A stretch of DNA of 64,000 nt, from NCBI RefSeq assembly GCF_006965485.1, contig NZ_CP041360.1, positions 1,922,001 through 1,986,000 of the forward strand. The letters are read 5' to 3'. A program made the translations under genes and the position numbers. Position 1 is the stretch's first letter; each line of letters opens with the position of its first letter. Shown here piece by piece: positions 1-64,000 of this stretch. The notes under the pieces are model-generated. The model did not search any database. It had not been told where the DNA came from and worked only from the letters and a program-made list of their open reading frames with translations. The DNA comes from Spirosoma sp. KCTC 42546. GTDB lineage: Bacteria > Bacteroidota > Bacteroidia > Cytophagales > Spirosomataceae.

Positions 1-848
1 AAAATGAAGCCTTCCTGCTTTTTTCCGACGTACCGAAGAATACCATTTTCAAATGGACTGATAAAGAAGGCGTCACCCCATTTTTGAAACCCTCAGGTTA
101 TACAGGTCTGGGCCCTTATAGCGATGAGCCCGGTTCCAACGGCCTGACCATCGACCGGCAGGGGCGCTTGATTGCCTGCGAACACGGCGACCGACGCGTT
201 ACAGCCATGTCGCTGACCGGTGGTGGAGGTAAACGTACCTTAGCCGATAACTATAATGGCAAGCGCTTTAATAGTCCGAACGATGTGGTGGCCCACTCCA
301 GCGGCAGCTATTATTTTACGGATCCGCCCTATGGAATGCCTAAAAAGGAAAAAGATCCGGGTCGGGAAACCGACGGCTGGGGTGTTTACCGTATTGCCCC
401 TGAACGGGCTGGCGTACCAGGAACCGTCTCTATCGTGGTTGGTGATTTGACGCGTCCCAATGGTATCGCACTCTCGCCCGATGAAAAAATACTTTTTGTT
501 GCCCAATCTGATCCGATGCGCCCGGTCGTGATGGCCTACCCACTACAACCCGATGGTTCGGTGGGTAAGGGACGGATTGTGTTCGGGCCGGAGCAGATGA
601 AGAAGCAGAATCTTGACGGCGGTTTCGATGGAATGAAGGTAGACCGCGACGGTAACCTCTGGGTAACGGGTGGGGGAGGGGTTCTGGTCCTGGCACCAAC
701 GCAGGGAATGGGCCCGTATGATTTTCTGGGTCACCTCAAAATTGGTGGCGCTACCGCCAACTGCGCCTGGGGCGACGATGGCTCAACCCTATACATAACC
801 GCCGATATGTACCTCTGCCGAATCCGAACGTTCGCAAAGGGTTGGTGA
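1..848 (+). CDS. SMP-30/gluconolactonase family protein, 5' end outside window
   Basis: The reading frame is open from base 3 to the TGA at 846-848, so the gene enters from the left and its N terminus is missing. The visible start reads NEAFLLFSDVPKNTIFKW, the first blade of an SMP-30/gluconolactonase/LRE-type six-bladed propeller, followed by SPNDVV and YYFTDPPYGM, the usual region of the metal-binding Asn and Asp. Family members hydrolyse sugar lactones with a bound divalent cation; several Bacteroidota homologues are secreted, but the signal region is not visible here. A TTG at 84 could be mistaken for a start, but it lies inside the conserved domain. Substrate unknown. Confidence 0.85.
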   Translation, partial: NEAFLLFSDVPKNTIFKWTDKEGVTPFLKPSGYTGLGPYSDEPGSNGLTIDRQGRLIACEHGDRRVTAMSLTGGGGKRTLADNYNGKRFNSPNDVVAHSSGSYYFTDPPYGMPKKEKDPGRETDGWGVYRIAPERAGVPGTVSIVVGDLTRPNGIALSPDEKILFVAQSDPMRPVVMAYPLQPDGSVGKGRIVFGPEQMKKQNLDGGFDGMKVDRDGNLWVTGGGGVLVLAPTQGMGPYDFLGHLKIGGATANCAWGDDGSTLYITADMYLCRIRTFAKGW

Positions 849-865
849 TCGTTAATGGAAAATGT

Positions 866-945
866 ATAATGAACAATGTATAATGACGAGTGGATATTAA
901 AAGTATGGCATTTGCTTTTATTCTTCAGTATACATTGTTCATTAT
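866..945. repeat. inverted repeat between gluconolactonase gene and mrdA
   Basis: A 17-bp arm, ATAATGAACAATGTATA (866-882), is repeated as its exact reverse complement at 929-945 with a 46-bp spacer. It lies just after the upstream stop codon and may act as a terminator or RNA-stabilising hairpin. It belongs to the window-wide pattern of long intergenic inverted repeats. Confidence 0.7.
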
Positions 946-960
946 GCATTATAATTCGCC

Positions 961-968
961 TAACTTTG
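961..968 (+). promoter_or_regulatory. candidate Bacteroidota -7 element for mrdA
   Basis: TAACTTTG matches the TAnnTTTG -7 consensus of the Bacteroidota primary sigma factor, 39 bp before the mrdA ATG. The expected -33 position reads TTCA, a poor match, so the call is tentative. Confidence 0.35.
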
Positions 969-1006
969 TATAGAGTACTTCGCTTGATTGAACGGAATTT
1001 ATTCTC

Positions 1007-2959
1007 ATGTTGGAGAATCGGAAGTGGGTCATCATTGGCCTTTTTTGTATAGTCGGATTAACGTATCTGGCTCGGTTATTTTATCTACAGGTTTTAGACG
1101 ATACCTACTCGCTGGGGGCATCGAAAAACTCCATTAAGCGGGTTGTCGAAATACCGTATCGCGGTCAGATTTACGACCGAAACAAACAGCTAATCGTTTA
1201 CAATACACCCGTTTACGATCTTTACGTCACGCCCAAGCAGGTTCGTATTCCAGATACGGCGGCTTTCTGTCGGATGATGGCCATTACGCCCTCTGATTTC
1301 GATAGTATCATGGGGCTGGCTAAAAATTATTCGGCCGTGAAACCATCACTGTTCTTGCGCCAACTTTCTAAGGAAGATTTCGCCCGGATTCAGGACGCAC
1401 TGGTCGATTACCGGGGTTTTGAGCCCGTAATCAGCTCCATGCGCACCTATCCGGCTCATACCATGGCGAATGCACTGGGCTATGTGAGCGAAATCAGCAA
1501 AAAGCAGTTGGAGAATCAGGATATCATCTATTACCGACAAGGCGATTACATTGGCCATAACGGGCTAGAAGAACAGTACGAAGAGCAGTTACGGGGTCGA
1601 CGGGGCGTTAAATTTATGATGCAGAACGTTCGGGGGGTCAACAAAGGCTCCTGGAAAAATGGCGAGTTCGACACACTGGCGGTAGCGGGGCAAAACCTGA
1701 TTACGGGTATTGATGTCGAGGTGCAAAAATATGCTGATAGCCTGATGCAGAATAAAGTAGGAGCTGTACTGGCGGTAGAACCTTCGTCGGGTGAAATTCT
1801 GGTTTCAGTATCGGCACCTACTTATGACCCTAATTTATTATCGAGCCGATTCTTCTCTAAAAACTATCGGGCTTTAATAAAGAACCCCTATAAGCCACTC
1901 ATCAACCGGCCGGTTATGGCCAGCTATCGGCCCGGATCAACCTTCAAGCTGATTCAGGCGCTGATTGCCCAACAACAGGGCTCTCTTTTTCCCAACACTG
2001 TGTATGGACATGGGGGCTCACCCATGCGTTGCCACTGCCGCGGAGGTAATAACTTACGAGGAGCGGTGCAAAACTCCTGTAACCCCTATTTCTATTACGT
2101 ATTTCGTAAATTTCTCTACTTCAACGGAGATAATAATACATTTAAGGCCTCGGCAATCGGCTTGAAACAGTGGCACGATATGGCGGAGAAATTTGGGATC
2201 GGAAGCCGCCTTGGCGTTGATTTGCCCAGTGAATTAAAAGGTAACCTGCCCACGCCCGAATATTACGACAAAGCCTATCATGGGGCATTACGCTGGAAAT
2301 TCTCGAACGTTTATTCGCTGAGTATCGGCGAAGGCGAGTTGCTGATTAGTCCGCTTAAGTTAGTCAACCTGGCTGCTACGATTGCCAATCGAGGCTGGTA
2401 CATTACTCCGCATTATATCAAGGGCTTTGGTAAGCCGGGCGCTGGATTACCGGCCGAGTATCTTGAACACCACGAAACGGGGATCGATTACAAATACTAC
2501 TTACCCGTTATTGATGGTATGCGGGGCGCTGTTGCCCACGGTACTGTAACACCATTAGCCAATATTGACGGCATTGACTTGTGTGGCAAAACGGGGACCT
2601 CGCAGAATTCCAAATATGGACACAAATATGACCACTCGATTTTCATTGGCTTCGCACCCATGAACAACCCCAAAATTGCGGTTGCCGTGTTTGTTGAAAA
2701 CGCAGGATGGGGTGGTAAAGCAGCCGCATCGGTGGCTGCTTTAGTGGCTGAACGTTATCTAAAACGTAAAACTGAAGCCCTAAAATTAGATGCACAAGTA
2801 AAAGCATCGAATTACCTGCCGCCTGCCCAATTCCTCCCTGGCGCAAAGAAGCCAGTTACTCCTAAAAAAGACACAACGCAAAAAACGCCTGCTCCAAAAG
2901 CTCTGATGACGGCTGCCAAGCCTAAGTCGGTAGTTGTTCCAGCGGTAAGCGGAAACTAA
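1007..2959 (+). CDS. mrdA: penicillin-binding protein 2 (peptidoglycan transpeptidase)
   Basis: Class B penicillin-binding protein that cross-links peptidoglycan during cell elongation, working with RodA. One N-terminal membrane anchor (about residues 8-27) is followed by the dimerisation domain and a transpeptidase domain. All three active-site motifs are present: S311-T-F-K (nucleophile Ser311), S357-C-N and K528-T-G-T. The length of 650 residues is normal for the family, with a Lys/Pro-rich tail over the last 40 or so residues. rodA follows immediately. In many Bacteroidota mrdA follows mreBCD; here a gluconolactonase gene lies upstream instead, so the pair is separate from mreBCD at least on this side. 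Confidence 0.95.
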   Translation: MLENRKWVIIGLFCIVGLTYLARLFYLQVLDDTYSLGASKNSIKRVVEIPYRGQIYDRNKQLIVYNTPVYDLYVTPKQVRIPDTAAFCRMMAITPSDFDSIMGLAKNYSAVKPSLFLRQLSKEDFARIQDALVDYRGFEPVISSMRTYPAHTMANALGYVSEISKKQLENQDIIYYRQGDYIGHNGLEEQYEEQLRGRRGVKFMMQNVRGVNKGSWKNGEFDTLAVAGQNLITGIDVEVQKYADSLMQNKVGAVLAVEPSSGEILVSVSAPTYDPNLLSSRFFSKNYRALIKNPYKPLINRPVMASYRPGSTFKLIQALIAQQQGSLFPNTVYGHGGSPMRCHCRGGNNLRGAVQNSCNPYFYYVFRKFLYFNGDNNTFKASAIGLKQWHDMAEKFGIGSRLGVDLPSELKGNLPTPEYYDKAYHGALRWKFSNVYSLSIGEGELLISPLKLVNLAATIANRGWYITPHYIKGFGKPGAGLPAEYLEHHETGIDYKYYLPVIDGMRGAVAHGTVTPLANIDGIDLCGKTGTSQNSKYGHKYDHSIFIGFAPMNNPKIAVAVFVENAGWGGKAAASVAALVAERYLKRKTEALKLDAQVKASNYLPPAQFLPGAKKPVTPKKDTTQKTPAPKALMTAAKPKSVVVPAVSGN

Positions 2960-2965
2960 CAATAA

Positions 2966-3058
2966 GTTTGAGGTTTGTAGTTTGAGGTTTGTAGTTGGCT
3001 GACGCACCAACAATTCGCGTGTCAGCCAACTACAAACCTCAAACTACAAACCTCAAAC
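2966..3058. repeat. 38-bp perfect inverted repeat between mrdA and rodA
   Basis: Arms at 2966-3003 and 3021-3058 are exact reverse complements with a 17-nt loop. Each arm contains the unit TTTGAGGTTTGTAG in tandem. The hairpin starts seven bases after the mrdA stop and ends 17 bases before the likely rodA start, so any mrdA-rodA read-through message would carry a very stable stem next to the rodA ribosome-binding region. Confidence 0.9.
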
Positions 3059-3075
3059 TACAAACTATAACAAAC

Positions 3076-4356
3076 TTGGCTCGCCAAAACGACCCCTTTG
3101 CTCAAAATATTGACTGGCTCACACTGCTGCTGTACCTCGGCTGTGTAACAATGGGCTGGCTCAATGTCTATGCCGCTGTATACAGCCCGGAAGACCATAC
3201 CAGTCTGTTCGACATGTCGACCAATGCCGGGAAACAGCTAATGTGGATCGGTACAACCGTGATACTGATCATTTGTGTTCTGGTTATCAATCATACGTTT
3301 TTCGATACGTTTGCCTTTGTCTTCTATGGCTTTATGATTTTGCTGTTGATTCTGGTACTTTTTCTCGGAAGCAACATCAATGGGTCGAGGTCGTGGTTTA
3401 AGTTCGGATCATTTACCCTTCAACCTGCCGAGTTTGCCAAAGTGGCAACGGCGCTGGCGCTGGCCAAATACCTGGATGTACCGGGTATCAATCTTACCAA
3501 ACAAAAAGATCTGCTCTACATCGGCGGAATCATTGTGCTGCCCTGTATTCTGATTCTGGCTTCGAACGAAACCGGCTCAACGCTTGTGTTTGCCTCGTTT
3601 GCCATTATGCTTTATCGGGAAGGGTTGCCAGGCTGGATTCCGGCAGTAGGGTTGGCCGCAGCTACTTTATTTATTTTGGCTCTGGTATTTGCGAAGTTGT
3701 ACATCTTCCTGGGTATTGTTGTTTTGTTGCTACTGGTGATTCTGCTGATGCCGCGCTACAACCGTACTCTACCTAATCTGCTCGGTATGGGGCTGGTTGG
3801 ATTGATGATGATGGGGTATGTGGCGGGGGTTGATTTTTTTGTGAACAACGTCCTGCAAAAACACCAGCGCAACCGGATTAAAGTACTGGTTGATCCAACG
3901 ATTGATCCGCTTGGTGTAGGCTGGAATGTGACGCAGGCCAAAATTGCCATTGGCTCCGGGCGGCTTCAGGGAAAAGGTTTTCTGGAAGGGACCCAAACTA
4001 AATTCGATTTCGTGCCCGAGCAAAGCACCGACTTTATCTTCTGTACCATTGGCGAGGAACACGGCTTTATCGGTAGCCTTGTCGTTGTCGCGTTATTTAT
4101 CGGGTTGCTGGCCCGCATCGTGATTCTGGCCGAAAAGCAACGCACCAAATTTGCCAGAGTTTACGGTTACTGCGTGGCCGGGATTATCTTCTTCCACGTC
4201 ATGGTCAATATCGGTATGACCATTGGGTTAATGCCTGTTATTGGTATCCCACTGCCGTTCTTTAGTTATGGCGGCTCCTCACTCTGGTCATTTTCCATAC
4301 TTCTGTTTATTTTCCTCAAACTCGATTCCCGTCGGGCGGGCGCCATGTGGCGGTAG
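3076..4356 (+). CDS. rodA: rod shape-determining protein RodA (SEDS glycosyltransferase)
   Basis: SEDS-family polytopic membrane protein that polymerises lipid II with PBP2. Family features include NGSRSWFKFGSFTLQPAEFAK in the first half (a classic RodA/FtsW signature), QAKIAIGSGRLQGKGFLEGTQ, FVPEQSTDFIF and a C-terminal PFFSYGGSS motif. The open frame can be extended to a TTG at 2995, but that start lies inside the 38-bp inverted-repeat arm and the added residues are translated repeat. The TTG at 3076 (LARQNDPFAQNIDWL) is preferred, giving 426 residues. No ATG exists near the conserved N terminus. Paired with mrdA. Confidence 0.92.
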   Translation: MARQNDPFAQNIDWLTLLLYLGCVTMGWLNVYAAVYSPEDHTSLFDMSTNAGKQLMWIGTTVILIICVLVINHTFFDTFAFVFYGFMILLLILVLFLGSNINGSRSWFKFGSFTLQPAEFAKVATALALAKYLDVPGINLTKQKDLLYIGGIIVLPCILILASNETGSTLVFASFAIMLYREGLPGWIPAVGLAAATLFILALVFAKLYIFLGIVVLLLLVILLMPRYNRTLPNLLGMGLVGLMMMGYVAGVDFFVNNVLQKHQRNRIKVLVDPTIDPLGVGWNVTQAKIAIGSGRLQGKGFLEGTQTKFDFVPEQSTDFIFCTIGEEHGFIGSLVVVALFIGLLARIVILAEKQRTKFARVYGYCVAGIIFFHVMVNIGMTIGLMPVIGIPLPFFSYGGSSLWSFSILLFIFLKLDSRRAGAMWR

Positions 4357-4412
4357 TGGTTATTGAGTTACTGGTTATTCAACATAATCCAATAACTCAA
4401 TAACGAATAACC
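4357..4412. repeat. inverted repeat after rodA
   Basis: GTTATTGAGTTA (4359-4370) pairs with TAACTCAATAAC (4393-4404), and GGTTATTC (4373-4380) with GAATAACC (4405-4412). The two pairings interleave rather than nest. A related TTATTG/CAATAA-rich element lies between ackA and the phosphoketolase gene near 61032-61090. Confidence 0.6.
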
Positions 4413-4536
4413 AATTTCCGACCGTTTACGAAAACTCCTTGCCCAGGTGAGATAAAAAGGTTTATTTTTAGATAATTGATTTACAGTTGCTTATGTGAGT
4501 AGCTACCCTCAATTATAAACCTAACTCTCTTGACGG

Positions 4537-5892
4537 ATGGAGTCTACCGTTACTTTGCCTAGTGGGCCTAACAGTCTACTTAGTGAATTGCCCCAACCCA
4601 TAGCCCTCAGCGAACGGATACAAACCATCGATGTCATTCGGGGTATGGCCTTGCTGGGTATTCTGCTGATGAATATTCCGTTTTTCGGGCGGTCATTTCA
4701 GTTGGAAGCCGAACCACTACTGCATCCGGGGACTACCGATCATACGGTCTTCACCTTCATTACCATTCTGTTCGAAGGGAAGATGCGGGCCTTGTTTTCG
4801 ATGCTGTTTGGGGCGGGCATCCTGATCTTCATAGGCCGCAAAGAAGCCTCCGGAAGTAGTGGGTTCGCTGATTTGTATTACCGCCGACTCCTTTGGATGG
4901 TGTTATTTGGGGTAATTCATGAGTATGTGCTCATGTGGGTAGGCGATATCCTGTTCGATTATGCGATCTCTGCCCTGTTTTTGTTTCCCTTCCGAAATCT
5001 GAAACCCCGGCAGCTATTGATTTTTGCGCTGGTTTGTATTGCCATTGGGGGAATAAAACAGGAACGTCGCCAACTCGAATTGCGCGATAAACGGGAGAAA
5101 TACCTGCAAACGGTCGCGCTTGAGAAAACGCATAAAAAACTGACAGACGCCCAAAAGAAAGATAAAGAAGCTTGGGAAAAGGTGGTTAAAAACTCTCGTC
5201 CTGATCCTAAGGAGGTTGCCGAGTTTAATCAGAATATGCGCTCGGGCTATGGCACTGTGTATAAAACCCTGGAGCCCGAGAACATTCGCTTTCACTCGAT
5301 GTATCTTTATCTGGGTATCTGGGATATGCTATCGATGATGCTACTGGGCATGGTTTTGTTTAAATGGGGCTTCTTTTCCAATAAACTACCCACCCGAACT
5401 TACTGGCTGACCTTATTGGCTGGCTACGGCATTGGTATACCGTTAAGTGCTGTTGATTTGTCCTTGCTTCAACAAGTGGTAACCAACCCAGCTCTCTATG
5501 CCGATACTCAATGGATTGCGCCCGGATTGGGATATGACCTTCAGCGAGCGCTGGTCGGAATAGGTCATGCCAGTTTATTGCTACTCCTTTACCGCTCCGG
5601 ACTCGTATCGTGGTTGATGAAGGCTTTATCGAATGTGGGGCAAATGGCTTTTAGTAATTACGTGTTACAAACGCTCTGCTGCACGCTGTATTTTAATGGC
5701 TATGGACTGGGGAATTTTGGCAAGCTGCCCTATCATCAGTTGTATTACGTTGTTGGTGTTGTCTGGATTATCAATATGGTATTCAGTGCTATCTGGCTTC
5801 AGTTCTTTCGCTTTGGCCCGTTAGAGTGGATCTGGCGAAGCCTGACCTACTGGAAACAACAACCTATGCGTAAACAAGCTTTATCTGCCTGA
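4537..5892 (+). CDS. DUF418 family polytopic membrane protein
   Basis: A 451-residue integral membrane protein. The N-terminal pattern RIQTIDVIRGMALLGILLMN opens DUF418/YeiB-type proteins, and the C-terminal part (FSNYVLQT, then RFGPLEWIWRSLTYW) matches the DUF418 domain. Several hydrophobic spans flank a charged, Lys-rich cytoplasmic-looking stretch of about 70 residues near residues 175-240, which is longer than usual. The function of the family is unknown; a transport role has been suggested. The last 12 bases overlap the convergent gene ending at 5881. Confidence 0.85.
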   Translation: MESTVTLPSGPNSLLSELPQPIALSERIQTIDVIRGMALLGILLMNIPFFGRSFQLEAEPLLHPGTTDHTVFTFITILFEGKMRALFSMLFGAGILIFIGRKEASGSSGFADLYYRRLLWMVLFGVIHEYVLMWVGDILFDYAISALFLFPFRNLKPRQLLIFALVCIAIGGIKQERRQLELRDKREKYLQTVALEKTHKKLTDAQKKDKEAWEKVVKNSRPDPKEVAEFNQNMRSGYGTVYKTLEPENIRFHSMYLYLGIWDMLSMMLLGMVLFKWGFFSNKLPTRTYWLTLLAGYGIGIPLSAVDLSLLQQVVTNPALYADTQWIAPGLGYDLQRALVGIGHASLLLLLYRSGLVSWLMKALSNVGQMAFSNYVLQTLCCTLYFNGYGLGNFGKLPYHQLYYVVGVVWIINMVFSAIWLQFFRFGPLEWIWRSLTYWKQQPMRKQALSA

Positions 5893-6366
5893 ATAATGCC
5901 TGCTCACAATGAGCGAGATGGGTAGCCCAACCATGACCATAATAATTACCATACCGATAGCTGCTCTGGCTGGGTCGAATGGCTGAGCGGGAGCCTTACT
6001 TAAGGGGAGCACAATCCGGTTCATGACCAGCCAAATTAATATACCATAGAGTAAACCGATGGCAACTGGGCGGCTGATGTACCGATGGAGTTGCGGATAA
6101 ATCAGAAAGAAAAAGGCCGCGAACGACAACGCAATAAAGAAATGGAAAGCCAGGCCCCAGGCAACCATATCGGTTCCGCCTGTAAGAGCCTCTTTCCCGA
6201 AAACCCCACTGGCAACATACCGCCAAACAGCCGCCGGATCTTTACCTCCCCGGATGATAAGCATCGTCATGGCGGCAACGGCATCTAGTAGACCCGCTAC
6301 TAAACCAGCATAGATAATGGTACGAACAGATTTGTTAACGGCAGAAGATGAGGCCGGTTGGTTCAT
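5881..6366 (-). CDS. small four-helix membrane protein, unknown function
   Basis: A 161-residue protein with about four hydrophobic spans (near residues 18-38, 65-90, 95-115, 132-155) and no catalytic motif I can name. The overall pattern resembles YagU/DUF1440-type inner membrane proteins, but the similarity is weak. Its 3' end overlaps the convergent DUF418 gene by 12 bases. No operon partner is evident: the gene upstream on the same strand ends with its own terminator. Confidence 0.7.
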   Translation of the reverse strand: MNQPASSSAVNKSVRTIIYAGLVAGLLDAVAAMTMLIIRGGKDPAAVWRYVASGVFGKEALTGGTDMVAWGLAFHFFIALSFAAFFFLIYPQLHRYISRPVAIGLLYGILIWLVMNRIVLPLSKAPAQPFDPARAAIGMVIIMVMVGLPISLIVSRHYSGR

Positions 6367-6464
6367 GGGATGTAGTTTTTTTAGAGGTTTAGGAGGCTTA
6401 TGATCAGGTTGTTAAGATAGATATAATTTTAGTCAACCACACAGAGTGCCGACGTCTAAAAACG

Positions 6465-6506
6465 AAGGTCGAAGAGGAACAGCCTTAGCGGCTCATCTTC
6501 GACCTT
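6465..6506 (-). terminator. terminator of the 6548-7018 gene
   Basis: An 11-bp stem, AAGGTCGAAGA (6465-6475) with TCTTCGACCTT (6496-6506). Read on the minus strand the stem is followed by a run of five T residues, as in intrinsic termination. It lies 40 bases past the stop of the secreted protein gene. Confidence 0.75.
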
Positions 6507-6547
6507 TGTTTCTTAATTTCTGCCCTATTTAAAGAGTAGCCGATCTA

Positions 6548-7018
6548 TTAAACTCGCTGATAAATAAGGGCCATTCGCTTCGCTTTGGTTGGATTAGGGG
6601 CTTTCGGGTTGTCACTAAAGTTAAAGACCCACGTCATTGTATCCCCCGTAAAACTAACATCATACGTTGCCGGTGGAATATCCTTCATGGTTGTTGTAAT
6701 CGTCACTTTTTGACCGCTCATTGACCATTTACCGTTGACACTCATGTCTTCAATGGTTTTTTTCATAGCGCCACAGGCATCGGGAACAATTGTTTTCATC
6801 TGGCCATCGCCCAGAAATGTATAGGTAATGTCCTTTGAGCAGGGCATGGAACTGTTCATCAGGGCCATCATATCCGTAGTTTTGCCCGTGGCTTCAACGA
6901 GAGACATGCCGGTCCGTTTCCAGGTGCCTGCAATACTGGCAAATTTGGGTGAAAGCGTTGGTCGGAAGGCGGTTCCAATGAGGGTAATCAGGGTGACGAA
7001 AAGGAATGAGCGAATCAT
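6548..7018 (-). CDS. secreted lipocalin-like protein
   Basis: A 156-residue protein with an N-terminal signal peptide (about residues 1-18). The body reads as a small beta-barrel: IAGTWKRTGMSLVE, then YTFLGDGQMKT, VNGKWSMSGQKVTIT, YDVSFTGDTMTWVF. This alternation of a G.W..... strand, a 'W.. .g..it' strand and a closing 'l.y.r' strand is typical of lipocalin-like and DUF4488-type secreted proteins of Bacteroidota. Ligand and role are unknown. Monocistronic by its own terminator downstream and the maeB terminator upstream. Confidence 0.7.
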   Translation of the reverse strand: MIRSFLFVTLITLIGTAFRPTLSPKFASIAGTWKRTGMSLVEATGKTTDMMALMNSSMPCSKDITYTFLGDGQMKTIVPDACGAMKKTIEDMSVNGKWSMSGQKVTITTTMKDIPPATYDVSFTGDTMTWVFNFSDNPKAPNPTKAKRMALIYQRV

Positions 7019-7055
7019 AAAAAGACGTATTTGTTTGTTTAGGCTCGCAAACTAA

Positions 7056-7101
7056 ACTGCCGTTCAACAGGAAGGACAAACCTTTGATTGAACGGCAGTT
7101 A
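7056..7101 (-). terminator. hairpin downstream of malic enzyme gene
   Basis: AACTGCCGTTCAA (7056-7068) and TTGAACGGCAGTT (7089-7101) are perfect 13-bp reverse complements around a 20-nt loop, 56 bases beyond the maeB stop. There is no strong T run, so it is a probable rather than certain intrinsic terminator. Confidence 0.65.
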
Positions 7102-7156
7102 GTAGTTAGGGAAAGGCAATTTGGTAGAGTTGCTTTAGGTATATGAGGCAATGCGT

Positions 7157-9442
7157 TTAACTCACGCCCTGCGCTTCTACCACGGCAATGGCTACCATAT
7201 TCACAATCTCCCGTTCTGAGGAGCCAAGCTGCAACACATAAACCGGCTTGCGCAAGCCCAGCAGAATAGGTCCGATGGCATCGAAACCAACCGAACGAGG
7301 CCCCGCGGCTTCGCGCATGAGGTTGTAGGCAATATTAGCGGCCGACAAATTGGGGAAAATAAGCGTGTTAGCACCTTCGTCGACCAGTTTGCTGAGCGGG
7401 TAATTCTGGCGTAATAGATCCGTATTGAAGGCCAGATGCGCCTGCATGGACCCATCAACCACCATATCTGGGTGTTTCTGCTGGAGGATTTCCGTTGCTT
7501 GCTGCATTTTATCGGCATCTTCGCCCTTAGCACTGCCAAAATTGGAATAGGTGACCAGCGCTATCCGGGGCTTGATGTTGAAACGCTCAACAGCACGGGC
7601 TGTCAATTCTGTAATCTCGACAATCTCCTCAGCTGTTGGATTCACATTGACGGTTGTGTCGGAAAAAAACAGCGGGCCACGGTTCGTGAGCAGGATGTAC
7701 ATACCCGCCACTTTTTTTACACCCGACTCTTTGCCAATGATCTGTAACGCCGGCCGAATTGTGTCAGGGTAGTTATGGCTCAAGCCCGAAATCAAGGCAT
7801 CGGCCTGACCCGTTTCCACCATCATGGCACCGAAGTAAGTACGCGAATACATGCGCTTGCGGGCATCGGAAGCACTAACCCCTTTACGGTAGCGCTTTTG
7901 GTAGAATAACTCACCAAACTGCTCAATCAACCCCTGTTGTTCGGGCGCATGTGGGTTAATAATCACCACGTCGCCCAAATCCAGATTGTTCTGGGTAATC
8001 ATCGCCTGAACTCGATCCTGGTCGCCCAGTAAAATGGGGTAAGCAATGCCACTGTCTTTTACCTGTTGAGCGGCTTTCAGCACCTTCAGATTTTCGGCGT
8101 CGGCAAAAACGACCCGTTTTGGGTTGGTGCGCGCTTTGTTATTAATGACCCGTGAGATGCGGGTATCCTGCCCCAGCCGACGGGCCAGTTGGCTTTCATA
8201 GGCTTCCCAGTCGGTAATTGGGTATTTAGCCACACCAGAATCCATGGCGGCTTTCGCTACGGCGGGTGCTACCGTTTCGAGCAGGCGGGGATCAACCGGT
8301 TTGGGAATGATATAACCCTTGCCAAACATCAGATTGTCCGTACCATAGGCCATGTTTACCAAGTCAGGAACTGGCTTTTTAGCCATGTCGGCCAATGCCC
8401 GAACAGCCGCTAGTTTCATGGCTTCGTTGATTTCGGTAGCCCGCACATCAAGCGCACCCCGGAAAATATAGGGGAAGCCTAATACATTGTTCACCTGGTT
8501 CGGATAGTCCGACCGGCCCGTTGCCATGATGATATCGGGGCGGGCAGCCAGGGCGTCCTCATAGCTGATTTCGGGAGTAGGGTTCGCCATCGCAAACACA
8601 ATCGGGTTGTCGGCCATAGAGCGGACCATAGCCTGACTTACCGTGTTTCCTTTCGATAAACCGACAAATACATCAGTATCTACAAACGCTTCTTCGAGCG
8701 TGTACAAATCGCGGGATGTAGCAAACAGGCTCTTTCGCTCATCGAGATCGGTACGGTCGGCCCGGATTACGCCCTTGCTATCGCACATGACGATGTTTTC
8801 GACGTTTGCGCCCAGCGACACGTATAATTTGGTACACGAAATAGCGGATGCCCCCGCGCCATTAACCAGAATTTTTGCCTCCTGAATCGATTTGCCAACG
8901 ATTTCGAGGGCATTCAGTAGCGCAGCGGCTGAGATAATGGCCGTACCGTGCTGATCGTCGTGCATGATCGGAATATTGAGTTCAGCCTTGAGCCGTTCCT
9001 CAATCTCGAAACATTCCGGTGCTTTGATGTCTTCCAGATTAACACCGCCAAAGGTGGGTTCCAGAATTTTCACCATCCGCACAAACTCATCGACGTTTTT
9101 GGTATCCAGTTCAATATCGAACACGTCGATATCGGCGTAAATTTTAAACAGTAGCCCTTTACCTTCCATAACCGGCTTGCTGGCTTCAGGGCCAATATCA
9201 CCTAAGCCCAAAACGGCGGTTCCGTTGCTGATTACGGCGACCAGATTGCCTTTGGCCGTGTATTTATAAACGTCTTCGCGGTTTTCGTAGATGGCCATAC
9301 AAGGCTCGGCTACACCCGGCGAGTAGGCCAGCGATAGGTCGGCCTGGGTACTATGATCTTTAGTCGGAATGACTTCGAGTTTACCGGGACGGCCCTTGGC
9401 GTGATACTCAAGGGCGTCTTCACGACGTATTTTTTGTTGCAT
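7157..9442 (-). CDS. maeB: NADP-dependent malic enzyme with C-terminal phosphotransacetylase-like domain
   Basis: Oxidative decarboxylation of malate to pyruvate, generating NADPH. Domain order: malic N-terminal domain (about residues 10-145, with YSPGVAEPC and [22 protein letters not shown]), NAD(P)-binding domain (about 160-390, [11 protein letters not shown]) and a PTA/PTB domain (about 430-755). The 761-residue length is that of MaeB-type fusion enzymes. In such enzymes the C-terminal domain is generally regulatory, binding acetyl-CoA or acetyl phosphate, rather than a working phosphotransacetylase. The start ATG at 9442 gives the expected N terminus. Single-gene unit. Confidence 0.95.
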
Positions 9443-9602
9443 AAATTCGTGTTTGAATTAGCTTATTCTGTTGGCAATTTAGGGAGAGTTCCTTAATAAC
9501 CGCAGGGCTAATTCCAACACGCATTTATTTCATAGGCAAAGGGGCTTGAGTGTGTACCTTAACTATACTCCTTGGGCCGAAGTGAAAAGTAAGTCGGCTA
9601 CT

Positions 9603-9848
9603 TTACGCACCAACTTGGTCATTGATCTGTAACTGCCGAAACCGATTGATGCCAACGGATGCCGGTTTCGTATGGGCAGTGAGTGTCCCAACAGATTGTT
9701 TAGCCTGGGTGTCTGTAATTCTGGCAACAGTTGTCTCAGAGGCAGTCAGGGCAAGCAAAGTGGCAACTTCGGCATTCAGGTGTTCCAGCTTTTGTTGTAC
9801 GGAAATCAGGTGTTTTTCTAACGCAGTCATGTTGATGATTTTTATCAT
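9603..9848 (-). CDS. possible small protein of 81 residues, unknown
   Basis: An open frame in an otherwise gene-free interval. The N-terminal half (ALEKHLISVQQKLEHLNAEV) has heptad-like hydrophobic spacing suggestive of a short coiled coil; the rest is polar. A second ATG at 9830 is equally possible. No clear ribosome-binding site or promoter is visible, and an opposite-strand frame of similar length covers the same bases, so coding status is uncertain. Confidence 0.35.
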   Translation of the reverse strand: MIKIINMTALEKHLISVQQKLEHLNAEVATLLALTASETTVARITDTQAKQSVGTLTAHTKPASVGINRFRQLQINDQVGA

Positions 9849-9999
9849 GTTTAGAGGAGCCCCGGTAAACGTACCCAGGCTCGCAGAATTGATAGTCTAG
9901 TAAATTTGAGGGCGTATACTGCCTCCAAATGGAGCCGAAAGGCGAGAATAACTTTCGAAGGCTAACGCATTTTGGCGAATAAAGCTAAGAACGCTTAAA

Positions 10000-10253
10000 C
10001 GAGAAAAAGTACAAATACTGATCCACGTCGCCTTAGCGTTGTTGTCGTGTTTTAGCGCGTGTGATAGTTTCATAATTCTATTAATTTATTACTAATCAAT
10101 ACCTAAAAGAGAGGACCTATACTGGTTCTTCTCAACTATATAACAGATTTGTACGTGAGAATAGTTTAGTTTTATTAGTATAGTACGAATAGTGCTTCTG
10201 ATTTTTCATCGAAACGGTAAATTGTTCAAGCGATTCTTTAGGAAATAATATGG
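10000..10253. repeat. diverged noncoding repeat, copy A
   Basis: This stretch aligns end to end with 54144-54398 over almost equal length. Shared blocks include AGAAAAAGTACAA near the left end, then GATCCA and TTAGCGTT, and at the right end an AATTGT.CAAGC.ATTCTTTA.GAAATAATATGG block. The middle is far more diverged. The right-end block can fold: five base pairs here including one G-T(U) wobble, eight in copy B. It lies about 150 bp upstream of the first hybrid sensor promoter. Function unknown; a structured RNA, a transposon relic or a shared leader are all possible. Confidence 0.6.
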
Positions 10254-10265
10254 GTTTTGGCCCCC

Positions 10266-10392
10266 GATGGCGCCAGGCTCCAGCCTGGTGCCGACTATTC
10301 CCCGGCCTCTGGCCGAAATATGAAAAGCTATACAGATTACATCGGCCAGAGGCCGGGGAATAGATGACACCAGGCTGGAGCCTGGCGCCATC
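10266..10392. repeat. large GC-rich compound inverted repeat
   Basis: Outer arms 10266-10290 and 10368-10392 are perfect 25-bp reverse complements. Inner arms 10295-10316 and 10342-10363 add 22 more pairs, leaving a 25-nt AT-rich loop. The outer arm itself contains the self-complementary GGCGCCAGGCTCCAGCCTGG. The base composition (GC-rich) differs sharply from the AT-rich flanks, as expected of an inserted palindromic element. It ends ten bases before the sensor promoter. Confidence 0.9.
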
Positions 10393-10402
10393 AAACCTTG
10401 CT

Positions 10403-10433
10403 TTTGCATTCAATTTCTTATACATTATCTTTG
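10403..10433 (+). promoter_or_regulatory. Bacteroidota-type promoter of hybrid sensor gene
   Basis: TTTG at 10403-10406, a 19-bp spacer, then TATCTTTG at 10426-10433: an exact fit to the -33 TTTG / -7 TAnnTTTG consensus and spacing of the Bacteroidota primary sigma factor. Transcription would begin near 10440, which excludes the upstream ATG at 10398 and supports the ATG at 10467. Confidence 0.75.
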
Positions 10434-10466
10434 GTCAGTACCCAAACTTTGTCTCCAGCCTGCCTC

Positions 10467-13286
10467 ATGAATGATTTCCGCACTTGGCTAACAACCATTC
10501 GTTCAGTGATGGGGCGTATAGATGTAACTGAGAAATTGAAACGAATCTGCCTGTTCGCATTCCTAACGGGATTGCTGCTCGCCAGTTGTCAGACTGCACC
10601 TGAGAAAAAGACTTACCAGATTGGCTTTTCGCAACGTACCGGAACCGACACCTGGCGGAAAACCATGCTGGAGGATATGAATCGGGAGTTATCGTTTAGT
10701 CCCGAAATTGATTTTCTGGTAAAGGACGCGGGTGGGCAGAGTGATAAACAGGTTGAGCAAATTCAGGAATTAATCAATCAGCATGTCGATCTGCTCATTG
10801 TATCGCCGAACGCGGCCCGGCCCATTACACCCATCGTTGAGAAAGCATACCAGCAGGGCATTCCGGTTATTATTCTGGACCGACGGACCGACTCCGATCA
10901 ATACATGGCCTACGTGGGAGCCGACAATGTTGAGGTTGGCCGTACCGCCGGAGCCTACGCCAATACGCTCCTGAATGGGGTGGGTAATGTTATTGAAATC
11001 GGCGAGTCACCGGGCTCATCGGCCGATATTGATCGGCACCGTGGCTTTGTCGAAGCCATTAGCCGCCATCCGGGCATTCGGTTGGTGAAAAAGCTGGAAG
11101 GCGATTGGGATAAGCAATCGTTTGCCGGAGAACTCACCCAGTTACTGAAGTCCCAGCCTACGATTCAGCTTATTTTCGCCCAAAACGACCGAACAGCCTT
11201 AAAAGCGCATGCGATCTGTCAGCAATTGGGGCTTGAACAACGGGTGAAAATTATTGGGGTTGATGGGTTGCCCGGTAAAAATGAAGGCATTGATCTTGTA
11301 GAGCGGGGAATTTTGAAAGCTACGGTATTATACCCAACGGGCGGTAAGGAAGCCATTCGGACGGCGCTGGCTATCCTGCAAAAGCAACCCTTCAAACGCG
11401 AGAACCGCCTACCCACCACGCTCATCGATTCGTCGAATGTGCGAATTATGAAACTCCAGAACGATAAGGTAACGGAGCAACAGGCTGATATTGAGAAGCA
11501 AAGTCGGCGTATCGATGACTTGAATCAGACGTATACGTCGCAGAAAAACACCTTATACTTCACGCTGGGTAGCCTGATTGTTGCCATTTTACTCGGTGGT
11601 TGGGCCTTGTATCTGTTCCGAACGAAGCAGGGGGCTTATCAACTGCTCGAAAAGCAGAACGGAGAGATTCGTGAACAGAAAGATGAAATTGAACGGGTAT
11701 CGCAACAGGCTCGTTTGGCTACAGAAGAAAAACTGCGGTTCTACTCGTACATCTCTCATGAATTCAATACACCCCTGAGCCTGATCCTGACCCCGACTGA
11801 AGATTTGTTGAGCAAGAAGAACGTTAGTCAGCACGACCTTCGGAATAACTTGTCGCTGGTGCAGAAAAATGCCTACCGACTGTTACGACTGGTTGATCAG
11901 ATGCTTGACCTGCGGAAATCGGATGCCGGGAAACAGCGGTTACGAACAGCGGAGCAGGATATTGTTACGTTTGTGCGTGACATCGTTCTGGACTTCCGAC
12001 GGAAAGCTGAGAAGCAACGGATAGACTTACAACTACTCACGAATCTATCTACTCAACCGGTTTGGTTCGATGCCGAGAAGCTCGATAAGGTGTTGTTCAA
12101 TCTATTATCGAATGCGTTTAAGTACACGCCCAGAGGTGGACTGATTCATGTCCGGCTTGATCGGCTCGATAATCAGGTGCGTATTCAGGTGCAGGACAAC
12201 GGGCAGGGAATGGCACCTGACGAACAGGCTCACGCGTTTGATTTGTTTTATAGCGGTACCAAGTCGTTTAATCTGGCTAAAGGCGTGGGTCTGGCGCTGT
12301 CGATGGAGTTTATACAACTGCATCGGGGCGATATCAGTGTTCAATCGGTGCAGGACAAAGGAACCACCTTTACGATTCTGCTGCCTTTGGGTAATCAGCA
12401 TCTGGAAACGGAGGAAATGGTTGGCTCAACCAGTCGGAATCCCCTATTCCAGCACCAGTTTCTGGTAGAAGCAGACGAAGACGTGGAAGCTCAGAAACCC
12501 GTTTCATTACCTGCCAAACAGATGGGTACCCTGCTGATTGTTGAAGACAACGATGAGCTGCGAAACTTTCTGGTGAATCGCCTGGGAGCTGAATACGACG
12601 TCGTTGCCGAAAGTACTGGCGAAAAAGGATGGGAGCGGATACTGGAAATTATTCCTGACCTGATTATTAGTGATGTTATGTTGTCGGGTACGTCTGTCGA
12701 TGCGCTGGATGGTTTGGAATTAACGCAACGGATCAAAACCGATTTGCGAACGTCGCACATTCCGGTTGTACTGCTAACGGCCAACGCACAGATGGAAAAT
12801 CGAATTGAAGGCACCCGCGCCGGTGCCGATGTCTACCTGACCAAGCCATTCAATACGACTCATCTGCTGGAAACCCTCCGCACTACCCTGATCAATCGCC
12901 AAAAATGGCAACAGCGGTTTGCGTCCGATTTCTCGCCACAATCGGGGAATCGACAGGAGAAAAAATTCCTGAACGAACTCACTGCCCTCATTGAGCAGAA
13001 CCTAACCGATCCAGCTTTTGGGGTTGAAAAGTTAAGTCGGGAAATGGGCCTTTCGCGGGTGCAACTGTACCGGAAAGTGCAAGCCCTGATGGATATGAAC
13101 GTGATGGATTACCTGACTGAAATCCGGCTGAAACGCGCTAAATACTTCCTTCGGGAAACCAACAAACCAATGGCCGAAATTGCGATTGAAACCGGCTTTA
13201 ACTCAGCCGCTTACTTTACGACCTTCTTTAAACAACACACGAAGAAGACGCCGTCGGAGTATCGGAAATCACCGGTGGGGGCTTAG
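10467..13286 (+). CDS. hybrid two-component sensor/AraC regulator with sugar-binding-protein sensor domain
   Basis: One chain combines an N-terminal export signal ending in LLLASC (lipobox-like), a periplasmic type I binding-protein domain of the ribose/LacI kind (about residues 50-320), a coiled stretch, a membrane span (LYFTLGSLIVAILLGGWALY, about 360-385), a histidine kinase (H431 in SHEFNTPLSL) with ATPase domain, a receiver (phospho-acceptor D736) and a C-terminal AraC-type DNA-binding domain. This architecture matches B. thetaiotaomicron BT1754, which senses fructose; the ligand here is unproven. The receiver has SDVML followed by an inserted SGTSVDA before LDGLEL, where family members read DVMMPxMDG. 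Start chosen from the promoter; an open-frame ATG at 10398 lies upstream of it, and the ATG at 10509 is another option. Confidence 0.88.
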   Translation: MNDFRTWLTTIRSVMGRIDVTEKLKRICLFAFLTGLLLASCQTAPEKKTYQIGFSQRTGTDTWRKTMLEDMNRELSFSPEIDFLVKDAGGQSDKQVEQIQELINQHVDLLIVSPNAARPITPIVEKAYQQGIPVIILDRRTDSDQYMAYVGADNVEVGRTAGAYANTLLNGVGNVIEIGESPGSSADIDRHRGFVEAISRHPGIRLVKKLEGDWDKQSFAGELTQLLKSQPTIQLIFAQNDRTALKAHAICQQLGLEQRVKIIGVDGLPGKNEGIDLVERGILKATVLYPTGGKEAIRTALAILQKQPFKRENRLPTTLIDSSNVRIMKLQNDKVTEQQADIEKQSRRIDDLNQTYTSQKNTLYFTLGSLIVAILLGGWALYLFRTKQGAYQLLEKQNGEIREQKDEIERVSQQARLATEEKLRFYSYISHEFNTPLSLILTPTEDLLSKKNVSQHDLRNNLSLVQKNAYRLLRLVDQMLDLRKSDAGKQRLRTAEQDIVTFVRDIVLDFRRKAEKQRIDLQLLTNLSTQPVWFDAEKLDKVLFNLLSNAFKYTPRGGLIHVRLDRLDNQVRIQVQDNGQGMAPDEQAHAFDLFYSGTKSFNLAKGVGLALSMEFIQLHRGDISVQSVQDKGTTFTILLPLGNQHLETEEMVGSTSRNPLFQHQFLVEADEDVEAQKPVSLPAKQMGTLLIVEDNDELRNFLVNRLGAEYDVVAESTGEKGWERILEIIPDLIISDVMLSGTSVDALDGLELTQRIKTDLRTSHIPVVLLTANAQMENRIEGTRAGADVYLTKPFNTTHLLETLRTTLINRQKWQQRFASDFSPQSGNRQEKKFLNELTALIEQNLTDPAFGVEKLSREMGLSRVQLYRKVQALMDMNVMDYLTEIRLKRAKYFLRETNKPMAEIAIETGFNSAAYFTTFFKQHTKKTPSEYRKSPVGA

Positions 13287-13334
13287 GGGTTGGTTATTTA
13301 AGCTGTTTGAACGTTTCGTTTTCAGTGTATTTTT

Positions 13335-13433
13335 TGTCATTCCGACTTTAGCGGGGCGGGGGCGGCTCGTGCCGAGAAATCTCAACGTTTCTCATTAATC
13401 AAGCCTGAGATTCCCCCTGGCGTCGGAATGACA
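13335..13433. repeat. TGTCATTCCGAC-type inverted repeat between convergent genes
   Basis: TGTCATTCCGAC (13335-13346) is mirrored by GTCGGAATGACA (13422-13433), with GAAATCTCA / TGAGATTCC-like inner sequence. Elements beginning TGTCATTCCGAC and containing a GGAATCT-like core are, in my recollection, widespread intergenic repeats in Bacteroidota. It separates the convergent sensor and hydrolase genes and could terminate both. Confidence 0.75.
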
Positions 13434-13459
13434 GAAAACGAAGCCGCTTCAGTAATTCG

Positions 13460-15508
13460 CTACTTCAATATCATACTAGCTTCTGCACTTTTGATGATTT
13501 CCTGTGCATCGTCAGGCAGCAGCAAGCGTTGTTTAACCAGGTCGTTAACTGATTTCGTAACAGCCTTAACGTAGCTCATATGCGTATGGTAGCGTTCTTC
13601 TAGCGATAGGCGGGGGTCGTTGGCTGCTATGCGCTCAGCTTTGCTTGCTTTAAAGGGGATGTATTGCCCCGCTCCTTCGCAGCCCTCATTTTCGCCAAAA
13701 CCGGCACTACGCAGAGCCCAGCCCGTGGTGGTAGCTGTAGGAACAGCAACGGAGGGTAAACGAATACCCGCCACTTCATTTCCATCTGGATCAACCCTGG
13801 AAACGAAACTCACGTAGGTTGGCCGGTTGGTTAGGGTGGGTGGGTAATTCGTCAGAATTCCCTGAGCATATGATGGCCCAAAATCGAGCTGGTAGCGCGT
13901 TGTGATTAAGCCTGTATACGTCACGCCAGGGATAGTAGGCCAACCGAGTTTGGCTTGTGGAACGATGCCCGTTTGCGAGCCGGGTTGAGGAATAGCGATT
14001 ACGGCAGTGCCGTTTGCCTTTCGGGGTACGGCACTTTGGGGCGGTTCGATGCCTTTAGTGACCCAGTCGTCGAGGGCGATAAATAGCGCACGCAGGAGCG
14101 GATCTGCATTGGTTGGGTTCTGTAGCTGCTGACATAGTCCGCGTGAGGATGCGTTTCCCGTACCATGCTGGGCACCCGATACGAGGAAGAAGCGGACATT
14201 TTCGGGATCAGGCAGGTCATTTCCTTTTGTGTCTGTATGCAGGAGGGAAGCCGCTTTTACCCAGTACTCATTTGCCGAATTGACCTCGAATACCTTGGGG
14301 CATGTGTTACTAGCCAAACAGGTAGCGATTCGACCGGCTGTTTTCCCCGTAAGTGGATCGGATATAACAGGATACGCAAAAGGGAAACTGGACTCCGGGT
14401 ATAAATGATTTTGTCGGTTTCGTTCAGTCCGGGAAGGTTGCGCAAACCGAACGTTCAGGCCAATACCACTACCACCACCCAGCCAGTTTTCGATACCATC
14501 GAGAACACGTCGGCCTTTCTCATCGGCATTGAAGCCCAACGTTTGAAAATCATTCAGGTAGCGAGCCGGTTGCGAGACAGCAAAGGAGAACGTATACTTA
14601 ATATCGTTCGCTAATGGATTCGGATTTCCAAAATCATCGGCGTTGGCATAGCGCAAGAACGAAACAAAATCCCGTGTAGCGGCCAAGCCAATCCCGGCAA
14701 CCATCGGATCACGCGCCGTGTAGCTGAACTCATAAATGGCACTCTGCTTAAACGGTGTTCCGGCAGGGAGCAACCGAATCGTTCGCTCATTCACATATTC
14801 CCAGCCTTCTGCCGGTATAATCGTTGGGGAGTTCTGTAAGTGATCGCGTACCGTAAGTGTTGCCTGAGCTTTAGTCAAGGTTGCGGCAGGATAGGCGAGG
14901 GAATGATTCACCGACGTCGCATTGTCGTACACAATGTATTCGTAAGAAGGCCCCGTAACGGGCGATCCATCAGCGTTTTTGGCTATCGGTAGGTTGATAG
15001 TCAGGTTGTTATTTGTCGGAGCAGCCGATGGGTCCCAGCCATTCCAGGCAATTGTGTAGCCCAGATTCATCAGGAACGCATCACCTGCATGTGCGGCTGT
15101 GGTTGGGTCATTGCCACCACTACTTTTGTTAAAGCCACCGAAGAGTTTGCCGCCCCGGTTATTGACTTCCAGAACGAGTTTATGATTACCGTTACTGAGG
15201 TTAATGGGTTTGAGAATGTAAATATCCATGGCGTACTCCACCATGCCTTTTGCGTTGCGGGGAGCCAGCCGGATATCGGTAATAAGTGCGTTTTGTGGAT
15301 TGGTTGGATCTAGTTCGCCATAGGCTTTTCCCCGGAGTTTTTCGTAAGCGCCCACTTTCCCGAATACGTTCCCCTCAAACGTTGGCGATTGTCTGCTGGT
15401 GATCTCAATGCGAATAATACGTGCCTGAGCCATTGAACTCGAAATCAGCGTGATGGCAAGTAGGCATACCGATCGATATAGGCGTAGAACAGAAGTGGGT
15501 CTATTCAT
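13460..15508 (-). CDS. secreted alpha/beta hydrolase-domain protein (Abhydrolase_10 type)
   Basis: A 682-residue protein with an N-terminal signal peptide (about residues 1-28, ending ...SMAQA). The text after the signal, RIIRIEITSRQSPTFEGNVF..VGAYEKLRGKAYGELDP, is the hallmark opening of the 'alpha/beta hydrolase domain' family (Abhydrolase_10), whose members are exported and mostly uncharacterised. I could not identify the catalytic triad with confidence; HGTGNASSRG near residue 440 and the Gly-rich region around FNKSSGG are possible parts. Minus strand, convergent with the sensor gene; a coordinate role with that sensor is speculative. Confidence 0.75.
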   Translation of the reverse strand: MNRPTSVLRLYRSVCLLAITLISSSMAQARIIRIEITSRQSPTFEGNVFGKVGAYEKLRGKAYGELDPTNPQNALITDIRLAPRNAKGMVEYAMDIYILKPINLSNGNHKLVLEVNNRGGKLFGGFNKSSGGNDPTTAAHAGDAFLMNLGYTIAWNGWDPSAAPTNNNLTINLPIAKNADGSPVTGPSYEYIVYDNATSVNHSLAYPAATLTKAQATLTVRDHLQNSPTIIPAEGWEYVNERTIRLLPAGTPFKQSAIYEFSYTARDPMVAGIGLAATRDFVSFLRYANADDFGNPNPLANDIKYTFSFAVSQPARYLNDFQTLGFNADEKGRRVLDGIENWLGGGSGIGLNVRFAQPSRTERNRQNHLYPESSFPFAYPVISDPLTGKTAGRIATCLASNTCPKVFEVNSANEYWVKAASLLHTDTKGNDLPDPENVRFFLVSGAQHGTGNASSRGLCQQLQNPTNADPLLRALFIALDDWVTKGIEPPQSAVPRKANGTAVIAIPQPGSQTGIVPQAKLGWPTIPGVTYTGLITTRYQLDFGPSYAQGILTNYPPTLTNRPTYVSFVSRVDPDGNEVAGIRLPSVAVPTATTTGWALRSAGFGENEGCEGAGQYIPFKASKAERIAANDPRLSLEERYHTHMSYVKAVTKSVNDLVKQRLLLPDDAQEIIKSAEASMILK

Positions 15509-15556
15509 GAGGAAGGTTTCGTTTCGGTAAAAAAACGTTTTGTTGCTTGAGCTACT

Positions 15557-15643
15557 CTGTTCTCACTCGGCAAAGCCAAGCGAGAACAGAAAAATTATTG
15601 TCCACAGAGAACACAGAGTTATCTCTGTGCCTCTGTGGACAAT
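15557..15643 (-). terminator. two consecutive hairpins after fabF
   Basis: Stem one: TCTGTTCTC (15557-15565) with GAGAACAGA (15582-15590). Stem two: ATTGTCCACAGAG (15597-15609) with CTCTGTGGACAAT (15631-15643), with inner ACACAGAG/CTCTGTG pairing. The second belongs to the CACAGAG family also seen at 49071-49164 and 57028-57122. Placed just past the fabF stop, they probably end its transcript. Confidence 0.65.
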
Positions 15644-15694
15644 ATGGCGGCTACAGTGCCTGGTACCTAGGCGATACTTGACGATAGTACTACC

Positions 15695-16939
15695 TTACAC
15701 CTTTTGAAAAATAACCGTGCCATTATGCCCCCCAAAACCAAACGTATTGCTCATCGTTGTTCGGACCTGTGAAGAAATAGTTTCCTGCAACACAATTGAT
15801 AGATTCGAAGGAATGGCAGGGTCCAGTTTGGTCGTGTTGATCGTAGGTGGAATGACATTGTCGCGCATGGAGAGCAAACAAATAATTGCTTCAATAGCGC
15901 CAGCCGCTCCCAGTAAATGGCCCGTTATAGACTTGGTTGCACTGATCTTTAGCTTTGTTTTTTCGGTCCCGGTTAGTTTCGCTACCGCATTTATTTCAGA
16001 TAAGTCGCCTACGGGTGTAGACGTAGCGTGGGTATTCAGGTAGTCGACATCAGCAATGGTCAGACCGGCTTCGTCCAGTGCGAGTTGCATGGCTTTGGCG
16101 GCTCCTAAGCCTTCTGGATGGGTGGCTGTCATGTGATAGGCATCAGCCGTCATGGCTGCACCCGTGATTTCTCCGTAAATGGTGGCACCCCGTTTAACGG
16201 CGTGTTCGTATTCTTCCAGTACCAGTGCCCCGGCACCTTCGGCCATTACAAACCCATCCCGACTGACATCAAAAGGGCGCGAAGCCGTAGTTGGATCATC
16301 ATTCCGGGTCGACATGGCTTTTAGCGCGCTGAATCCACCAAACGAAGCGGGGGTGATTGGGGCTTCGGAGCCACCGGTTATAATTATTTTAGCTTTGCCC
16401 AATCGGATGTACGTAAACGCATCCATGATCGCCGTATTTGAGGTAGCACAGGCCGACACCGTCGTGTAATTAATGCCCATGTAGCCATTCCGGATCGAAA
16501 TCATACCCGAGGCCATATTGACAATGAGCTTTGGTACAAAGAACGGACTAAACCGGGGTTGGCCATTTCCCTGTACATATTCGGTTACCTGCTGCTCAAA
16601 CGTTTCCATACCGCCCTGGCCTGATCCCCAAATGACGCCCACATCGAACGGGTCCATTTTGGTAAAGTCAAAGCCCGAATCCCTGATGGCCTGATCGGAG
16701 GCAATCAAGGCGTACTGCGTAAAGGGATCAGTTCGCTTGATGTCGGCGTGGCTTAAATAGGTAGAAGCGTTGTAATTTTTAAGTTCGGCTGCGAAGTGGG
16801 TCCGAAATAAAGACGCATCGAAGTGCGTGATGGGCGCGGTTCCACTTCGACCCGCTACTACGTTCTCCCAAAATGTCGGAATGTCGTGGCCCACGGGAGT
16901 CAATGCGCCTATACCTGTAATAACAACTCGGTGTAACAT
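15695..16939 (-). CDS. fabF: beta-ketoacyl-ACP synthase II
   Basis: Condensing enzyme that extends acyl-ACP with malonyl-ACP in fatty acid synthesis. The Cys-His-His triad is complete: C164 in TVSACATS, H304 in NTHATSTPVGD and H341 in SITGHLLGAAGA. Length (414) and the GFGGHNGT C terminus are normal for FabF. The usual acpP partner is absent, so this is probably a second, unlinked FabF. It is divergent from a TetR gene with a shared 119-bp intergenic region; that region holds an ACTGAGT/ACTCAGT inverted repeat (16961-16983) and a TetR-type operator, so co-regulation is possible. Confidence 0.92.
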   Translation of the reverse strand: MLHRVVITGIGALTPVGHDIPTFWENVVAGRSGTAPITHFDASLFRTHFAAELKNYNASTYLSHADIKRTDPFTQYALIASDQAIRDSGFDFTKMDPFDVGVIWGSGQGGMETFEQQVTEYVQGNGQPRFSPFFVPKLIVNMASGMISIRNGYMGINYTTVSACATSNTAIMDAFTYIRLGKAKIIITGGSEAPITPASFGGFSALKAMSTRNDDPTTASRPFDVSRDGFVMAEGAGALVLEEYEHAVKRGATIYGEITGAAMTADAYHMTATHPEGLGAAKAMQLALDEAGLTIADVDYLNTHATSTPVGDLSEINAVAKLTGTEKTKLKISATKSITGHLLGAAGAIEAIICLLSMRDNVIPPTINTTKLDPAIPSNLSIVLQETISSQVRTTMSNTFGFGGHNGTVIFQKV

Positions 16940-17035
16940 GATCGTTGATTCTATGTATGAACTGAGTCAATTAGGAACTCAGTAATCAGTTTGATGGTCC
17001 TTGTGAAAAAATGCAGGCAAAGGTACTAAATAAAA

Positions 17036-17049
17036 ATACCTTTTGGTAT
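17036..17049. promoter_or_regulatory. candidate TetR operator, site 1
   Basis: ATACC-TTTT-GGTAT, a 14-bp inverted repeat ten bases before the TetR start codon and overlapping a TATATTTG match to the Bacteroidota -7 element (17047-17054). The same half-sites with the same four-base spacer recur at 17680-17693. Position over the promoter fits autorepression. Confidence 0.65.
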
Positions 17050-17058
17050 ATTTGTCAT

Positions 17059-17661
17059 ATGGAAAACAATTTGTCTAAAGCAGAGCGAACCCGGCAGTTC
17101 ATTATCGAATCAACGGCGGGTATATTCAATACAAAAGGGTATGCTGGAACGTCGTTATCTGACTTGACAGAAGCTACTGGTTTGACCAAGGGGAGTATTT
17201 ACGGGAATTTTGGCAGTAAAGAAGAAGTAGCCCTGGCTTGTTTTGATTATAACCTCTCCAAAATTAACCGGGCAGTTCAACAACGGCTCGATCAGGAGAC
17301 TTCGTTCCATAAAAAGCTGCTCGTATATACACAGGTCTATCATAGTTTTAATGGAATCTCCTTTCCTGAAGGAGGTTGCCCTATTTTAAATACAGCTGTT
17401 GATGCCGACGATACCAATAATCTATTGAAAGATAAAGCCGCCAAGGCGATTCTGGCCTGGAAGAAACGGCTGATTGATTTACTACGCGGAGGCATAGCTG
17501 CTGGAGAGTTTAAGGCAGACGTTTCGCCTGAGCAAACCGCTTTATCGATGATCGCATTGATTGAAGGAGGGATTATGATTGCCAAAGTAACGAACGACCC
17601 GACCAGCTTAGTCAAAATCCTTAAAACTGTAGAACTGTTGATCACTCAATTAAAAACATAA
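17059..17661 (+). CDS. TetR/AcrR family transcriptional regulator
   Basis: A 200-residue one-component regulator. The helix-turn-helix lies in the N-terminal 50 residues: RQFIIESTAGIFNTKGYAGT, then LSDLTEATGLTKGSIYGNFGSKEEV. The C-terminal ligand-binding half is all-helical, with PEGGCPILNTAVDAD, typical of the YcdC/AcrR-like TetR_C subgroup. An open frame extends to 17011, but its first 16 residues would be translated operator and promoter sequence, so the ATG at 17059 is preferred. Two identical half-site palindromes flank the gene, the second before the dehydrogenase at 17780, suggesting it represses itself and that neighbour. Confidence 0.88.
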   Translation: MENNLSKAERTRQFIIESTAGIFNTKGYAGTSLSDLTEATGLTKGSIYGNFGSKEEVALACFDYNLSKINRAVQQRLDQETSFHKKLLVYTQVYHSFNGISFPEGGCPILNTAVDADDTNNLLKDKAAKAILAWKKRLIDLLRGGIAAGEFKADVSPEQTALSMIALIEGGIMIAKVTNDPTSLVKILKTVELLITQLKT

Positions 17662-17679
17662 AATTTTTTGAACTAAAAT

Positions 17680-17693
17680 ATACCGATTGGTAT
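17680..17693. promoter_or_regulatory. candidate TetR operator, site 2
   Basis: ATACC-GATT-GGTAT, the same half-sites and spacing as site 1, lying 87 bp upstream of the short-chain dehydrogenase gene. Outside the palindrome the flanks are A/T runs. Together the sites give a consensus ATACC-N4-GGTAT. Confidence 0.65.
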
Positions 17694-17779
17694 TTTATGG
17701 TCAATCGACTCGCAGCAGATATACATGAAACCAACTTGCTGGCCTGTTATCAACTTCTTATATAGTACAGTCAATACAA

Positions 17780-18517
17780 ATGAAAACGACTCAGAATACG
17801 ATCCTAATTACCGGTGGAAGTGCCGGCATCGGCTTTGAATTAGCCAGACAATTCGATCAGAAAGGCAATCACGTTATCATTACGGGTAGGAGCGAAGAGC
17901 GTTTGCAAAAAGCGGCTGCTCAACTGAAGAACGTAACAGCTATCGCCTTCGACGTCACCAATGAGGCAGACGTGAACCGGTTGGTGGATCGTTTGCAAAC
18001 TGACTTCCCAAAGCTGAACATTCTGATCAATAATGCCGGAAATGCCTTTTATTATAAGCTAGAGGCTGAGGCTAATGCCTTTGAAAAAGCGGGCGAAGAA
18101 ATGCTCACCAATTACCTCTCGGTAATCCGGCTTACCGAAAAACTGGTGCCTTTGTTAAGCAAGCAGGAAGAATCGGCGATTGTCAATGTATCCTCTATCG
18201 TAGCCTTCGCACCCAATCACAAGTTACCTACCTATGCAGCCAGCAAAGCGGCTCTACATTCGTATACGCAATCGTTGCGGATTACACTGGAACGAAGCTC
18301 AACAACCAAAGTTTTTGAACTGATGCCTCCGCTGGTCAATACCGATTTCTCACAGGCAATAGGTGGCGAAAATGGAATTGCTCCCTCAGTGGTTGCCGAT
18401 GATTTACTTAGTGCACTGGAAAATGACAACTATGAAATTCACGTGGGCAATACGGCCCAGATCTATGCTTTGTCACTCTCATCGCCAGCGGGTGCTTTAG
18501 CTGTCATGAATGCCTGA
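17780..18517 (+). CDS. short-chain dehydrogenase/reductase, probable TetR target
   Basis: Classical SDR of 245 residues. Cofactor motif TGGSAGIG (11-18), NNAG (84-87), catalytic Ser138/139, Y152 and K156 (YAASK). The overall pattern (ILITGGSAGIGFELARQF, then VSSIVAFAPNHKLPTYAASK) resembles the DltE-like subgroup of NAD(P)H oxidoreductases. Substrate unknown. A TetR operator-like palindrome lies upstream and the regulator gene directly precedes it, so the enzyme probably responds to a small molecule sensed by that regulator. A strong hairpin follows the stop. Confidence 0.88.
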   Translation: MKTTQNTILITGGSAGIGFELARQFDQKGNHVIITGRSEERLQKAAAQLKNVTAIAFDVTNEADVNRLVDRLQTDFPKLNILINNAGNAFYYKLEAEANAFEKAGEEMLTNYLSVIRLTEKLVPLLSKQEESAIVNVSSIVAFAPNHKLPTYAASKAALHSYTQSLRITLERSSTTKVFELMPPLVNTDFSQAIGGENGIAPSVVADDLLSALENDNYEIHVGNTAQIYALSLSSPAGALAVMNA

Positions 18518-18546
18518 TAAACAGTGAATTTCTGTTGAGAAGATCC

Positions 18547-18615
18547 GTATTTCCTGAAAAAATAATACCGTAACCGCTAACAAAGCCGTTGCGGTATTAT
18601 TTTTTCAGGAAATAC
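18547..18615 (+). terminator. hairpin terminator after dehydrogenase
   Basis: Perfect 24-bp arms at 18547-18570 and 18592-18615 around a 21-nt loop; the descending arm contains ATTATTTTTT. Read in the plus direction this is a strong terminator candidate. Confidence 0.8.
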
Positions 18616-18641
18616 TAGTACATATTTTGGATTGATTTATT

Positions 18642-18680
18642 ACTATAAATTTATAGTTACTTAGGGGGGCATTATTTTTG
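18642..18680 (+). promoter_or_regulatory. palindrome and -7 element before second hybrid sensor
   Basis: ACTATAAATTTATAGT (18642-18657) is a perfect 16-bp palindrome. TATTTTTG at 18673-18680 fits the TAnnTTTG -7 element, and the position 19 bp upstream reads TTTA, one base from the TTTG -33 consensus, within the palindrome. A regulator bound to the palindrome would therefore cover the -33 region. Confidence 0.5.
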
Positions 18681-18753
18681 GTATCATCTGGGTATTTTTT
18701 CACCTTGCACTGTTTTAGGAGCATTTCCTAGTATACCCACCGAAGAAAAATAA

Positions 18754-21700
18754 ATGAAAAAGGCGGTTCTGACTTACACGTTGCTACTGCTTATCTCCTT
18801 TTGTGCAACAGCCCAAAAGGCAACGTTCGAATTTTTTACGACGGCCGACGGACTGTCGGGAAATAATACCTCCTCGGTCACGCAGGATGATCAGGGCTTC
18901 ATCTGGTTTGTGAATGATGATAAACTTCATCGTTATGATGGACGGAATTTTGTGGTGTACCCAACGCCAAGGGAGTTATCGGCTGGTCGGGAACACTTAT
19001 TGGGCCTGGCCTCCTGGCAAGATTCATTGCTATTTGTATGGAGCGAACATTATCCATTTCTGTTCAATCCAAAAACAGGAAATTGGCAACACATAGAACT
19101 CAAGGAGAAGGATAGTAAAAACGACGGGCGTCGTTTTTGGAAAACCTTAGGGCAAGCTAATAGCCTGATGAGCAGAGTGAAAAAAGGCTTTGGTGTAGCC
19201 TACGCCTGGTCGTCTCAGAAGAATAAATTAACGCCTGCCCGCCTGTCCAAACCCAATCCTTTGCTCAGTACCTATTATTGGTCTGGCATGGACGCCTTCG
19301 ATTACACGCTCAGCTATGTTGATACGCTCTACCAAGTGGACAAATCTGGCCATACGCAAACGGTAACCCCACTGGGTAATATTTGTACCGATTGCTATAA
19401 TCTTAACTTTCAAACTGCAACTGACGGCACGATAAAACTACTGGTGAATTTTCGTTTTTATCAATTGGACAAGGCTAAAAACAGATTTGTACCCCATCCT
19501 GCCAATCGTTTTTTGCAAGCTAGCCAAGCTAAATTACTTCGATTTGTTGTAGAAAAAAACGGTAGTATCTGGGCTTGTGGTTACGACAGAGCGCTTATTT
19601 ATTATGACGCCGTAAATGATACACTGTACGATTTTCATGATGAATTGAAACGATTACTCCCGAATCGCAACGATTTCAAGGGTTTATTTCAAGATAGAAC
19701 CGGAATTGTCTGGGTAGATACCAGGCTGGGTTTACTGAAGGTAAGGCCGAAATCTAATCCATTTGATACCTATTTTAGTGGACTGAATCAGGCCAATGCC
19801 TATTATAGTTTCAGAGGATTCACTGAGGACGCAAAAGGGCTGATTTATGGGGTATACTACGAAGGGATCGCAACCTTAGACCCCGCCAAAAAACGACCAC
19901 AACGTAATTATACGTTTAGCCCCATCCTCAACTTATTCGACCTTGCCACCGAAGGGGATCGAGTCTGGATAAATGGCGGGCAACTTTTAAATCCGAAATC
20001 GGGCCAGTTAACCAATGTGCCGAGTGCATTTCTTGAAAATCCCTACAGCGATAATGGTTTTTTCGCCAAAGACAAAAACGGAACCTTGTGGTGGGCTTCT
20101 CATTACTTTTTGTATCGCTTAGATAAGCTGGCAACTGGTTTTCATTGGCGTAAGGAACTGGAGTTATCCGAGAAAATCTTCAATAAGACTGATGCACTTC
20201 ATGTAGGAGCAAAAAGTGGAAAATTATGGCTCAGCTTCAACGGGAAACTGTTGCAATATGATCCCAAAACCAAAAAACAGCATTGGCTAGACCTCAGAAA
20301 TGGGGAGCTGTCCATTTCTCGCATCACAACCATCCAGGAAGACCGAAACGGGAAGCTTTGGTTAGGTACAGATGCCGGGCTTGTTTATATTGATCCTGTC
20401 AGCGGCACCAGGAAGCACTACACAGTAAATGAAGGCTTGCCCAATAATTTTATTTGTGGCCTGTTGACCGAAGGCGATTCCTGCCTGTGGTTAAGTACTA
20501 ATCATGGGCTTTCCCGGTTTCATATTCCTACCAGAACATTCATCAATTTTTTAGAAGAAGATGGCCTGACCTACAACGAATTTAACCGGAAGTCTTATTT
20601 CAAAGCCCATGATGGCCGGATGTTTTTTGGGGGTATGCGGGGCGTCAACGCTTTTTTTCCAAAAGAGGTGATGCAAACGTACCGAAATAGGGATCAGAGC
20701 GCTCAACTAGTGCTTACATCGTTTGAGCACACAGATGAAAGGCTTGATACCGTTCTGCGGGAAATTAATTTTGCCCGCAAGCCCAAAATCCAAATCTACA
20801 ATTGGGATTGGTCGTACACGTTTGAGTATGCGCTGACAGATTATGACAATCCCAGTGAGATCTTCTACAGTTATAAAATGGAAGGCTATAAAGACAGTTG
20901 GTCTCCCCCTTCCAAATTTAATTTTACCCGATTCAATAGTTTACCCAGTGGCGAATATGTTTTCCGGGTGAAAGCGCGGGATAGTCGGGGACGGTGGCAC
21001 CCGAATGAACTGGCTGTGATCGTAGTAGTGCATCCGCCCTGGTGGGCTACCTGGTGGGCCTATCTCACCTATTTTTTGCTGCTTTTAGGCATTGCTTATG
21101 GGATCTATTCTTTTTTGAAAAAACGCTTGCTGCTCCAAAATGAACTGAAACTGGAACAACAGGAAGCCCAGCGACTCAAAGAGCTGGATCAGTTTAAAAG
21201 TCGACTTTATACGAATCTCACCCACGAATTTCGCACCCCACTGACCGTTATCCTTGGTATGGTTGGGCAAATTCGGAGCCAACCCGGAAAATACCTTGAC
21301 GAAGGAGCCCGGCTTATCGAAAACAATAGCCAAAATCTTCTTCGCCTTGTTAATCAGTTACTTGACCTCTCCAAACTTGAAAACAAATCGTTTCAGTTGA
21401 ATGTACAACTGGCCAACATTGAGCCCTATCTGCGCTACATCACCGAATCGTTTCAAACGTTCGCGAATAGCCAAAACTTATCCCTCCGATTTGTTACGAC
21501 TTCGGAGTCGCTTGTGATGGATTACGATCCAGAACAAATAAAACAAGTGTTAACGAACCTGATTTCCAATGCACTTAAATTCACCCCATCGGGTGGCGAC
21601 ATCAGGGTTCGCATGGTAGAGGCTGGAGATCAGTTGATAATCGAGGTGCAGGATACAGGTATTGGCATTGCTGACAATGATCTGCCTCACGTGTTCGACC

Positions 21701-22758
21701 GTTTTTATCAGGTAGATGGCTCGCATACCCGTCAGGGTGAGGGCACCGGTATCGGTCTGGCGCATACGCAGGAATTAGTCAAATTGATGGGTGGCCAAAT
21801 TAACGTGAAAAGCGAGCTTGGCATAGGAACTACGTTTTCCATTTGCATACCCGTGACAAGAAATGCCCCAGAAAGTGACAGAAGGGCGTCAATACAGGAC
21901 CCAGTCATAGAGGTGATTGCGTCAAATCACCCACTTTTGTTACCCGACGAGTCTATTCATCATTCATCTCTCATCGCTCAGCATTCTTCCCTCCCCCATC
22001 TTCTTCTAATCGAAGACAATTCCGACATCGTTATTTATCTCAAGTCCTGTCTTGAGGGACTGTATCAGGTGGATGTAGCTTACAATGGTAAAATTGGTAT
22101 CGAAAAAGCCCTTGAAAGCATACCGGATATCATTATAAGCGATGTGATGATGCCCGAAAAAGATGGCTACCAGGTTTGTGATGTACTGAAGAACGATGAG
22201 CGTACGAGCCACATTCCCATCATTTTATTGACTGCCAAAGCAGGTACCGACGCCAGATTAACGGGCTTGAAACGCGGTGCGGATGCTTATCTGACTAAGC
22301 CATTTCATAAGGAGGAACTGCTGGTACAACTGGCAATGCTGGTGGAGAAGCAAAAGCGATTAATCGCCCATTTCTCCAAAAAACAACTCATAGAGGCACC
22401 TGCACCAGTTATTGAACAGGCAGTAGAAGACGCTTTTGCGCTGGAAGATGCGTTTGTGCAAAAGGTGGCAGAAATTGTGGCGGAAAACTTCGCCGATGAC
22501 GGGTTTGGCTTACTACAGCTCTGCCAAACAATTGGTATGAGCCGATCCCAATTGTTTCGAAAAATGAAAGCGTTGATGGATACATCGCCTTCCGATTTCA
22601 TCCGCTCTTACCGCCTTACCAGAGCCAAACTTCTTCTGGAAACGACTGATCTCAGCGTATCGGAGGTGGCCTGGCGAACAGGATACAAAAACCCCAGCCA
22701 TTTTTCTACTTCATTTCAGGAAGAATTTAGGATTGCCCCAAGCGAAATTAGAAAGTAA
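18754..22758 (+). CDS. hybrid two-component sensor with beta-propeller sensor domain
   Basis: Full-length hybrid two-component protein (1334 residues): signal peptide (about 1-20, ending in ATAQ), two seven-bladed-type propellers built from Reg_prop repeats (about 25-650, e.g. GLSGNNTSSVTQDDQGFIWF, ITTIQEDRNGKLWLGTDAGL), a Y_Y_Y domain (about 680-755), one membrane span (about 768-788), histidine kinase (H824 in THEFRTPLTV) with ATPase, receiver (D1130 in SDVMMPEKDG) and an AraC-type helix-turn-helix at the C terminus. Such proteins usually sense oligosaccharides and switch on a linked polysaccharide locus, but no SusC/SusD or glycoside hydrolase genes are present here, so the target is unclear. 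Confidence 0.93.
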   Translation: MKKAVLTYTLLLLISFCATAQKATFEFFTTADGLSGNNTSSVTQDDQGFIWFVNDDKLHRYDGRNFVVYPTPRELSAGREHLLGLASWQDSLLFVWSEHYPFLFNPKTGNWQHIELKEKDSKNDGRRFWKTLGQANSLMSRVKKGFGVAYAWSSQKNKLTPARLSKPNPLLSTYYWSGMDAFDYTLSYVDTLYQVDKSGHTQTVTPLGNICTDCYNLNFQTATDGTIKLLVNFRFYQLDKAKNRFVPHPANRFLQASQAKLLRFVVEKNGSIWACGYDRALIYYDAVNDTLYDFHDELKRLLPNRNDFKGLFQDRTGIVWVDTRLGLLKVRPKSNPFDTYFSGLNQANAYYSFRGFTEDAKGLIYGVYYEGIATLDPAKKRPQRNYTFSPILNLFDLATEGDRVWINGGQLLNPKSGQLTNVPSAFLENPYSDNGFFAKDKNGTLWWASHYFLYRLDKLATGFHWRKELELSEKIFNKTDALHVGAKSGKLWLSFNGKLLQYDPKTKKQHWLDLRNGELSISRITTIQEDRNGKLWLGTDAGLVYIDPVSGTRKHYTVNEGLPNNFICGLLTEGDSCLWLSTNHGLSRFHIPTRTFINFLEEDGLTYNEFNRKSYFKAHDGRMFFGGMRGVNAFFPKEVMQTYRNRDQSAQLVLTSFEHTDERLDTVLREINFARKPKIQIYNWDWSYTFEYALTDYDNPSEIFYSYKMEGYKDSWSPPSKFNFTRFNSLPSGEYVFRVKARDSRGRWHPNELAVIVVVHPPWWATWWAYLTYFLLLLGIAYGIYSFLKKRLLLQNELKLEQQEAQRLKELDQFKSRLYTNLTHEFRTPLTVILGMVGQIRSQPGKYLDEGARLIENNSQNLLRLVNQLLDLSKLENKSFQLNVQLANIEPYLRYITESFQTFANSQNLSLRFVTTSESLVMDYDPEQIKQVLTNLISNALKFTPSGGDIRVRMVEAGDQLIIEVQDTGIGIADNDLPHVFDRFYQVDGSHTRQGEGTGIGLAHTQELVKLMGGQINVKSELGIGTTFSICIPVTRNAPESDRRASIQDPVIEVIASNHPLLLPDESIHHSSLIAQHSSLPHLLLIEDNSDIVIYLKSCLEGLYQVDVAYNGKIGIEKALESIPDIIISDVMMPEKDGYQVCDVLKNDERTSHIPIILLTAKAGTDARLTGLKRGADAYLTKPFHKEELLVQLAMLVEKQKRLIAHFSKKQLIEAPAPVIEQAVEDAFALEDAFVQKVAEIVAENFADDGFGLLQLCQTIGMSRSQLFRKMKALMDTSPSDFIRSYRLTRAKLLLETTDLSVSEVAWRTGYKNPSHFSTSFQEEFRIAPSEIRK

Positions 22759-22780
22759 CTGATTTATAGGGTATTGTCTC

Positions 22781-22822
22781 ATCTCTCATTGGTTTTAAGC
22801 AATCAATGAGAGATTTTTTTTT
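22781..22822 (+). terminator. intrinsic terminator of second hybrid sensor
   Basis: ATCTCTCATTG (22781-22791) pairs with CAATGAGAGAT (22804-22814), followed by a run of nine T residues. Located 23 bases past the stop. Confidence 0.9.
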
Positions 22823-23038
22823 ACTTGATGCAACGAATAGAAACGTATTTGGGACGAATAGAGAAGTCGGATTAGGTAGAACATCTCAACTTTGTATTCA
22901 GAAGTCAACATATAAAATGACTTCTATAAGAGTACCTACCGTAACTAAAATCAGGATGTGGGCGAGTTTGATTTGACCAGTTAAATTAAGCTCGCCCTAT
23001 ATCCATTTTATCTGTACTCACCTCACCTTTTAATTAGT

Positions 23039-23254
23039 ATGTTTGGCACCATTGTATTTTGGGACGAAGCTACGGGGCAGGGCCAGATACGCGCCTATGG
23101 AGGATCGCCCAAACCACTTTTCTCAGCCTCTGCCATTGACCGTGATGATTTTCCTTCTACGTTAGCTACTGGCCAATTAGTGGCATTCGATTATGATCAG
23201 CTTACGGGTCAAGTTACCAATGTAAGGAGTCTCCTGTATCAACTTGCGAGATAA
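23039..23254 (+). CDS. degenerate cold-shock-domain-like small protein
   Basis: A 71-residue protein whose plan follows a cold-shock domain: GTIVFWDEATGQGQI aligns with the usual GTVKWFNxxKGFGFI, FSASAI with the FVHFSAI region, and GQLVAFDY...GQVTNV with GQxVxFDVxxGxxGxxAxNV. The aromatic RNA-binding motif (FGFI, FVHF) is lost: it reads QGQI and LFSAS. It therefore probably keeps the OB-fold but not normal nucleic-acid stacking. No operon partner; a terminator follows. Length and position of the ATG are right for the family. Confidence 0.6.
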   Translation: MFGTIVFWDEATGQGQIRAYGGSPKPLFSASAIDRDDFPSTLATGQLVAFDYDQLTGQVTNVRSLLYQLAR

Positions 23255-23361
23255 GAAATCGTGTAGTCAGTGTGTTGCCCCTTTTGTAGCTATGAATGCG
23301 TACAAATAGGGAAAGCAAACGGTACAACAGTAGCTTGTTTCGTGTGACAAATTGAAATTTT

Positions 23362-23413
23362 AACCCATACCAACCGGTTGTCGAGCATGAACAGCCGGTT
23401 GGTATGGGTTTTT
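23362..23413 (+). terminator. intrinsic terminator
   Basis: A perfect 16-bp stem, AACCCATACCAACCGG (23362-23377) with CCGGTTGGTATGGGTT (23395-23410), followed by five T residues. It ends the transcript of the cold-shock-like gene. Confidence 0.85.
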
Positions 23414-23510
23414 GTTGTTACTAATCTTAGCGAAACGTAGTTTTCAGTTTTACTATAATATGACCTTAAAGGTACTATAAATCAGTTATTTACCGTTCGC
23501 TAAAGACCTC

Positions 23511-23600
23511 ATGGCCCTGCGCGAATTTATTGCCTATTTGACTGTGGGTTACGAAGAATGCGAATGCCTTGTTGCTGTTTCTATCGATTTCTTCGACTAA
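23511..23600 (+). CDS. possible 29-residue small ORF, uncertain
   Basis: ATG to TAA with sequence beginning MALREFIAYL and ending VSIDFFD, 36 bp before the GMC oxidoreductase start. It could be a leader peptide or chance. No recognisable domain; listed because it fills much of a 380-bp interval after the terminator. Confidence 0.2.
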   Translation: MALREFIAYLTVGYEECECLVAVSIDFFD

Positions 23601-23636
23601 ATAAAACAGTCACACCTGTTCAACTAAACAGTCGCT

Positions 23637-25979
23637 ATGCAGCTTAAACTATCGAAGGCTATTGCCGATATAAAATCCGCTTATGATGTAGTGGTTATTG
23701 GTTCAGGTTACGGTGGAAGTATTGCCGCTTCGCGGATGGCCAGAGCTGGTAAACGAGTTTGTTTACTGGAAAAAGGACGGGAGATTCGCCCCGGTGAATT
23801 TCCCAGAACACTCGATGAATCCTCCCCTCAGTTGCAGATTCATTCCAAACAAGGCCATGTTGGTAATCACACCGGCCTTTTCGATGTGTATGTTGGTGAT
23901 GGCATCAGCGTCGTAAAAGGCTGCGGTTTAGGGGGGACGTCGCTCATCAATGCGAACGTATCCATTGAGCCGGAAATGCGCGTCTTTGAGCGGAGTAGTT
24001 GGCCAACTGCTGTAAAGAATGACCTTGACGGCCTGTTTGCCGGAATGGCCAAAGCGAAAGAAATGCTACGACCAACGGGCTACCCAGTTGGTACGCCGGG
24101 TTATCCTGAACTGCCGAAAACAGTAGCTCATCAAAAATCGGCCGCGGCTCTGGGCGAAGTTTTTAGTTACGTGCCAATTAACGTCAACTTTGAAAATAAG
24201 CCAGAAGGAAACCATGTTGGCGTGGCTCAGCAAGCCTGTAATAATTGTGGGGACTGTTGCTCAGGCTGCAACGTGTCGGCCAAGAATACAACCCTGATGA
24301 ACTACCTGCCCGATGCCGTCAACTTCGGGACCGATATTTTCTGTGAAGTAGCCGTCAGCCATATTGAACGACAGGGGGAGAAATGGCAGGTGTATTACCA
24401 GATTATGAACGTGGGACGCGAAAAATTTCAGGCTCCCCTGTTGTTTGTAGAAGCTGATCTGGTATTCCTGGGCGCGGGCACTTTAGGTAGTACCGAGATC
24501 TTACTTCGATCAGCTCAGAAAGGGACACTTTCACTTTCGACCAAATTAGGCGACCGCTTTACGGGCAATGGCGATGTGCTGGGATTTGGTTATAACACAG
24601 ATCATTCCATAAACGGCATTGGGTACGGAGATGGTACGGATGTGGCACCTGTAGGTCCGTGCATTACATCGGTGATTGATGCCCGTGGTAAACCAGTACT
24701 GGACGATGGTATGGTCATTGAGGAGGGTAGTATTCCAGGCTCTATTCGATCCTTAGTAAAACCCATGCTCTTTTTCTCGTCCCGCCTGGAAGGGCAGCAT
24801 GGCCAACCCGGCCTGGCGAATTGGGTAGAAGAACGAGCTCGTGAAACCGAGAGCCTGTTTCGGGGAGCGTATCATGGTGCGTTAAACAATACGCAGACGT
24901 ATCTGATCATGACCCACGACGATGATAGTGGTAAAATGTCCCTCAGCCAAAAAGGTGACCTGACCATTGACTGGCCGGAGGTAGGCAAGGAGAAAATTTT
25001 CCAGAAGGCTAATGACAATCTACAGAAGGCTACGCAGGCTCTGGGTGGCACGTTTGTTAAGAATCCTACCTGGACTAAAGAATTTGATTTTGATCTGGTT
25101 ACGGTTCATCCGCTGGGCGGCTGCATTATGGGCGACAACGCCGAAATGGGCGTAACCGATCACAAAGGTCAGGTTTTTCACGGGCAGACCGGGACAGAAT
25201 TGTATCTTAATCTGTACGTAGCCGATGGCGCGATTATTCCCTGCTCGTTGGGCACCAATCCATTACTGACCATTTCGGGCTTTGCCGAACGCAATGTGAA
25301 GCTGATTGCCGAAGAACATGGCTGGTCGATCAACTACGATTTTCCGACGCTGAAAGCCAAAGAAGCCGCCATGACGCCCGTTGGTGTCCAGTTCACCGAA
25401 ACGATGAAAGGTTATTTTTCAGCGAATGAAAAAGACGATTATCAGGCAGGTTTAGATAAAGGCAGAGCCGACAATTCGTATATGGCCTTTACACTAACCA
25501 TCCAGGTGCAGAACGTAGGCATGTTTCTGAACGACCCTACGCACCTGGCGGGTATGGCCGGGACGGTAATCGCCCCACATCTGTCTACAAAGCCGATGAC
25601 GGTTTCTGAAGGCCAGTTCAATCTGTTCATCGCCGATGCCAACAATTCGCAGCAGAAGTATATGGAATACAGCATGAAGATGCACACACCAGAAGGCAAG
25701 GTGTATTTCTTCAAGGGGGCCAAAAACGTGTTCGATGATCCGGGGCCTGATATGTGGAAAGACCTGACTACATTATTCATCACCATCTATGACGGCGATA
25801 GCATTGTTTCGCCGGTTTTGGGTAAAGGGATTCTAAAAATCGAAATCGCTGATTTTGCCCAACAACTGACAACAATGAAAGCCCTGCATGCGGATGGGTT
25901 GCTCCATAAATCAGAAGCGCTGGCAGCATTCGGAAAACTGTTTGCGGGCGATGTTTGGGAAACCTACTTCCTGAATTGA
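23637..25979 (+). CDS. GMC-family oxidoreductase, cholesterol-oxidase-like
   Basis: FAD-dependent oxidoreductase of 780 residues. The FAD-binding motif is VVIGSGYGGSIAASRMARAG (about 18-37), followed by LLEKGRE, then GLGGTSLINANV. A Cys cluster C201-x2-C204-x2-C207-C208-x2-C211 sits where related long-chain alcohol and cholesterol-oxidase-like enzymes have Cys-rich segments; the spacing equals a [4Fe-4S] ferredoxin motif. Near residue 490, VHPLGGCIMG and NPLLTISGFAER are the usual C-terminal GMC signature. About 200 further residues (from about 580) form an extra domain. Probable substrates are sterols or long-chain alcohols. First gene of a run reaching at least 29050. Confidence 0.88.
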   Translation: MQLKLSKAIADIKSAYDVVVIGSGYGGSIAASRMARAGKRVCLLEKGREIRPGEFPRTLDESSPQLQIHSKQGHVGNHTGLFDVYVGDGISVVKGCGLGGTSLINANVSIEPEMRVFERSSWPTAVKNDLDGLFAGMAKAKEMLRPTGYPVGTPGYPELPKTVAHQKSAAALGEVFSYVPINVNFENKPEGNHVGVAQQACNNCGDCCSGCNVSAKNTTLMNYLPDAVNFGTDIFCEVAVSHIERQGEKWQVYYQIMNVGREKFQAPLLFVEADLVFLGAGTLGSTEILLRSAQKGTLSLSTKLGDRFTGNGDVLGFGYNTDHSINGIGYGDGTDVAPVGPCITSVIDARGKPVLDDGMVIEEGSIPGSIRSLVKPMLFFSSRLEGQHGQPGLANWVEERARETESLFRGAYHGALNNTQTYLIMTHDDDSGKMSLSQKGDLTIDWPEVGKEKIFQKANDNLQKATQALGGTFVKNPTWTKEFDFDLVTVHPLGGCIMGDNAEMGVTDHKGQVFHGQTGTELYLNLYVADGAIIPCSLGTNPLLTISGFAERNVKLIAEEHGWSINYDFPTLKAKEAAMTPVGVQFTETMKGYFSANEKDDYQAGLDKGRADNSYMAFTLTIQVQNVGMFLNDPTHLAGMAGTVIAPHLSTKPMTVSEGQFNLFIADANNSQQKYMEYSMKMHTPEGKVYFFKGAKNVFDDPGPDMWKDLTTLFITIYDGDSIVSPVLGKGILKIEIADFAQQLTTMKALHADGLLHKSEALAAFGKLFAGDVWETYFLN

Positions 25980-26033
25980 TTAACTCAATCAATAGAATCC
26001 ATACTATCTACAGAATCGTAACGTCCGGAAGCC

Positions 26034-27053
26034 ATGATACACGAGGCCGATTTTGAACGCATTCCCTTCGATGCCCTGGATGGATTCAAGCTCAATTTCT
26101 GGCGTTATAGAGGAACAGATACCAGCAAAGGCCCCATTTTATTGATTCATGGTGCGGGTGTACGTGCCAATTTATTCAACCCACCCAATCAGCCAAATAT
26201 TATTGAGATGCTGGCCGCAGCAGGCTACGACGTATGGCTCGAAAACTGGCGTGCGAGTATCGAATTTGCCGAAAATGAGTGGGATTTAGATCAGGCCGGA
26301 TTATACGATCATCCGGCTGCCGTTCAGAAAATATGCGACGTTACGGGCTACTCCGACATGAAAGCCATTGTCCACTGCCAGGGGTCAACCAGCTTCATGA
26401 TTTCGGTGGTTTTAGGATTAGTACCGCAGGTGAAAACCATTATTACAAATGCGGTTTCACTGCACCCCGTTGAGCAGGAATTTTCGGTTTTGAAGCTGAC
26501 TACGTTAGTCCCTCTTGTCAGTCGAATTACCAACTACCTGAATCCGCAATGGGGAAAGGTGGCACCTACTCTGAAGGCTAAGCTGTTACGGGCTTTTGTC
26601 AATACATTTCACTGGGAGAATGATACCCCCGTTGGCAAGTTTGTCAGTTTCACCTACGGAACTGGCTGGCCCGCACTCTGGGAACTAGCCAACCTGACCG
26701 ACGAAACGAAAAACTGGATTCAGGGCGAATTTGGGGCGGTACCGCTGCGCTTTTTTCAGCACATCCGGCGTAGTGTCAAGCAGGGAGCGCTGGTGCCTTT
26801 TACTGGGGCAGGTACCTATGTCGATCAGCCACCTAAAACATCGGCTCGCTTCGTCTTTTTTGCCGGAAAACTCAATAAATGCTTTAGCTGGAAAAGTCAG
26901 CTAAGAACGTACGAATACCTGAACACACTTGAGCCTAACCGGCACAGTCTGCACCTATTACCCACCTACAGCCATCTGGATGTTTTCTTTGGAAAAGAAG
27001 CTCACCAGGAAGTTTTTCCGACAATGATTCGGGAACTGAATGACCCTACGTAA
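26034..27053 (+). CDS. alpha/beta hydrolase with Cys at the nucleophile elbow
   Basis: A 339-residue alpha/beta hydrolase: GPILLIHGAGVRANLF (oxyanion region), then VHC115QGS where family members have G-x-S-x-G. The elbow pattern small-x-nucleophile-x-small places C115 as nucleophile, as in PHA synthases and dienelactone hydrolases. A late LLPTYSHLDVFFG supplies the His (about residue 314) and an Asp two residues on. It follows the GMC gene by 54 bp; homologues are fused to or neighbour GMC oxidases elsewhere, which supports a joint role in lipid or sterol conversion. Confidence 0.82.
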   Translation: MIHEADFERIPFDALDGFKLNFWRYRGTDTSKGPILLIHGAGVRANLFNPPNQPNIIEMLAAAGYDVWLENWRASIEFAENEWDLDQAGLYDHPAAVQKICDVTGYSDMKAIVHCQGSTSFMISVVLGLVPQVKTIITNAVSLHPVEQEFSVLKLTTLVPLVSRITNYLNPQWGKVAPTLKAKLLRAFVNTFHWENDTPVGKFVSFTYGTGWPALWELANLTDETKNWIQGEFGAVPLRFFQHIRRSVKQGALVPFTGAGTYVDQPPKTSARFVFFAGKLNKCFSWKSQLRTYEYLNTLEPNRHSLHLLPTYSHLDVFFGKEAHQEVFPTMIRELNDPT

Positions 27054-27074
27054 CAACCAACCAGCCCTATTACC

Positions 27075-27293
27075 ATGAACCCAACAAACAGCGTCGAAAA
27101 AACTTCCTGGTTTCACAGAACCTGGCTTGTTATTTTTCTCTGCATCTTTTGTTTCCCGGTCGGCATTTTTGCCCTCTGGAAATCAACGGAATTCTCTCCG
27201 ACTGCAAAGATCATTGGGACGATTCTTTCGCTGGCCATTGGCCTGTTTCTGCTCTGGTTTTACATCATTGCCTATTTTATCCGATACCTGTAA
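27075..27293 (+). CDS. small two-helix membrane protein
   Basis: A 72-residue protein with two hydrophobic spans (about 18-36 and 45-68) and a short cytoplasmic-looking head. No known domain. It sits between hydrolase and decarboxylase genes with gaps of 21 and 22 bp, so it is very probably translated as part of the same operon; overlapping frames on the same strand are worse supported. Confidence 0.65.
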   Translation: MNPTNSVEKTSWFHRTWLVIFLCIFCFPVGIFALWKSTEFSPTAKIIGTILSLAIGLFLLWFYIIAYFIRYL

Positions 27294-27315
27294 TCCAACT
27301 CACTTCCCTTAATCA

Positions 27316-28203
27316 ATGGCAGTACCTAAACGCATTCGAGATTATGAAGGGCGCTATTCATTCGTGGATGGCATTCCATTTAAATTACCTGTTAGCGCAA
27401 CAGATTCGCCCGCGCTCATGGCTGCTTTCCCCTGCAACTACGACGCGGCTCTCAAGCTGATGCCAGGTAATGAGTTGTTTCCGGTTCGCTTGCCAAATGG
27501 GAAGGCCGTCTTTATTGTCACCATCATTAATTACGTTCACACAACCATTGGCAAGTACATTGAGTACAGCCTGGCTGTTGCCTGTACCCACGGCCCCAAA
27601 CCCGCTCCCCGTTTACTACCGGCCCTGTTTCAAAAGTTTTTTAAAACAGGGCAGTTCATTCTCGATCTGCCCGTGAGTACCGAGATTTCAGTAAAAGGGG
27701 GCAAAGGCATCTGGGGAATGCCCAAACACAAAGCCAACCTGGATTTCATTGTTACCGATACAGTCGTCTCATCGCAGTACGAAAAAGATGGCCAGTTTGC
27801 CTTTCGAATTGAAATGGACCGACCGAAACGGGCCAGCATTCACCTGAATATCGGCTCGATCAATTACAGCCATTTCCGGAACATGCTGATGGCTTCCTAC
27901 ATTTATTTCGACTCCAAAGCAGGCATCAACTTGATGAGTAAAGCGCAGGCTCGCCTATACCTGGGTGATCATCCCAAAGTGGCCCGATTGCATACGCTCA
28001 ACATCGAACCGAAGGCGTTGTTTACGGCTTTCCTGCCCAGTTCGCACGGAGTTCTCGACGACCATTTTGAGTGTTGGTTTGTTACCTACAAAACCCCCGA
28101 AACCGATACCTCGGAAGGTCTGTCGAGCGTCTTCGGACTGGAGAACAAGGAGGAGTGGTTACCGGCACCTTCGATTACTGATTTTCAGCGCTATAAACTC
28201 TAA
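27316..28203 (+). CDS. acetoacetate decarboxylase family protein
   Basis: A 295-residue member of the acetoacetate decarboxylase-like superfamily. The strand VFIVTIINYVHTTIGKYIEY, the STEISVKGGKGIWGMPKHK segment and FRIEMDRPKRASIHLN fit the cone-shaped fold. The Schiff-base lysine of the clostridial enzyme lies in YGYPKK; here GMPKHK has K137 at the same place with His at the neighbouring position. Some family members are dehydratases, aldolases or lipid-related enzymes, so the reaction is uncertain. In an operon with the GMC oxidase. Confidence 0.8.
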   Translation: MAVPKRIRDYEGRYSFVDGIPFKLPVSATDSPALMAAFPCNYDAALKLMPGNELFPVRLPNGKAVFIVTIINYVHTTIGKYIEYSLAVACTHGPKPAPRLLPALFQKFFKTGQFILDLPVSTEISVKGGKGIWGMPKHKANLDFIVTDTVVSSQYEKDGQFAFRIEMDRPKRASIHLNIGSINYSHFRNMLMASYIYFDSKAGINLMSKAQARLYLGDHPKVARLHTLNIEPKALFTAFLPSSHGVLDDHFECWFVTYKTPETDTSEGLSSVFGLENKEEWLPAPSITDFQRYKL

Positions 28204-28208
28204 CTCCG

Positions 28209-28682
28209 GTGATAAAACTAATACTCTTTCGGCTGAGTAGCTTTCTGCTCATGTTCGGTGCATCCGTTTATATGGGCCTTTGGTGGGGTTTACACATTAT
28301 CTGGTACCCAAGCTGGCAAAATGTGCGTCTGGATAATGTGGCCGACCATTTCATTAACCCAATCGACCACGCAATCAGGTTTTTTACGGTGTTGGTGAGC
28401 ATTATGGTAGTAACGAATATCGTGCTGATTATTCAGGAATGGCATACTAAATTCCGGTGGCTGGCTATCGTCGTTTTCGGGTTGCTTAGTATGGTCACGT
28501 ACACCTTCCAGACCAAGATTTTGCCCGTTATCAACGAGATACGCGTTGGTTTACCCAGTCAGCAGGCGCTTACCGTGAAAATGAATGAATGGATGCATCT
28601 CAACGATATTCGTTGGGTATACTACTCCGTCATCTGGACACTGCTCATGATTTACTTTCTGACCAATAAACCGAAGTCCTGA
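28209..28682 (+). CDS. four-helix membrane protein, DUF1772-like
   Basis: A 157-residue membrane protein with four spans and the pattern SVYMGLWWGLHIIWYP followed by polar WQNVRLDN; a conserved His sits at the start of the second helix. The layout resembles anthrone-oxygenase/DUF1772 proteins, but similarity is only by pattern. It starts with GTG five bases after the decarboxylase stop, with the next gene two bases after its end, so the three genes are surely co-transcribed. Confidence 0.7.
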   Translation: MIKLILFRLSSFLLMFGASVYMGLWWGLHIIWYPSWQNVRLDNVADHFINPIDHAIRFFTVLVSIMVVTNIVLIIQEWHTKFRWLAIVVFGLLSMVTYTFQTKILPVINEIRVGLPSQQALTVKMNEWMHLNDIRWVYYSVIWTLLMIYFLTNKPKS

Positions 28683-28684
28683 AC

Positions 28685-29050
28685 ATGCTACGTCTTATCA
28701 TTTTAGGTATCTCCGTACTAACGTTCATCTCGGGTCTGGTTCAGATGATACAACCCGGTTTTGTGCTGGATTTTGTAGGGGGCGAAAGCACGCCTGTGAC
28801 CCGCCATTTTTTCGGGACAATAGGCATGTTTATGCTGATTTTGGGCGGTCTTATGGTACAGGTACTCTATGAAGCCCAGGTATCGCGGGCCGCTCTGTTT
28901 TGGGGAGGATTGCAGAAATTTGGGGCTGCTATTGCGGTTGGAATAGGCATCATGCACGGGCTTATGTCGCCCATTGCCGGTCTGGTAGCCAGCTTCGATT
29001 TCGTGTCAGGAATCCTGTTTTTTGTCTACCTGCGAAGTTTGAAAGAGTAG
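28685..29050 (+). CDS. four-helix membrane protein, unknown
   Basis: A 121-residue hydrophobic protein, with spans near residues 4-22, 45-65, 70-92 and 97-115. It begins two bases after the previous stop. No domain recognised. Length and helix spacing suggest a DoxX/DUF4345-like bundle. Last gene of the tightly packed run before a 134-bp gap. Confidence 0.7.
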   Translation: MLRLIILGISVLTFISGLVQMIQPGFVLDFVGGESTPVTRHFFGTIGMFMLILGGLMVQVLYEAQVSRAALFWGGLQKFGAAIAVGIGIMHGLMSPIAGLVASFDFVSGILFFVYLRSLKE

Positions 29051-29184
29051 GAGTCGTGTAGCATTGGCGCTATTTTCTATCCGTGGAGGGCAACTAGTGG
29101 AACCTGACTTCACGCAAACTCCCGGTAAGTACCCATTGTGTATTCTCCTTAACCACACCTAACCATACCTTAACCCCTTTCCCA

Positions 29185-30618
29185 ATGGCTACGTCGTTAT
29201 TTGAATCAGCTACAACGAATCGCTCGCTTATTCTGGCAGGAGGAGGTGTGCGGTTAGCGTATCATGCGGGTGTGTTAAAAGCACTGGAAGAGTCCGCTAT
29301 TTCCTTTCGGCATGTGGATGGTACATCGGGCGGGATTTTCAACACCGCCATGCTCGCGGCTGGCCTCGATCCCGAGGAAATCTGTGCCCGTTGGCGGCAG
29401 TTGAATGTCATGAATTTTGTTTCCCTGACACCCGCTGAAAATTACCTGCGACTGACCCGCATGACGGCTATGGGCGATGCCGATGGTATTCGGAAACAGG
29501 TGTTTCCAACCCTGGGCATTGATGTGGCAAAAATCAGGCAAAATCGACGGTTTAGGGCAACATTTAATGTGTGCAATTTCTCGCACAAAACCGTCGAAAA
29601 CATTGCTGATACCCAGATTAATGAGGATTTCCTGATTGCAGGCATGTCACTGCCCATTTTTATGCCCGCCCTCCAGATTAATAGCGATTGGTATACCGAT
29701 GCAGTCTGGATTAAAGACGCCAACCTGATGGACGCAGTGCGGGGAGGAGCCGAGGAAATCTGGCTGGTGTACTGCATTGGCAATTCGCGGGAGTACCTCG
29801 ATGGCTCATTTGTGCAATACGTTCACATGATCGAGATGAGTGCTGCGGGCGGTTTACTGGCTGAGTTTGACTGGATCACACAAATCAATGAGCAGATCCG
29901 GCAGGGTAACTCACCTTATGGACAAACGAAACCCATTCGCTTACAAGTCATCAAACCCACGTTTCCATTGCCGCTCGACCCCGATTTATTTCTGAAGCAT
30001 ATTGATGTTCGAGCACTGATCAATATGGGTTATGCGGATACCAAAGCCTATCTGGAGCATGTACCGGCAGCGGGCGTACCCTGCGATTATAAAGCGGCCC
30101 AAATGCAAGAACCGGGGATTTCGATGCAATTCATGGGCCAGTTTAAGGGCGAAACGTTCTGGGAGGGTGCGCGTGTACCCGTGAAGTTATATGCGCTCTT
30201 CGATCTGCGCGAACCCGTAGAAGGATCATTTCAGGTAGGCATGTTCTGCTCGTTAGCGTTGGGGTTAGCAGGGTCTGAAGTGTCAACGTATAAGCATAGC
30301 GTTAGTTTACTGGCTACTAACGGAGAAAGGCAACTGCTACTAACTGGTAATTTCTGTAACGACGGGCAAATTCATACAATCAGGGCTACGTTCCCGCTGA
30401 GCAGTGCACTGGATTTCAGGCTGGGGTTAGACCTTAAAAGGATGATCCTGCAACTCGATGAAAACGAGCGTTCGACTCTAGTTCAATCGACCCGAAGCCG
30501 CCTGAAATCGTCCTGGAACAGCCATTTGTACGTAACGGCAGGTTGGCAACGAAGGTGGGCAATGAAAAACAAACTGTTGCGCCTGTTTTACAACTCCACC
30601 AACGTTGCTGAGGTATAG
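29185..30618 (+). CDS. patatin-like phospholipase
   Basis: A 477-residue cytoplasmic-looking lipase. The N terminus has LILAGGGVRLAYHAGVLKAL, the oxyanion region (G-G-G-x-R), then HVDGTSGGIFNTA with GTSGG containing the nucleophile Ser of the GxSxG elbow. The partner Asp is plausibly in YTDAVW near residue 172, where patatins have DGG/DGA. The C-terminal 160 residues look like a beta-rich accessory domain. It follows the lipid-oxidation operon by 134 bp on the same strand and may hydrolyse the same membrane lipids. Confidence 0.8.
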   Translation: MATSLFESATTNRSLILAGGGVRLAYHAGVLKALEESAISFRHVDGTSGGIFNTAMLAAGLDPEEICARWRQLNVMNFVSLTPAENYLRLTRMTAMGDADGIRKQVFPTLGIDVAKIRQNRRFRATFNVCNFSHKTVENIADTQINEDFLIAGMSLPIFMPALQINSDWYTDAVWIKDANLMDAVRGGAEEIWLVYCIGNSREYLDGSFVQYVHMIEMSAAGGLLAEFDWITQINEQIRQGNSPYGQTKPIRLQVIKPTFPLPLDPDLFLKHIDVRALINMGYADTKAYLEHVPAAGVPCDYKAAQMQEPGISMQFMGQFKGETFWEGARVPVKLYALFDLREPVEGSFQVGMFCSLALGLAGSEVSTYKHSVSLLATNGERQLLLTGNFCNDGQIHTIRATFPLSSALDFRLGLDLKRMILQLDENERSTLVQSTRSRLKSSWNSHLYVTAGWQRRWAMKNKLLRLFYNSTNVAEV

Positions 30619-30627
30619 AGAATAGCT

Positions 30628-31368
30628 TTATCCATCTGCTTTTGCCGGTTGCCCGTTCACGTTTGGTTGTGTGCCCGTTGTGGCAACCTGAACACTTTCG
30701 GTTGTTTGGTGAGTGACTACGGTTGCCTGTGTTGGTGTGGCAGGTTGGTCTTTCCTTGTGAAATTGATCGAGTTAACCAGGCCCTTCATTCGGGATGGAT
30801 CGTAACCTGCCAGATAAGCCAGTAAGGAGACTGATACGGCAAATTTGAAATAAGACGATGCGTTCATGCCCGCAAAGCCTGCGCTATCGTTGGGGTCAAC
30901 GGAGGTCGTAAAGTTGGTTAAGTAGGAACCCGCAATGAAGATTAAATAGGTAATAAACCCGCGTAGCATAGAAACTAACGGGTTCTCGGTCATATACATG
31001 TAACTCTCAAAATCTTCTGATTTCGGATCAAGCATAGTAGGGCGGAGGTGTTGAAGTTGATTGTCGGCGGCCAGATTGCTGGCAAATCCGCCTAAAACTC
31101 CGGCAAGTGATGCCAGTAAGGCCGTATTGGTAGGGGTGAACGTAGCCGCGTAGAGGATGAGATAGCTGAAGTCAATGTATCCGTCGTGAAAAATCAGAAT
31201 GCGATAATCTTTAGAATTTAAACTCATGCCGAAAATAAACAGTAAGAGCCAGCCTATAAATAAGAGTATACCCACGCTGGTTTTGGTGAGCCTACCAGCC
31301 ATAGTTAGTTCTTGAAAGGTGGGTTGCTGCGATGAATTGATTGTGGTCAGAGATGAGGTTGAGTTCAT
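30628..31368 (-). CDS. multi-span membrane protein, unknown
   Basis: A 246-residue protein with four or five hydrophobic spans (about 30-50, 60-80, 85-100, 135-155, 170-190) and a Thr/Pro/Gln-rich tail. A Met at residue 23 (MAGRLTKTS) is an alternative start at 31302. No family recognised. It converges with the patatin gene, leaving nine bases between the stops, and is divergent from a lipoprotein gene. Confidence 0.65.
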   Translation of the reverse strand: MNSTSSLTTINSSQQPTFQELTMAGRLTKTSVGILLFIGWLLLFIFGMSLNSKDYRILIFHDGYIDFSYLILYAATFTPTNTALLASLAGVLGGFASNLAADNQLQHLRPTMLDPKSEDFESYMYMTENPLVSMLRGFITYLIFIAGSYLTNFTTSVDPNDSAGFAGMNASSYFKFAVSVSLLAYLAGYDPSRMKGLVNSINFTRKDQPATPTQATVVTHQTTESVQVATTGTQPNVNGQPAKADG

Positions 31369-31547
31369 GGTGGTAGCAGTTTAGTGTAAAGGAATTTACA
31401 GCTTTATTTGTTGACTATCAATGGCTTGATTCTGATTTGAGGAAGAATACTCGTTAAAACCAGTAGAACTACGTACTGCATTGAGTCAGAAAATAGAGTT
31501 TATTTATAGCACCATTGATCGTTCACTATTTTCCCACCTCCTTCCTT

Positions 31548-32435
31548 ATGAAGTCGATTATTCGATACGGATTTGTGTGCGGGCTGGCCGCATGGCTGGT
31601 CGGCTGTAATCTGCTCGATACCATGGTAAATCGGGCCGTTGTTCGAAATTTGGGTAAGGGAACGAAATCGAAAGCGGTTATTGATTCCGCCGTGGAAGAC
31701 ATCGCCCAGCATGCCGTTATGGGCGCCAATCGGGAAACGGCCAGTATCTCGCGCGCCCTGGTTCAGGGGCTCAAGGGGTCGGTCGATACGCTGAACCCGG
31801 ACATTCAGAAAGCCATGCACTTGATTGACAGTGTTGGTCAATTATCCAACACGCAGGTGGCACTGATCATGCAAACCGTAATTGACCGGATTGATCACAT
31901 GAAAGGGCAGATTAAAGATGAGCAGTTGAAGCAGTTCTTTATGGATGCTATTGCCAGCACAACGCACCAGATCGACATACAAACGCGGAGTATGCTGGCC
32001 AATATGATGATGAAAGCCATTGATGATCTGAACTCAGACAGTGCCCGAGGCAAGATAGCTGCCATTCGGGATAGCCTGCTGAACGATGCCACCAATAAAC
32101 GGCTGCAAACAACTATTCTAACCTCTGTTCAACCCACACTGGACACGCTGACGAATCGCATTGACCGGATCGTGAATAAGAACATTCCTATTGTTCAGCG
32201 CTATGCCTACCAGTGGCTCATTGGCCTCGGGGTGGTAGCCGCTGCTATCATTGGCTGGGTATGGTATCAACGCCGTCGTTACCTGCGAATCGTTAAGTTG
32301 CTGACATTACAGATCGATAAAATTCCCGATAAAGAGACCTACGATGAATTAGTGAGTCGTATTCGCCACAGTGCCCAGGCCGAGAGTCTGGAACCCGTAC
32401 TTCGGACTGTCTTGCAGGATCAGGGGATCAATTAG
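31548..32435 (+). CDS. lipoprotein with C-terminal membrane span
   Basis: The ATG at 31548 gives MKSIIRYGFVCGLAAWLVGC, a lipoprotein signal with LVGC as lipobox; an upstream TTG frame adds 11 unlikely residues. The body (about residues 25-210) is helical and Gln/Asp-rich without a known motif. A hydrophobic segment near 220-240 (LIGLGVVAAAIIGWVWY) ends with an Arg-rich stretch. Two different membrane attachments on one small protein suggest a bridge between membranes. Directly upstream of the metallophosphoesterase gene with a 62-bp gap. Confidence 0.75.
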   Translation: MKSIIRYGFVCGLAAWLVGCNLLDTMVNRAVVRNLGKGTKSKAVIDSAVEDIAQHAVMGANRETASISRALVQGLKGSVDTLNPDIQKAMHLIDSVGQLSNTQVALIMQTVIDRIDHMKGQIKDEQLKQFFMDAIASTTHQIDIQTRSMLANMMMKAIDDLNSDSARGKIAAIRDSLLNDATNKRLQTTILTSVQPTLDTLTNRIDRIVNKNIPIVQRYAYQWLIGLGVVAAAIIGWVWYQRRRYLRIVKLLTLQIDKIPDKETYDELVSRIRHSAQAESLEPVLRTVLQDQGIN

Positions 32436-32497
32436 ACGACCTGACTACAGCATTGCCCAAAAACGCATCTTACTTAACCTCCTTTTCCTAAAAAACT

Positions 32498-34339
32498 GTG
32501 CCTAAATCCACTACACCCTTTCCTGCCTGGGCGCCAACTTCTCCGCCTACAGAAGACAAAGACAAACTCAATTTCGAGCGGCAGAAGATGGAGCCCTGGT
32601 ACGATCCCGGGCAGTTGGCCCGTACAGCCCTGCGCACCATACTTTCCTCATTATTCGGTACTTATGCCGATAAACGGGAAATGCAGGCCTGTCTCAAAGC
32701 CAGCGAACCCTATATAAAGCTGGCCGACAAAGATGAAGTCTGGATCGATTATATTTCTGACCTGGGGTCTGGGTTCAACTCAACCTATAGCCTGGCCTAT
32801 CTGCTTGGTAAAGAAGAACTGCATGTGGCCGGGCATGATACCAAGCGGGGGAATTTATTGATTATGGGGGGCGATGAAGTATACCCAACTCCCAGCTGGG
32901 AACAGTACGCCAATCGACTCATTGGGCCTTATCGATCAGCCAAATCGTTTATTTCCGAACCCAATGCACCCCGCCTGTTCGCTATTCCGGGTAATCATGA
33001 CTGGTATGACGGCCTGACATCATTTCTGAAAGTATTTTGTCAGCAGCGTTGGATCGGAGCCTGGAAAACAGAGCAGACCCGTAGTTATTTCGCGATTCAA
33101 TTACCGCATAATTGGTGGCTCTGGGGCATCGACATCCAGCTTTCAGAAGATATTGATCTGCCCCAGCAGGAGTTTTTTGAGCGGGTTAACCGCAATTTTA
33201 CCAAACCGGGTGATAAGGTAATTCTGTGCACGGCAGAGCCTTCGTGGGTCTATCAGGCCTATAAAAGACGTGATAAATCGTTTCGGAATCTGGAATGGTT
33301 CTGCGAACGATACATTACCGATCCGAACCTTAGAGCGAAGCCTCCTCACCCAACCGATGGCCCGCTGAAAAAATTAACCCTGCCGGTCACGATTACGGGC
33401 GATATGCACCATTACAGCAGTTATTTCTACCCACCTACCGATCCTGATAATCCAACAGTACCGCCCTTGGAATGGAAAATTACGGCTGGGGGAGGAGGGG
33501 CATTCATGCACCCAACGCATCACCTTCCGGTTGACTTTAAGGAGGATGAAGATTTGCTCTATGGACAGCGTAAGCCTAAAGAATACCAAAGTAAAGCGTT
33601 CTACCCTGATCAAAAGAAGAGTCGGCGACTGGTGCTGGGGAATCTGTTGTTTCTGATCAAAAACCCCTGGTTTACCAGCCTGATGGGAGCACTTTACCTG
33701 TTCTTTACCTGGATGATGGTTAGTGCCGAGTTGTTTAAGCCAGCGTATGATCAATCCGATCCCTGGGTAGCTCTCTGCCGGGATTTAAGTGGTCTTATCA
33801 GGCACCCATTCCTGCTGTTAGTTACTATTCTGATAGGTGCTGGTTTTATCAGCTTTGCCGACCGAAGTCATAAACGAAATCGGTGGGCAGCTAATGCGGG
33901 CGGGTTGCTTCATGGGGTCATACAGGTTGTTTCGTTACTGATGGGTACCTGGTTTATTGATCATTTCTGCAAGTTGATTCCAACGGACTGGGAACGCATT
34001 TCTGTTCAGTCGCTGGCATTGCTTCTGATCGGTGGCCTGATTGGTGGGCTGGTTATGGGAGTGTATCTGTTAATTGCGAATGGGATTTTCGGGACCCACG
34101 AAACCGAGGCCTTTTCATCGCTACGTATTCAGGATTACAAGAATTTTTTGCGTTTGCACCTGACGAAAGACCACCTGACAATTTACCCGGTCAATGTTGA
34201 ACAGGTTCCCCGACAGTGGACGTATCAGGCCAATATGACGAACGGTGAACCCTGGTTCGAACCGGATAGCCCTTTACATGCCGGACTGATTGAACCTCCC
34301 ATTATAATTGATAATCTAATGTCGAAAAAAACGGCTTAA
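32498..34339 (+). CDS. membrane-bound metallophosphoesterase
   Basis: A 613-residue protein. The N-terminal half is a calcineurin-like phosphoesterase: ISDLGSGF (first metal-site region, lacking the usual DxH), GGDEVYP, GNHDWYDG and GDMHHYSSYF. The C-terminal part has four hydrophobic helices (about 383-403, 430-450, 468-490, 505-530) and a soluble tail. It uses a GTG start. Substrate unknown. The preceding lipoprotein and following protease cluster lie on the same strand, so it may be a membrane-associated partner of that system. Possible terminator at 34403-34447. Confidence 0.82.
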   Translation: MPKSTTPFPAWAPTSPPTEDKDKLNFERQKMEPWYDPGQLARTALRTILSSLFGTYADKREMQACLKASEPYIKLADKDEVWIDYISDLGSGFNSTYSLAYLLGKEELHVAGHDTKRGNLLIMGGDEVYPTPSWEQYANRLIGPYRSAKSFISEPNAPRLFAIPGNHDWYDGLTSFLKVFCQQRWIGAWKTEQTRSYFAIQLPHNWWLWGIDIQLSEDIDLPQQEFFERVNRNFTKPGDKVILCTAEPSWVYQAYKRRDKSFRNLEWFCERYITDPNLRAKPPHPTDGPLKKLTLPVTITGDMHHYSSYFYPPTDPDNPTVPPLEWKITAGGGGAFMHPTHHLPVDFKEDEDLLYGQRKPKEYQSKAFYPDQKKSRRLVLGNLLFLIKNPWFTSLMGALYLFFTWMMVSAELFKPAYDQSDPWVALCRDLSGLIRHPFLLLVTILIGAGFISFADRSHKRNRWAANAGGLLHGVIQVVSLLMGTWFIDHFCKLIPTDWERISVQSLALLLIGGLIGGLVMGVYLLIANGIFGTHETEAFSSLRIQDYKNFLRLHLTKDHLTIYPVNVEQVPRQWTYQANMTNGEPWFEPDSPLHAGLIEPPIIIDNLMSKKTA

Positions 34340-34402
34340 AGTCTAGTTAATTTCATGAGGTAACCTAGGCGGTAAATTTGATGATGATAAGTTGAAAAAA
34401 CG

Positions 34403-34447
34403 CCAATAGTGTCTGTGTTTTTTAAATTAAATTATAGATACTATTGG
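34403..34447 (+). terminator. probable terminator after metallophosphoesterase
   Basis: CCAATAGTGTCT (34403-34414) pairs with AGATACTATTGG (34436-34447) with one mismatch, followed after two bases by a run of seven T. Located 63 bases after the stop. Confidence 0.65.
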
Positions 34448-34592
34448 TACTTTTTTTCTCTATCTGCCGAAATATAAAAAACTCTTATATGTTTCGGATT
34501 TAATATTTATTTTACTGTTGAACTGATAGATAAGTCCACTTTTCTTGTAGAAAAATTGCTATAAATAGCTCAGCTTTTGCAATCATTTATTC

Positions 34593-34622
34593 TGTCGACA
34601 CACGTTTATACGTGTGTCGACA
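34593..34622. repeat. 12-bp stem-loop in AT-rich spacer
   Basis: TGTCGACACACG (34593-34604) and CGTGTGTCGACA (34611-34622) are exact reverse complements with a six-base loop. The 720-bp interval 34340-35062 is AT-rich and holds no convincing gene; this hairpin, the palindrome at 34642 and the -7 element at 34681 are its only visible features. Confidence 0.7.
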
Positions 34623-34641
34623 ACATTAGTGCAGTGCCAAT

Positions 34642-34657
34642 ACGGGAAAATCCCCGT
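34642..34657. promoter_or_regulatory. palindrome upstream of protease cluster, operator candidate
   Basis: ACGGGAAAATCCCCGT. An almost identical sequence, ACGGGAAAATTCCCGT, is at 46331-46346 before the AraC gene; the single difference is T to C. It lies 24 bp before a -7 element and 405 bp before the first protease gene. Confidence 0.5.
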
Positions 34658-34680
34658 TGTTTCAAACTTAAATTATATCA

Positions 34681-34688
34681 TACCTTTG
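34681..34688 (+). promoter_or_regulatory. candidate -7 element for the protease cluster
   Basis: TACCTTTG fits TAnnTTTG. The -33 position shows only GTTG with a 21-bp spacer, so the promoter would be weak without an activator. It would give a leader of about 370 nt. Confidence 0.4.
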
Positions 34689-35062
34689 TATAGTAATAAC
34701 ATATGGTGGGCGTAAACCTGTTTAAGCCTGCCATTTTTATGGATGATCATCAGTAATAGGTCGCCGTTTTACTGTTCAAAAAAAGATAAAAAAAGGATCG
34801 CTCCGACGGTGCTTATGCTAGTTTACCGCTACTGCTACTAACTGAATAATCTAAATTTAATTAGTAGATAATTGGCGGATATGTACCTGCTTCTATGATG
34901 GAAATAATAGCCTTGATTTGATAGAGTAAGGTTAGCTTTTTTTGTGTCTTAATGATTAGTTATAATAGGATAATTTCCGGGGAATAAATTCTTTAAGAAA
35001 TTTGATTTTTGTACTGATGAATAGCGAATGGTTGGTGAGTTGGATTTAAACGTAAAAGACAA

Positions 35063-36040
35063 ATGGCAACAACTAAAAAAACACCTAAAGCCACCGGCGA
35101 TGATACGCCTGTATCGAATAAGACGGAAGAAGCGGCACCAGCGGTTGATAAGAATACACAACCGCCCTCAGAAGGGATAAATCCTCAGACAGTACCACCT
35201 ACTAAAGAGGGAATTGAAACCGTTGAGGGGTTTAACTTTCGGGAAACCGATGCGGAATCTGAGGCCGAGATGGTGGCCGTAGCGGATCTCCCCCAATTGC
35301 GGGATATTGGCGAAGCCTCGTTTGGCCCTCCACCAGCTATTCCTGCCCCAACAGGTGAACAGGCCGAAAATGTACATGGGGACGATAACCGGGTGAAAAT
35401 TACAACTACGGCTAGTTATCCATGGCGCGCTATTGCTTCGTTGCTTATTACGGCTGCCGATAATTCAATGTGGATTGGAACGGGTTGGTTTATTGGCCCA
35501 CATACCTTAATGACAGCTGGACATGTCGTTTTTATTAAGAATAGTGGCGTACCTGGTCGGGATGGCTGGGTCAAGAAAATTCAGGTAATGCCCGGTCGGG
35601 ATGGCAGTGCAATGCCTTATGGGTCCGTGGTTAGTACCGACTTTCACTCTGTTACGGGCTGGACAAACAATGGCGACGAAAACTATGATTATGGCGCCAT
35701 TATTATTCCTACAGACATGGGTAAGACAACCGGCTGGTTTGGCTTTGGCGTCTACTCGGATTCCGATCTGAAAAATGCCGTAGGAAATATCTCGGGTTAT
35801 CCGGGCGATAAGCCGACAGGAACCCAATGGTACGACGCACGACGGATAGACTCGGTGAACAGCTGGAAGGTGTTCTACGATATTGATACGGCAGGTGGGC
35901 AAAGTGGAAGTGCTGTATACCGAATTAGAAATGGAAGTCGCATGGCTATCGCTATTCACGCTTATGGGGGCGTAACCACAAATTCAGGTACGCGGATAGG
36001 ACCGAATGTTTACAAGAATATGTTGGCCTGGAAGGCTTAA
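35063..36040 (+). CDS. trypsin-like serine protease
   Basis: A 325-residue protein. Residues 1-95 are a low-complexity, acidic/Pro-rich N-terminal extension without a signal peptide. The catalytic domain has H154 (LMTAGHVVF), D209 (NYDYGAIIIP) and S281 (GGQSGSAVY), an intact triad in the order and spacing of S1-family (V8/glutamyl-endopeptidase-like) enzymes. The lack of a signal peptide suggests an intracellular protease. First gene of the run to 44625; the next gene is 72 bp downstream. Members of such runs are often the effector of a conflict system. Confidence 0.87.
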   Translation: MATTKKTPKATGDDTPVSNKTEEAAPAVDKNTQPPSEGINPQTVPPTKEGIETVEGFNFRETDAESEAEMVAVADLPQLRDIGEASFGPPPAIPAPTGEQAENVHGDDNRVKITTTASYPWRAIASLLITAADNSMWIGTGWFIGPHTLMTAGHVVFIKNSGVPGRDGWVKKIQVMPGRDGSAMPYGSVVSTDFHSVTGWTNNGDENYDYGAIIIPTDMGKTTGWFGFGVYSDSDLKNAVGNISGYPGDKPTGTQWYDARRIDSVNSWKVFYDIDTAGGQSGSAVYRIRNGSRMAIAIHAYGGVTTNSGTRIGPNVYKNMLAWKA

Positions 36041-36112
36041 TAAATTCTACTTTATACCCACAGCTAGCAATACATAATAGCCTGTGGGTTTGCGAGCTGG
36101 GCACTAGTTTCT

Positions 36113-36382
36113 ATGAATACGAACCCGAGTGTTATTACGGGTAGCGTCTGTACCGCCGATAAACAGCCTGTTGCAGAGGCAAGGGTCTACTTTGTGGCTG
36201 GCCCGGTAGCCTTACCCGATATCACGACGCTGACCGATTCGGCAGGGAAATTTTCGTTATCAGCTCCCGTAGACGGGACCTATCAGATTGGCTGTACAGT
36301 CGATGGATTTGAACCGGCTACTGCTTCTGTAGCGATAACGAAGGGTGAGAACGCGCAACTTGAGATTAGCCTGAAGCGGTAA
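36113..36382 (+). CDS. stand-alone carboxypeptidase-regulatory-like (beta-sandwich) domain
   Basis: An 89-residue protein consisting of one beta-sandwich: VITGSVCTADKQPVAEARVYF, then TTLTDSAGKFSLSAP and YQIGCTVDGFEPATASVAI. It is the CarboxypepD_reg/Ig-like fold usually found at the N terminus of secreted proteins, here with no signal peptide and nothing attached. It sits between two protease genes (gaps 72 and 68 bp) and probably works as a binding or adaptor subunit. Confidence 0.78.
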   Translation: MNTNPSVITGSVCTADKQPVAEARVYFVAGPVALPDITTLTDSAGKFSLSAPVDGTYQIGCTVDGFEPATASVAITKGENAQLEISLKR

Positions 36383-36450
36383 CGCCGATTGATGTTAGCG
36401 TGGTTCAGGCCAACGAATAAAACACCAGAAAACTCCCTAACAAAACGAAT

Positions 36451-37692
36451 ATGTCCCCTCCTGATCAAGGAACTATCCCCAATCCTGACGCTACCCAAGG
36501 GCCAGGTGATGATCTGCTGGTCCATTATAAACGGCTCCTTCTAGCTCGTGAGAATCAGGCCAGGAGTACCGAATCGGCGGGTGGTGACTCTGTGAACCCC
36601 GACCTGAGCAATCCGGCAATTCGGGACCGACTCGATCAAACAGCGGCCGATTGGAATCAGATCATTAAAGAACACCTGGGCGATAAACCCAGACTTCGTC
36701 GTATTGTTAACCAGATTGTTGCCAATGCCGATGAAGCCCTCCGGGTGGTTGAGAATAATGATGTTGAGAAGGTTCTGCAAAAGCCCGAAATTCTTCAGAA
36801 TCTGGAGTCGATTGTGCGAACCGATGGCTCCCGACCTTCCTTTATGATTCGTCAGGGGAAAGTTGATAAATCGACCAGTCCTTTGGGGGACTGGGGTGCC
36901 ACCCTCGATGGCAGTGCCGATTCACTCAAAGATGCCATTGCCTGCGTTGGGCGAATCAATTTGCCGGGTTCTCCCGGTGGGTTTATCGGCACCGGTTTTT
37001 TGATTCAGGCCAACCTGATTCTGACCAACCGGCATGTGCTGCAGGATATTGCCCGGCAACAACCGAATGGTGATTGGGTCTTTCGGTCGGGGGCTGGTAT
37101 TGATTTTGGGATGGAATTTCGGGGGTTGGGGTCGGTCAATCCGCGCACCTTCAAACGGGTTGTTTTTACCGGTTCCCAGGAAATTGATCCTAATTTTATT
37201 GATCACACCAAATTAGATCTGGCCCTGATCGAACTGGACCCCGTTGGTGCTGATCACATTCCGCGGCATATACTGGGGGTTGATGTGGCTCCTGACTGGC
37301 CTGATAGTTTGCCCACCTTATTTACCATTGGGTATCCGGCTAACGACCCACGTGTGCCCCCTACCTTGCTGGAGGAGTTGTTCAAGAGTACGTTTGGCTG
37401 TAAGCGCCTGGCGCCGGGTCTGCTCATGCCGTTGCCCGCGAGTGCCCTGCCCACTCCGTTTCGGGTTGGTCATGATGCCACTACGCTGGGGGGCAACTCA
37501 GGCTCGGTGGTGCTGGTGGCTGGACGGGAGCATCTTTCGGCTGGCTTACACTATGCAGGCAAGAGCATGGAACCGCGTATCAACTCGGCGCATGTGCTGG
37601 GTCGGGTGTTAGCTCAAACCGATGGCCGTTCCTCAAAAACGTTGCTGGAGCATCTGACCGATTTTGAGGTAAAGCTCGTAGACCGGATTTGA
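36451..37692 (+). CDS. trypsin-like protease with alpha-helical N-terminal domain
   Basis: A 413-residue protein. Residues about 20-140 are helical (LRRIVNQIVANADEALRVVE and neighbours) and look like a death-fold-like effector-associated domain, an inference from pattern only. The protease domain has H195 (ILTNRHVLQ), D256 (KLDLALIEL) and S350 (LGGNSGSVV), a complete S1-type triad. No signal peptide. The gap to the next gene is 30 bp. A long same-strand frame at 37244 is a shadow of this gene. Confidence 0.85.
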   Translation: MSPPDQGTIPNPDATQGPGDDLLVHYKRLLLARENQARSTESAGGDSVNPDLSNPAIRDRLDQTAADWNQIIKEHLGDKPRLRRIVNQIVANADEALRVVENNDVEKVLQKPEILQNLESIVRTDGSRPSFMIRQGKVDKSTSPLGDWGATLDGSADSLKDAIACVGRINLPGSPGGFIGTGFLIQANLILTNRHVLQDIARQQPNGDWVFRSGAGIDFGMEFRGLGSVNPRTFKRVVFTGSQEIDPNFIDHTKLDLALIELDPVGADHIPRHILGVDVAPDWPDSLPTLFTIGYPANDPRVPPTLLEELFKSTFGCKRLAPGLLMPLPASALPTPFRVGHDATTLGGNSGSVVLVAGREHLSAGLHYAGKSMEPRINSAHVLGRVLAQTDGRSSKTLLEHLTDFEVKLVDRI

Positions 37693-37722
37693 AAACAACA
37701 AACTAAATGGCTTTTCTGAACC

Positions 37723-39597
37723 ATGCCAACCATCGAGCAGATTCTTGCCGCTTTACGCACGTCGCGTCCAACGTTTACAAACCTGTTTGAAGAAGCTCAA
37801 ACTGATTTGCCAAGCCAAAACCGCCTGGCATTTGAGGCCGTTACATTGGTTGCCGATGATACCGAAGCGTACGTGAAAGCGCTCCAGTATGCCCAGGCGA
37901 ATAACTTTCTGCAACCACTTCTGGAGCGACTGATTAATGAGCGTCAGGAGGATGGGAGCCTTACCGTACTGTTGGCCAATCAAACCAACGCGGGAGCAGC
38001 TACCCTACAGGCAATGGTCAATGAAGCACAGGGATTTGTTCAGCCGGAGATACTATGCCGGGGTATCAATGATGGAAAACATTGGACAGGTCAAATCACT
38101 GTGACCCTGCCTGCTGGTGGTCGTGCCAACGGAACATGTATTTTGATTGGGCCCCGCCTGGTACTAACAGCCTGGCATGTCGTACACGCACTATTCAGGA
38201 ATAATAATGGTACCTGGGAGCCCGATCCAACCATTAATGGTACCAACCGGATACAAGTCGATTTTGATAATTATCTGTTACGAGTCGGGCAGAATGGTGG
38301 GTTGGGCGGTAGTGCTGGCGCTATTAAAGTTTTTGGGCACGCTACAGACTGGTGTGTAAAATTCAGTCCATGCCATCAGGATGAGCTGAATGATCGGTTG
38401 CCTGCCGACGCCAAAGATTTAGCTGATTTCTGGGATTATGCCATTATCCGACTGGACGCTACACCAGGCATTGGACGGCGTTTTGCCCACCTCGATGCGC
38501 AGGCATTTGTACCCGCTCCCACGGATAATTGTATACTGCTTCAATACCCAGCCGCCCAAACACTCAGGCTTGGCTTAGGCGCTATTGGTCGCTTTACGCC
38601 ACCTAATCCAGAGGTGTCCCGGTTGCGATTCCTGCATCAGATCAATACATTGCCCGGTTCATCAGGCGGAGGGTGTTACGATCGCAGTTTTGTTCTTTTC
38701 GGATTGCATCAGGGAGTTTGGAGTCAGGGAGAAGGCCTGAACAGGGGCATACCCATGGTAAAAATCTATGAACACATTAATGTAAGCGGATTACCCGCGC
38801 CTGATCCAACTGAAAATCCATACTGGGAGCTAACTACCGATACTAAAAAAGAGCCAATTATTGGGCTCGATCAGTTTCAGGCTGTTTGTTGGCGGCTGGC
38901 AATGGTAGGTGGGCCGAGGCTACTCGCCATTACCGGGGCAAATGGCAGCGGAAAAACCTTCTGTGTTCGGGTTCTTTCACAGATGCTTCCGGATGGGGGT
39001 AACCTCAAAATTCGACTGAATGCCGGGCCGGGAGGCATTGGCCAGAAAGATGCCCGTCAGCTTGTTGCCGATATGTGCGCTAATGCCGGCGTAGAGGCCC
39101 CGGTAATACCCGATATGGACCCCAACTCAACGTCAATCGTATGGCTCAAAAATGAGGTGATCCCTGCGCTACTATCGGCACTGGATCGAGCACGTAGAGG
39201 TAATTTAGTCTGGATTCTGTTGACGGATTTGAACAAGGGAACAATTGACGGGTTGCATGCATCCGAATTTTTGTTCCTGTTATATGAGCAGATACTAAAG
39301 GTAGACTGGCTCCGCATCGTGCTCGACGGCGTTAGGGCCGACATTCCTGAGTCACTTAATGACGTTACCGAGCGGTTCAGAATCCAGGAGAAAAGTCAGT
39401 ATGACATTGAAACATACCTCAGGCATTTTTTCAGTACGCTGGATCAATCCTTTGATAGTGAACAGGCTGTACCATTCAGTGCATTCTTAATACAACCCTA
39501 TCAGAACTTGCTCAACAACAATCCTGACAATGCCCTGAAGAATCTGGCGTCTGAAACAAAGCGGTTTAGCGAAGTATTCAGGAAAGCGGATCAATGA
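37723..39597 (+). CDS. trypsin-like protease fused to P-loop ATPase
   Basis: A 624-residue fusion. Residues 1-90 are helical with a FLQPLLERLINERQ pattern, resembling an effector-associated domain. The protease domain follows: H152 (LTAWHVVH), D238 (FWDYAIIRL) and S314 (LPGSSGGGC). After a linker, an ATPase begins at about 385, with a Walker A G405-ANGSGKT-412 and a Walker B-like WILLTD near residue 507. Protease plus NTPase on one chain suggests ATP-gated proteolysis. The following gene is a second, larger NTPase, 28 bp away. Confidence 0.85.
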   Translation: MPTIEQILAALRTSRPTFTNLFEEAQTDLPSQNRLAFEAVTLVADDTEAYVKALQYAQANNFLQPLLERLINERQEDGSLTVLLANQTNAGAATLQAMVNEAQGFVQPEILCRGINDGKHWTGQITVTLPAGGRANGTCILIGPRLVLTAWHVVHALFRNNNGTWEPDPTINGTNRIQVDFDNYLLRVGQNGGLGGSAGAIKVFGHATDWCVKFSPCHQDELNDRLPADAKDLADFWDYAIIRLDATPGIGRRFAHLDAQAFVPAPTDNCILLQYPAAQTLRLGLGAIGRFTPPNPEVSRLRFLHQINTLPGSSGGGCYDRSFVLFGLHQGVWSQGEGLNRGIPMVKIYEHINVSGLPAPDPTENPYWELTTDTKKEPIIGLDQFQAVCWRLAMVGGPRLLAITGANGSGKTFCVRVLSQMLPDGGNLKIRLNAGPGGIGQKDARQLVADMCANAGVEAPVIPDMDPNSTSIVWLKNEVIPALLSALDRARRGNLVWILLTDLNKGTIDGLHASEFLFLLYEQILKVDWLRIVLDGVRADIPESLNDVTERFRIQEKSQYDIETYLRHFFSTLDQSFDSEQAVPFSAFLIQPYQNLLNNNPDNALKNLASETKRFSEVFRKADQ

Positions 39598-39625
39598 AAT
39601 TACGGTACGACAGAAATCAATTTCC

Positions 39626-42600
39626 ATGAAAGATCTGAACGCTTTTGCTCAGCAATTAGCGGCTCGTATGGAGCAGCAATTGGCACGGTCGCCACAATCA
39701 CTGATCAACTCAATTGAGGACGCAGACCCGGAAGCTGATTCGATAACGACCGGACCGCTCGACACCTTGGCGCAATTGACGCAGCAGGCCGAAGAACGGG
39801 CCGCCGTATCGGGCCGGTTTGCTCCGGTCGACCTGGTTGCGTTCATTGGCGATGATTCCATTCGTCAGCAAACGCTAAGTCGGCTGGCGCCTACCTGTAC
39901 CATTGAAACTGTCGATGGAAAGTTGCAATGGCTTCTTGCCCAGAACTACCGAAACGATACGTTGAAAAAACTGGTCAGTTCAGATCGGCTGACAACCGTA
40001 TTGAACGAACCGTTGCCCGCTACCGATTTGTTTGGCGATATGCTCCGAAAGGTTCTGAAGGAAGGCGACAAGCTACCTCTTGTAGATCGTTCGTCGGCTG
40101 ACTTACAGGCCATTAGTGCGGCTACCGATGCCATCAGTGATACGGGTTTGCCCCAGCCCGACCCGGCTCAAATCCGAAATCTACTGCTGAAAGACACGTT
40201 ACTGGCCGATTACGAGATTTTGCTCAAAAACCAGTTTGTTGGCCGGGAAGAGGAGTTGAAAAAACTGGAGCTGTTTGTTTTGCAGGGGAGTGGCTCAGTT
40301 GGCTATTCCGAATGGAGCGGTTTGGGGCTAACGGGCGTTGGCGGAGTGGGGAAATCAACACTGTTGGCCAAGTTTGCCGAAGACGCTGTTGCCCGCAAAC
40401 TAGCGACACTTGTGCTCCTCGACTTTGATCGCCCTGGGATCGATCCCAGAGACCAATACTGGCTTGAGATGGAAATGACCCGGCAGGTTGGCTTGCAGTA
40501 TGCCGATCTTGCTGAACCCTTACGGCAGCTACGAGCCGACTGGCGGCAACAGCGACAATCTGAGTCGGTAGCAAATCCCTATCAGCAATCGTCTAAAAAT
40601 CAATATTTTACGGAATCTGTTGAGGTGAGTCGTGGCTTTCGTAGTATTGTGTCTGAGATGCGGCAGTTGATTCAACAGGCTAATCTGGAGAAGCCGCATA
40701 CAGTAGCCCAGGAACGCCCTTTTCTGCTGGTACTCGACACCTTTGAAGAGGTCATGCAACTGGAACTGGCTGGCAGGGTACTAGACTGGCTATCGGATAT
40801 TGGGAATGCACTCAGACCAATTCCGTTGCGGGTTATTTTTTCGGGCCGATTGTTCGACGACGACCAGACGGAGTTGGGAAGTTGGGGTGTTCGCGATTTT
40901 ATCGAACTTACCGAACTGGACCATAAACAGGCAGAACTGCTTCTGCACAACCTCGGTGTTGCCAAACCGATGGCCAAACGCCTGTCGTACTCTGATCTGT
41001 TTCCACGCCGGCCACTTGAAATACGTTTACTGGCCAAAATAGCTACACGTGAATCGGCGTCCTCTATCGACGAACTGGAAGCCGAAATTCGGCAGGGCGG
41101 TCCAGCGGCCAAAAATCTGTTTACGGGTATTGTTTACAAACGATTACTCCAGCGAATTGACAATAAAGATAAAGTGATTCGCGAACTGGCTTATCCGGGC
41201 CTGGTACTTCGGTACGTTACACCAGCCTTGATTGAACAGGTGCTGGTACCCGCTTTAGACTTAACCCTCATGGACGATCCTGCCGTGGTATTGACTAAAC
41301 TGGCTTCTTACAGTTGGCTGGCTTCGCGCAGAGCCAGTGAAGACCCGCAGGAGGTTTGGCACAGACGCGATTTACGACGATCGGTCCTGCAACTTATTCT
41401 GGCACAGGAACCCGGAAAAGCCCGACGTATTAGTGAACTGGCTGTGAAGTTCTTTGCCGATAAGCCAGAAAAAGAATGGGCTGAGGGAATCTACCATCAA
41501 TTAATCCTCATGCGGGATCACCAGGACGGCGAAACCTTCGAACTGGCCGATCTGAAACAGGCTGGGCCATGGATCAAACTCGATTTAACCGATTTGCCCA
41601 AACCTGCTCAGGTACTGTTTCGGTTTGCAACGGAAGGGCGTGTTCAGTCGGGCGATGTTGACTGTTTACCGAACCGGTACTTAGCGGGGGCGTATCAAAA
41701 AACAGGACGTCGGCTTGTCAACAGCCGGGAATTTACCAAAGCCCTTCAACTGCTCAGGCGAGGGCAAGGTGCCAACATCGCCTATAAACTTCCGAATCCA
41801 ACGCGACCCGATCTGTGGGAAATCGACGTGCTGTTTGCTACAGCCTCCTGGGCAGACCTGCCGGACGCATTGGATAAAACAGTAGTGGTGCCAACAGACG
41901 CTTCGCTGGTTAATTTTGCTAACTGGCTTTACCCGGCTGTGTTGGTGAATCCGGAGTTACGATCCCCCGCAGAAACAGCGCGTCGGTTAGCGGATGCCAC
42001 CCAATCGGAGAAAGCAATGGACGATGTGCTAACGGGATCTGATGCCACACTGGTGGTTAGCTATCTGTCTGTAGGGTTGGTGCTTCAGCAGATAATCGCA
42101 CCATTGACTGCCGATAGTCGTAGGCGTATTGGGCAATTTATTGGGCAGACTGAGCAACAGGCAGTTATTCGCAAATCGGCTCGGCTCTCCCACAAGCTTG
42201 TTTTACTGAGTTTGCTGAGTGATCAGCCTGCTACATCATTTAGTTTGGCTCCCTCCATAGTACGTATCAATTCGGCCTGGTTAAAGCGATTGGCTAAGGC
42301 TAAGTCGACAGGTGACAGAGCCGTAGCGGTGTCACTGGTTCAGTTAACCGAGAATGCATTAGTTACGGGTTTAAAGGGCAAGCAACGGACTGTGCGTCGG
42401 TTATTGCGCACCATTGATGCGCTTTATAAAGAGCGCGAGCAGTGGCAGCAGGTAACCTATCAATTTGCTGATTTTCAAAACGCGGATGAATGTCTGGCTC
42501 TATTTCGAGGCCCCGATTCCGATTTTCGCGACCCGTGTCGATTTGCCCTGTTGGAGGCTTATTCAGACCCGGAATCGCGCCGACAGCTTGGGGCCTTATT

Positions 42601-42856
42601 CAGTTCCATCCTGAATCTGGATCTAATCGACCTTGTCCCCGAAGCATTTGCCGAGTCACTGGCTCCTGATCCCGAACACGGTCTGGAAAGTTATGTCGAA
42701 CTAGTCGACCGTACCTGGCAACTGGGCGAATTGCTTCGGCGAGCGGTAATTCAGCGCCCTCAGACTCCGAAACTGAAGCTGGTTCTGGACGCGTATGAGC
42801 GTTGGGATAAGGCGTTCAGAGAGACTGTTGGTTCTATATACACTACCAAAAATTAA
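39626..42856 (+). CDS. large STAND-type NTPase
   Basis: A 1076-residue protein. The N-terminal 200 residues are helical and carry a WLLAQNYRNDTLKKL stretch similar to effector-associated domains. The NTPase core has Walker A G237-VGGVGKST-245, Walker B FLLVLDTFEE with D371 and E374/E375, and RVIFSGR near residue 400, fitting the STAND/AP-ATPase class. The C-terminal 500 residues look like a helical repeat or sensor region with no hits by eye. STAND proteins commonly act as stress or infection sensors that oligomerise on ATP binding. It is the probable sensor and switch of the six-gene cluster. Confidence 0.83.
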   Translation: MKDLNAFAQQLAARMEQQLARSPQSLINSIEDADPEADSITTGPLDTLAQLTQQAEERAAVSGRFAPVDLVAFIGDDSIRQQTLSRLAPTCTIETVDGKLQWLLAQNYRNDTLKKLVSSDRLTTVLNEPLPATDLFGDMLRKVLKEGDKLPLVDRSSADLQAISAATDAISDTGLPQPDPAQIRNLLLKDTLLADYEILLKNQFVGREEELKKLELFVLQGSGSVGYSEWSGLGLTGVGGVGKSTLLAKFAEDAVARKLATLVLLDFDRPGIDPRDQYWLEMEMTRQVGLQYADLAEPLRQLRADWRQQRQSESVANPYQQSSKNQYFTESVEVSRGFRSIVSEMRQLIQQANLEKPHTVAQERPFLLVLDTFEEVMQLELAGRVLDWLSDIGNALRPIPLRVIFSGRLFDDDQTELGSWGVRDFIELTELDHKQAELLLHNLGVAKPMAKRLSYSDLFPRRPLEIRLLAKIATRESASSIDELEAEIRQGGPAAKNLFTGIVYKRLLQRIDNKDKVIRELAYPGLVLRYVTPALIEQVLVPALDLTLMDDPAVVLTKLASYSWLASRRASEDPQEVWHRRDLRRSVLQLILAQEPGKARRISELAVKFFADKPEKEWAEGIYHQLILMRDHQDGETFELADLKQAGPWIKLDLTDLPKPAQVLFRFATEGRVQSGDVDCLPNRYLAGAYQKTGRRLVNSREFTKALQLLRRGQGANIAYKLPNPTRPDLWEIDVLFATASWADLPDALDKTVVVPTDASLVNFANWLYPAVLVNPELRSPAETARRLADATQSEKAMDDVLTGSDATLVVSYLSVGLVLQQIIAPLTADSRRRIGQFIGQTEQQAVIRKSARLSHKLVLLSLLSDQPATSFSLAPSIVRINSAWLKRLAKAKSTGDRAVAVSLVQLTENALVTGLKGKQRTVRRLLRTIDALYKEREQWQQVTYQFADFQNADECLALFRGPDSDFRDPCRFALLEAYSDPESRRQLGALFSSILNLDLIDLVPEAFAESLAPDPEHGLESYVELVDRTWQLGELLRRAVIQRPQTPKLKLVLDAYERWDKAFRETVGSIYTTKN

Positions 42857-42888
42857 CGGAATTCACTGGAGTCAAACCTAACTAACCT

Positions 42889-44625
42889 ATGAAAACATAT
42901 CGCGGTATCGTGCGCGTTCGTAAGTCTGACATCCTGCTGGATGCCGGGGGAGTGGAAGTCAAACTGGACGGAAACTATGAAGAATTAGCTCCATTGGATG
43001 GGCTACAAACAACAATAGCCGGTGAACAGGAAGGCGCCGTTATTCGGAACGCTACCCCTGCTTCAGAAGCTGAATCGGTTGCGATACAAGATCCATTTGA
43101 GCCGATCATTGCGGCTATCGCCAGCCAGCAAGACAGGCTCAGGACTATTGAGGGCGTATTTGGGGTAAGGCCGGGGATTAGCACCACCAGCAGCGATGAC
43201 GTCGTGAAGCCGGTTATCGTAGTCGTTACGAACCCGGCAGAGACGTTCAATGCCGATGCTGTTCCGTCAACTATTAGTGGTATTCCCGTTGAAATACGCC
43301 CTGCAACGCCCTTAGAGTTGACCGCTGGCTTGTTGCCACTTGCTGCCTGGGCAGACACCGCGGCCGGAGACGTTGCTGAAGCGGTTCCCCCTATTGGCTA
43401 TGTACCACCAAAAACAACGGAGGTCGCTCTTGTTGAAATGGATGTTCATAACATTACCTGCCATGTTGGGCCCGATGCTGGCTGGATAACGCTAAAGCCA
43501 TTTCTGGAGGGCACAACCCGAAGCCTGACCGTTGCCATGTATGAGTTTTATGCGACACATATTATCGACACGGTTACCCGGCTTGGGAAAGAGACTACCG
43601 ATAAACTGAATATGATTTTGCAGGTGAGCGCGAATGATAAACAGATCCAGCAAACACTCAAAGATAGCTGGGGCACCCGGCTGGATTTTGCCAAAGCATC
43701 GGTTTCCGGCCCTAATCGAATTTTTAATAACTCCTATCATACCAAAGTAGCTGTCCGGGATTCAAAATCCTTCTGGTTATCGAGTGGGAACTGGAGCCCC
43801 AACAGTCAGCCAGCCATTCAGCCTGGTAATGAGCAGTCTCTGTTTCGGTTGGGCAATCGGGAATGGCACGTGATTATTGACAATGAGCCAATGGCGCAGA
43901 TGTACGAAAAATTTATCAAGTACGATATGCGCATGGCCCGAAAGGCTGGTGAATCAGAGGTTGCAGCTGTTATGCCCGATTTGCTTATTCCCCAGTCACT
44001 GGATGAGGCCGAAGCTGTTTTCCTGCAGCCGAAACCTTTTTTGCCCAAAACGTTTGCTACCACAGGCGAGCCTGTTCGGGTGAAACCGCTGATGAGCCCG
44101 GATAATTATGCGCCGGAAATTCTGAACCTTATTCAACGGGCGCAGCTTTCGATTTACCTGCAATTCTCCTATATCCGGCAACCCTCTACCGGGGATTTCG
44201 ACGCCATTATTTCGGCGATTGCCGAGAAAATGGCCGCTGGATTGGATGTTCGAATTCTGGTAGGAAGCTCGCAGCAGGCCGACCACTCTGAATTACTGAT
44301 CGGTAAACGAGGCTGGAAACGGGAGCAGTTTCGGATGCAAAGCAGCAAACTCCATAATAAAGGCGTACTGGTAGACGGGAATATTGCGGTGGTGGGCAGC
44401 AACAACTGGTCGTCTGATGGAACCCAATTTAACCGGGATACCAGTCTCGTTTTCTTTTCGCGCCCTATTGCCCAATATTATACCGAAGTGTTTCTCTTCG
44501 ACTGGACTAATCTGTCGAGACCTATTAACAAAGGAACGGGCATTACACCTGTAATCGCTCCTGAAAGCGGTCCGACCCCACTGGGCATGGTGCGAATTCC
44601 CTGGCAGGCCTGGTTTGATGAATAA
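42889..44625 (+). CDS. phospholipase-D-family protein with two HKD motifs and N-terminal extension
   Basis: A 578-residue protein with two complete HxKx4D motifs: H284-K286-D291 (YHTKVAVRD) and H489-K491-D496 (LHNKGVLVD), each followed by an SGNW/GSNNW-like motif. These form one active site in PLD-family nucleases and phospholipases. The first 190 residues form a separate module with KPVIVVVTN and ISGIPVEI, the latter pattern (IP..i.GiPV.v) being familiar from propeptide-like regions of bacterial trypsin-like proteins. Last gene of the cluster; likely the nuclease or lipase effector. Confidence 0.87.
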   Translation: MKTYRGIVRVRKSDILLDAGGVEVKLDGNYEELAPLDGLQTTIAGEQEGAVIRNATPASEAESVAIQDPFEPIIAAIASQQDRLRTIEGVFGVRPGISTTSSDDVVKPVIVVVTNPAETFNADAVPSTISGIPVEIRPATPLELTAGLLPLAAWADTAAGDVAEAVPPIGYVPPKTTEVALVEMDVHNITCHVGPDAGWITLKPFLEGTTRSLTVAMYEFYATHIIDTVTRLGKETTDKLNMILQVSANDKQIQQTLKDSWGTRLDFAKASVSGPNRIFNNSYHTKVAVRDSKSFWLSSGNWSPNSQPAIQPGNEQSLFRLGNREWHVIIDNEPMAQMYEKFIKYDMRMARKAGESEVAAVMPDLLIPQSLDEAEAVFLQPKPFLPKTFATTGEPVRVKPLMSPDNYAPEILNLIQRAQLSIYLQFSYIRQPSTGDFDAIISAIAEKMAAGLDVRILVGSSQQADHSELLIGKRGWKREQFRMQSSKLHNKGVLVDGNIAVVGSNNWSSDGTQFNRDTSLVFFSRPIAQYYTEVFLFDWTNLSRPINKGTGITPVIAPESGPTPLGMVRIPWQAWFDE

Positions 44626-44828
44626 CGATCAAATGAATACGTATATAGAGCCAGTACGCCAGTGTTTAGCAATCTAACACTCACATATATGTTGAAGGAA
44701 TCGTAATGTTGGGTAATCACCTGTAGAGCGCCGATCTGAAATTCACCAGTCGACTCTCATAAAATCAATGCCCTTCACTTCATTGGATTTGTTATTTTAC
44801 ACTATTGGATACGTATTCATTGATAGCG

Positions 44829-46100
44829 CTACTGGACCGCGTTATCCCAGGATTTACCTGGGGCCAGTGTTAATTTTTTGTCGGACAACACCTCTATCTT
44901 TCCCTGAATGGTACCCGACTTTAGATCGGCTACCCATTTTTCGCTCAGTAAAGGTCCCATATTGTCAACATAATCCAGTGTAATCACTTCATTATCAATA
45001 TGGCAGATAACGTAGCCGTTATAACCCAGATCTGTCTTGTTTACAGTTTTTTGTTTTCGTTTATAGAAGCCAACCAAGGCTTCATACCCATTCTGTTTCG
45101 TGCACAGCTCAAAGTTTTTCGATTGCACTTCAACGGGTGTTCCTCCATGGCCAATGCAGCGCCCGTAAACAGACAGGCCACTTTTCTCCTGTATTTTTCC
45201 GTAAATAGCCAGTTTGTGTTCGTGCCCCCAAAGCCATAAAATCGTTCGGTCGGGGCCAAGTAAGGACGCCAATTGTTGAGCTGGCTTTGGGTATTCGGAT
45301 TCTTTACAAAATGCCGAGATAAACTGGTGATGGGAAAAAATGAGCAGGCCTCGCTTGTCGGATTTATCGCCCAGTTTTACGGTTTTTTCGAGCCACTCCA
45401 TTTGTTCGTCATCAAAGTGACAATCAGGGGAAAATCCAGGAAGGAATTCAATGATGGGGCGACCCGTAGAATGGTAGCCAGTGTCCAGCCCGAGGATTCG
45501 CCAATGGTCATTTTGCAGGCAGAAATACCCCGCTTTTTGCCCTGTATACGCACCAGATTCATTGCGTAAGCCTAATGTGGGTAGCAGGCGCTCAAAAAAA
45601 GCATCACCCCGTGCGTACATTTCGTGGTTTCCCAGGACGGCAAAACTTCCGGTAGTTCCTCGTACCCAGGGTGAGCCCTGTTCCACAAAATTGCTGTTTA
45701 TTTCAGAAGGGGCACCCACAAAGTAAGTGTCGCCGACATGAACCGTGTAGTCCGGCTCCTGTTTTTTAATTTCCAGGGCTATATCAAATGATTCAGGGGG
45801 GTCTGTAGCCCAATCGCTGGTTACAGCCAGTTTGGTTACCTTATCCGTTGCCAGTTCATAAATTCCTGTTTCTGGCAACGGATAAGAGGGGTAAGGGAAT
45901 TTTCGGCCGAACCTGCTTTTTATGTAATGGGAGAGCCAGGACCATAACGATTTTGTGAAAAAATCGCCGATGTTGTGTCCCGGAGTCTTCGCAATTTCTG
46001 TTTGGAGGTGATTGACCAGTTCCGAACTAGACTTGTCAAGGTAAGCTTCACTTGACCTTTCCGGGCTTTTAGTTATCTCTTCACTTTGAAAATAGGCCAT
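44829..46100 (-). CDS. metallophosphoesterase, convergent with cluster
   Basis: A 423-residue calcineurin-like phosphoesterase. Motifs in order: AVTSDWATD, HVGDTYF (GD), LGNHEMY (GNHE), FSHHQF and WGHEHKLAIYG (GHEH), so the metal site appears intact. No signal peptide. It is on the opposite strand, facing the PLD gene across a 203-bp spacer with only a weak hairpin around 44660-44690. The metallophosphoesterase before the cluster differs in its first motif and has membrane helices, so the two are not simple duplicates. Confidence 0.85.
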   Translation of the reverse strand: MAYFQSEEITKSPERSSEAYLDKSSSELVNHLQTEIAKTPGHNIGDFFTKSLWSWLSHYIKSRFGRKFPYPSYPLPETGIYELATDKVTKLAVTSDWATDPPESFDIALEIKKQEPDYTVHVGDTYFVGAPSEINSNFVEQGSPWVRGTTGSFAVLGNHEMYARGDAFFERLLPTLGLRNESGAYTGQKAGYFCLQNDHWRILGLDTGYHSTGRPIIEFLPGFSPDCHFDDEQMEWLEKTVKLGDKSDKRGLLIFSHHQFISAFCKESEYPKPAQQLASLLGPDRTILWLWGHEHKLAIYGKIQEKSGLSVYGRCIGHGGTPVEVQSKNFELCTKQNGYEALVGFYKRKQKTVNKTDLGYNGYVICHIDNEVITLDYVDNMGPLLSEKWVADLKSGTIQGKIEVLSDKKLTLAPGKSWDNAVQ

Positions 46101-46416
46101 CTTGACGATCGTTTGTTATAGGTAGCTCATTCGGGGACATTAACAGAGCTGTTTACGGCGCTCAGCTTATTTACTGTATGGATAGGTTACCTTTAAGCGA
46201 ACTTATAAGGTTAAAGGGTAGGTAATTAGATGGTTAAATTGGCGCGTTACCTATGTGATATGACCCATTAACGCACTTGGTAACTAAGCTACCTACACGG
46301 AAAGGTACCCTTTAGCTCTGAAGAATATCAACGGGAAAATTCCCGTATTTCACATACGGTATCTGTAGGAGGATAAACTGGTTGATCTTTCCTATTTTGC
46401 CCCGAAAAACCTATTT
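46101..46416. promoter_or_regulatory. regulatory space between metallophosphoesterase and AraC genes
   Basis: 316 bp with no gene. It contains several GGTAC/GGTTACC-like repeats (46185-46325, with imperfect inverted TACCTTTAA / TTAAAGGGTA near 46186-46223) and the palindrome ACGGGAAAATTCCCGT at 46331-46346. A TATTTTG near 46394 is one base short of a -7 element. Confidence 0.4.
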
Positions 46417-47286
46417 ATGTCGGTCGCCGTTCCTGTTTATAAACTCCAGTCGTTTCCTCGTCATGAGCCGGACGCACTCTTTTATATGACGCGGCTGGAG
46501 AAATTAGTGCAGGAATTTAAGGGCATAGACAACCCCCATTCCCACACATTTTACCTGTTGATGTGGATCGTGAAGGGGAGTGGTACCCATACGATTGATT
46601 TTAGAACGTATCAAATCGGTGCATCTCAACTTTACTTTCTGACACCCGGTCAGGTGCATAGCTGGGAATTGTCTCCTGATGTTCAGGGATATAATCTATT
46701 CTTTGATGCTAATTTCTTTCGCGGGCGGTTTGGCAATCGGTTGTATCAGTATCCTTTCTTTCACTCACATCAGCACCAGCCATTGCTGGAAATAACCAGC
46801 CAGCAGCCCCTATTTAGTGATCTATTCAGGTATGCCTATAACGAATATGAACAGCAACAGACCAATCGGGCCGATGTATTTCTGTCGTTTGTTCATATCC
46901 TCCTGGAAACGGCTAATCGATTGTATAACCAACAATGGGTAGGAACCGATATACACCTCTACGATCGAATCAGAGATTATGAAGAATTGATCGAAAACCA
47001 GTTTTTGACCGTTCGCGAGGTGAGTGCTTATGCTGAGCAGATGAGCCTAACGCCAAACTACTTAAATCACATTTGTAAGAAGATTCTGGGTAAAACGGCT
47101 AGTCAACTCCTGCACGAACGGATTGTCATTGAAGCACAGCGATTATTAACCCATACAGCCCAATCGGTTAAGGAAATTGCGTTCCAGGTAGGTTTCGACG
47201 ACCCTTCTTATTTCGTTCGATTCTTCAAGAAAACGACTGGACAAACCCCTGCTGAATTTCGACAATCACTAGTGCCCCATCGTTGA
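46417..47286 (+). CDS. AraC-family transcriptional regulator with cupin sensor
   Basis: A 289-residue regulator. The N-terminal half is a cupin (NPHSHTFYLLMWIVKGSG, then LYFLTPGQVHSW). The C-terminal 100 residues are the double helix-turn-helix of the AraC family (SLTPNYLNHICKKILGKTAS and VKEIAFQVGFDDPSYFVRFFKK). It may control the protease cluster through the shared palindrome, but this is only a positional inference. A DUF983 gene follows after 127 bp. Confidence 0.9.
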   Translation: MSVAVPVYKLQSFPRHEPDALFYMTRLEKLVQEFKGIDNPHSHTFYLLMWIVKGSGTHTIDFRTYQIGASQLYFLTPGQVHSWELSPDVQGYNLFFDANFFRGRFGNRLYQYPFFHSHQHQPLLEITSQQPLFSDLFRYAYNEYEQQQTNRADVFLSFVHILLETANRLYNQQWVGTDIHLYDRIRDYEELIENQFLTVREVSAYAEQMSLTPNYLNHICKKILGKTASQLLHERIVIEAQRLLTHTAQSVKEIAFQVGFDDPSYFVRFFKKTTGQTPAEFRQSLVPHR

Positions 47287-47413
47287 TTTGTACCATACAT
47301 GGCTTGGTTTGTCTTTTCGTTGGGATTGGCAGGTAGCTACCTTTGTTACGTAAAAACTGCCTGAGCAACAGGTAAATTGTAGGCGAGGTTGCCTACAACA
47401 CTGCTCCCAGATC

Positions 47414-47806
47414 ATGTTAACCGATAGCCGATTATATAGCGTTGTTTTCAATAAATGCCCACGTTGCCATGAGGGGGATTTCTTCGTTTCTAACAGCGCA
47501 TTTAGCAAAAATTTCGACAAAATGCATGAGCATTGTCCGCACTGTGGCGAAAACTTCATGCCCGAACCTGGTTTCTACTGGGCTTCCATGTTTGTAAGCT
47601 ATGCATTTTATACCATCTACACGCTGACTACCTTCTTCGTTTTTGTTCAATGGTTGCAAATCGACCTGAACTATTATTTGATCGGCTTGATACCAACGTT
47701 GATCCTGCTGACTCCCTATTTCTTCCGGATGGCCCGCCGGACATGGTTAACATTGTTTATTGCGCCGAAACCCCAGCATAAAGCAGAGATTCCCACACAG
47801 GGATAA
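47414..47806 (+). CDS. DUF983 family protein
   Basis: A 130-residue protein with two Cys pairs, CPRCHEGD (residues 15-18) and HCPHCGE (about 40-44), a zinc-ribbon-like head, then two membrane spans (about 58-80 and 85-105). The FVSNSAFSKNFDKMHEHCPHCGENF... layout is that of Bacteroidota DUF983 proteins. Function unknown. A strong terminator follows. Confidence 0.88.
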   Translation: MLTDSRLYSVVFNKCPRCHEGDFFVSNSAFSKNFDKMHEHCPHCGENFMPEPGFYWASMFVSYAFYTIYTLTTFFVFVQWLQIDLNYYLIGLIPTLILLTPYFFRMARRTWLTLFIAPKPQHKAEIPTQG

Positions 47807-47826
47807 TCGTATACGTCGTTTACAGC

Positions 47827-47879
47827 AAAATGTGCCTCCTAGTTACTCATAACACGTGAGTAACTAGGAGGCACATTTT
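47827..47879 (+). terminator. 23-bp perfect stem-loop terminator
   Basis: Arms 47827-47849 and 47857-47879 with a seven-base loop, the downstream arm ending in TTTT. Ends the DUF983 transcript. Confidence 0.85.
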
Positions 47880-47904
47880 CTTGCATACAGACTAAACTAA
47901 AGGT

Positions 47905-47940
47905 TTTACAATTCCTTTACAAGGTTTTACAGGCCTTTAC
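47905..47940 (+). promoter_or_regulatory. four phased TTTACA direct repeats (OmpR/PhoB-type site)
   Basis: TTTACA at 47905, 47916 and 47926, then TTTACT at 47936: spacings of 11, 10 and 10 bp, one helical turn each. Winged-helix regulators of the OmpR/PhoB class bind such tandem repeats. A -7 element TACATTTG follows at 47963-47970 with no -33 match, which fits activator dependence. A winged-helix regulator gene is two genes downstream. Confidence 0.6.
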
Positions 47941-47962
47941 TAGCTGGCCTTTAGTGGTAGTA

Positions 47963-47970
47963 TACATTTG
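47963..47970 (+). promoter_or_regulatory. candidate -7 element of small-secreted-protein operon
   Basis: TACATTTG matches TAnnTTTG, 28 bp before the start codon, with the repeat array immediately upstream. Confidence 0.5.
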
Positions 47971-47998
47971 TCTGATCACGAATTAAACACGAAAAATC

Positions 47999-48409
47999 AT
48001 GAGGCATGTAATTCAACTGGCTCTCCTCTTCTGGGGTTGCACCCTGGCCAATCTCTGTGTTGGTCAGCAGACGTTCAAGGATTGTGCAGCTGCTTTTGTT
48101 GACAGTAAAATGATCGTCAATGAATATACAACAAAAGGAACCTGTAGCTTACCTACTACTGCCACCGGTAAATTAACGGTAAACACAATCGTACTGTCGC
48201 CTACGGAAAGTAAAGCCGTTGACCGAATTGCGTTCAAAATTGCGATTCGCGACAAGGCTACCCAAACACTGGTACTTTTTTCGAAAGAAGAATTCAAGCA
48301 GGTGCCTGTTCAAAAAGTGCTGGCTAAATGTCGTAAGGGCGACCGTATTGTGTTGCTAACACTGGATGATTCGTATGCCTTACCGCATAACGAAATTCTG
48401 GTACAATGA
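47999..48409 (+). CDS. small secreted protein, unknown
   Basis: A 136-residue protein with a signal peptide (about 1-22, ending in CVGQQ). The mature part is beta-rich and ends with VQKVLAKCRKGDRIVLLTLD...HNEILVQ. The closing layout resembles that of the following gene (VLALARPGDDLVIEP...KRVIKL), so the two may share a small beta domain reminiscent of gliding-protein accessory domains. First gene after the phased repeats. Confidence 0.65.
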   Translation: MRHVIQLALLFWGCTLANLCVGQQTFKDCAAAFVDSKMIVNEYTTKGTCSLPTTATGKLTVNTIVLSPTESKAVDRIAFKIAIRDKATQTLVLFSKEEFKQVPVQKVLAKCRKGDRIVLLTLDDSYALPHNEILVQ

Positions 48410-48543
48410 AATGGAACGAGTGGTGTTGGTTACTTATAACCGACACGAATAGTAACCGACACGAATAGGTTTTAAGAAACCTCGCAACGGCAGGTTTGAG
48501 AACCTGATGCCACAAAAGTCAAACTTCACTCTTATACTTTACA
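48410..48543 (+). other. short spacer with direct repeat
   Basis: Two adjacent copies of AACCGACACGAATAG (near 48438 and 48453). No gene. Possibly a regulator half-site or a small tandem duplication. Confidence 0.4.
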
Positions 48544-49059
48544 TTGATGAACTGGAAACTATCTGTATTGAAAATTATTGCTCTGGTAGGATTGTTCCTA
48601 ACTATCCAGCCTGCACAGGCGAAAGTGAAAGCAGGGCGACTGACCCCTGTAGCTCACCGAGGTGAACCGGCAAAAAAAGTTAACTTTTATGGTAACCCAT
48701 TAACACTGAATGGAAAGCCGTTGAATTATAGTAGTTTTTCCATGTCAAGCCGCGGAATCTTGGCCGTTGTAGAAGGAGATCCTGAATCGAAAGATGCCAC
48801 AAAGGTTCCATTTCGGGTTTACCTCAAGCGGGCAGGAGCAGTTGTCACGCCGTATGGCTCAGATAATACCCAACCGGTATATTACGAAATTGAGATGGCT
48901 GCTGTGTTGGCATTGGCTCGCCCCGGAGATGACCTGGTTATTGAACCGACACGAAAACCGGATTTGGTGGCCAAACGCGTTATTAAATTGAGGCCACTCA
49001 ACACCTGTCTTCCGCCTAACTGGCTTTTTTTCTCTGTCAATGGGCTTCCTGGATGCTGA
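48544..49059 (+). CDS. small secreted protein, GldM-like domain possible
   Basis: A 171-residue protein with a signal peptide (about 1-26, ending in QAKVK). The mature part has FRVYLKRAG, then EIEMAAVLALARPGDDLVIEP, a pattern like the short beta domains of gliding/secretion-linked proteins. Its end resembles that of the preceding gene. The stop lies just before a 39-bp inverted repeat. Confidence 0.65.
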   Translation: MMNWKLSVLKIIALVGLFLTIQPAQAKVKAGRLTPVAHRGEPAKKVNFYGNPLTLNGKPLNYSSFSMSSRGILAVVEGDPESKDATKVPFRVYLKRAGAVVTPYGSDNTQPVYYEIEMAAVLALARPGDDLVIEPTRKPDLVAKRVIKLRPLNTCLPPNWLFFSVNGLPGC

Positions 49060-49070
49060 TTTTAGTAGCT

Positions 49071-49164
49071 TAAACACAGAGAAACAGAGTTTTAAACACA
49101 AAGAACACAAAGGATATTAAAATTCTGTGTTCTTTGTGTTTAAAACTCTGTTTCTCTGTGTTTA
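49071..49164. repeat. 39-bp perfect inverted repeat, CACAGAG family
   Basis: Arms 49071-49109 and 49126-49164 are exact reverse complements with a 16-nt loop; each arm contains ACACAGAGAAACAGAG and AACACAAAGAACACA. It separates the secreted protein from the regulator gene and ends 17 bases before the regulator ATG at 49182. Confidence 0.92.
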
Positions 49165-49181
49165 ACAAAACATACTTGATT

Positions 49182-50096
49182 ATGAAACAATGGACTGGGA
49201 TATTCGGGATGGGGAGCCTGGTGGTGATCGGGTTGCTTTGTACGCAATTTGCCTGGCTAACACCTGCTAAAACGGCAACTGATAGCCAGCGATTTCCCCA
49301 AAAAGTGAATTTGGCTCTTCGGCGTACAGTGCATCATCTGCTATTGAAATCAGGCGATTCTACGTCCCGGATTCAGCCTGTACAGCAACAGAATGCCCAG
49401 GTTTTCTCGATTCAGATTGATCATGCATTCGATTACGGTCAGTTGCCTGTCTTGTTGCAGGAATCTTTTAAGGTGCATGATATACAGGCTAATTACGACG
49501 TGGCCGTTTTGGACTGTGCCCAGGGTGAATTGCAACTGGGGTATAACTTTCGGGACCTGACCGAAAAGAATGAAGTTCCCTGCGGAGGACGAAATCAGCC
49601 ACCGGGATGCTACATCCTACAAGTCACCTTTGCAGCCCCCGAAGCGGCATCGTCGCCAATAACTGGCTGGTGGGTACTGGCATTGGGCGGGTTGCTAATG
49701 GGTCTTGGCTATGTCGCCTGGAAGCGGTCGAACCGGAGCAACGAGGTAGTTGAGATGCCTGATACGGCTCCCATAGAAACGGATCGGATCGTGCTTGGTA
49801 ATTCGAGTTTCGAGCCTGCCCGGCAGTTGCTGCATTCGGGGGAGCATCAGTATAATCTGACGTATCGTGAAGCGAAACTTCTCCAGTTTTTTATGGGTCA
49901 TCTCAATCAGGTTGTTGAGCGAGACCTCATTCTAAAGTCAGTTTGGGAAGACGAGGGGATTATTGTTGGGCGCAGTGTCGATGTATTTGTTTCTCGCTTA
50001 CGCAAAATGCTCCAGGATGATCCCAGTATTCGGATTGTGGCTGTACATGGGGTAGGGTATAAAGTAGAGGTTCAAAATTTGGTGAGGAATAGCTAG
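49182..50096 (+). CDS. membrane-anchored winged-helix transcriptional regulator
   Basis: An N-terminal signal-anchor (about residues 8-25), a periplasmic domain (about 30-170) with several Cys, a membrane span (about 180-200, WWVLALGGLLMGLGYVAW) and a cytoplasmic C-terminal OmpR/PhoB-type winged helix (LTYREAKLLQFFMGHLNQVV, VDVFVSRLRKML, VHGVGYKVEV). The order is opposite to ToxR/CadC, whose DNA-binding domain is N-terminal. The upstream frame to 49134 is translated repeat and is rejected. The phased repeats at 47905 are a possible binding site. Confidence 0.82.
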   Translation: MKQWTGIFGMGSLVVIGLLCTQFAWLTPAKTATDSQRFPQKVNLALRRTVHHLLLKSGDSTSRIQPVQQQNAQVFSIQIDHAFDYGQLPVLLQESFKVHDIQANYDVAVLDCAQGELQLGYNFRDLTEKNEVPCGGRNQPPGCYILQVTFAAPEAASSPITGWWVLALGGLLMGLGYVAWKRSNRSNEVVEMPDTAPIETDRIVLGNSSFEPARQLLHSGEHQYNLTYREAKLLQFFMGHLNQVVERDLILKSVWEDEGIIVGRSVDVFVSRLRKMLQDDPSIRIVAVHGVGYKVEVQNLVRNS

Positions 50097-50241
50097 TAAC
50101 AAAGTTTAAAATCGGCGTAACAAAATCATAAGTTAGTTTACTTTTTTAATTTACAAGTTATTGATAATCAATTTATTTGTAGCTGTTCTTTATTTATAAT
50201 TCGTTGAACAGTTACTGAAACATTTCCTAAAATACGTTCTG

Positions 50242-50249
50242 TAAGTTTG
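50242..50249 (+). promoter_or_regulatory. candidate -7 element of sugar operon
   Basis: TAAGTTTG fits TAnnTTTG, 42 bp before the transporter start; no good -33 match. Confidence 0.3.
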
Positions 50250-50290
50250 ACTCATGAATCGGATTTTAAATCGGTTCATGCTCGTCAGCC

Positions 50291-51616
50291 ATGAGTCAGA
50301 AACAGCGTATTTTCGTTTGGTCAATCACGGCCGCATTAGGCGGTTTTCTCTTCGGCTTCGATACCGCTGTAATCTCCGGTGTTGAGCAATCGCTTCAAGC
50401 CCTGTGGCGTCTGAATGTCTGGGAGCATGGCTTAACGGTTTCCATTGCCCTCATTGGTACGGTGATCGGTTCTATGCTGGGCGGTATTCCTGCCGAGAAA
50501 TGGGGCCGGAAGAAAACCCTCTTCTGGATTGCCATCCTCTATTTAGCGGCCTCAATCGGAACGGCACTGGCCACCCAATGGAGTATCTTTCTCGTCTTTC
50601 GTTTTCTGGGTGGTTTAGGCGTTGGCGCATCCTCCGTGGCCGCACCTATGTATATTACCGAAATCTCCCCGGCTAACTCTCGGGGACGCCTTGTAGCCTT
50701 GTTTCAGTTCAACGTTGTGCTGGGCATTCTGATCGCGTATCTGTCTAACTTCTTACTACAGGGCATAGGTGCTGATTCGTGGCGTTGGATGCTGGGTGTG
50801 CAGGCTGCACCCTCCCTAATTTTCCTGATTGCGGTACTAAACATACCCGAAAGTCCACGATGGCTGTTGCTCAAGCAAGGGAAAGTTGCCGAAGCCCTGC
50901 TGGTGCTGAATATGATTGATCCGACTACCGCTAACCAAACATTGGTAGCTATTCAACAAAGTAATCACCATACCGAAGGATCAACCCGCTTGTTTTCGGC
51001 CAGTCATAAAACGCCCATCATGCTGGCGGTACTATTTGCGGTATTCAATCAGGTATCGGGTATTAATGCTATCATCTATTACGCACCCCGAATTTTCGAA
51101 ATGACGGGTCTGGGCAAGAGTTCGGCTCTGTTGTCATCGGCAGGAGTTGGATTGGTCAACCTCATTTTTACGATGATTTCCATGAACCTGATTGACCGCT
51201 TTGGTCGGCGGACGCTCATGAAAATCGGGTCGATTGGGTTAATCGTAACCCTGGCTTTAGTGGCCAGAGCATTCTATGTAGAGGATTTCAGTGGTATGAC
51301 CGTGCCGCTCCTGTTGTTTGGCTACATCGCCTTTTTTGGGTTCTCGCAGGGAGCGGTTATCTGGGTGTTTATCTCTGAAATCTTCCCGAATGAAGTACGT
51401 GCCAGCGGTCAATCGTTGGGCAGTTTTACCCACTGGCTGATGGCCGCCATCATCACGTTTACGTTCCCCTACTTTGCTGAACACGTTGGCGGGGGCAACA
51501 CCTTCCTGTTTTTTACGACCATGATGGTGTTACAACTTGTGTTTGTATTGCGGTTGATGCCCGAGACCAAAGGCACCAGCTTAGAGCAGATCGAAAAATC
51601 ATTCGTTGTCCATTAA
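50291..51616 (+). CDS. MFS sugar transporter (sugar porter family)
   Basis: A 441-residue protein with twelve hydrophobic spans. It has the sugar porter marks GFLFGFDTAVISG, GRKKT, PAMYITE-like PMYITEISPANSRG, PESPRWLL, QVSGINAIIYYAP and a C-terminal PETKGTSLEQIE. It probably imports fructose or a related hexose by proton symport: fructokinase starts 11 bp downstream. Selectivity cannot be read from sequence. Confidence 0.88.
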   Translation: MSQKQRIFVWSITAALGGFLFGFDTAVISGVEQSLQALWRLNVWEHGLTVSIALIGTVIGSMLGGIPAEKWGRKKTLFWIAILYLAASIGTALATQWSIFLVFRFLGGLGVGASSVAAPMYITEISPANSRGRLVALFQFNVVLGILIAYLSNFLLQGIGADSWRWMLGVQAAPSLIFLIAVLNIPESPRWLLLKQGKVAEALLVLNMIDPTTANQTLVAIQQSNHHTEGSTRLFSASHKTPIMLAVLFAVFNQVSGINAIIYYAPRIFEMTGLGKSSALLSSAGVGLVNLIFTMISMNLIDRFGRRTLMKIGSIGLIVTLALVARAFYVEDFSGMTVPLLLFGYIAFFGFSQGAVIWVFISEIFPNEVRASGQSLGSFTHWLMAAIITFTFPYFAEHVGGGNTFLFFTTMMVLQLVFVLRLMPETKGTSLEQIEKSFVVH

Positions 51617-51627
51617 CCGTCTCAGCC

Positions 51628-52521
51628 ATGACATCAACAACTATTATCTGTTTCGGTGAAATTCTTTGGGATGTATTGCCAACCTGTAAACAGGCAGGTG
51701 GCGCGCCCCTGAATGTGGCTGTTCTGCTGCGGAATTTCGGATTGAATGCCCAGCTCATTAGTCGGGTAGGAAATGATCCACTTGGCCGCGAATTACTGGA
51801 GTTTCTGCGGGAAAAGCACCTGCCAACGGCCTACGTTCAATTAGGTGCTACCCACCTGACGGGCATTGCCAAAGCTAATTTGACCAATCGTAACGAGGTT
51901 GTTTATAAGATTCTGCAACCGGTAGCTTGGGACCATATCGAGTACGATGCGTCATTGGCTCCACTGTATCAGAAGTCGGTACTGGTGTATGGTAGTTTGG
52001 CCGCCCGAAGTCAGACCTCCCGAGCTACGCTGCATCAGCTCCTCGATCAGGCTGCGTTAACCGTATTCGACGTGAACCTGCGGGCTCCGCACTACACGCC
52101 GTTAGAGGTTACCTATCTGCTACAAAAAGCGGATATTCTGAAAATCAACTACAACGAACTGACTGAAATTGCTGGCTGGTATACCTCGCGACTGTCTGAA
52201 CGTGACGCGATGCATTTCCTGCGGGATCGGTTCAAGCTAAAGACCGTATGTGTAACGCGGGGCTCTGCGGGGGCAATCATGCTCAACAGTGATGGCTTTA
52301 CCGAACATCCGGGTTTCCGTGTTCCTGTAGAAGATACCATTGGGAGTGGAGACGCCTTTCTGGCTGCTTTTCTATACAAAACCCTGCAGGGCGAAAGCCC
52401 AATGAAAACACTTGAGTTCGCCTGTGCTGCGGGCGCTTATGTAGCAACCCAGCGTGGCGCAACGCCCATTATTTCGGAACAGTTAATCCGAAGGAAAATT
52501 CGACGGGTCGAGTTACTATGA
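51628..52521 (+). CDS. PfkB-family carbohydrate kinase, probable fructokinase
   Basis: A 297-residue ribokinase/PfkB-type kinase. CFGEILWDVLP at the N terminus, DVNLRAPHY near residue 150, and the C-terminal signature DTIGSGDAFLAAFL with catalytic Asp at GSGDAF. Such proteins next to a hexose transporter are usually fructokinases making fructose 6-phosphate, consistent with the neighbouring sugar-alcohol-dehydrogenase-like fragment. A terminator follows before the convergent gene. Confidence 0.82.
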   Translation: MTSTTIICFGEILWDVLPTCKQAGGAPLNVAVLLRNFGLNAQLISRVGNDPLGRELLEFLREKHLPTAYVQLGATHLTGIAKANLTNRNEVVYKILQPVAWDHIEYDASLAPLYQKSVLVYGSLAARSQTSRATLHQLLDQAALTVFDVNLRAPHYTPLEVTYLLQKADILKINYNELTEIAGWYTSRLSERDAMHFLRDRFKLKTVCVTRGSAGAIMLNSDGFTEHPGFRVPVEDTIGSGDAFLAAFLYKTLQGESPMKTLEFACAAGAYVATQRGATPIISEQLIRRKIRRVELL

Positions 52522-52775
52522 GCCAGGAGTCAATGACAACAAATGTAACCGCTTATCACTGCTGGACGATTGAGGAGTATGGGATGGTGATGGGTAAATG
52601 ACACCTAATTTAGGTTGGTAATACGGTTTATCGTGGGGGGCGGTCCTAGTGCGGCTGACTCCCCACCATAGCTCTCCTTAGCAACTATAAAGAACATTTA
52701 TACTTACCTATGATGAACGTGGAAAATACCGAACCAGGCTTCTGGTCTTAGAGGAATCTCAGTTCGGGAGTAGTG

Positions 52776-52814
52776 AAAAATCGGTGTCGAGCGATCTCAA
52801 CACCGATTTTTTTT
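52776..52814. terminator. bidirectional terminator between fructokinase and MDH-like gene
   Basis: AAAAATCGGTGT (52776-52787) pairs with ACACCGATTTTT (52800-52811) with T runs on both strands, between convergent genes. Confidence 0.85.
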
Positions 52815-52823
52815 CAGTCCTTA

Positions 52824-53444
52824 TTACATGGCCAGGCGGTTATAGGCCATCTGCTTGAGCAGAAAGACGACCCCGTATTTGGCAATCTGAGTTCGGTAGG
52901 ATTTGTACATCGCCACAAAATGAGAATAGGTATGCAGGCGAGCCGTAGCCATAGTGGAAATTTCCAGGAGCGCCACTACATCCTCACTATTCACTTTTGC
53001 CCAGTCGTGCTGATGCAGGTGGGTATCGTTGGGCTCATATGAAGCCCCTGTATCATCCGTGTTGGCAGACAGGTAATGTCCATAGGCCGCCAGTAAAAAG
53101 GCCATGCGTTGAATATCTCTGTTTTGATCCAGTAGATCACATAACGTAGGCAGAATTAGGGAAGGCAATTTCGACGCGCCATCGAAACATACGTTAATTA
53201 ACGGGTCACTCAGCGTTGGGGTCGAAAACCGACCGCGCCACTGGCTCCTGGCATCGTGCTGAGATGGCGATTCTTCGGACTCTACGAACGGCATAACATC
53301 CTGTTCGATAAACGTAGTAAGGTAGTTGCTGAATAGGTGATCATTCAGCGCTTCATCTACGGTTCGATAACCCGCCAGAAATGCCGGATAGGCCAGCATC
53401 ATCGGTAAGGCATTGAAAACTTCCTGACTGTTGTTGGTTTGCAT
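52824..53444 (-). CDS. stand-alone C-terminal domain of mannitol dehydrogenase/tagaturonate reductase family
   Basis: A 206-residue protein aligning with the C-terminal helical domain of the mannitol dehydrogenase/altronate oxidoreductase family: VFNALPMMLAYPAFLAGYRT aligns with the LLNGPHTVLSPVAYLAG-type segment, and FSTPTLSDPLINVCFDGASKLP matches the conserved RFxNPxxxDxLxxIxxDGSxKxP region. The N-terminal Rossmann NAD domain is absent. Of the K-x4-N-x2-H catalytic set only the Asn remains; K is Ser and H is Pro. It is probably a degraded or repurposed enzyme. It lies opposite a fructokinase. Confidence 0.7.
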   Translation of the reverse strand: MQTNNSQEVFNALPMMLAYPAFLAGYRTVDEALNDHLFSNYLTTFIEQDVMPFVESEESPSQHDARSQWRGRFSTPTLSDPLINVCFDGASKLPSLILPTLCDLLDQNRDIQRMAFLLAAYGHYLSANTDDTGASYEPNDTHLHQHDWAKVNSEDVVALLEISTMATARLHTYSHFVAMYKSYRTQIAKYGVVFLLKQMAYNRLAM

Positions 53445-53483
53445 GATGAATGGGTGTTTTATAGCTTCTTTGTGAAATAGCGA

Positions 53484-53813
53484 TTAAACGAGTTCGGCCA
53501 GATCGGGCTGGAGTAGCTGGGAAATAGAGTTAGTGTGCCCGTGATTGACTTCGTCATGGTGACGTAAGGTTTGGGCAATTTGAATGATCTGATCGCCTAA
53601 TTTCCCCTGCTTTTCAATACTGGCTTTGTTGTATTGATTCTGCCGGATTGGCTCCCAAAAGAAGAGTTCGGTTTTTGCATCATAGATGCCGATGGGTTTG
53701 TAGCTTTCCTGGGTAAGCAACTGCGCTAATAAGGCATCTGCTTCTTCATGAGTGGCACAGTACGTATGGTGATACTGCTTTCGAAGCAGATAAATGACTG
53801 AGAAACGGTTCAT
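53484..53813 (-). CDS. small protein of unknown function
   Basis: A 109-residue protein (MNRFSVIYLL...). The N-terminal part has RKQYHHTYC and a C-terminal His-rich LRHHDEVNHGH stretch. An upstream ATG at 53855 is possible, adding 14 basic residues. Together with the dehydrogenase-domain gene 40 bp downstream it may form a small operon. No family recognised. Confidence 0.55.
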   Translation of the reverse strand: MNRFSVIYLLRKQYHHTYCATHEEADALLAQLLTQESYKPIGIYDAKTELFFWEPIRQNQYNKASIEKQGKLGDQIIQIAQTLRHHDEVNHGHTNSISQLLQPDLAELV

Positions 53814-54143
53814 GTGTTGTGAAGTTTGTTTGTAACGGCGCCTGTTGAACGACAAGTTCTGCGCAAGCAGTCGGCTGACAGCAAGTTGACTAAAATGCCG
53901 ACTGTACTAAGCCCCGGCGGGAGCCGTGGGTACTGGGTTGATCGTCAATTGCACAGACGGATCTTTTTTATCTGTTACTGCGCGTTGACAGGTACTTAAA
54001 GGAACGGAAGGCCTTGTATTTTTTCCAGGCATTCCAGTACCTATTACTAAAACAAGCCAAAGGTTAACTACCCTATTGGTTCCCTAGGCATCAAAAGACG
54101 AAAGGGCTAGAGGGCGTCTCTGCCAGTACTATTATTCGCCTGA

Positions 54144-54398
54144 CTAGAAAAAGTACAACTATCGATCCATAGGTCTTTAGCGTTTATTCCATTTTTCAGG
54201 ATGTATAATAAGTTCATGACTTCTGTAAGTTATTTATAATCAATCTTAAATAAACAACTACGAATTCGGTAACTTTTCAACTAAATAACTGAATAGCTAA
54301 TGGGAATGGTTTAGTAATAGTGGTAAAGTACAATAACTGCCCTTTATTTTTCAGTGAAAAAAAGAATTGTACAAGCAATTCTTTATGAAATAATATGG
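54144..54398. repeat. diverged noncoding repeat, copy B
   Basis: End-to-end partner of the element at 10000-10253, nearly equal in length. The right end holds AAGAATTG-TACAAG-CAATTCTT, an eight-base stem with six-base loop. The interval 53814-54651 has no convincing gene; besides this repeat it has a TCACGTTC/GAACGTGA stem (54571-54593). Confidence 0.6.
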
Positions 54399-54570
54399 TT
54401 TCACACACTGAACTTTTGGAGGAAGCCATTTGCCGGATAGGAATAATTATAAAAAATAGTGCAAATAGTTAGTTTTGTTCTTTCGCCACTACCTGAGAAA
54501 TACAGATTCACTCCTCAAACTCAGAGAGTGTAAAACTTCTAGGTATATAGACTGTGTTCATGAAGAAGTG

Positions 54571-54593
54571 TCACGTTCAGGACAGGAACGTGA
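54571..54593. repeat. 8-bp stem-loop upstream of aldo/keto reductase
   Basis: TCACGTTC (54571-54578) and GAACGTGA (54586-54593) around AGGACAG, 58 bp before the start. Could be an operator or an RNA hairpin. Confidence 0.5.
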
Positions 54594-54651
54594 TCGTCTT
54601 GAAAAGCACCATAATCCTATTCGTGAAATACAGTAGAATCAGTTATTACCT

Positions 54652-55689
54652 ATGGAATACAGACAATTAGGCGCATCGGGATTGCAGGTTCCGGTATTGA
54701 GTTTTGGTACAGCCACATTTGGCGGTGGCAACGACTTTTTTAAAGCCTGGGGTACCACCCAGGTAGACGAAGCTACTCGTTTGGTCAATCTCTGCCTGGA
54801 TGCTGGGGTCAACCTGTTTGATACGGCCGATGTATATTCGGATGGCCTTTCGGAGGAGATCCTGGGGAAAGCCTTAACGGGCCTGCGCGATAAAGTGCTG
54901 ATTTCGACCAAGGCTACCTTCACCTTCGGCAAAGGCCCCAACAATCAGGGATCGTCGCGCCTGCATTTGCTGAAACAATGCGAGAGCAGTCTCAAGCGCC
55001 TGAAAACAGATTACATCGACATTTATCACATGCATGGTTTCGATGGGGTCACGCCCGTGGAAGAAACCTTGCGTACGCTGGACGATCTGGTGCAGAGTGG
55101 CAAAGTACGGTACATTGCCTGCTCCAATTATTCGGGCTGGCATCTGATGAAGTCGCTGGCTGTTTCTGAAAAATATGGCTGGAATCGCTACGTTGGGCAT
55201 CAGGTATATTACTCCCTGGTAAACCGCGAATATGAATGGGAACTGATGCCATTGGGTATTGACCAGAAGGTTGGCGGGATTATCTGGAGTCCGTTAGCCG
55301 CTGGTCGATTGGGTGGTAAATACCGTCGTAATCAACCCGTACCACCCGATAGCCGGGTAGCGCAGGGGGGGAGTCCCGTGCCGGCATTTGCCATTCCCGA
55401 TGAGCTGTTTTATGGCATTATTGATGTGCTGGATGAACTGGCGGTCGAAACAGGGAAAACGGTTGCCCAGATTGCTCTTAATTGGCTATTACAACGCCCA
55501 ACCGTATCGACCCTTGTCATTGGGGCACGGAACGAAGAGCAGTTGAAGCAAAACCTTGCGGCTGTCGGCTGGAACCTGACTATCGAGCAGGTGAAACGAT
55601 TAGATGCTGCCAGTGAGGTGCCGACTATCTATCCCTACTGGCATCAACGGCAAAACCTGACGCTGAACCCTCCCCCTAAATTTTACTAA
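54652..55689 (+). CDS. aldo/keto reductase
   Basis: A 345-residue TIM-barrel oxidoreductase. The N terminus MEYRQLGASGLQVPVLSFGT is classic for the family. The tetrad is visible: Asp and Tyr in FDTADVYSDG, Lys in LISTKATF and His in IYHMHGFD. NAD(P)H motif regions VIGARNEEQLKQNL near the C terminus. Substrate unknown. A VOC-family gene starts 8 bp downstream, so the two form an operon. Confidence 0.9.
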   Translation: MEYRQLGASGLQVPVLSFGTATFGGGNDFFKAWGTTQVDEATRLVNLCLDAGVNLFDTADVYSDGLSEEILGKALTGLRDKVLISTKATFTFGKGPNNQGSSRLHLLKQCESSLKRLKTDYIDIYHMHGFDGVTPVEETLRTLDDLVQSGKVRYIACSNYSGWHLMKSLAVSEKYGWNRYVGHQVYYSLVNREYEWELMPLGIDQKVGGIIWSPLAAGRLGGKYRRNQPVPPDSRVAQGGSPVPAFAIPDELFYGIIDVLDELAVETGKTVAQIALNWLLQRPTVSTLVIGARNEEQLKQNLAAVGWNLTIEQVKRLDAASEVPTIYPYWHQRQNLTLNPPPKFY

Positions 55690-55697
55690 GCCGTAAG

Positions 55698-56054
55698 ATG
55701 ATACAATTCGTACGTTTAGACCATGTGCTGATGTGCATCCCTGAAGGAGCAACGGCTCAGGCGCGGGAATTTTACCGGGATGTATTGGGCCTGACCGAAA
55801 TTCCGGGTAATCACCCTAGTGGCGCCATCTGGTTTCAGATCGCCGATATCCAGTTGCACCTTCGCGAAGAGGCTGGTGATAGCTATTCCAAACGGCACCC
55901 GGCCTTTGAAGTCGCCAACCTCGACGAAGCCAAACAGGAGCTGGCGGCTAAAGGCCTAGCCATTGAGTACTCATCCGATATTGACGGTCGTGAACGGTTC
56001 TTCTTCCGCGATCCGTTTGATAACCGGATTGAGTTTTTGCAATTTGTTGATTGA
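55698..56054 (+). CDS. VOC superfamily protein (glyoxalase/dioxygenase-like)
   Basis: A 118-residue single-domain VOC protein with two beta-alpha-beta-beta-beta modules: VRLDHVLMCIPEGATAQARE, FYRDVLGLTE, IADIQLHL, then RFFFRDPFDNRIEFLQF. His and Glu ligands typical of the metal site are present (DH near the start, E at the end). It may act on a reactive aldehyde or be a resistance-type binding protein. Co-transcribed with the aldo/keto reductase. Confidence 0.85.
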   Translation: MIQFVRLDHVLMCIPEGATAQAREFYRDVLGLTEIPGNHPSGAIWFQIADIQLHLREEAGDSYSKRHPAFEVANLDEAKQELAAKGLAIEYSSDIDGRERFFFRDPFDNRIEFLQFVD

Positions 56055-56152
56055 AACTGAATTTTTTCTGGTAGGCAAATTTGACCCACTAGATGTGCCC
56101 AACTAGTCAAAAATCCATGTTGTGAGTAGGAATTTCATGCAAATTGTCAAAG

Positions 56153-56326
56153 TCAAGCGCGGGCAGTTCTTGGTTGCTTTATAGTTGTAGCAGATTTTGC
56201 TTTTTTATTAGTCGTATTGTTTTTGTAGTTGCGAATAAATTCGCTGATTTCTTGCCGAGCTTGATCAGTTAATGGATCGCTTGCAATTATAAAGTCAACA
56301 CCTTTTGGTTCTTTTATATGTCCCAT
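56153..56326 (-). CDS. 57-residue conserved-looking small protein, partner of GNAT-like gene
   Basis: Begins MGHIKEPKGVDFIIASDPLT and ends TIKQPRTARA; the stop is TGA at 56153. Its ATG is five bases past the stop of the 56332-56859 gene, as in a two-gene operon. The mixture of acidic residues and a basic tail is like small antitoxins or regulatory peptides. It lies in markedly AT-rich DNA compared with the neighbours. Confidence 0.6.
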   Translation of the reverse strand: MGHIKEPKGVDFIIASDPLTDQARQEISEFIRNYKNNTTNKKAKSATTIKQPRTARA

Positions 56327-56331
56327 AATGA

Positions 56332-56859
56332 TTATGATTTAAAATACTTGTCAATGAGTAGTTGTGCTGATTTCGTTGGGATAATCATTCTATGTCCGCC
56401 TAGAATGTGCGCACCTAATGTCTTTTGGTAATGGTCTATAAGTTTCGTTTTAGCTGTAAAGCCAACAAATCCATCAAATCCTTGTTGGAAAGAAACTTTG
56501 CAGGCATGAGCAACTAAATTTCCTGCCACACCTTCGTAAACTTTATTTTGCCCTATATTGAATGGGGCGTTTTCAAGCAAATGCATATAAACATGGTCTG
56601 GCTCTAAAGTCAAACTAAGCAAACCTTGAATAATACTTGAATTAGGAGGGATGGTCAATTTGAAAACTTCTTTTGTATTGTTTGCAAACTCTACTTTCCA
56701 ATCAAAATTCCACCCATTCTTTTTTGTTACTTGCTTTAAATCAGCCTTAGTAAAACGTAAAACTTCCGTAGCAAAACTATCACCCGAAATTGTGTTTTGG
56801 ATGGAATTGGTCAACTTATCTACGGTAAAGTCGAGATGGGTATTTGGTTGCTTTTTCAC
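56332..56859 (-). CDS. GNAT-like protein in an AT-rich two-gene unit
   Basis: A 175-residue protein whose C-terminal half follows a GNAT acetyltransferase pattern: VYEGVAGNLVAHACKVSFQQGFDGFVGFTAK, then LIDHYQKTLGAHILGGHRM. The N-terminal half (residues 1-90) carries few recognisable motifs. The AT-rich codons and lack of similarity to neighbours suggest recent transfer. With the 57-residue gene it could form a toxin-antitoxin-like pair, which is an inference only. Confidence 0.55.
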   Translation of the reverse strand: MKKQPNTHLDFTVDKLTNSIQNTISGDSFATEVLRFTKADLKQVTKKNGWNFDWKVEFANNTKEVFKLTIPPNSSIIQGLLSLTLEPDHVYMHLLENAPFNIGQNKVYEGVAGNLVAHACKVSFQQGFDGFVGFTAKTKLIDHYQKTLGAHILGGHRMIIPTKSAQLLIDKYFKS

Positions 56860-57289
56860 TAAACGAATTTACTGAATAATACGATCTATATCAAATGTAA
56901 CTCAAAATTTTCGTAGTGTATATATGTTAGTCGTCGGCGTGTAGGCTAATGCGGGTTAACAAGCACCAACCGGATCGTATTATGAGTTGATTACTGGCCT
57001 TTTACCATCTCTCTAAAGGTTGAAATAAACTTCTTTTTTAACCACAGAGGCACAGAGAACACAGAGTTTTAGACTGACTAAAACTCTGTGTTCTCTGTGC
57101 CTCTGTGGTTAAAAAAGAAGTTCTCAGAGCGTCCCCAATGGACGCTCTTCGCTCAAAATCCTGATTTCTATCAATATAAAGTCTGTTTTAGCTCAGGAAA
57201 GGCCCCGCAGCTTTCCGCTTATTTTGGGGCATCAAAAGGAGGTAAAGCGTTCCTACTGATTTACTCATTCGCTTTTCAGGAAACCTATC
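56860..57289. other. spacer with giant hairpin before dehydrogenase
   Basis: Apart from the 45-bp inverted repeat at 57028-57122 there is an AGAGCGTCC/GGACGCTCT hairpin (near 57126-57148) and no credible gene. A 69-residue frame at 57088 runs through both hairpins and is rejected. Confidence 0.6.
57028..57122. repeat. 45-bp perfect inverted repeat, CACAGAG family
   Basis: Arms 57028-57072 and 57078-57122 are exact reverse complements with a five-base loop. The arm holds AACCACAGAGGCACAGAG and AACACAGAG, related to the elements at 15597-15643 and 49071-49164. This is the longest perfect stem seen in the window. Confidence 0.95.
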
Positions 57290-58042
57290 ATGGATAAAGA
57301 CTTACAAGGAAAGACCGCTCTGGTAACCGGAGCCGCTTCCGGTATTGGCAAGGCTGTAGCTCTGCTGTATGGACAACACGGAGCCAACGTCATGGTGTCG
57401 GATGTGGACGAAGCACAAGGCCAGCAAGTAGTTGAAGAGTTAAAAGCGGCTGGTGCAAATGCCCGGTTTTTTAAAGCCGATGTGGGCGATGCGGCCCAGT
57501 GCCAGCAACTGGTGAAGGAAACGGTCTCGGCCTTTGGCTCGCTCGACATTGCCTGTAATAATGCGGGAATCGGTGGGGAGTTGAATATGACCGCCGATTA
57601 TAGCCTGGAAGGCTGGCAGCACATCATCAATGTAAATCTCAATAGTGTTTTCTTCTGTCTGAAATATGAACTGGAAGTGATGCTCAAACAGGGTGCCGGA
57701 TCTATTGTCAATATGGCGTCCATATTGGGGCAGGTTGGAACCCCCGGTTCACCCGGCTATGTATCGGCAAAACACGGTATGGTTGGCTTAACGCAAACCG
57801 CAGCTATCGAATATGCCCCAATGGGGATTCGGATCAATGCCGTTGGACCGGGTTACATCGACACACCTTTATTGAATCTGCTATCGGCAGAGGTGAAGCA
57901 GCAATTGATTGGTCTGCACCCAATTGGCCGTTTGGGAAAAGCGGATGAAGTCGCCGAGCTGGTTATCTGGCTCAGCTCAGAGAAAGCATCGTTCGTTACC
58001 GGATCGTATTACCCCGTTGATGGCGGATACCTGGCCAAGTAA
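57290..58042 (+). CDS. short-chain dehydrogenase/reductase
   Basis: Classical SDR of 250 residues: TGAASGIG (13-20), NNAG (90-93), S144, Y157, K161, then the INAVGPGYIDTPL and GSYYPVDGGY motifs at the end. The second half matches glucose 1-dehydrogenase/3-oxoacyl-ACP-reductase-type enzymes. First gene of the run to the phosphoketolase; 23 bp to the next gene. Confidence 0.88.
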   Translation: MDKDLQGKTALVTGAASGIGKAVALLYGQHGANVMVSDVDEAQGQQVVEELKAAGANARFFKADVGDAAQCQQLVKETVSAFGSLDIACNNAGIGGELNMTADYSLEGWQHIINVNLNSVFFCLKYELEVMLKQGAGSIVNMASILGQVGTPGSPGYVSAKHGMVGLTQTAAIEYAPMGIRINAVGPGYIDTPLLNLLSAEVKQQLIGLHPIGRLGKADEVAELVIWLSSEKASFVTGSYYPVDGGYLAK

Positions 58043-58065
58043 ACCTACCTCATAGCTCGTTCGTC

Positions 58066-58884
58066 ATGAAAACAATCGTTCTCGCTACTGATTTTACGCA
58101 CAACGCCAACCGGGTGGCCCGATTCGCAGCTCAACTGGCTTTTGATCAGAAAGCTACCCTGATTTTAGTCCATGCCTTTCATGTTTGGCCTGATAATCCG
58201 GCTAAAACGGGCGACTTTCCACTCTCCGTAGAGGCAACCCGCGAAAGCAGCGAAAAGTCCTTACACCGACTGGCCGCTGACCTACATGATCTGGTAGGAA
58301 TAGAAGTTCCTATCCGATGCATTGCGCAGGAAGGTCATACAATGGAGGCTATCCGGCATGTTACGAAGGCGGAAAACGCCGATCTGCTGGTCATGTCGAC
58401 GGTGGGTACGGCTCCACAAAGTGCGCAGCTCATGGGGAGTATTGCTACGGGCATGGTTGCCGAAACGGAAGTGCCGCTGCTGCTTATTCCACCGCATAGT
58501 ACGTATGCAGGCCTGAAAAATGTGGTGCTGGGCATTGATCTGGCAGCACCGCCGAATGCCGTATCCCTGGATAAAGCGCTGCATTTCGCCCGGTTGTTCG
58601 GAAGCATACTCAATGTATTGTGCATTACGGATAAACCCGATGATGCCGAAATGCACCATCAGGGAGAACATATCCGGCGCTTACTGAATCCACAGCCGCA
58701 CACACTGACCATTGAGTCTGGTGAAGAGATTTACGATACCCTCCTGGAGTTTGCGCATACCAACAAAGCGGACCTGATTATGATGTTGCCGCAGATGCGG
58801 AACTGGTTCCAGAAACTGTTTTCGGAAGGTGAAACACAGCGACTGGCCCGTCTTACCGACATTCCTCTGCTGGCCGTTGTGTAG
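58066..58884 (+). CDS. universal stress protein, two UspA domains
   Basis: A 272-residue tandem UspA protein. Each half has the ATP-binding-type hallmark: first repeat has VLATDFT...HAF...LVMSTVGTA...GSIATGMVAETEVPLLLIPP. The second half (from about 150) has VVLGIDLA and LLVFAHTNKADLIMM-like segments and is more diverged. It probably protects or tunes metabolism under low energy; phosphoketolase-linked operons often contain one. Confidence 0.88.
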   Translation: MKTIVLATDFTHNANRVARFAAQLAFDQKATLILVHAFHVWPDNPAKTGDFPLSVEATRESSEKSLHRLAADLHDLVGIEVPIRCIAQEGHTMEAIRHVTKAENADLLVMSTVGTAPQSAQLMGSIATGMVAETEVPLLLIPPHSTYAGLKNVVLGIDLAAPPNAVSLDKALHFARLFGSILNVLCITDKPDDAEMHHQGEHIRRLLNPQPHTLTIESGEEIYDTLLEFAHTNKADLIMMLPQMRNWFQKLFSEGETQRLARLTDIPLLAVV

Positions 58885-58928
58885 TTAACACGATACGCAC
58901 CCTAAACCCCTTGCCTGCATAAGCAGCT

Positions 58929-59771
58929 ATGAACAGACAACTGGGTCAGTTTTTTGGATTAACCTATGCAATCTCCTGGCTGATTTGGTCACCTTATTAC
59001 CTGCCGCTGAATGTACCTGTCAATAAATTGCCGTACATTCACCTGCTGGGAAGTTTGGGGCCGATGCTGGCTGCATTCATACTCATTTATCGCAGGCAGG
59101 GGCTTTCGGGAATCCGGCAATTAAAAGGGCAGGCACCATCGCAAAGACAATTTGTACGTTGGTTGAGTGTTGGGTTTCTGGCACCAGTCGTGGTATTTGT
59201 GTTCATCATCGGATTTATCTGCATAACACAGTATCGTGTCCCCGATTTGCAGAGGTTGTTTTCATCGAAGGAATTTGCCTTTCTTTCGCCAGTGACTTTT
59301 ATCCTTGCCAATATCTTTTTCTTTGGATTAGGCGAAGAAGCCGGTTGGCGAGGGTTTGCCTTGCCACGTTTGCAGGCAGGCTATTCGGCCTTTAACGCGA
59401 ATCTGATTAGTACTTTTTTCTGGGCTATCTGGCATTGGCCCCTTTTCTTTAATCCGTTAGGCGGCTACATTCATATGGATGTTGGAGGGGTAACTGGCTG
59501 GTTGTTCAGCCTGCTAACCGGAGGCATCCTGTTCACCTGGCTGTTCAATTCATCGCGTGGTAATGTACTGGCTTGTGCCCTGTTTCATGGGATGATGGAT
59601 GTCGTGTTTACGGCCGATCTGAACATGCCGGAACTAACGACGTATACCGGCATACTGGTTACCTTCTGGGGATTGTATGTGTGGTTCGTGTATAAGCCCG
59701 ACAACTTGTCACGCTCCCACAAAATAACGGTCGATCCGCTTTCTGGCGCTTCCGGAGATTGGTCACGCTAA
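58929..59771 (+). CDS. CPBP-family intramembrane metalloprotease
   Basis: A 280-residue membrane protein with the CPBP/Abi motifs: GLGEEAGWRGFALPRL (EExxxR), FFWAIWHWPLF (FxxxH) and ACALFHGMMDVV (HxxxD/N-like). About eight spans. Substrate unknown; members process prenylated proteins or act in bacteriocin self-protection. Its place in a central-carbon operon is not explained. Confidence 0.85.
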   Translation: MNRQLGQFFGLTYAISWLIWSPYYLPLNVPVNKLPYIHLLGSLGPMLAAFILIYRRQGLSGIRQLKGQAPSQRQFVRWLSVGFLAPVVVFVFIIGFICITQYRVPDLQRLFSSKEFAFLSPVTFILANIFFFGLGEEAGWRGFALPRLQAGYSAFNANLISTFFWAIWHWPLFFNPLGGYIHMDVGGVTGWLFSLLTGGILFTWLFNSSRGNVLACALFHGMMDVVFTADLNMPELTTYTGILVTFWGLYVWFVYKPDNLSRSHKITVDPLSGASGDWSR

Positions 59772-59832
59772 CCACCTGTTCACAAAAATTGGGAGCGGTT
59801 GGTTTGACGGATAACGTAAAGACAAATCAGCT

Positions 59833-61023
59833 ATGATCGAAGGTAACGAACGCGTATTGACCATCAACGGAGGCTCATCGAGTATCAAGTTTGCGGTGTA
59901 TGACGCTGGTGAATCGCCTAAACGAGGACTCTATGGCCATATCGACCGAATCGGCCTGCCGGATACTAAACTTACGTTTACCGACTCCACTGCCGATCAA
60001 CCATCAACGTGCCTGGTAAAGGCTACCAATCATGCATCGGCGGTAAATTTCCTGATCAACTGGCTCGAAAAACAGGCTGTTTTTTCGTCGATTAAAGCGG
60101 TCGGCCATCGGATTGTTCATGGCATGGAACATCAGGAACCGGAACGGATTACACCATCACTGCTTGATGAACTGCATCGCATTAGCGCCTATGATCCCGA
60201 TCACCTGCCCAGTGAACTTTCCCTGATTGAGGCCTTCCAAAAGCGCCATCCCGATTTACTACAGCTTGCCTGTTTTGACACCGCTTTTCACCGAACAATG
60301 CCCCGCGTTGCTCAACTGTTGCCTATCCCAAGACGCTTCGACGCCCAGGGAATCCGACGCTATGGTTTTCATGGGTTATCGTATGCGTATCTGATGGACG
60401 AACTGGGTCGGGTGGCCGGTACCGAAGCTGCCCAGGGTAAAGTTATTCTGGCGCATTTAGGGAGTGGGGCGAGTTTGGCTGCGGTTCGGGAGGGGAAAAG
60501 TCTGGATACAAGCATGGGGTTCACGCCCACAGCTGGGTTACCTATGGGCACCCGCCCCGGCGATCTTGACCCCGGAGTAGCCTGGTATCTGATGAAAACA
60601 GAAAAGCTATCGCCCACCCAATTCAATAAAGTAATCAATCACGAATCCGGTTTGCTCGGCGTATCCGAAACCAGTTCGGATATGCACGATTTGCTGGACC
60701 GACAGGCGGTTGATGTCCGGGCGGCCGAGGCCGTCGAGCTGTTCTGCTACCAAACCCGAAAGTGGATCGGGGCCTTCTCGGCCGTGCTGGGTGGACTCGA
60801 AACCCTGGTGTTTTCGGGCGGCATCGGAGAGAACGCTTCCGAGGTGCGCGCCCGTGTTTGTCATGGACTTGACTACTTAGGAATTGACCTGGACGAACAA
60901 CGTAACGTGGCCCATGCAAACATCATTTCGACCGATACAAGTCGGGTCACCGTCCGCGTCATTCCAACCAACGAGGAAAAAATGATTGCCCAAACCGTCT
61001 GCCGACTTTTAAATGCTGATTAG
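59833..61023 (+). CDS. ackA: acetate kinase
   Basis: Converts acetyl phosphate and ADP to acetate and ATP. N-terminal LTINGGSSSIKFAVYD, catalytic-region CFDTAFHRTMP, phosphate-loop HLGSGASLAAVREGKSLDTS and GFTPTAGLPMGTRPGDLDPG. Length 396 is standard. It sits before the phosphoketolase, whose product is acetyl phosphate; no phosphotransacetylase gene is nearby. Confidence 0.96.
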   Translation: MIEGNERVLTINGGSSSIKFAVYDAGESPKRGLYGHIDRIGLPDTKLTFTDSTADQPSTCLVKATNHASAVNFLINWLEKQAVFSSIKAVGHRIVHGMEHQEPERITPSLLDELHRISAYDPDHLPSELSLIEAFQKRHPDLLQLACFDTAFHRTMPRVAQLLPIPRRFDAQGIRRYGFHGLSYAYLMDELGRVAGTEAAQGKVILAHLGSGASLAAVREGKSLDTSMGFTPTAGLPMGTRPGDLDPGVAWYLMKTEKLSPTQFNKVINHESGLLGVSETSSDMHDLLDRQAVDVRAAEAVELFCYQTRKWIGAFSAVLGGLETLVFSGGIGENASEVRARVCHGLDYLGIDLDEQRNVAHANIISTDTSRVTVRVIPTNEEKMIAQTVCRLLNAD

Positions 61024-61031
61024 TAGTTATT

Positions 61032-61090
61032 GGTTATTGAATTATTAGTTAATAGGCTAGTAATCAGCCTATAAATGTTTGGTCAATAAC
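61032..61090. repeat. inverted repeats between ackA and phosphoketolase
   Basis: GTTATTGA (61033-61040) pairs with TCAATAAC (61083-61090), enclosing ATAGGCT/AGCCTAT (61052-61058 and 61066-61072). It resembles the TTATTGAGTTA element after rodA. Confidence 0.6.
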
Positions 61091-61130
61091 TGATAACCAG
61101 TAACGATTAACCCATAATCTTGACTCAATT

Positions 61131-63533
61131 ATGGAAACGACCAACTTAGCTTTACCTATGGAACCCCAGACAGATACGCCGTTATCGCCGGAAGAAGTCC
61201 AACGAATACATGCCTATTGGCGAGCCGCTAACTACCTGTCGGTTGGTCAGATCTATCTGCACGATAATCCCTTACTTCGGGAACCACTGGCGCTGGAACA
61301 CATCAAGCCTATGCTGCTGGGTCATTGGGGCACTACACCGGGGCAAAACTTTATCTATGCCCATCTGAACCGGGTCATCAAAAAAGATGATCTCAATATG
61401 CTGTACATATCGGGGCCCGGTCATGGCGGTCCGGCCGTAGTCGCGAATACCTATCTCGAAGGTACCTATAGCGAAGTGTATCCAGCAATCCGTCAGGATG
61501 AAGATGGGCTGAAAAAACTGTTTCGGCAATTCTCGGCACCGGGTGGAATTTCGAGCCATGCGTCTCCCCAAACACCAGGTTCGTTGCATGAAGGGGGCGA
61601 ATTAGGCTACTCCCTCAGTCATGCATTTGGGGTGGTGTTCGATAATCCCGACCTGATAGCTACCTGTGTAGTGGGTGACGGGGAAGCTGAAACGGGTCCC
61701 CTGGCCACTGCCTGGCATTCCAATAAATTTCTGAATCCGGTTACCGATGGAGTGGTCTTGCCTATTCTGCATCTGAACGGTTATAAAATTTCTAACCCGA
61801 CTGTACTGGCTCGTATCACGCACGAGGAACTGGATCAGCTACTACACGGCTACGGATGGACGCCCTATTTTGTGGAAGGCCACGAGCCTGACCAGATGCA
61901 CCAGGCAATGGCGGCTACACTCGATAAAGCCATCGCCCAAATCAAACAAATTCAACTGGAAGCCCGTACGCAGGGCGACGTGACCCGCCCGCGCTGGCCC
62001 ATGCTTGTGCTCCGATCTCCAAAGGGCTGGACAGGGCCGAAAACCATTGATGGCGTACCGAACGAAGGCACGTTCCGTGCGCACCAGGTTCCGCTTTCCG
62101 TATCGGCCTCTACACCCCCCGACCATCTGGCGCAACTGGAACGCTGGCTGAAAAGCTATAAACCCGAAGAGCTTTTCGATGAGCAAGGTAGGCTGTTGCC
62201 GGAACTGGCCGAGTTAGCGCCTAAGGGAGACCGACGAATGGGAGCCAACCCGCATACTAATGGAGGCTTACTACTGCGCGATCTATGCATGCCGGACTAT
62301 TGTGAGTATGCTGTTGATGTGCCGTCGCCCGGAGCCATACTGGCTAGCGATACCTATGTAGCCGGTCAGTTTTTGCGGGATGTCATCAAGCTGAATCTGG
62401 AACCCAGGAATTTCAGGATATTCGGCCCTGATGAGACTGTTTCTAACCGACTGGAAGCCGTTTTCGAGACGACCAATCGGCAGTGGGATGCCGAAACTGC
62501 CGAGAATGATCAATTTCTGGCACCCACTGGCAGTGTGATGGAAATGCTCAGCGAGCACCAGTGCGAAGGCTGGCTGGAAGGCTATTTACTTACGGGTCGA
62601 CATGGGTTGTTCAACAGCTACGAAGCCTTCATTCACATTGTCGATTCGATGTTCAATCAGCACGCTAAGTGGTTGAAAATGACGCAGGAGATCCCGTGGC
62701 GGAGGAAGATAGCTTCCCTGAATTATCTGTTGACATCCACCGTCTGGCGGCAGGATCACAATGGGTTCACGCACCAGGATCCCGGCTTTATGGATCACGT
62801 GATCAATAAGAAATCCAGTATTGTTCGTGTGTACCTACCCCCCGATGCGAACTGCCTGCTGTCGGTCATGGATCACTGCCTGCGGAGTCGCCATTATGTA
62901 AACGTGATAGTAGCGGGCAAACACCCTGCCCCACAATGGTTAACGATGGATGCCGCCATCAAACATTGTGCAGAAGGTATTGGTATCTGGAAATGGGCCA
63001 GTAACGATAAAGATAGTGAACCGGATGCCGTCATGGCTTGCTGTGGTGATGTGCCAACCCTGGAAACCCTCGCGGCTGTTTCAATTCTGCGGGAGCATTT
63101 GCCTGAGTTGAAAATCCGGGTGGTCAATGTCGTTGATCTGCTGAAATTGGAGCGCCAAACAGAACATCCTCACGGACTATCCGACGCGGATTTCGACGCC
63201 CTGTTCACGAAAAACAAGCCCGTTATTTTCGCCTTTCACGGGTACCCCTGGCTGGTGCACCGGTTAACGTACAACCGCGCGAATAACAGCAATATGCACG
63301 TGCGTGGCTACAAGGAAGAGGGCACGATTACAACGGCGTTTGATATGACCGTGTTAAATGAAATGGATCGGTTTCATTTGGCCATGGATGTTATTGATCG
63401 ACTTCCTCAACTGGGTAACAAAGGAGCCTATCTAAAGCAGCTCCTGAAGGATAAACTCGTTGAGCACAAGCACTATATAACCCATAATGGGGAAGATATG
63501 CCGGAAATCCGTAATTGGAAATGGAATGCCTGA
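61131..63533 (+). CDS. xfp: phosphoketolase (xylulose 5-phosphate/fructose 6-phosphate)
   Basis: An 800-residue thiamine-diphosphate enzyme cleaving xylulose 5-phosphate or fructose 6-phosphate to acetyl phosphate. Markers: [20 protein letters not shown] (N terminus), [26 protein letters not shown] (ThDP/Mg motif), and a C-terminal HTSYRGxRNxxTP-like layout [19 protein letters not shown]. Length is standard. The ATG at 61131 is used; the one at 61158 is also possible. A P-type ATPase begins 12 bp after the stop. Confidence 0.95.
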
Positions 63534-63545
63534 TTTGTCGCTCAT

Positions 63546-64000
63546 ATGGATTTTCACCTTGTTCCGGTTGCCGAAGTAGCCCGTTCGCTGACTACGTCTC
63601 CCATCGGACTTACCGCCGATACAGCTCAGCAACGGCTGGCTGAGTATGGTAAAAATCAGATCGAAGACGCCAGGAAGAAAACCGTCTGGCAGCTACTGCT
63701 GCATCAGTTAACGGATTTCATGATTCTGGTGTTAATTGCAGCCGCCATTATATCGGGTCTGGTAGGCGAAGTGAAATCAACCTACGTTATTCTGGCCATT
63801 GTGCTTATCAACGCGCTCGTTGGTTTCTTTCAGGAGTACCGGGCCGAAAAGGCAATGGAAGCCCTCAAAAAAATGGCCTCCGCGCAGGCGCAGGTGTTGC
63901 GGAATAATCGGGCCAGTAAAGTAGATGCATCGGAACTAGTGCCTGGCGATGTGGCACTGCTGGAAGCGGGTACGATCATTCCGGCAGATGTTCGCTTTAT
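63546..64000 (+). CDS. cation-transporting P-type ATPase, 3' end outside window
   Basis: The frame opens at ATG 63546 and runs off the window. The N-terminal domain (LTTSPIGLTADTAQQRLAEYGKNQIED) and the first span pair, then LVGEVKSTYVILAIVLINALVGFFQEYRAEKAMEAL and VPGDVALLEAGTIIPADVRF, are those of a P2-type ATPase (calcium or related cation). The catalytic DKTGT lies beyond the window. It begins 12 bp after the phosphoketolase, so it may share the operon. Confidence 0.88.
   Translation, partial: MDFHLVPVAEVARSLTTSPIGLTADTAQQRLAEYGKNQIEDARKKTVWQLLLHQLTDFMILVLIAAAIISGLVGEVKSTYVILAIVLINALVGFFQEYRAEKAMEALKKMASAQAQVLRNNRASKVDASELVPGDVALLEAGTIIPADVRF

Follow-up and report, generated by a model that had tools for sequence, protein, structure and literature searches.

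Bacterial CARD-NLR operons, which LypABC resembles, combine a protein with a helical N-terminal domain, a trypsin domain and an ATPase domain with an NLR-like NTPase and a second trypsin, and their killing effectors include gasdermins, phospholipases and endonucleases (PMC13236601, in the portion of that report used here). In the same portion, the CARD of LypA is described as bound by the N-terminal domain of LypB, and LypABC of Caulobacter as a system that lyses cells and is required for release of gene transfer agents (GTAs), the endonuclease being dispensable in that lysis proceeds without it. LypA lacks Walker residues, whereas LypB, extending to residue 1027, and LypC, extending to residue 662 with S296 and H471, make up the remainder. 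Further, System 3 of Kaur et al. 2020 comprises NucA-trypsin(-S8) systems, some of which carry STAND and bDLD2 components (PMC7159879, in the sections used). Proteolysis is also coupled to effectors in Hachiman, AVAST, Lamassu and DRT, where nuclease-protease pairs are formed by an MBL-fold nuclease and a protease fused to the core gene (PMC12799240, likewise in part).

The window, i.e., the whole stretch of 64,000 nucleotides from Spirosoma sp. KCTC 42546 that was analysed, contains six genes that look like a bacterial relative of the animal inflammasomes, in which a sensor would switch on proteases. An ORF check of the window recovered all six on the plus strand at the coordinates of the original prediction, along with its 28-72 bp spacing, the gaps from gene 1 to gene 6 being 72, 68, 30, 28 and 32 bp. 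The genes and their parts are:

35063..36040, + strand: T1, a relative of V8-like serine endopeptidases, 325 aa, H154/D209/S281 (phmmer, motif residues)
35063..35368, + strand: T1 residues 1-102, a putative prosegment whose last residue is Glu (position; nine T1 sequences aligned)
36113..36382, + strand: lone CarboxypepD_reg-like beta-sandwich, 89 aa (Pfam, E 4.7e-13; homologue in L008)
36451..37692, + strand: T2, trypsin-like protease, 413 aa, H195/S350 (Pfam, PADLOC)
37723..39597, + strand: T3, helical bundle, trypsin and P-loop ATPase, 624 aa (Pfam, AlphaFold2 model)
37723..37992, + strand: T3 residues 1-90, a six-helix bundle by prediction and a candidate for a CARD-like adaptor (model secondary structure; homologue N termini)
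38086..38787, + strand: T3 residues 122-355, trypsin-like domain, H152/D238/S314 (Pfam, model, homologue alignment)
38869..39594, + strand: T3 residues 383-624, P-loop ATPase domain, Walker A K411 (Pfam below cut-off, model, homologues)
39626..42856, + strand: STAND-type NTPase, 1076 aa, AAA_16 at residues 203-375, K243 (Pfam; L024 relative)
42889..44625, + strand: PLD, two-HKD phospholipase-D-superfamily protein, 578 aa (Pfam, model, PDB matches, HKD residues)
42889..43059, + strand: PLD residues 1-57, N-terminal beta domain (model; homologue coverage)
43099..43398, + strand: PLD residues 71-170, alpha/beta part N-terminal to the catalytic domain (model; homologue coverage)

The domain content predicted originally, namely three trypsin-like proteases, a lone beta-sandwich domain, a STAND-type NTPase with coupled proteases and a two-HKD PLD protein, is borne out by Pfam: Trypsin_2 scores above cut-off in T2 and T3 and below it in T1 (E 3.4e-4), CarboxypepD_reg is found in the 89-aa protein, AAA_16 is above cut-off in the NTPase (E 2.3e-8) and PLDc_2 covers two stretches of the last protein. 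A crude hydropathy scan likewise agrees with the claimed lack of signal peptides on the proteases, there being no strong signal-peptide-like start on T1, T2 or T3 (highest value 2.0, in T3, with a 10-residue window). The residues originally singled out for mutation, S281, S314, K243 and H284, come one each from four different proteins, and S350 of T2 is not on that list.

The architecture of the T2-T3-NTPase core permits direct comparison with the published systems. T3 has the helical, trypsin and ATPase plan of LypA; its triad of H152, D238 and S314 is kept in all 42 homologues and its Walker A K411, which sets it apart from LypA as described, in 40 of the 42, even as its Pfam AAA matches are all below cut-off. 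T2, with H195 and S350 assigned by motif, matches PADLOC PDLC03010 over residues 33-373 (E 1.3e-26), is homologous to the trypsin portion of trypsin-NUC1 and S8-trypsin proteins, and resembles the protease half of LypC. The NTPase, in turn, resembles LypB in the published portion considered and is homologous (E 3e-33) to the NTPase of L024, a proteobacterial plasmid locus whose proteins of 603, 1031 and 662 aa stand in lypABC order. L024 is like LypABC in order and protein sizes, its first protein lacking a G-x4-GK motif and its last having S293 and H470; however, its S278 and K207 differ in position from S262 of LypA and K230 of LypB as given there. The features shared by CARD-NLR/LypABC and the window, as far as the partial account of the former goes, are thus an NLR-like STAND NTPase with a Walker A motif and long N- and C-terminal parts (AAA_16, K243, the L024 homology), a helical-trypsin-ATPase partner beside it (T3) and a second protease in the operon (the syntenic T2). 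The most fitting reading of the core is a CARD-NLR-type operon with a candidate CARD, a known class, and the original description of the conflict system as undescribed is too strong; it is also weakened by the NucA-trypsin(-S8) systems with STAND genes, since System 3, in the sections of PMC7159879 used, shows combinations of trypsin, NucA/NUC1, S8 and STAND like those in L022 and L024. Relative to the published portion on CARD-NLR/LypABC, the extra V8-like T1, the lone CarboxypepD_reg protein and a PLD encoded as a separate gene are peculiar to the window, and the newer part of the operon lies at its two ends, T1 and PLD. The main text of PMC7159879 has no occurrence of "PLD" or "phospholipase D".

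The original prediction had placed the coupling of proteases and NTPase in small helical effector-associated domains (EADs) at the N termini of three of the proteins. For T3, the one modelled N terminus of the three, the AlphaFold2 model (mean pLDDT 86.9) does predict six helices within residues 4-87. The expected profile matches divided: AAA_16 is present in the NTPase, and all six proteins lack an EAD profile match at E<=1, though an EAD of an as yet undescribed family may be present. An organization in which several independent effectors are attached to one STAND hub through such adaptors, with no cascade, might draw on the conservation of the N-terminal helical region in T3, on the EAD1 proteins among the distant NTPase relatives (P0111, P0116, P0118 and P0119), on the EAD1 gene adjoining the NTPase relative of L023, and on the use of EAD5 by clusters with the same PLD. 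However, beyond the lack of EAD matches in the window, EAD1 is detected in just one of 22 homologous T3 N termini (E 0.007), and T2, T3 and the NTPase follow a plan like that published for LypABC, making this organization unlikely. As regards the CARD itself, the T3 N terminus has no match, and hence no CARD match, among PDB sequences, and no CARD is among the PDB matches of three distant T3-like proteins; fold comparisons of the T3 model are dominated by the trypsin part, covering residues 103-360, with the N-terminal bundle outside.

The proposal that the gene order should be conserved elsewhere holds for the core: T2-T3-NTPase recurs, more often than chance would explain, in seven of the eight outside loci with an NTPase relative over most of its length (L008-L014, with L021 as the exception). 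All six genes recur in Spirosoma spitsbergense (L008), where the homologue of the CarboxypepD_reg protein has a domain E of 2.1e-37. Core genes 3-5 are fused or rearranged on some proteobacterial plasmids, and a close T2 is missing at the more distant NTPase loci L015, L023 and L026. Among the 41 non-self T3 homologues, 16, paired by eye, apparently come from the same genome as one of the 120 listed NTPase homologues. The position 3' of the NTPase, by which the PLD-superfamily gene is a putative effector, is variable: it holds PLD in the window and a NUC1 nuclease in relatives of the operon (L012, L013 and L022, typed from their annotation or from matches with PF01223 proteins). In P0014, P0061, P0080 and P0088 the NTPase itself carries NUC1 at its C terminus, and in P0049, P0065, P0068 and P0086 it carries a T2 homologue there. 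The core can do without either effector, since it stands without a recognised PLD or NUC1 in L009, L010 and L011. These patterns bear on whether the genes could have a housekeeping role, degrading or repairing proteins with enzymes unlinked to immunity. The T3 trypsin fold matches HtrA/Deg and V8-type proteases alike, and T1 relatives occur without PLD in six of the eight T1-bearing family genomes, as might be expected of such a cluster; yet the order is conserved while presence is patchy (the NTPase is in six of 200 family genomes), the effector position varies, NTPase-effector fusions exist and relatives reside on plasmids, so that this explanation is highly improbable.

At the 5' end of the operon, residues 104-311 of T1 align with residues 2-200 of the solved glutamyl endopeptidase 1p3c (phmmer, E 1.3e-17), the catalytic H154/D209/S281 being assigned by motif. 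The alignment to the mature enzyme begins only past a leader of about 102 residues, which, going by the family, is a putative prosegment. The leader alignment used nine of 14 T1 relatives (L084 and L087-L090 excluded); by eye, the leader Glu is missing in L087, L088 and L089, which fall outside those nine. At the 3' end, PLD conserves H284/K286/D291 and H489/K491/D496 in all 57 homologues aligned out of 120 listed, and its model has a mean pLDDT of 89.9. Residues 71-175 are matched by 114 of the 120 listed homologues and residues 1-60 by 63, the beta domain being absent from many. DISARM DrmC and NucT-type proteins belong, like the window protein, to the PLD superfamily with HKD motifs, and PLD scores weakly as DrmC in PADLOC (E 1.4e-10). 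Both assignments were rejected, with 34.3 bits against the NCBIfam cut-off of 133 for DrmC and 37.9 against 297 for NucT; the ten proteins scanned with PADLOC include no other DISARM components.

T1 and PLD are immediately adjacent in three genomes of the Chitinophaga group (L067, L068 and L069), twice ahead of an EAD5-trypsin/STAND cluster and, in L067, adjoining an oppositely oriented trypsin-STAND gene. The putative T1-PLD unit accompanies at least one further sensor platform, EAD5-trypsin/AAA/STAND, and the opposite-strand trypsin-STAND gene may be a second. In the genus group of the L011 genome (n=79), PLD is present in three genomes and a strong T1 in the same three (1/C(79,3) = 1.3e-5); two of the five T1-bearing genomes there have a weak T1 without PLD. 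Across the family, T1 without PLD is common, and the two occur together in only two of 200 genomes. Further, PLD occurs without T1 in L015, and no annotated PLD is found at L091-L093, the three plasmid T1 loci examined besides Mesorhizobium, out of 27 records with matches.

More broadly, at 23 of 27 loci (duplicates merged, the second place in the Mesorhizobium record left out) the PLD relative either shares its polypeptide with a peptidase or has one no more than three same-strand genes away. These loci are not independent, because L047, L048, L049 and L063 form one group of relatives and L039-L041 another. The four without a partner are L045 (at a contig edge), L046 (a 58-residue fragment with unannotated neighbours), L052, whose S8 peptidase is on the opposite strand and was counted as a miss, and L054. 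Those counted include L060, where an M48 peptidase is the third gene upstream and the closest trypsin match falls short of the Pfam cut-off, and L062, linked through CHAT proteins. The control comprised three 50-kb stretches on three of 13 plasmids, with product names judged by eye: none of its 142 features is named as trypsin-like, S8, serine protease, caspase or CHAT, and it also holds one "peptidase", one ImmA/IrrE metallo-endopeptidase and one Mov34 protein. For the trypsin-PLD fusions of L039, L042 and L043, the neighbours looked up are ordinary genes.

We propose that T1-PLD is an effector pair common to several sensor platforms, a property comparable to that of the pairs in the portion of PMC12799240 used; in the window the PLD is of the two-HKD type and the V8-like protease is a gene of its own, as against the MBL nuclease and core-fused protease there, and no MBL family matches the six proteins at E<=1. 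More specifically, PLD and a cytosolic V8-like zymogen protease could be a mobile, protease-activated killing pair adopted by two or three unlike NLR-type platforms, with PLD elsewhere occurring in trypsin fusions or alongside subtilases, a tentative view to which we give somewhat less than even odds.

Taken as a whole, the locus is most readily understood as a CARD-NLR-type operon, probably for abortive infection, with a PLD-superfamily killing effector served by the extra protease T1 (a probability of about 0.65). The NTPase would sense an infection signal and oligomerise with ATP, its N-terminal region recruiting the N-terminal helical bundle of T3 by analogy with the LypB N-terminal domain and the LypA CARD. 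Crowding would render the T3 trypsin domain active, and T3 could then activate T2 and release T1 from its leader. T1 and/or T2 would act on PLD, whose two-HKD domain may attack membrane lipid or nucleic acid, thereby stopping the cell. The sensor-to-effector cascade envisaged originally is possible. The same kind of operon might have another use, with PLD as a lysis enzyme comparable to the LypABC lysis that releases gene transfer agents: LypABC, needed for GTA release, is, in the portion published on it that was considered, the closest architecture among those compared. The patchy distribution of the NTPase, however, fits defence genes equally, and this use appears quite unlikely.

With regard to the CARD-NLR-type reading with a T1-served effector, the proximity of T1 to PLD and the frequent association of the PLD family with peptidases furnish a concrete candidate for a protease-effector pair. 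If true, a cascade of three proteases with the trypsin fold would terminate in this pair in the six-gene operon, and bacterial inflammasome-like proteolysis could lead to a PLD rather than to a pore. Next to the MBL nuclease-protease pairs, it would also represent a second class of effector pair activated by proteases, and one effector pair could serve different sensors, which would make sensor-effector coupling directly testable.

The operon lies on a single contig of 8.66 Mb that makes up the host genome, and its genes are separated by gaps of 72, 68, 30, 28 and 32 bp:

35063-44625, + strand: six-gene operon
Gene 1, + strand: T1, a V8-like protease relative, 325 aa
Gene 2, + strand: CarboxypepD_reg protein, 89 aa
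Gene 3, + strand: T2, a trypsin-like protease, 413 aa
Gene 4, + strand: T3, helical bundle, trypsin and P-loop ATPase, 624 aa
Gene 5, + strand: STAND-type NTPase, 1076 aa
Gene 6, + strand: PLD, a two-HKD phospholipase-D-superfamily protein, 578 aa

Upstream of T1, about 720 bp are free of ORFs of at least 80 aa, and downstream of PLD a metallophosphoesterase gene lies on the opposite strand. An inverted repeat with perfect 12-bp arms around a 4-base loop (34594-34621), about 440 bp upstream of T1, had no match across 100 shuffled windows; its arm is absent from all other loci compared save L038, which is the same place, and it is possibly an operator or terminator. Calcineurin-like phosphoesterase genes (Pfam; 32498-34339 and 44829-46100) stand on either side of the operon, neither with a homologue in the related loci compared. 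Additionally, a patatin-like phospholipase gene (29185-30618; Pfam E 8.4e-21) is situated about 4.4 kb upstream of T1, and annotated patatin genes are also close to PLD in loci L050 and L062.

Relatives of the NTPase were recovered in 6 of the 200 genomes surveyed in the host's family, host included, and at four loci in named genomes, in 247 proteins and in 18 plasmid records. Among the 14 loci read from this search (L008-L015 and L021-L026), the order T2-T3-NTPase is kept in L008-L014, with L008, from Spirosoma spitsbergense of the host's genus, additionally carrying T1, the 89-aa protein and PLD. A Hymenobacter plasmid (L021) displays the order T3-NTPase-T2 with broken frames, while L015, L023 and L026 contain only more distant NTPases and are devoid of a close T2. 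Further arrangements, some including a subtilase-type (S8) peptidase or the nuclease NUC1, are as follows:

L022, proteobacterial plasmid: S8-T2, T3, NTPase, NUC1
L024, proteobacterial plasmid: T3, NTPase, T2-NUC1
L025, proteobacterial plasmid: S8-T2, trypsin, NTPase relative
L055, from the T3 search: S8-T2, trypsin, AAA
L056, from the T3 search: S8-T2, T3-like, no complete NTPase in the annotation

The position following the NTPase is variable: PLD occupies it both in the window and in L008, NUC1 in L012, L013 and L022, and no effector was recognised there in L009, L010 and L011. Further, single proteins join the NTPase C terminus to NUC1 (P0014, P0061, P0080, P0088) or to T2 (P0049, P0065, P0068, P0086).

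In LypABC, the published Caulobacter CARD-NLR-like operon, LypA is described as a helical bundle (1-80) and a trypsin domain (85-305) joined to an ATPase that lacks Walker residues, LypB as a protein of 1027 residues, and LypC as a trypsin-endonuclease protein with S296 and H471 among its 662 residues (PMC13236601). Compared by these published lengths and residue numbers, L024 has the same order, with proteins of 603, 1031 and 662 aa; its first protein is without a G-x4-GK motif, as LypA is without Walker residues, and its last carries S293 and H470 against S296 and H471 of LypC, the offsets being larger for S278 (LypA S262) and K207 (LypB K230). The window T2, T3 and NTPase match the three L024 proteins (E 8e-19, 8e-18 and 7e-34). 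On account of this resemblance of L024 to LypABC and its matches to the window, the T2-T3-NTPase core is filed as CARD-NLR-type, with a CARD-like fold of the T3 N terminus only a candidate: residues 4-87 form six helices in the predicted structure, and no CARD match for T3 came from sequence searches or from fold searches, the latter being filled by the trypsin part. Unlike LypA as described, T3 retains Walker A (K411 in 40 of 42 homologues).

Literature searches on a PLD-protease immune pair and on CARD-NLR with a phospholipase, judged by titles and abstract openings and with most subscription papers outside their scope, listed no paper that describes the arrangement seen here. DefenseFinder includes a CARD-NLR phospholipase subtype, and hence a lipase variant, PLD or other, may be catalogued already.

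T1 and PLD occur side by side in part of their range only. They directly adjoin in three Chitinophaga-group loci (L067-L069), and in L059 a T1 relative adjoins a trypsin-PLD fusion. The next genes in L068 and L069 encode an AAA and a STAND protein, together with a trypsin that carries the effector-associated domain EAD5 (by Pfam for L068, by similarity for L069); in L067 PLD is followed by a further trypsin, with a trypsin-STAND gene adjacent on the opposite strand. Local alignment of these NTPases with that of the window starts only at residue 178 of the latter, and therefore their N-terminal parts differ. Across 79 genomes of this genus group, PLD is found in three, and strong T1 matches in the same three, with two weak T1 matches elsewhere. 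Against pairing, T1 was found in 8 and PLD in 10 of the 200 family genomes, with both in only 2; likewise, four T1 relatives of 42-48% identity (one on a 6-kb contig) have none of the query proteins nearby, and three further plasmid T1 loci (of 27 records) have no annotated PLD.

T1 resembles solved glutamyl endopeptidases, the best alignment placing its residue 104 at chain residue 2. Residue 102 is Glu, as in all 9 T1 sequences aligned, and by eye is missing in three weaker relatives outside the alignment. This pattern is consistent with T1 being a zymogen whose leader would be removed by Glu-specific cleavage, perhaps by T1 itself.

The PLD is in wider use than the operon, as indicated by 585 homologues at E<=0.001 (7997 candidates scored) against 42 for T3 (7996 scored). 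Of the 27 loci read, 23 have it fused to a peptidase or no more than three same-strand genes away from one (the window, L008, L015, L039-L044 and L067-L069, and on plasmids L047-L051, L053 and L059-L063), the exceptions being L045, L046, L052 and L054. As a rough control, one stretch was taken from each of three PLD plasmids, and none of their 142 features was named trypsin-like, S8, serine protease, caspase or CHAT.

In Spirosomaceae, L039-L043 encode trypsin and PLD domains in one protein of 927-956 aa, the neighbours looked up, those of L039, L042 and L043, being ordinary. On two rhizobial plasmids a caspase-family gene is clustered with a trypsin-PLD fusion; these clusters also include an M12 peptidase (L051) or a T1-like protease (L059). 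On others, a conserved protein of 84-85 aa, at a guess by eye an inhibitor of peptidases or a propeptide-like protein, sits between an S8 peptidase and PLD:

L047, 6600-6854: 84-85 aa protein
L048, 6251-6508: 84-85 aa protein
L049, 6305-6562: 84-85 aa protein

The operon anatomy, its conservation, the variable effector position and the pairing are direct observations, alongside which a mechanism may be envisaged in which sensing on the NTPase side, adaptor contact and a protease cascade would be followed by activation of PLD, with lipid or nucleic acid as candidate substrate, and by cell killing.
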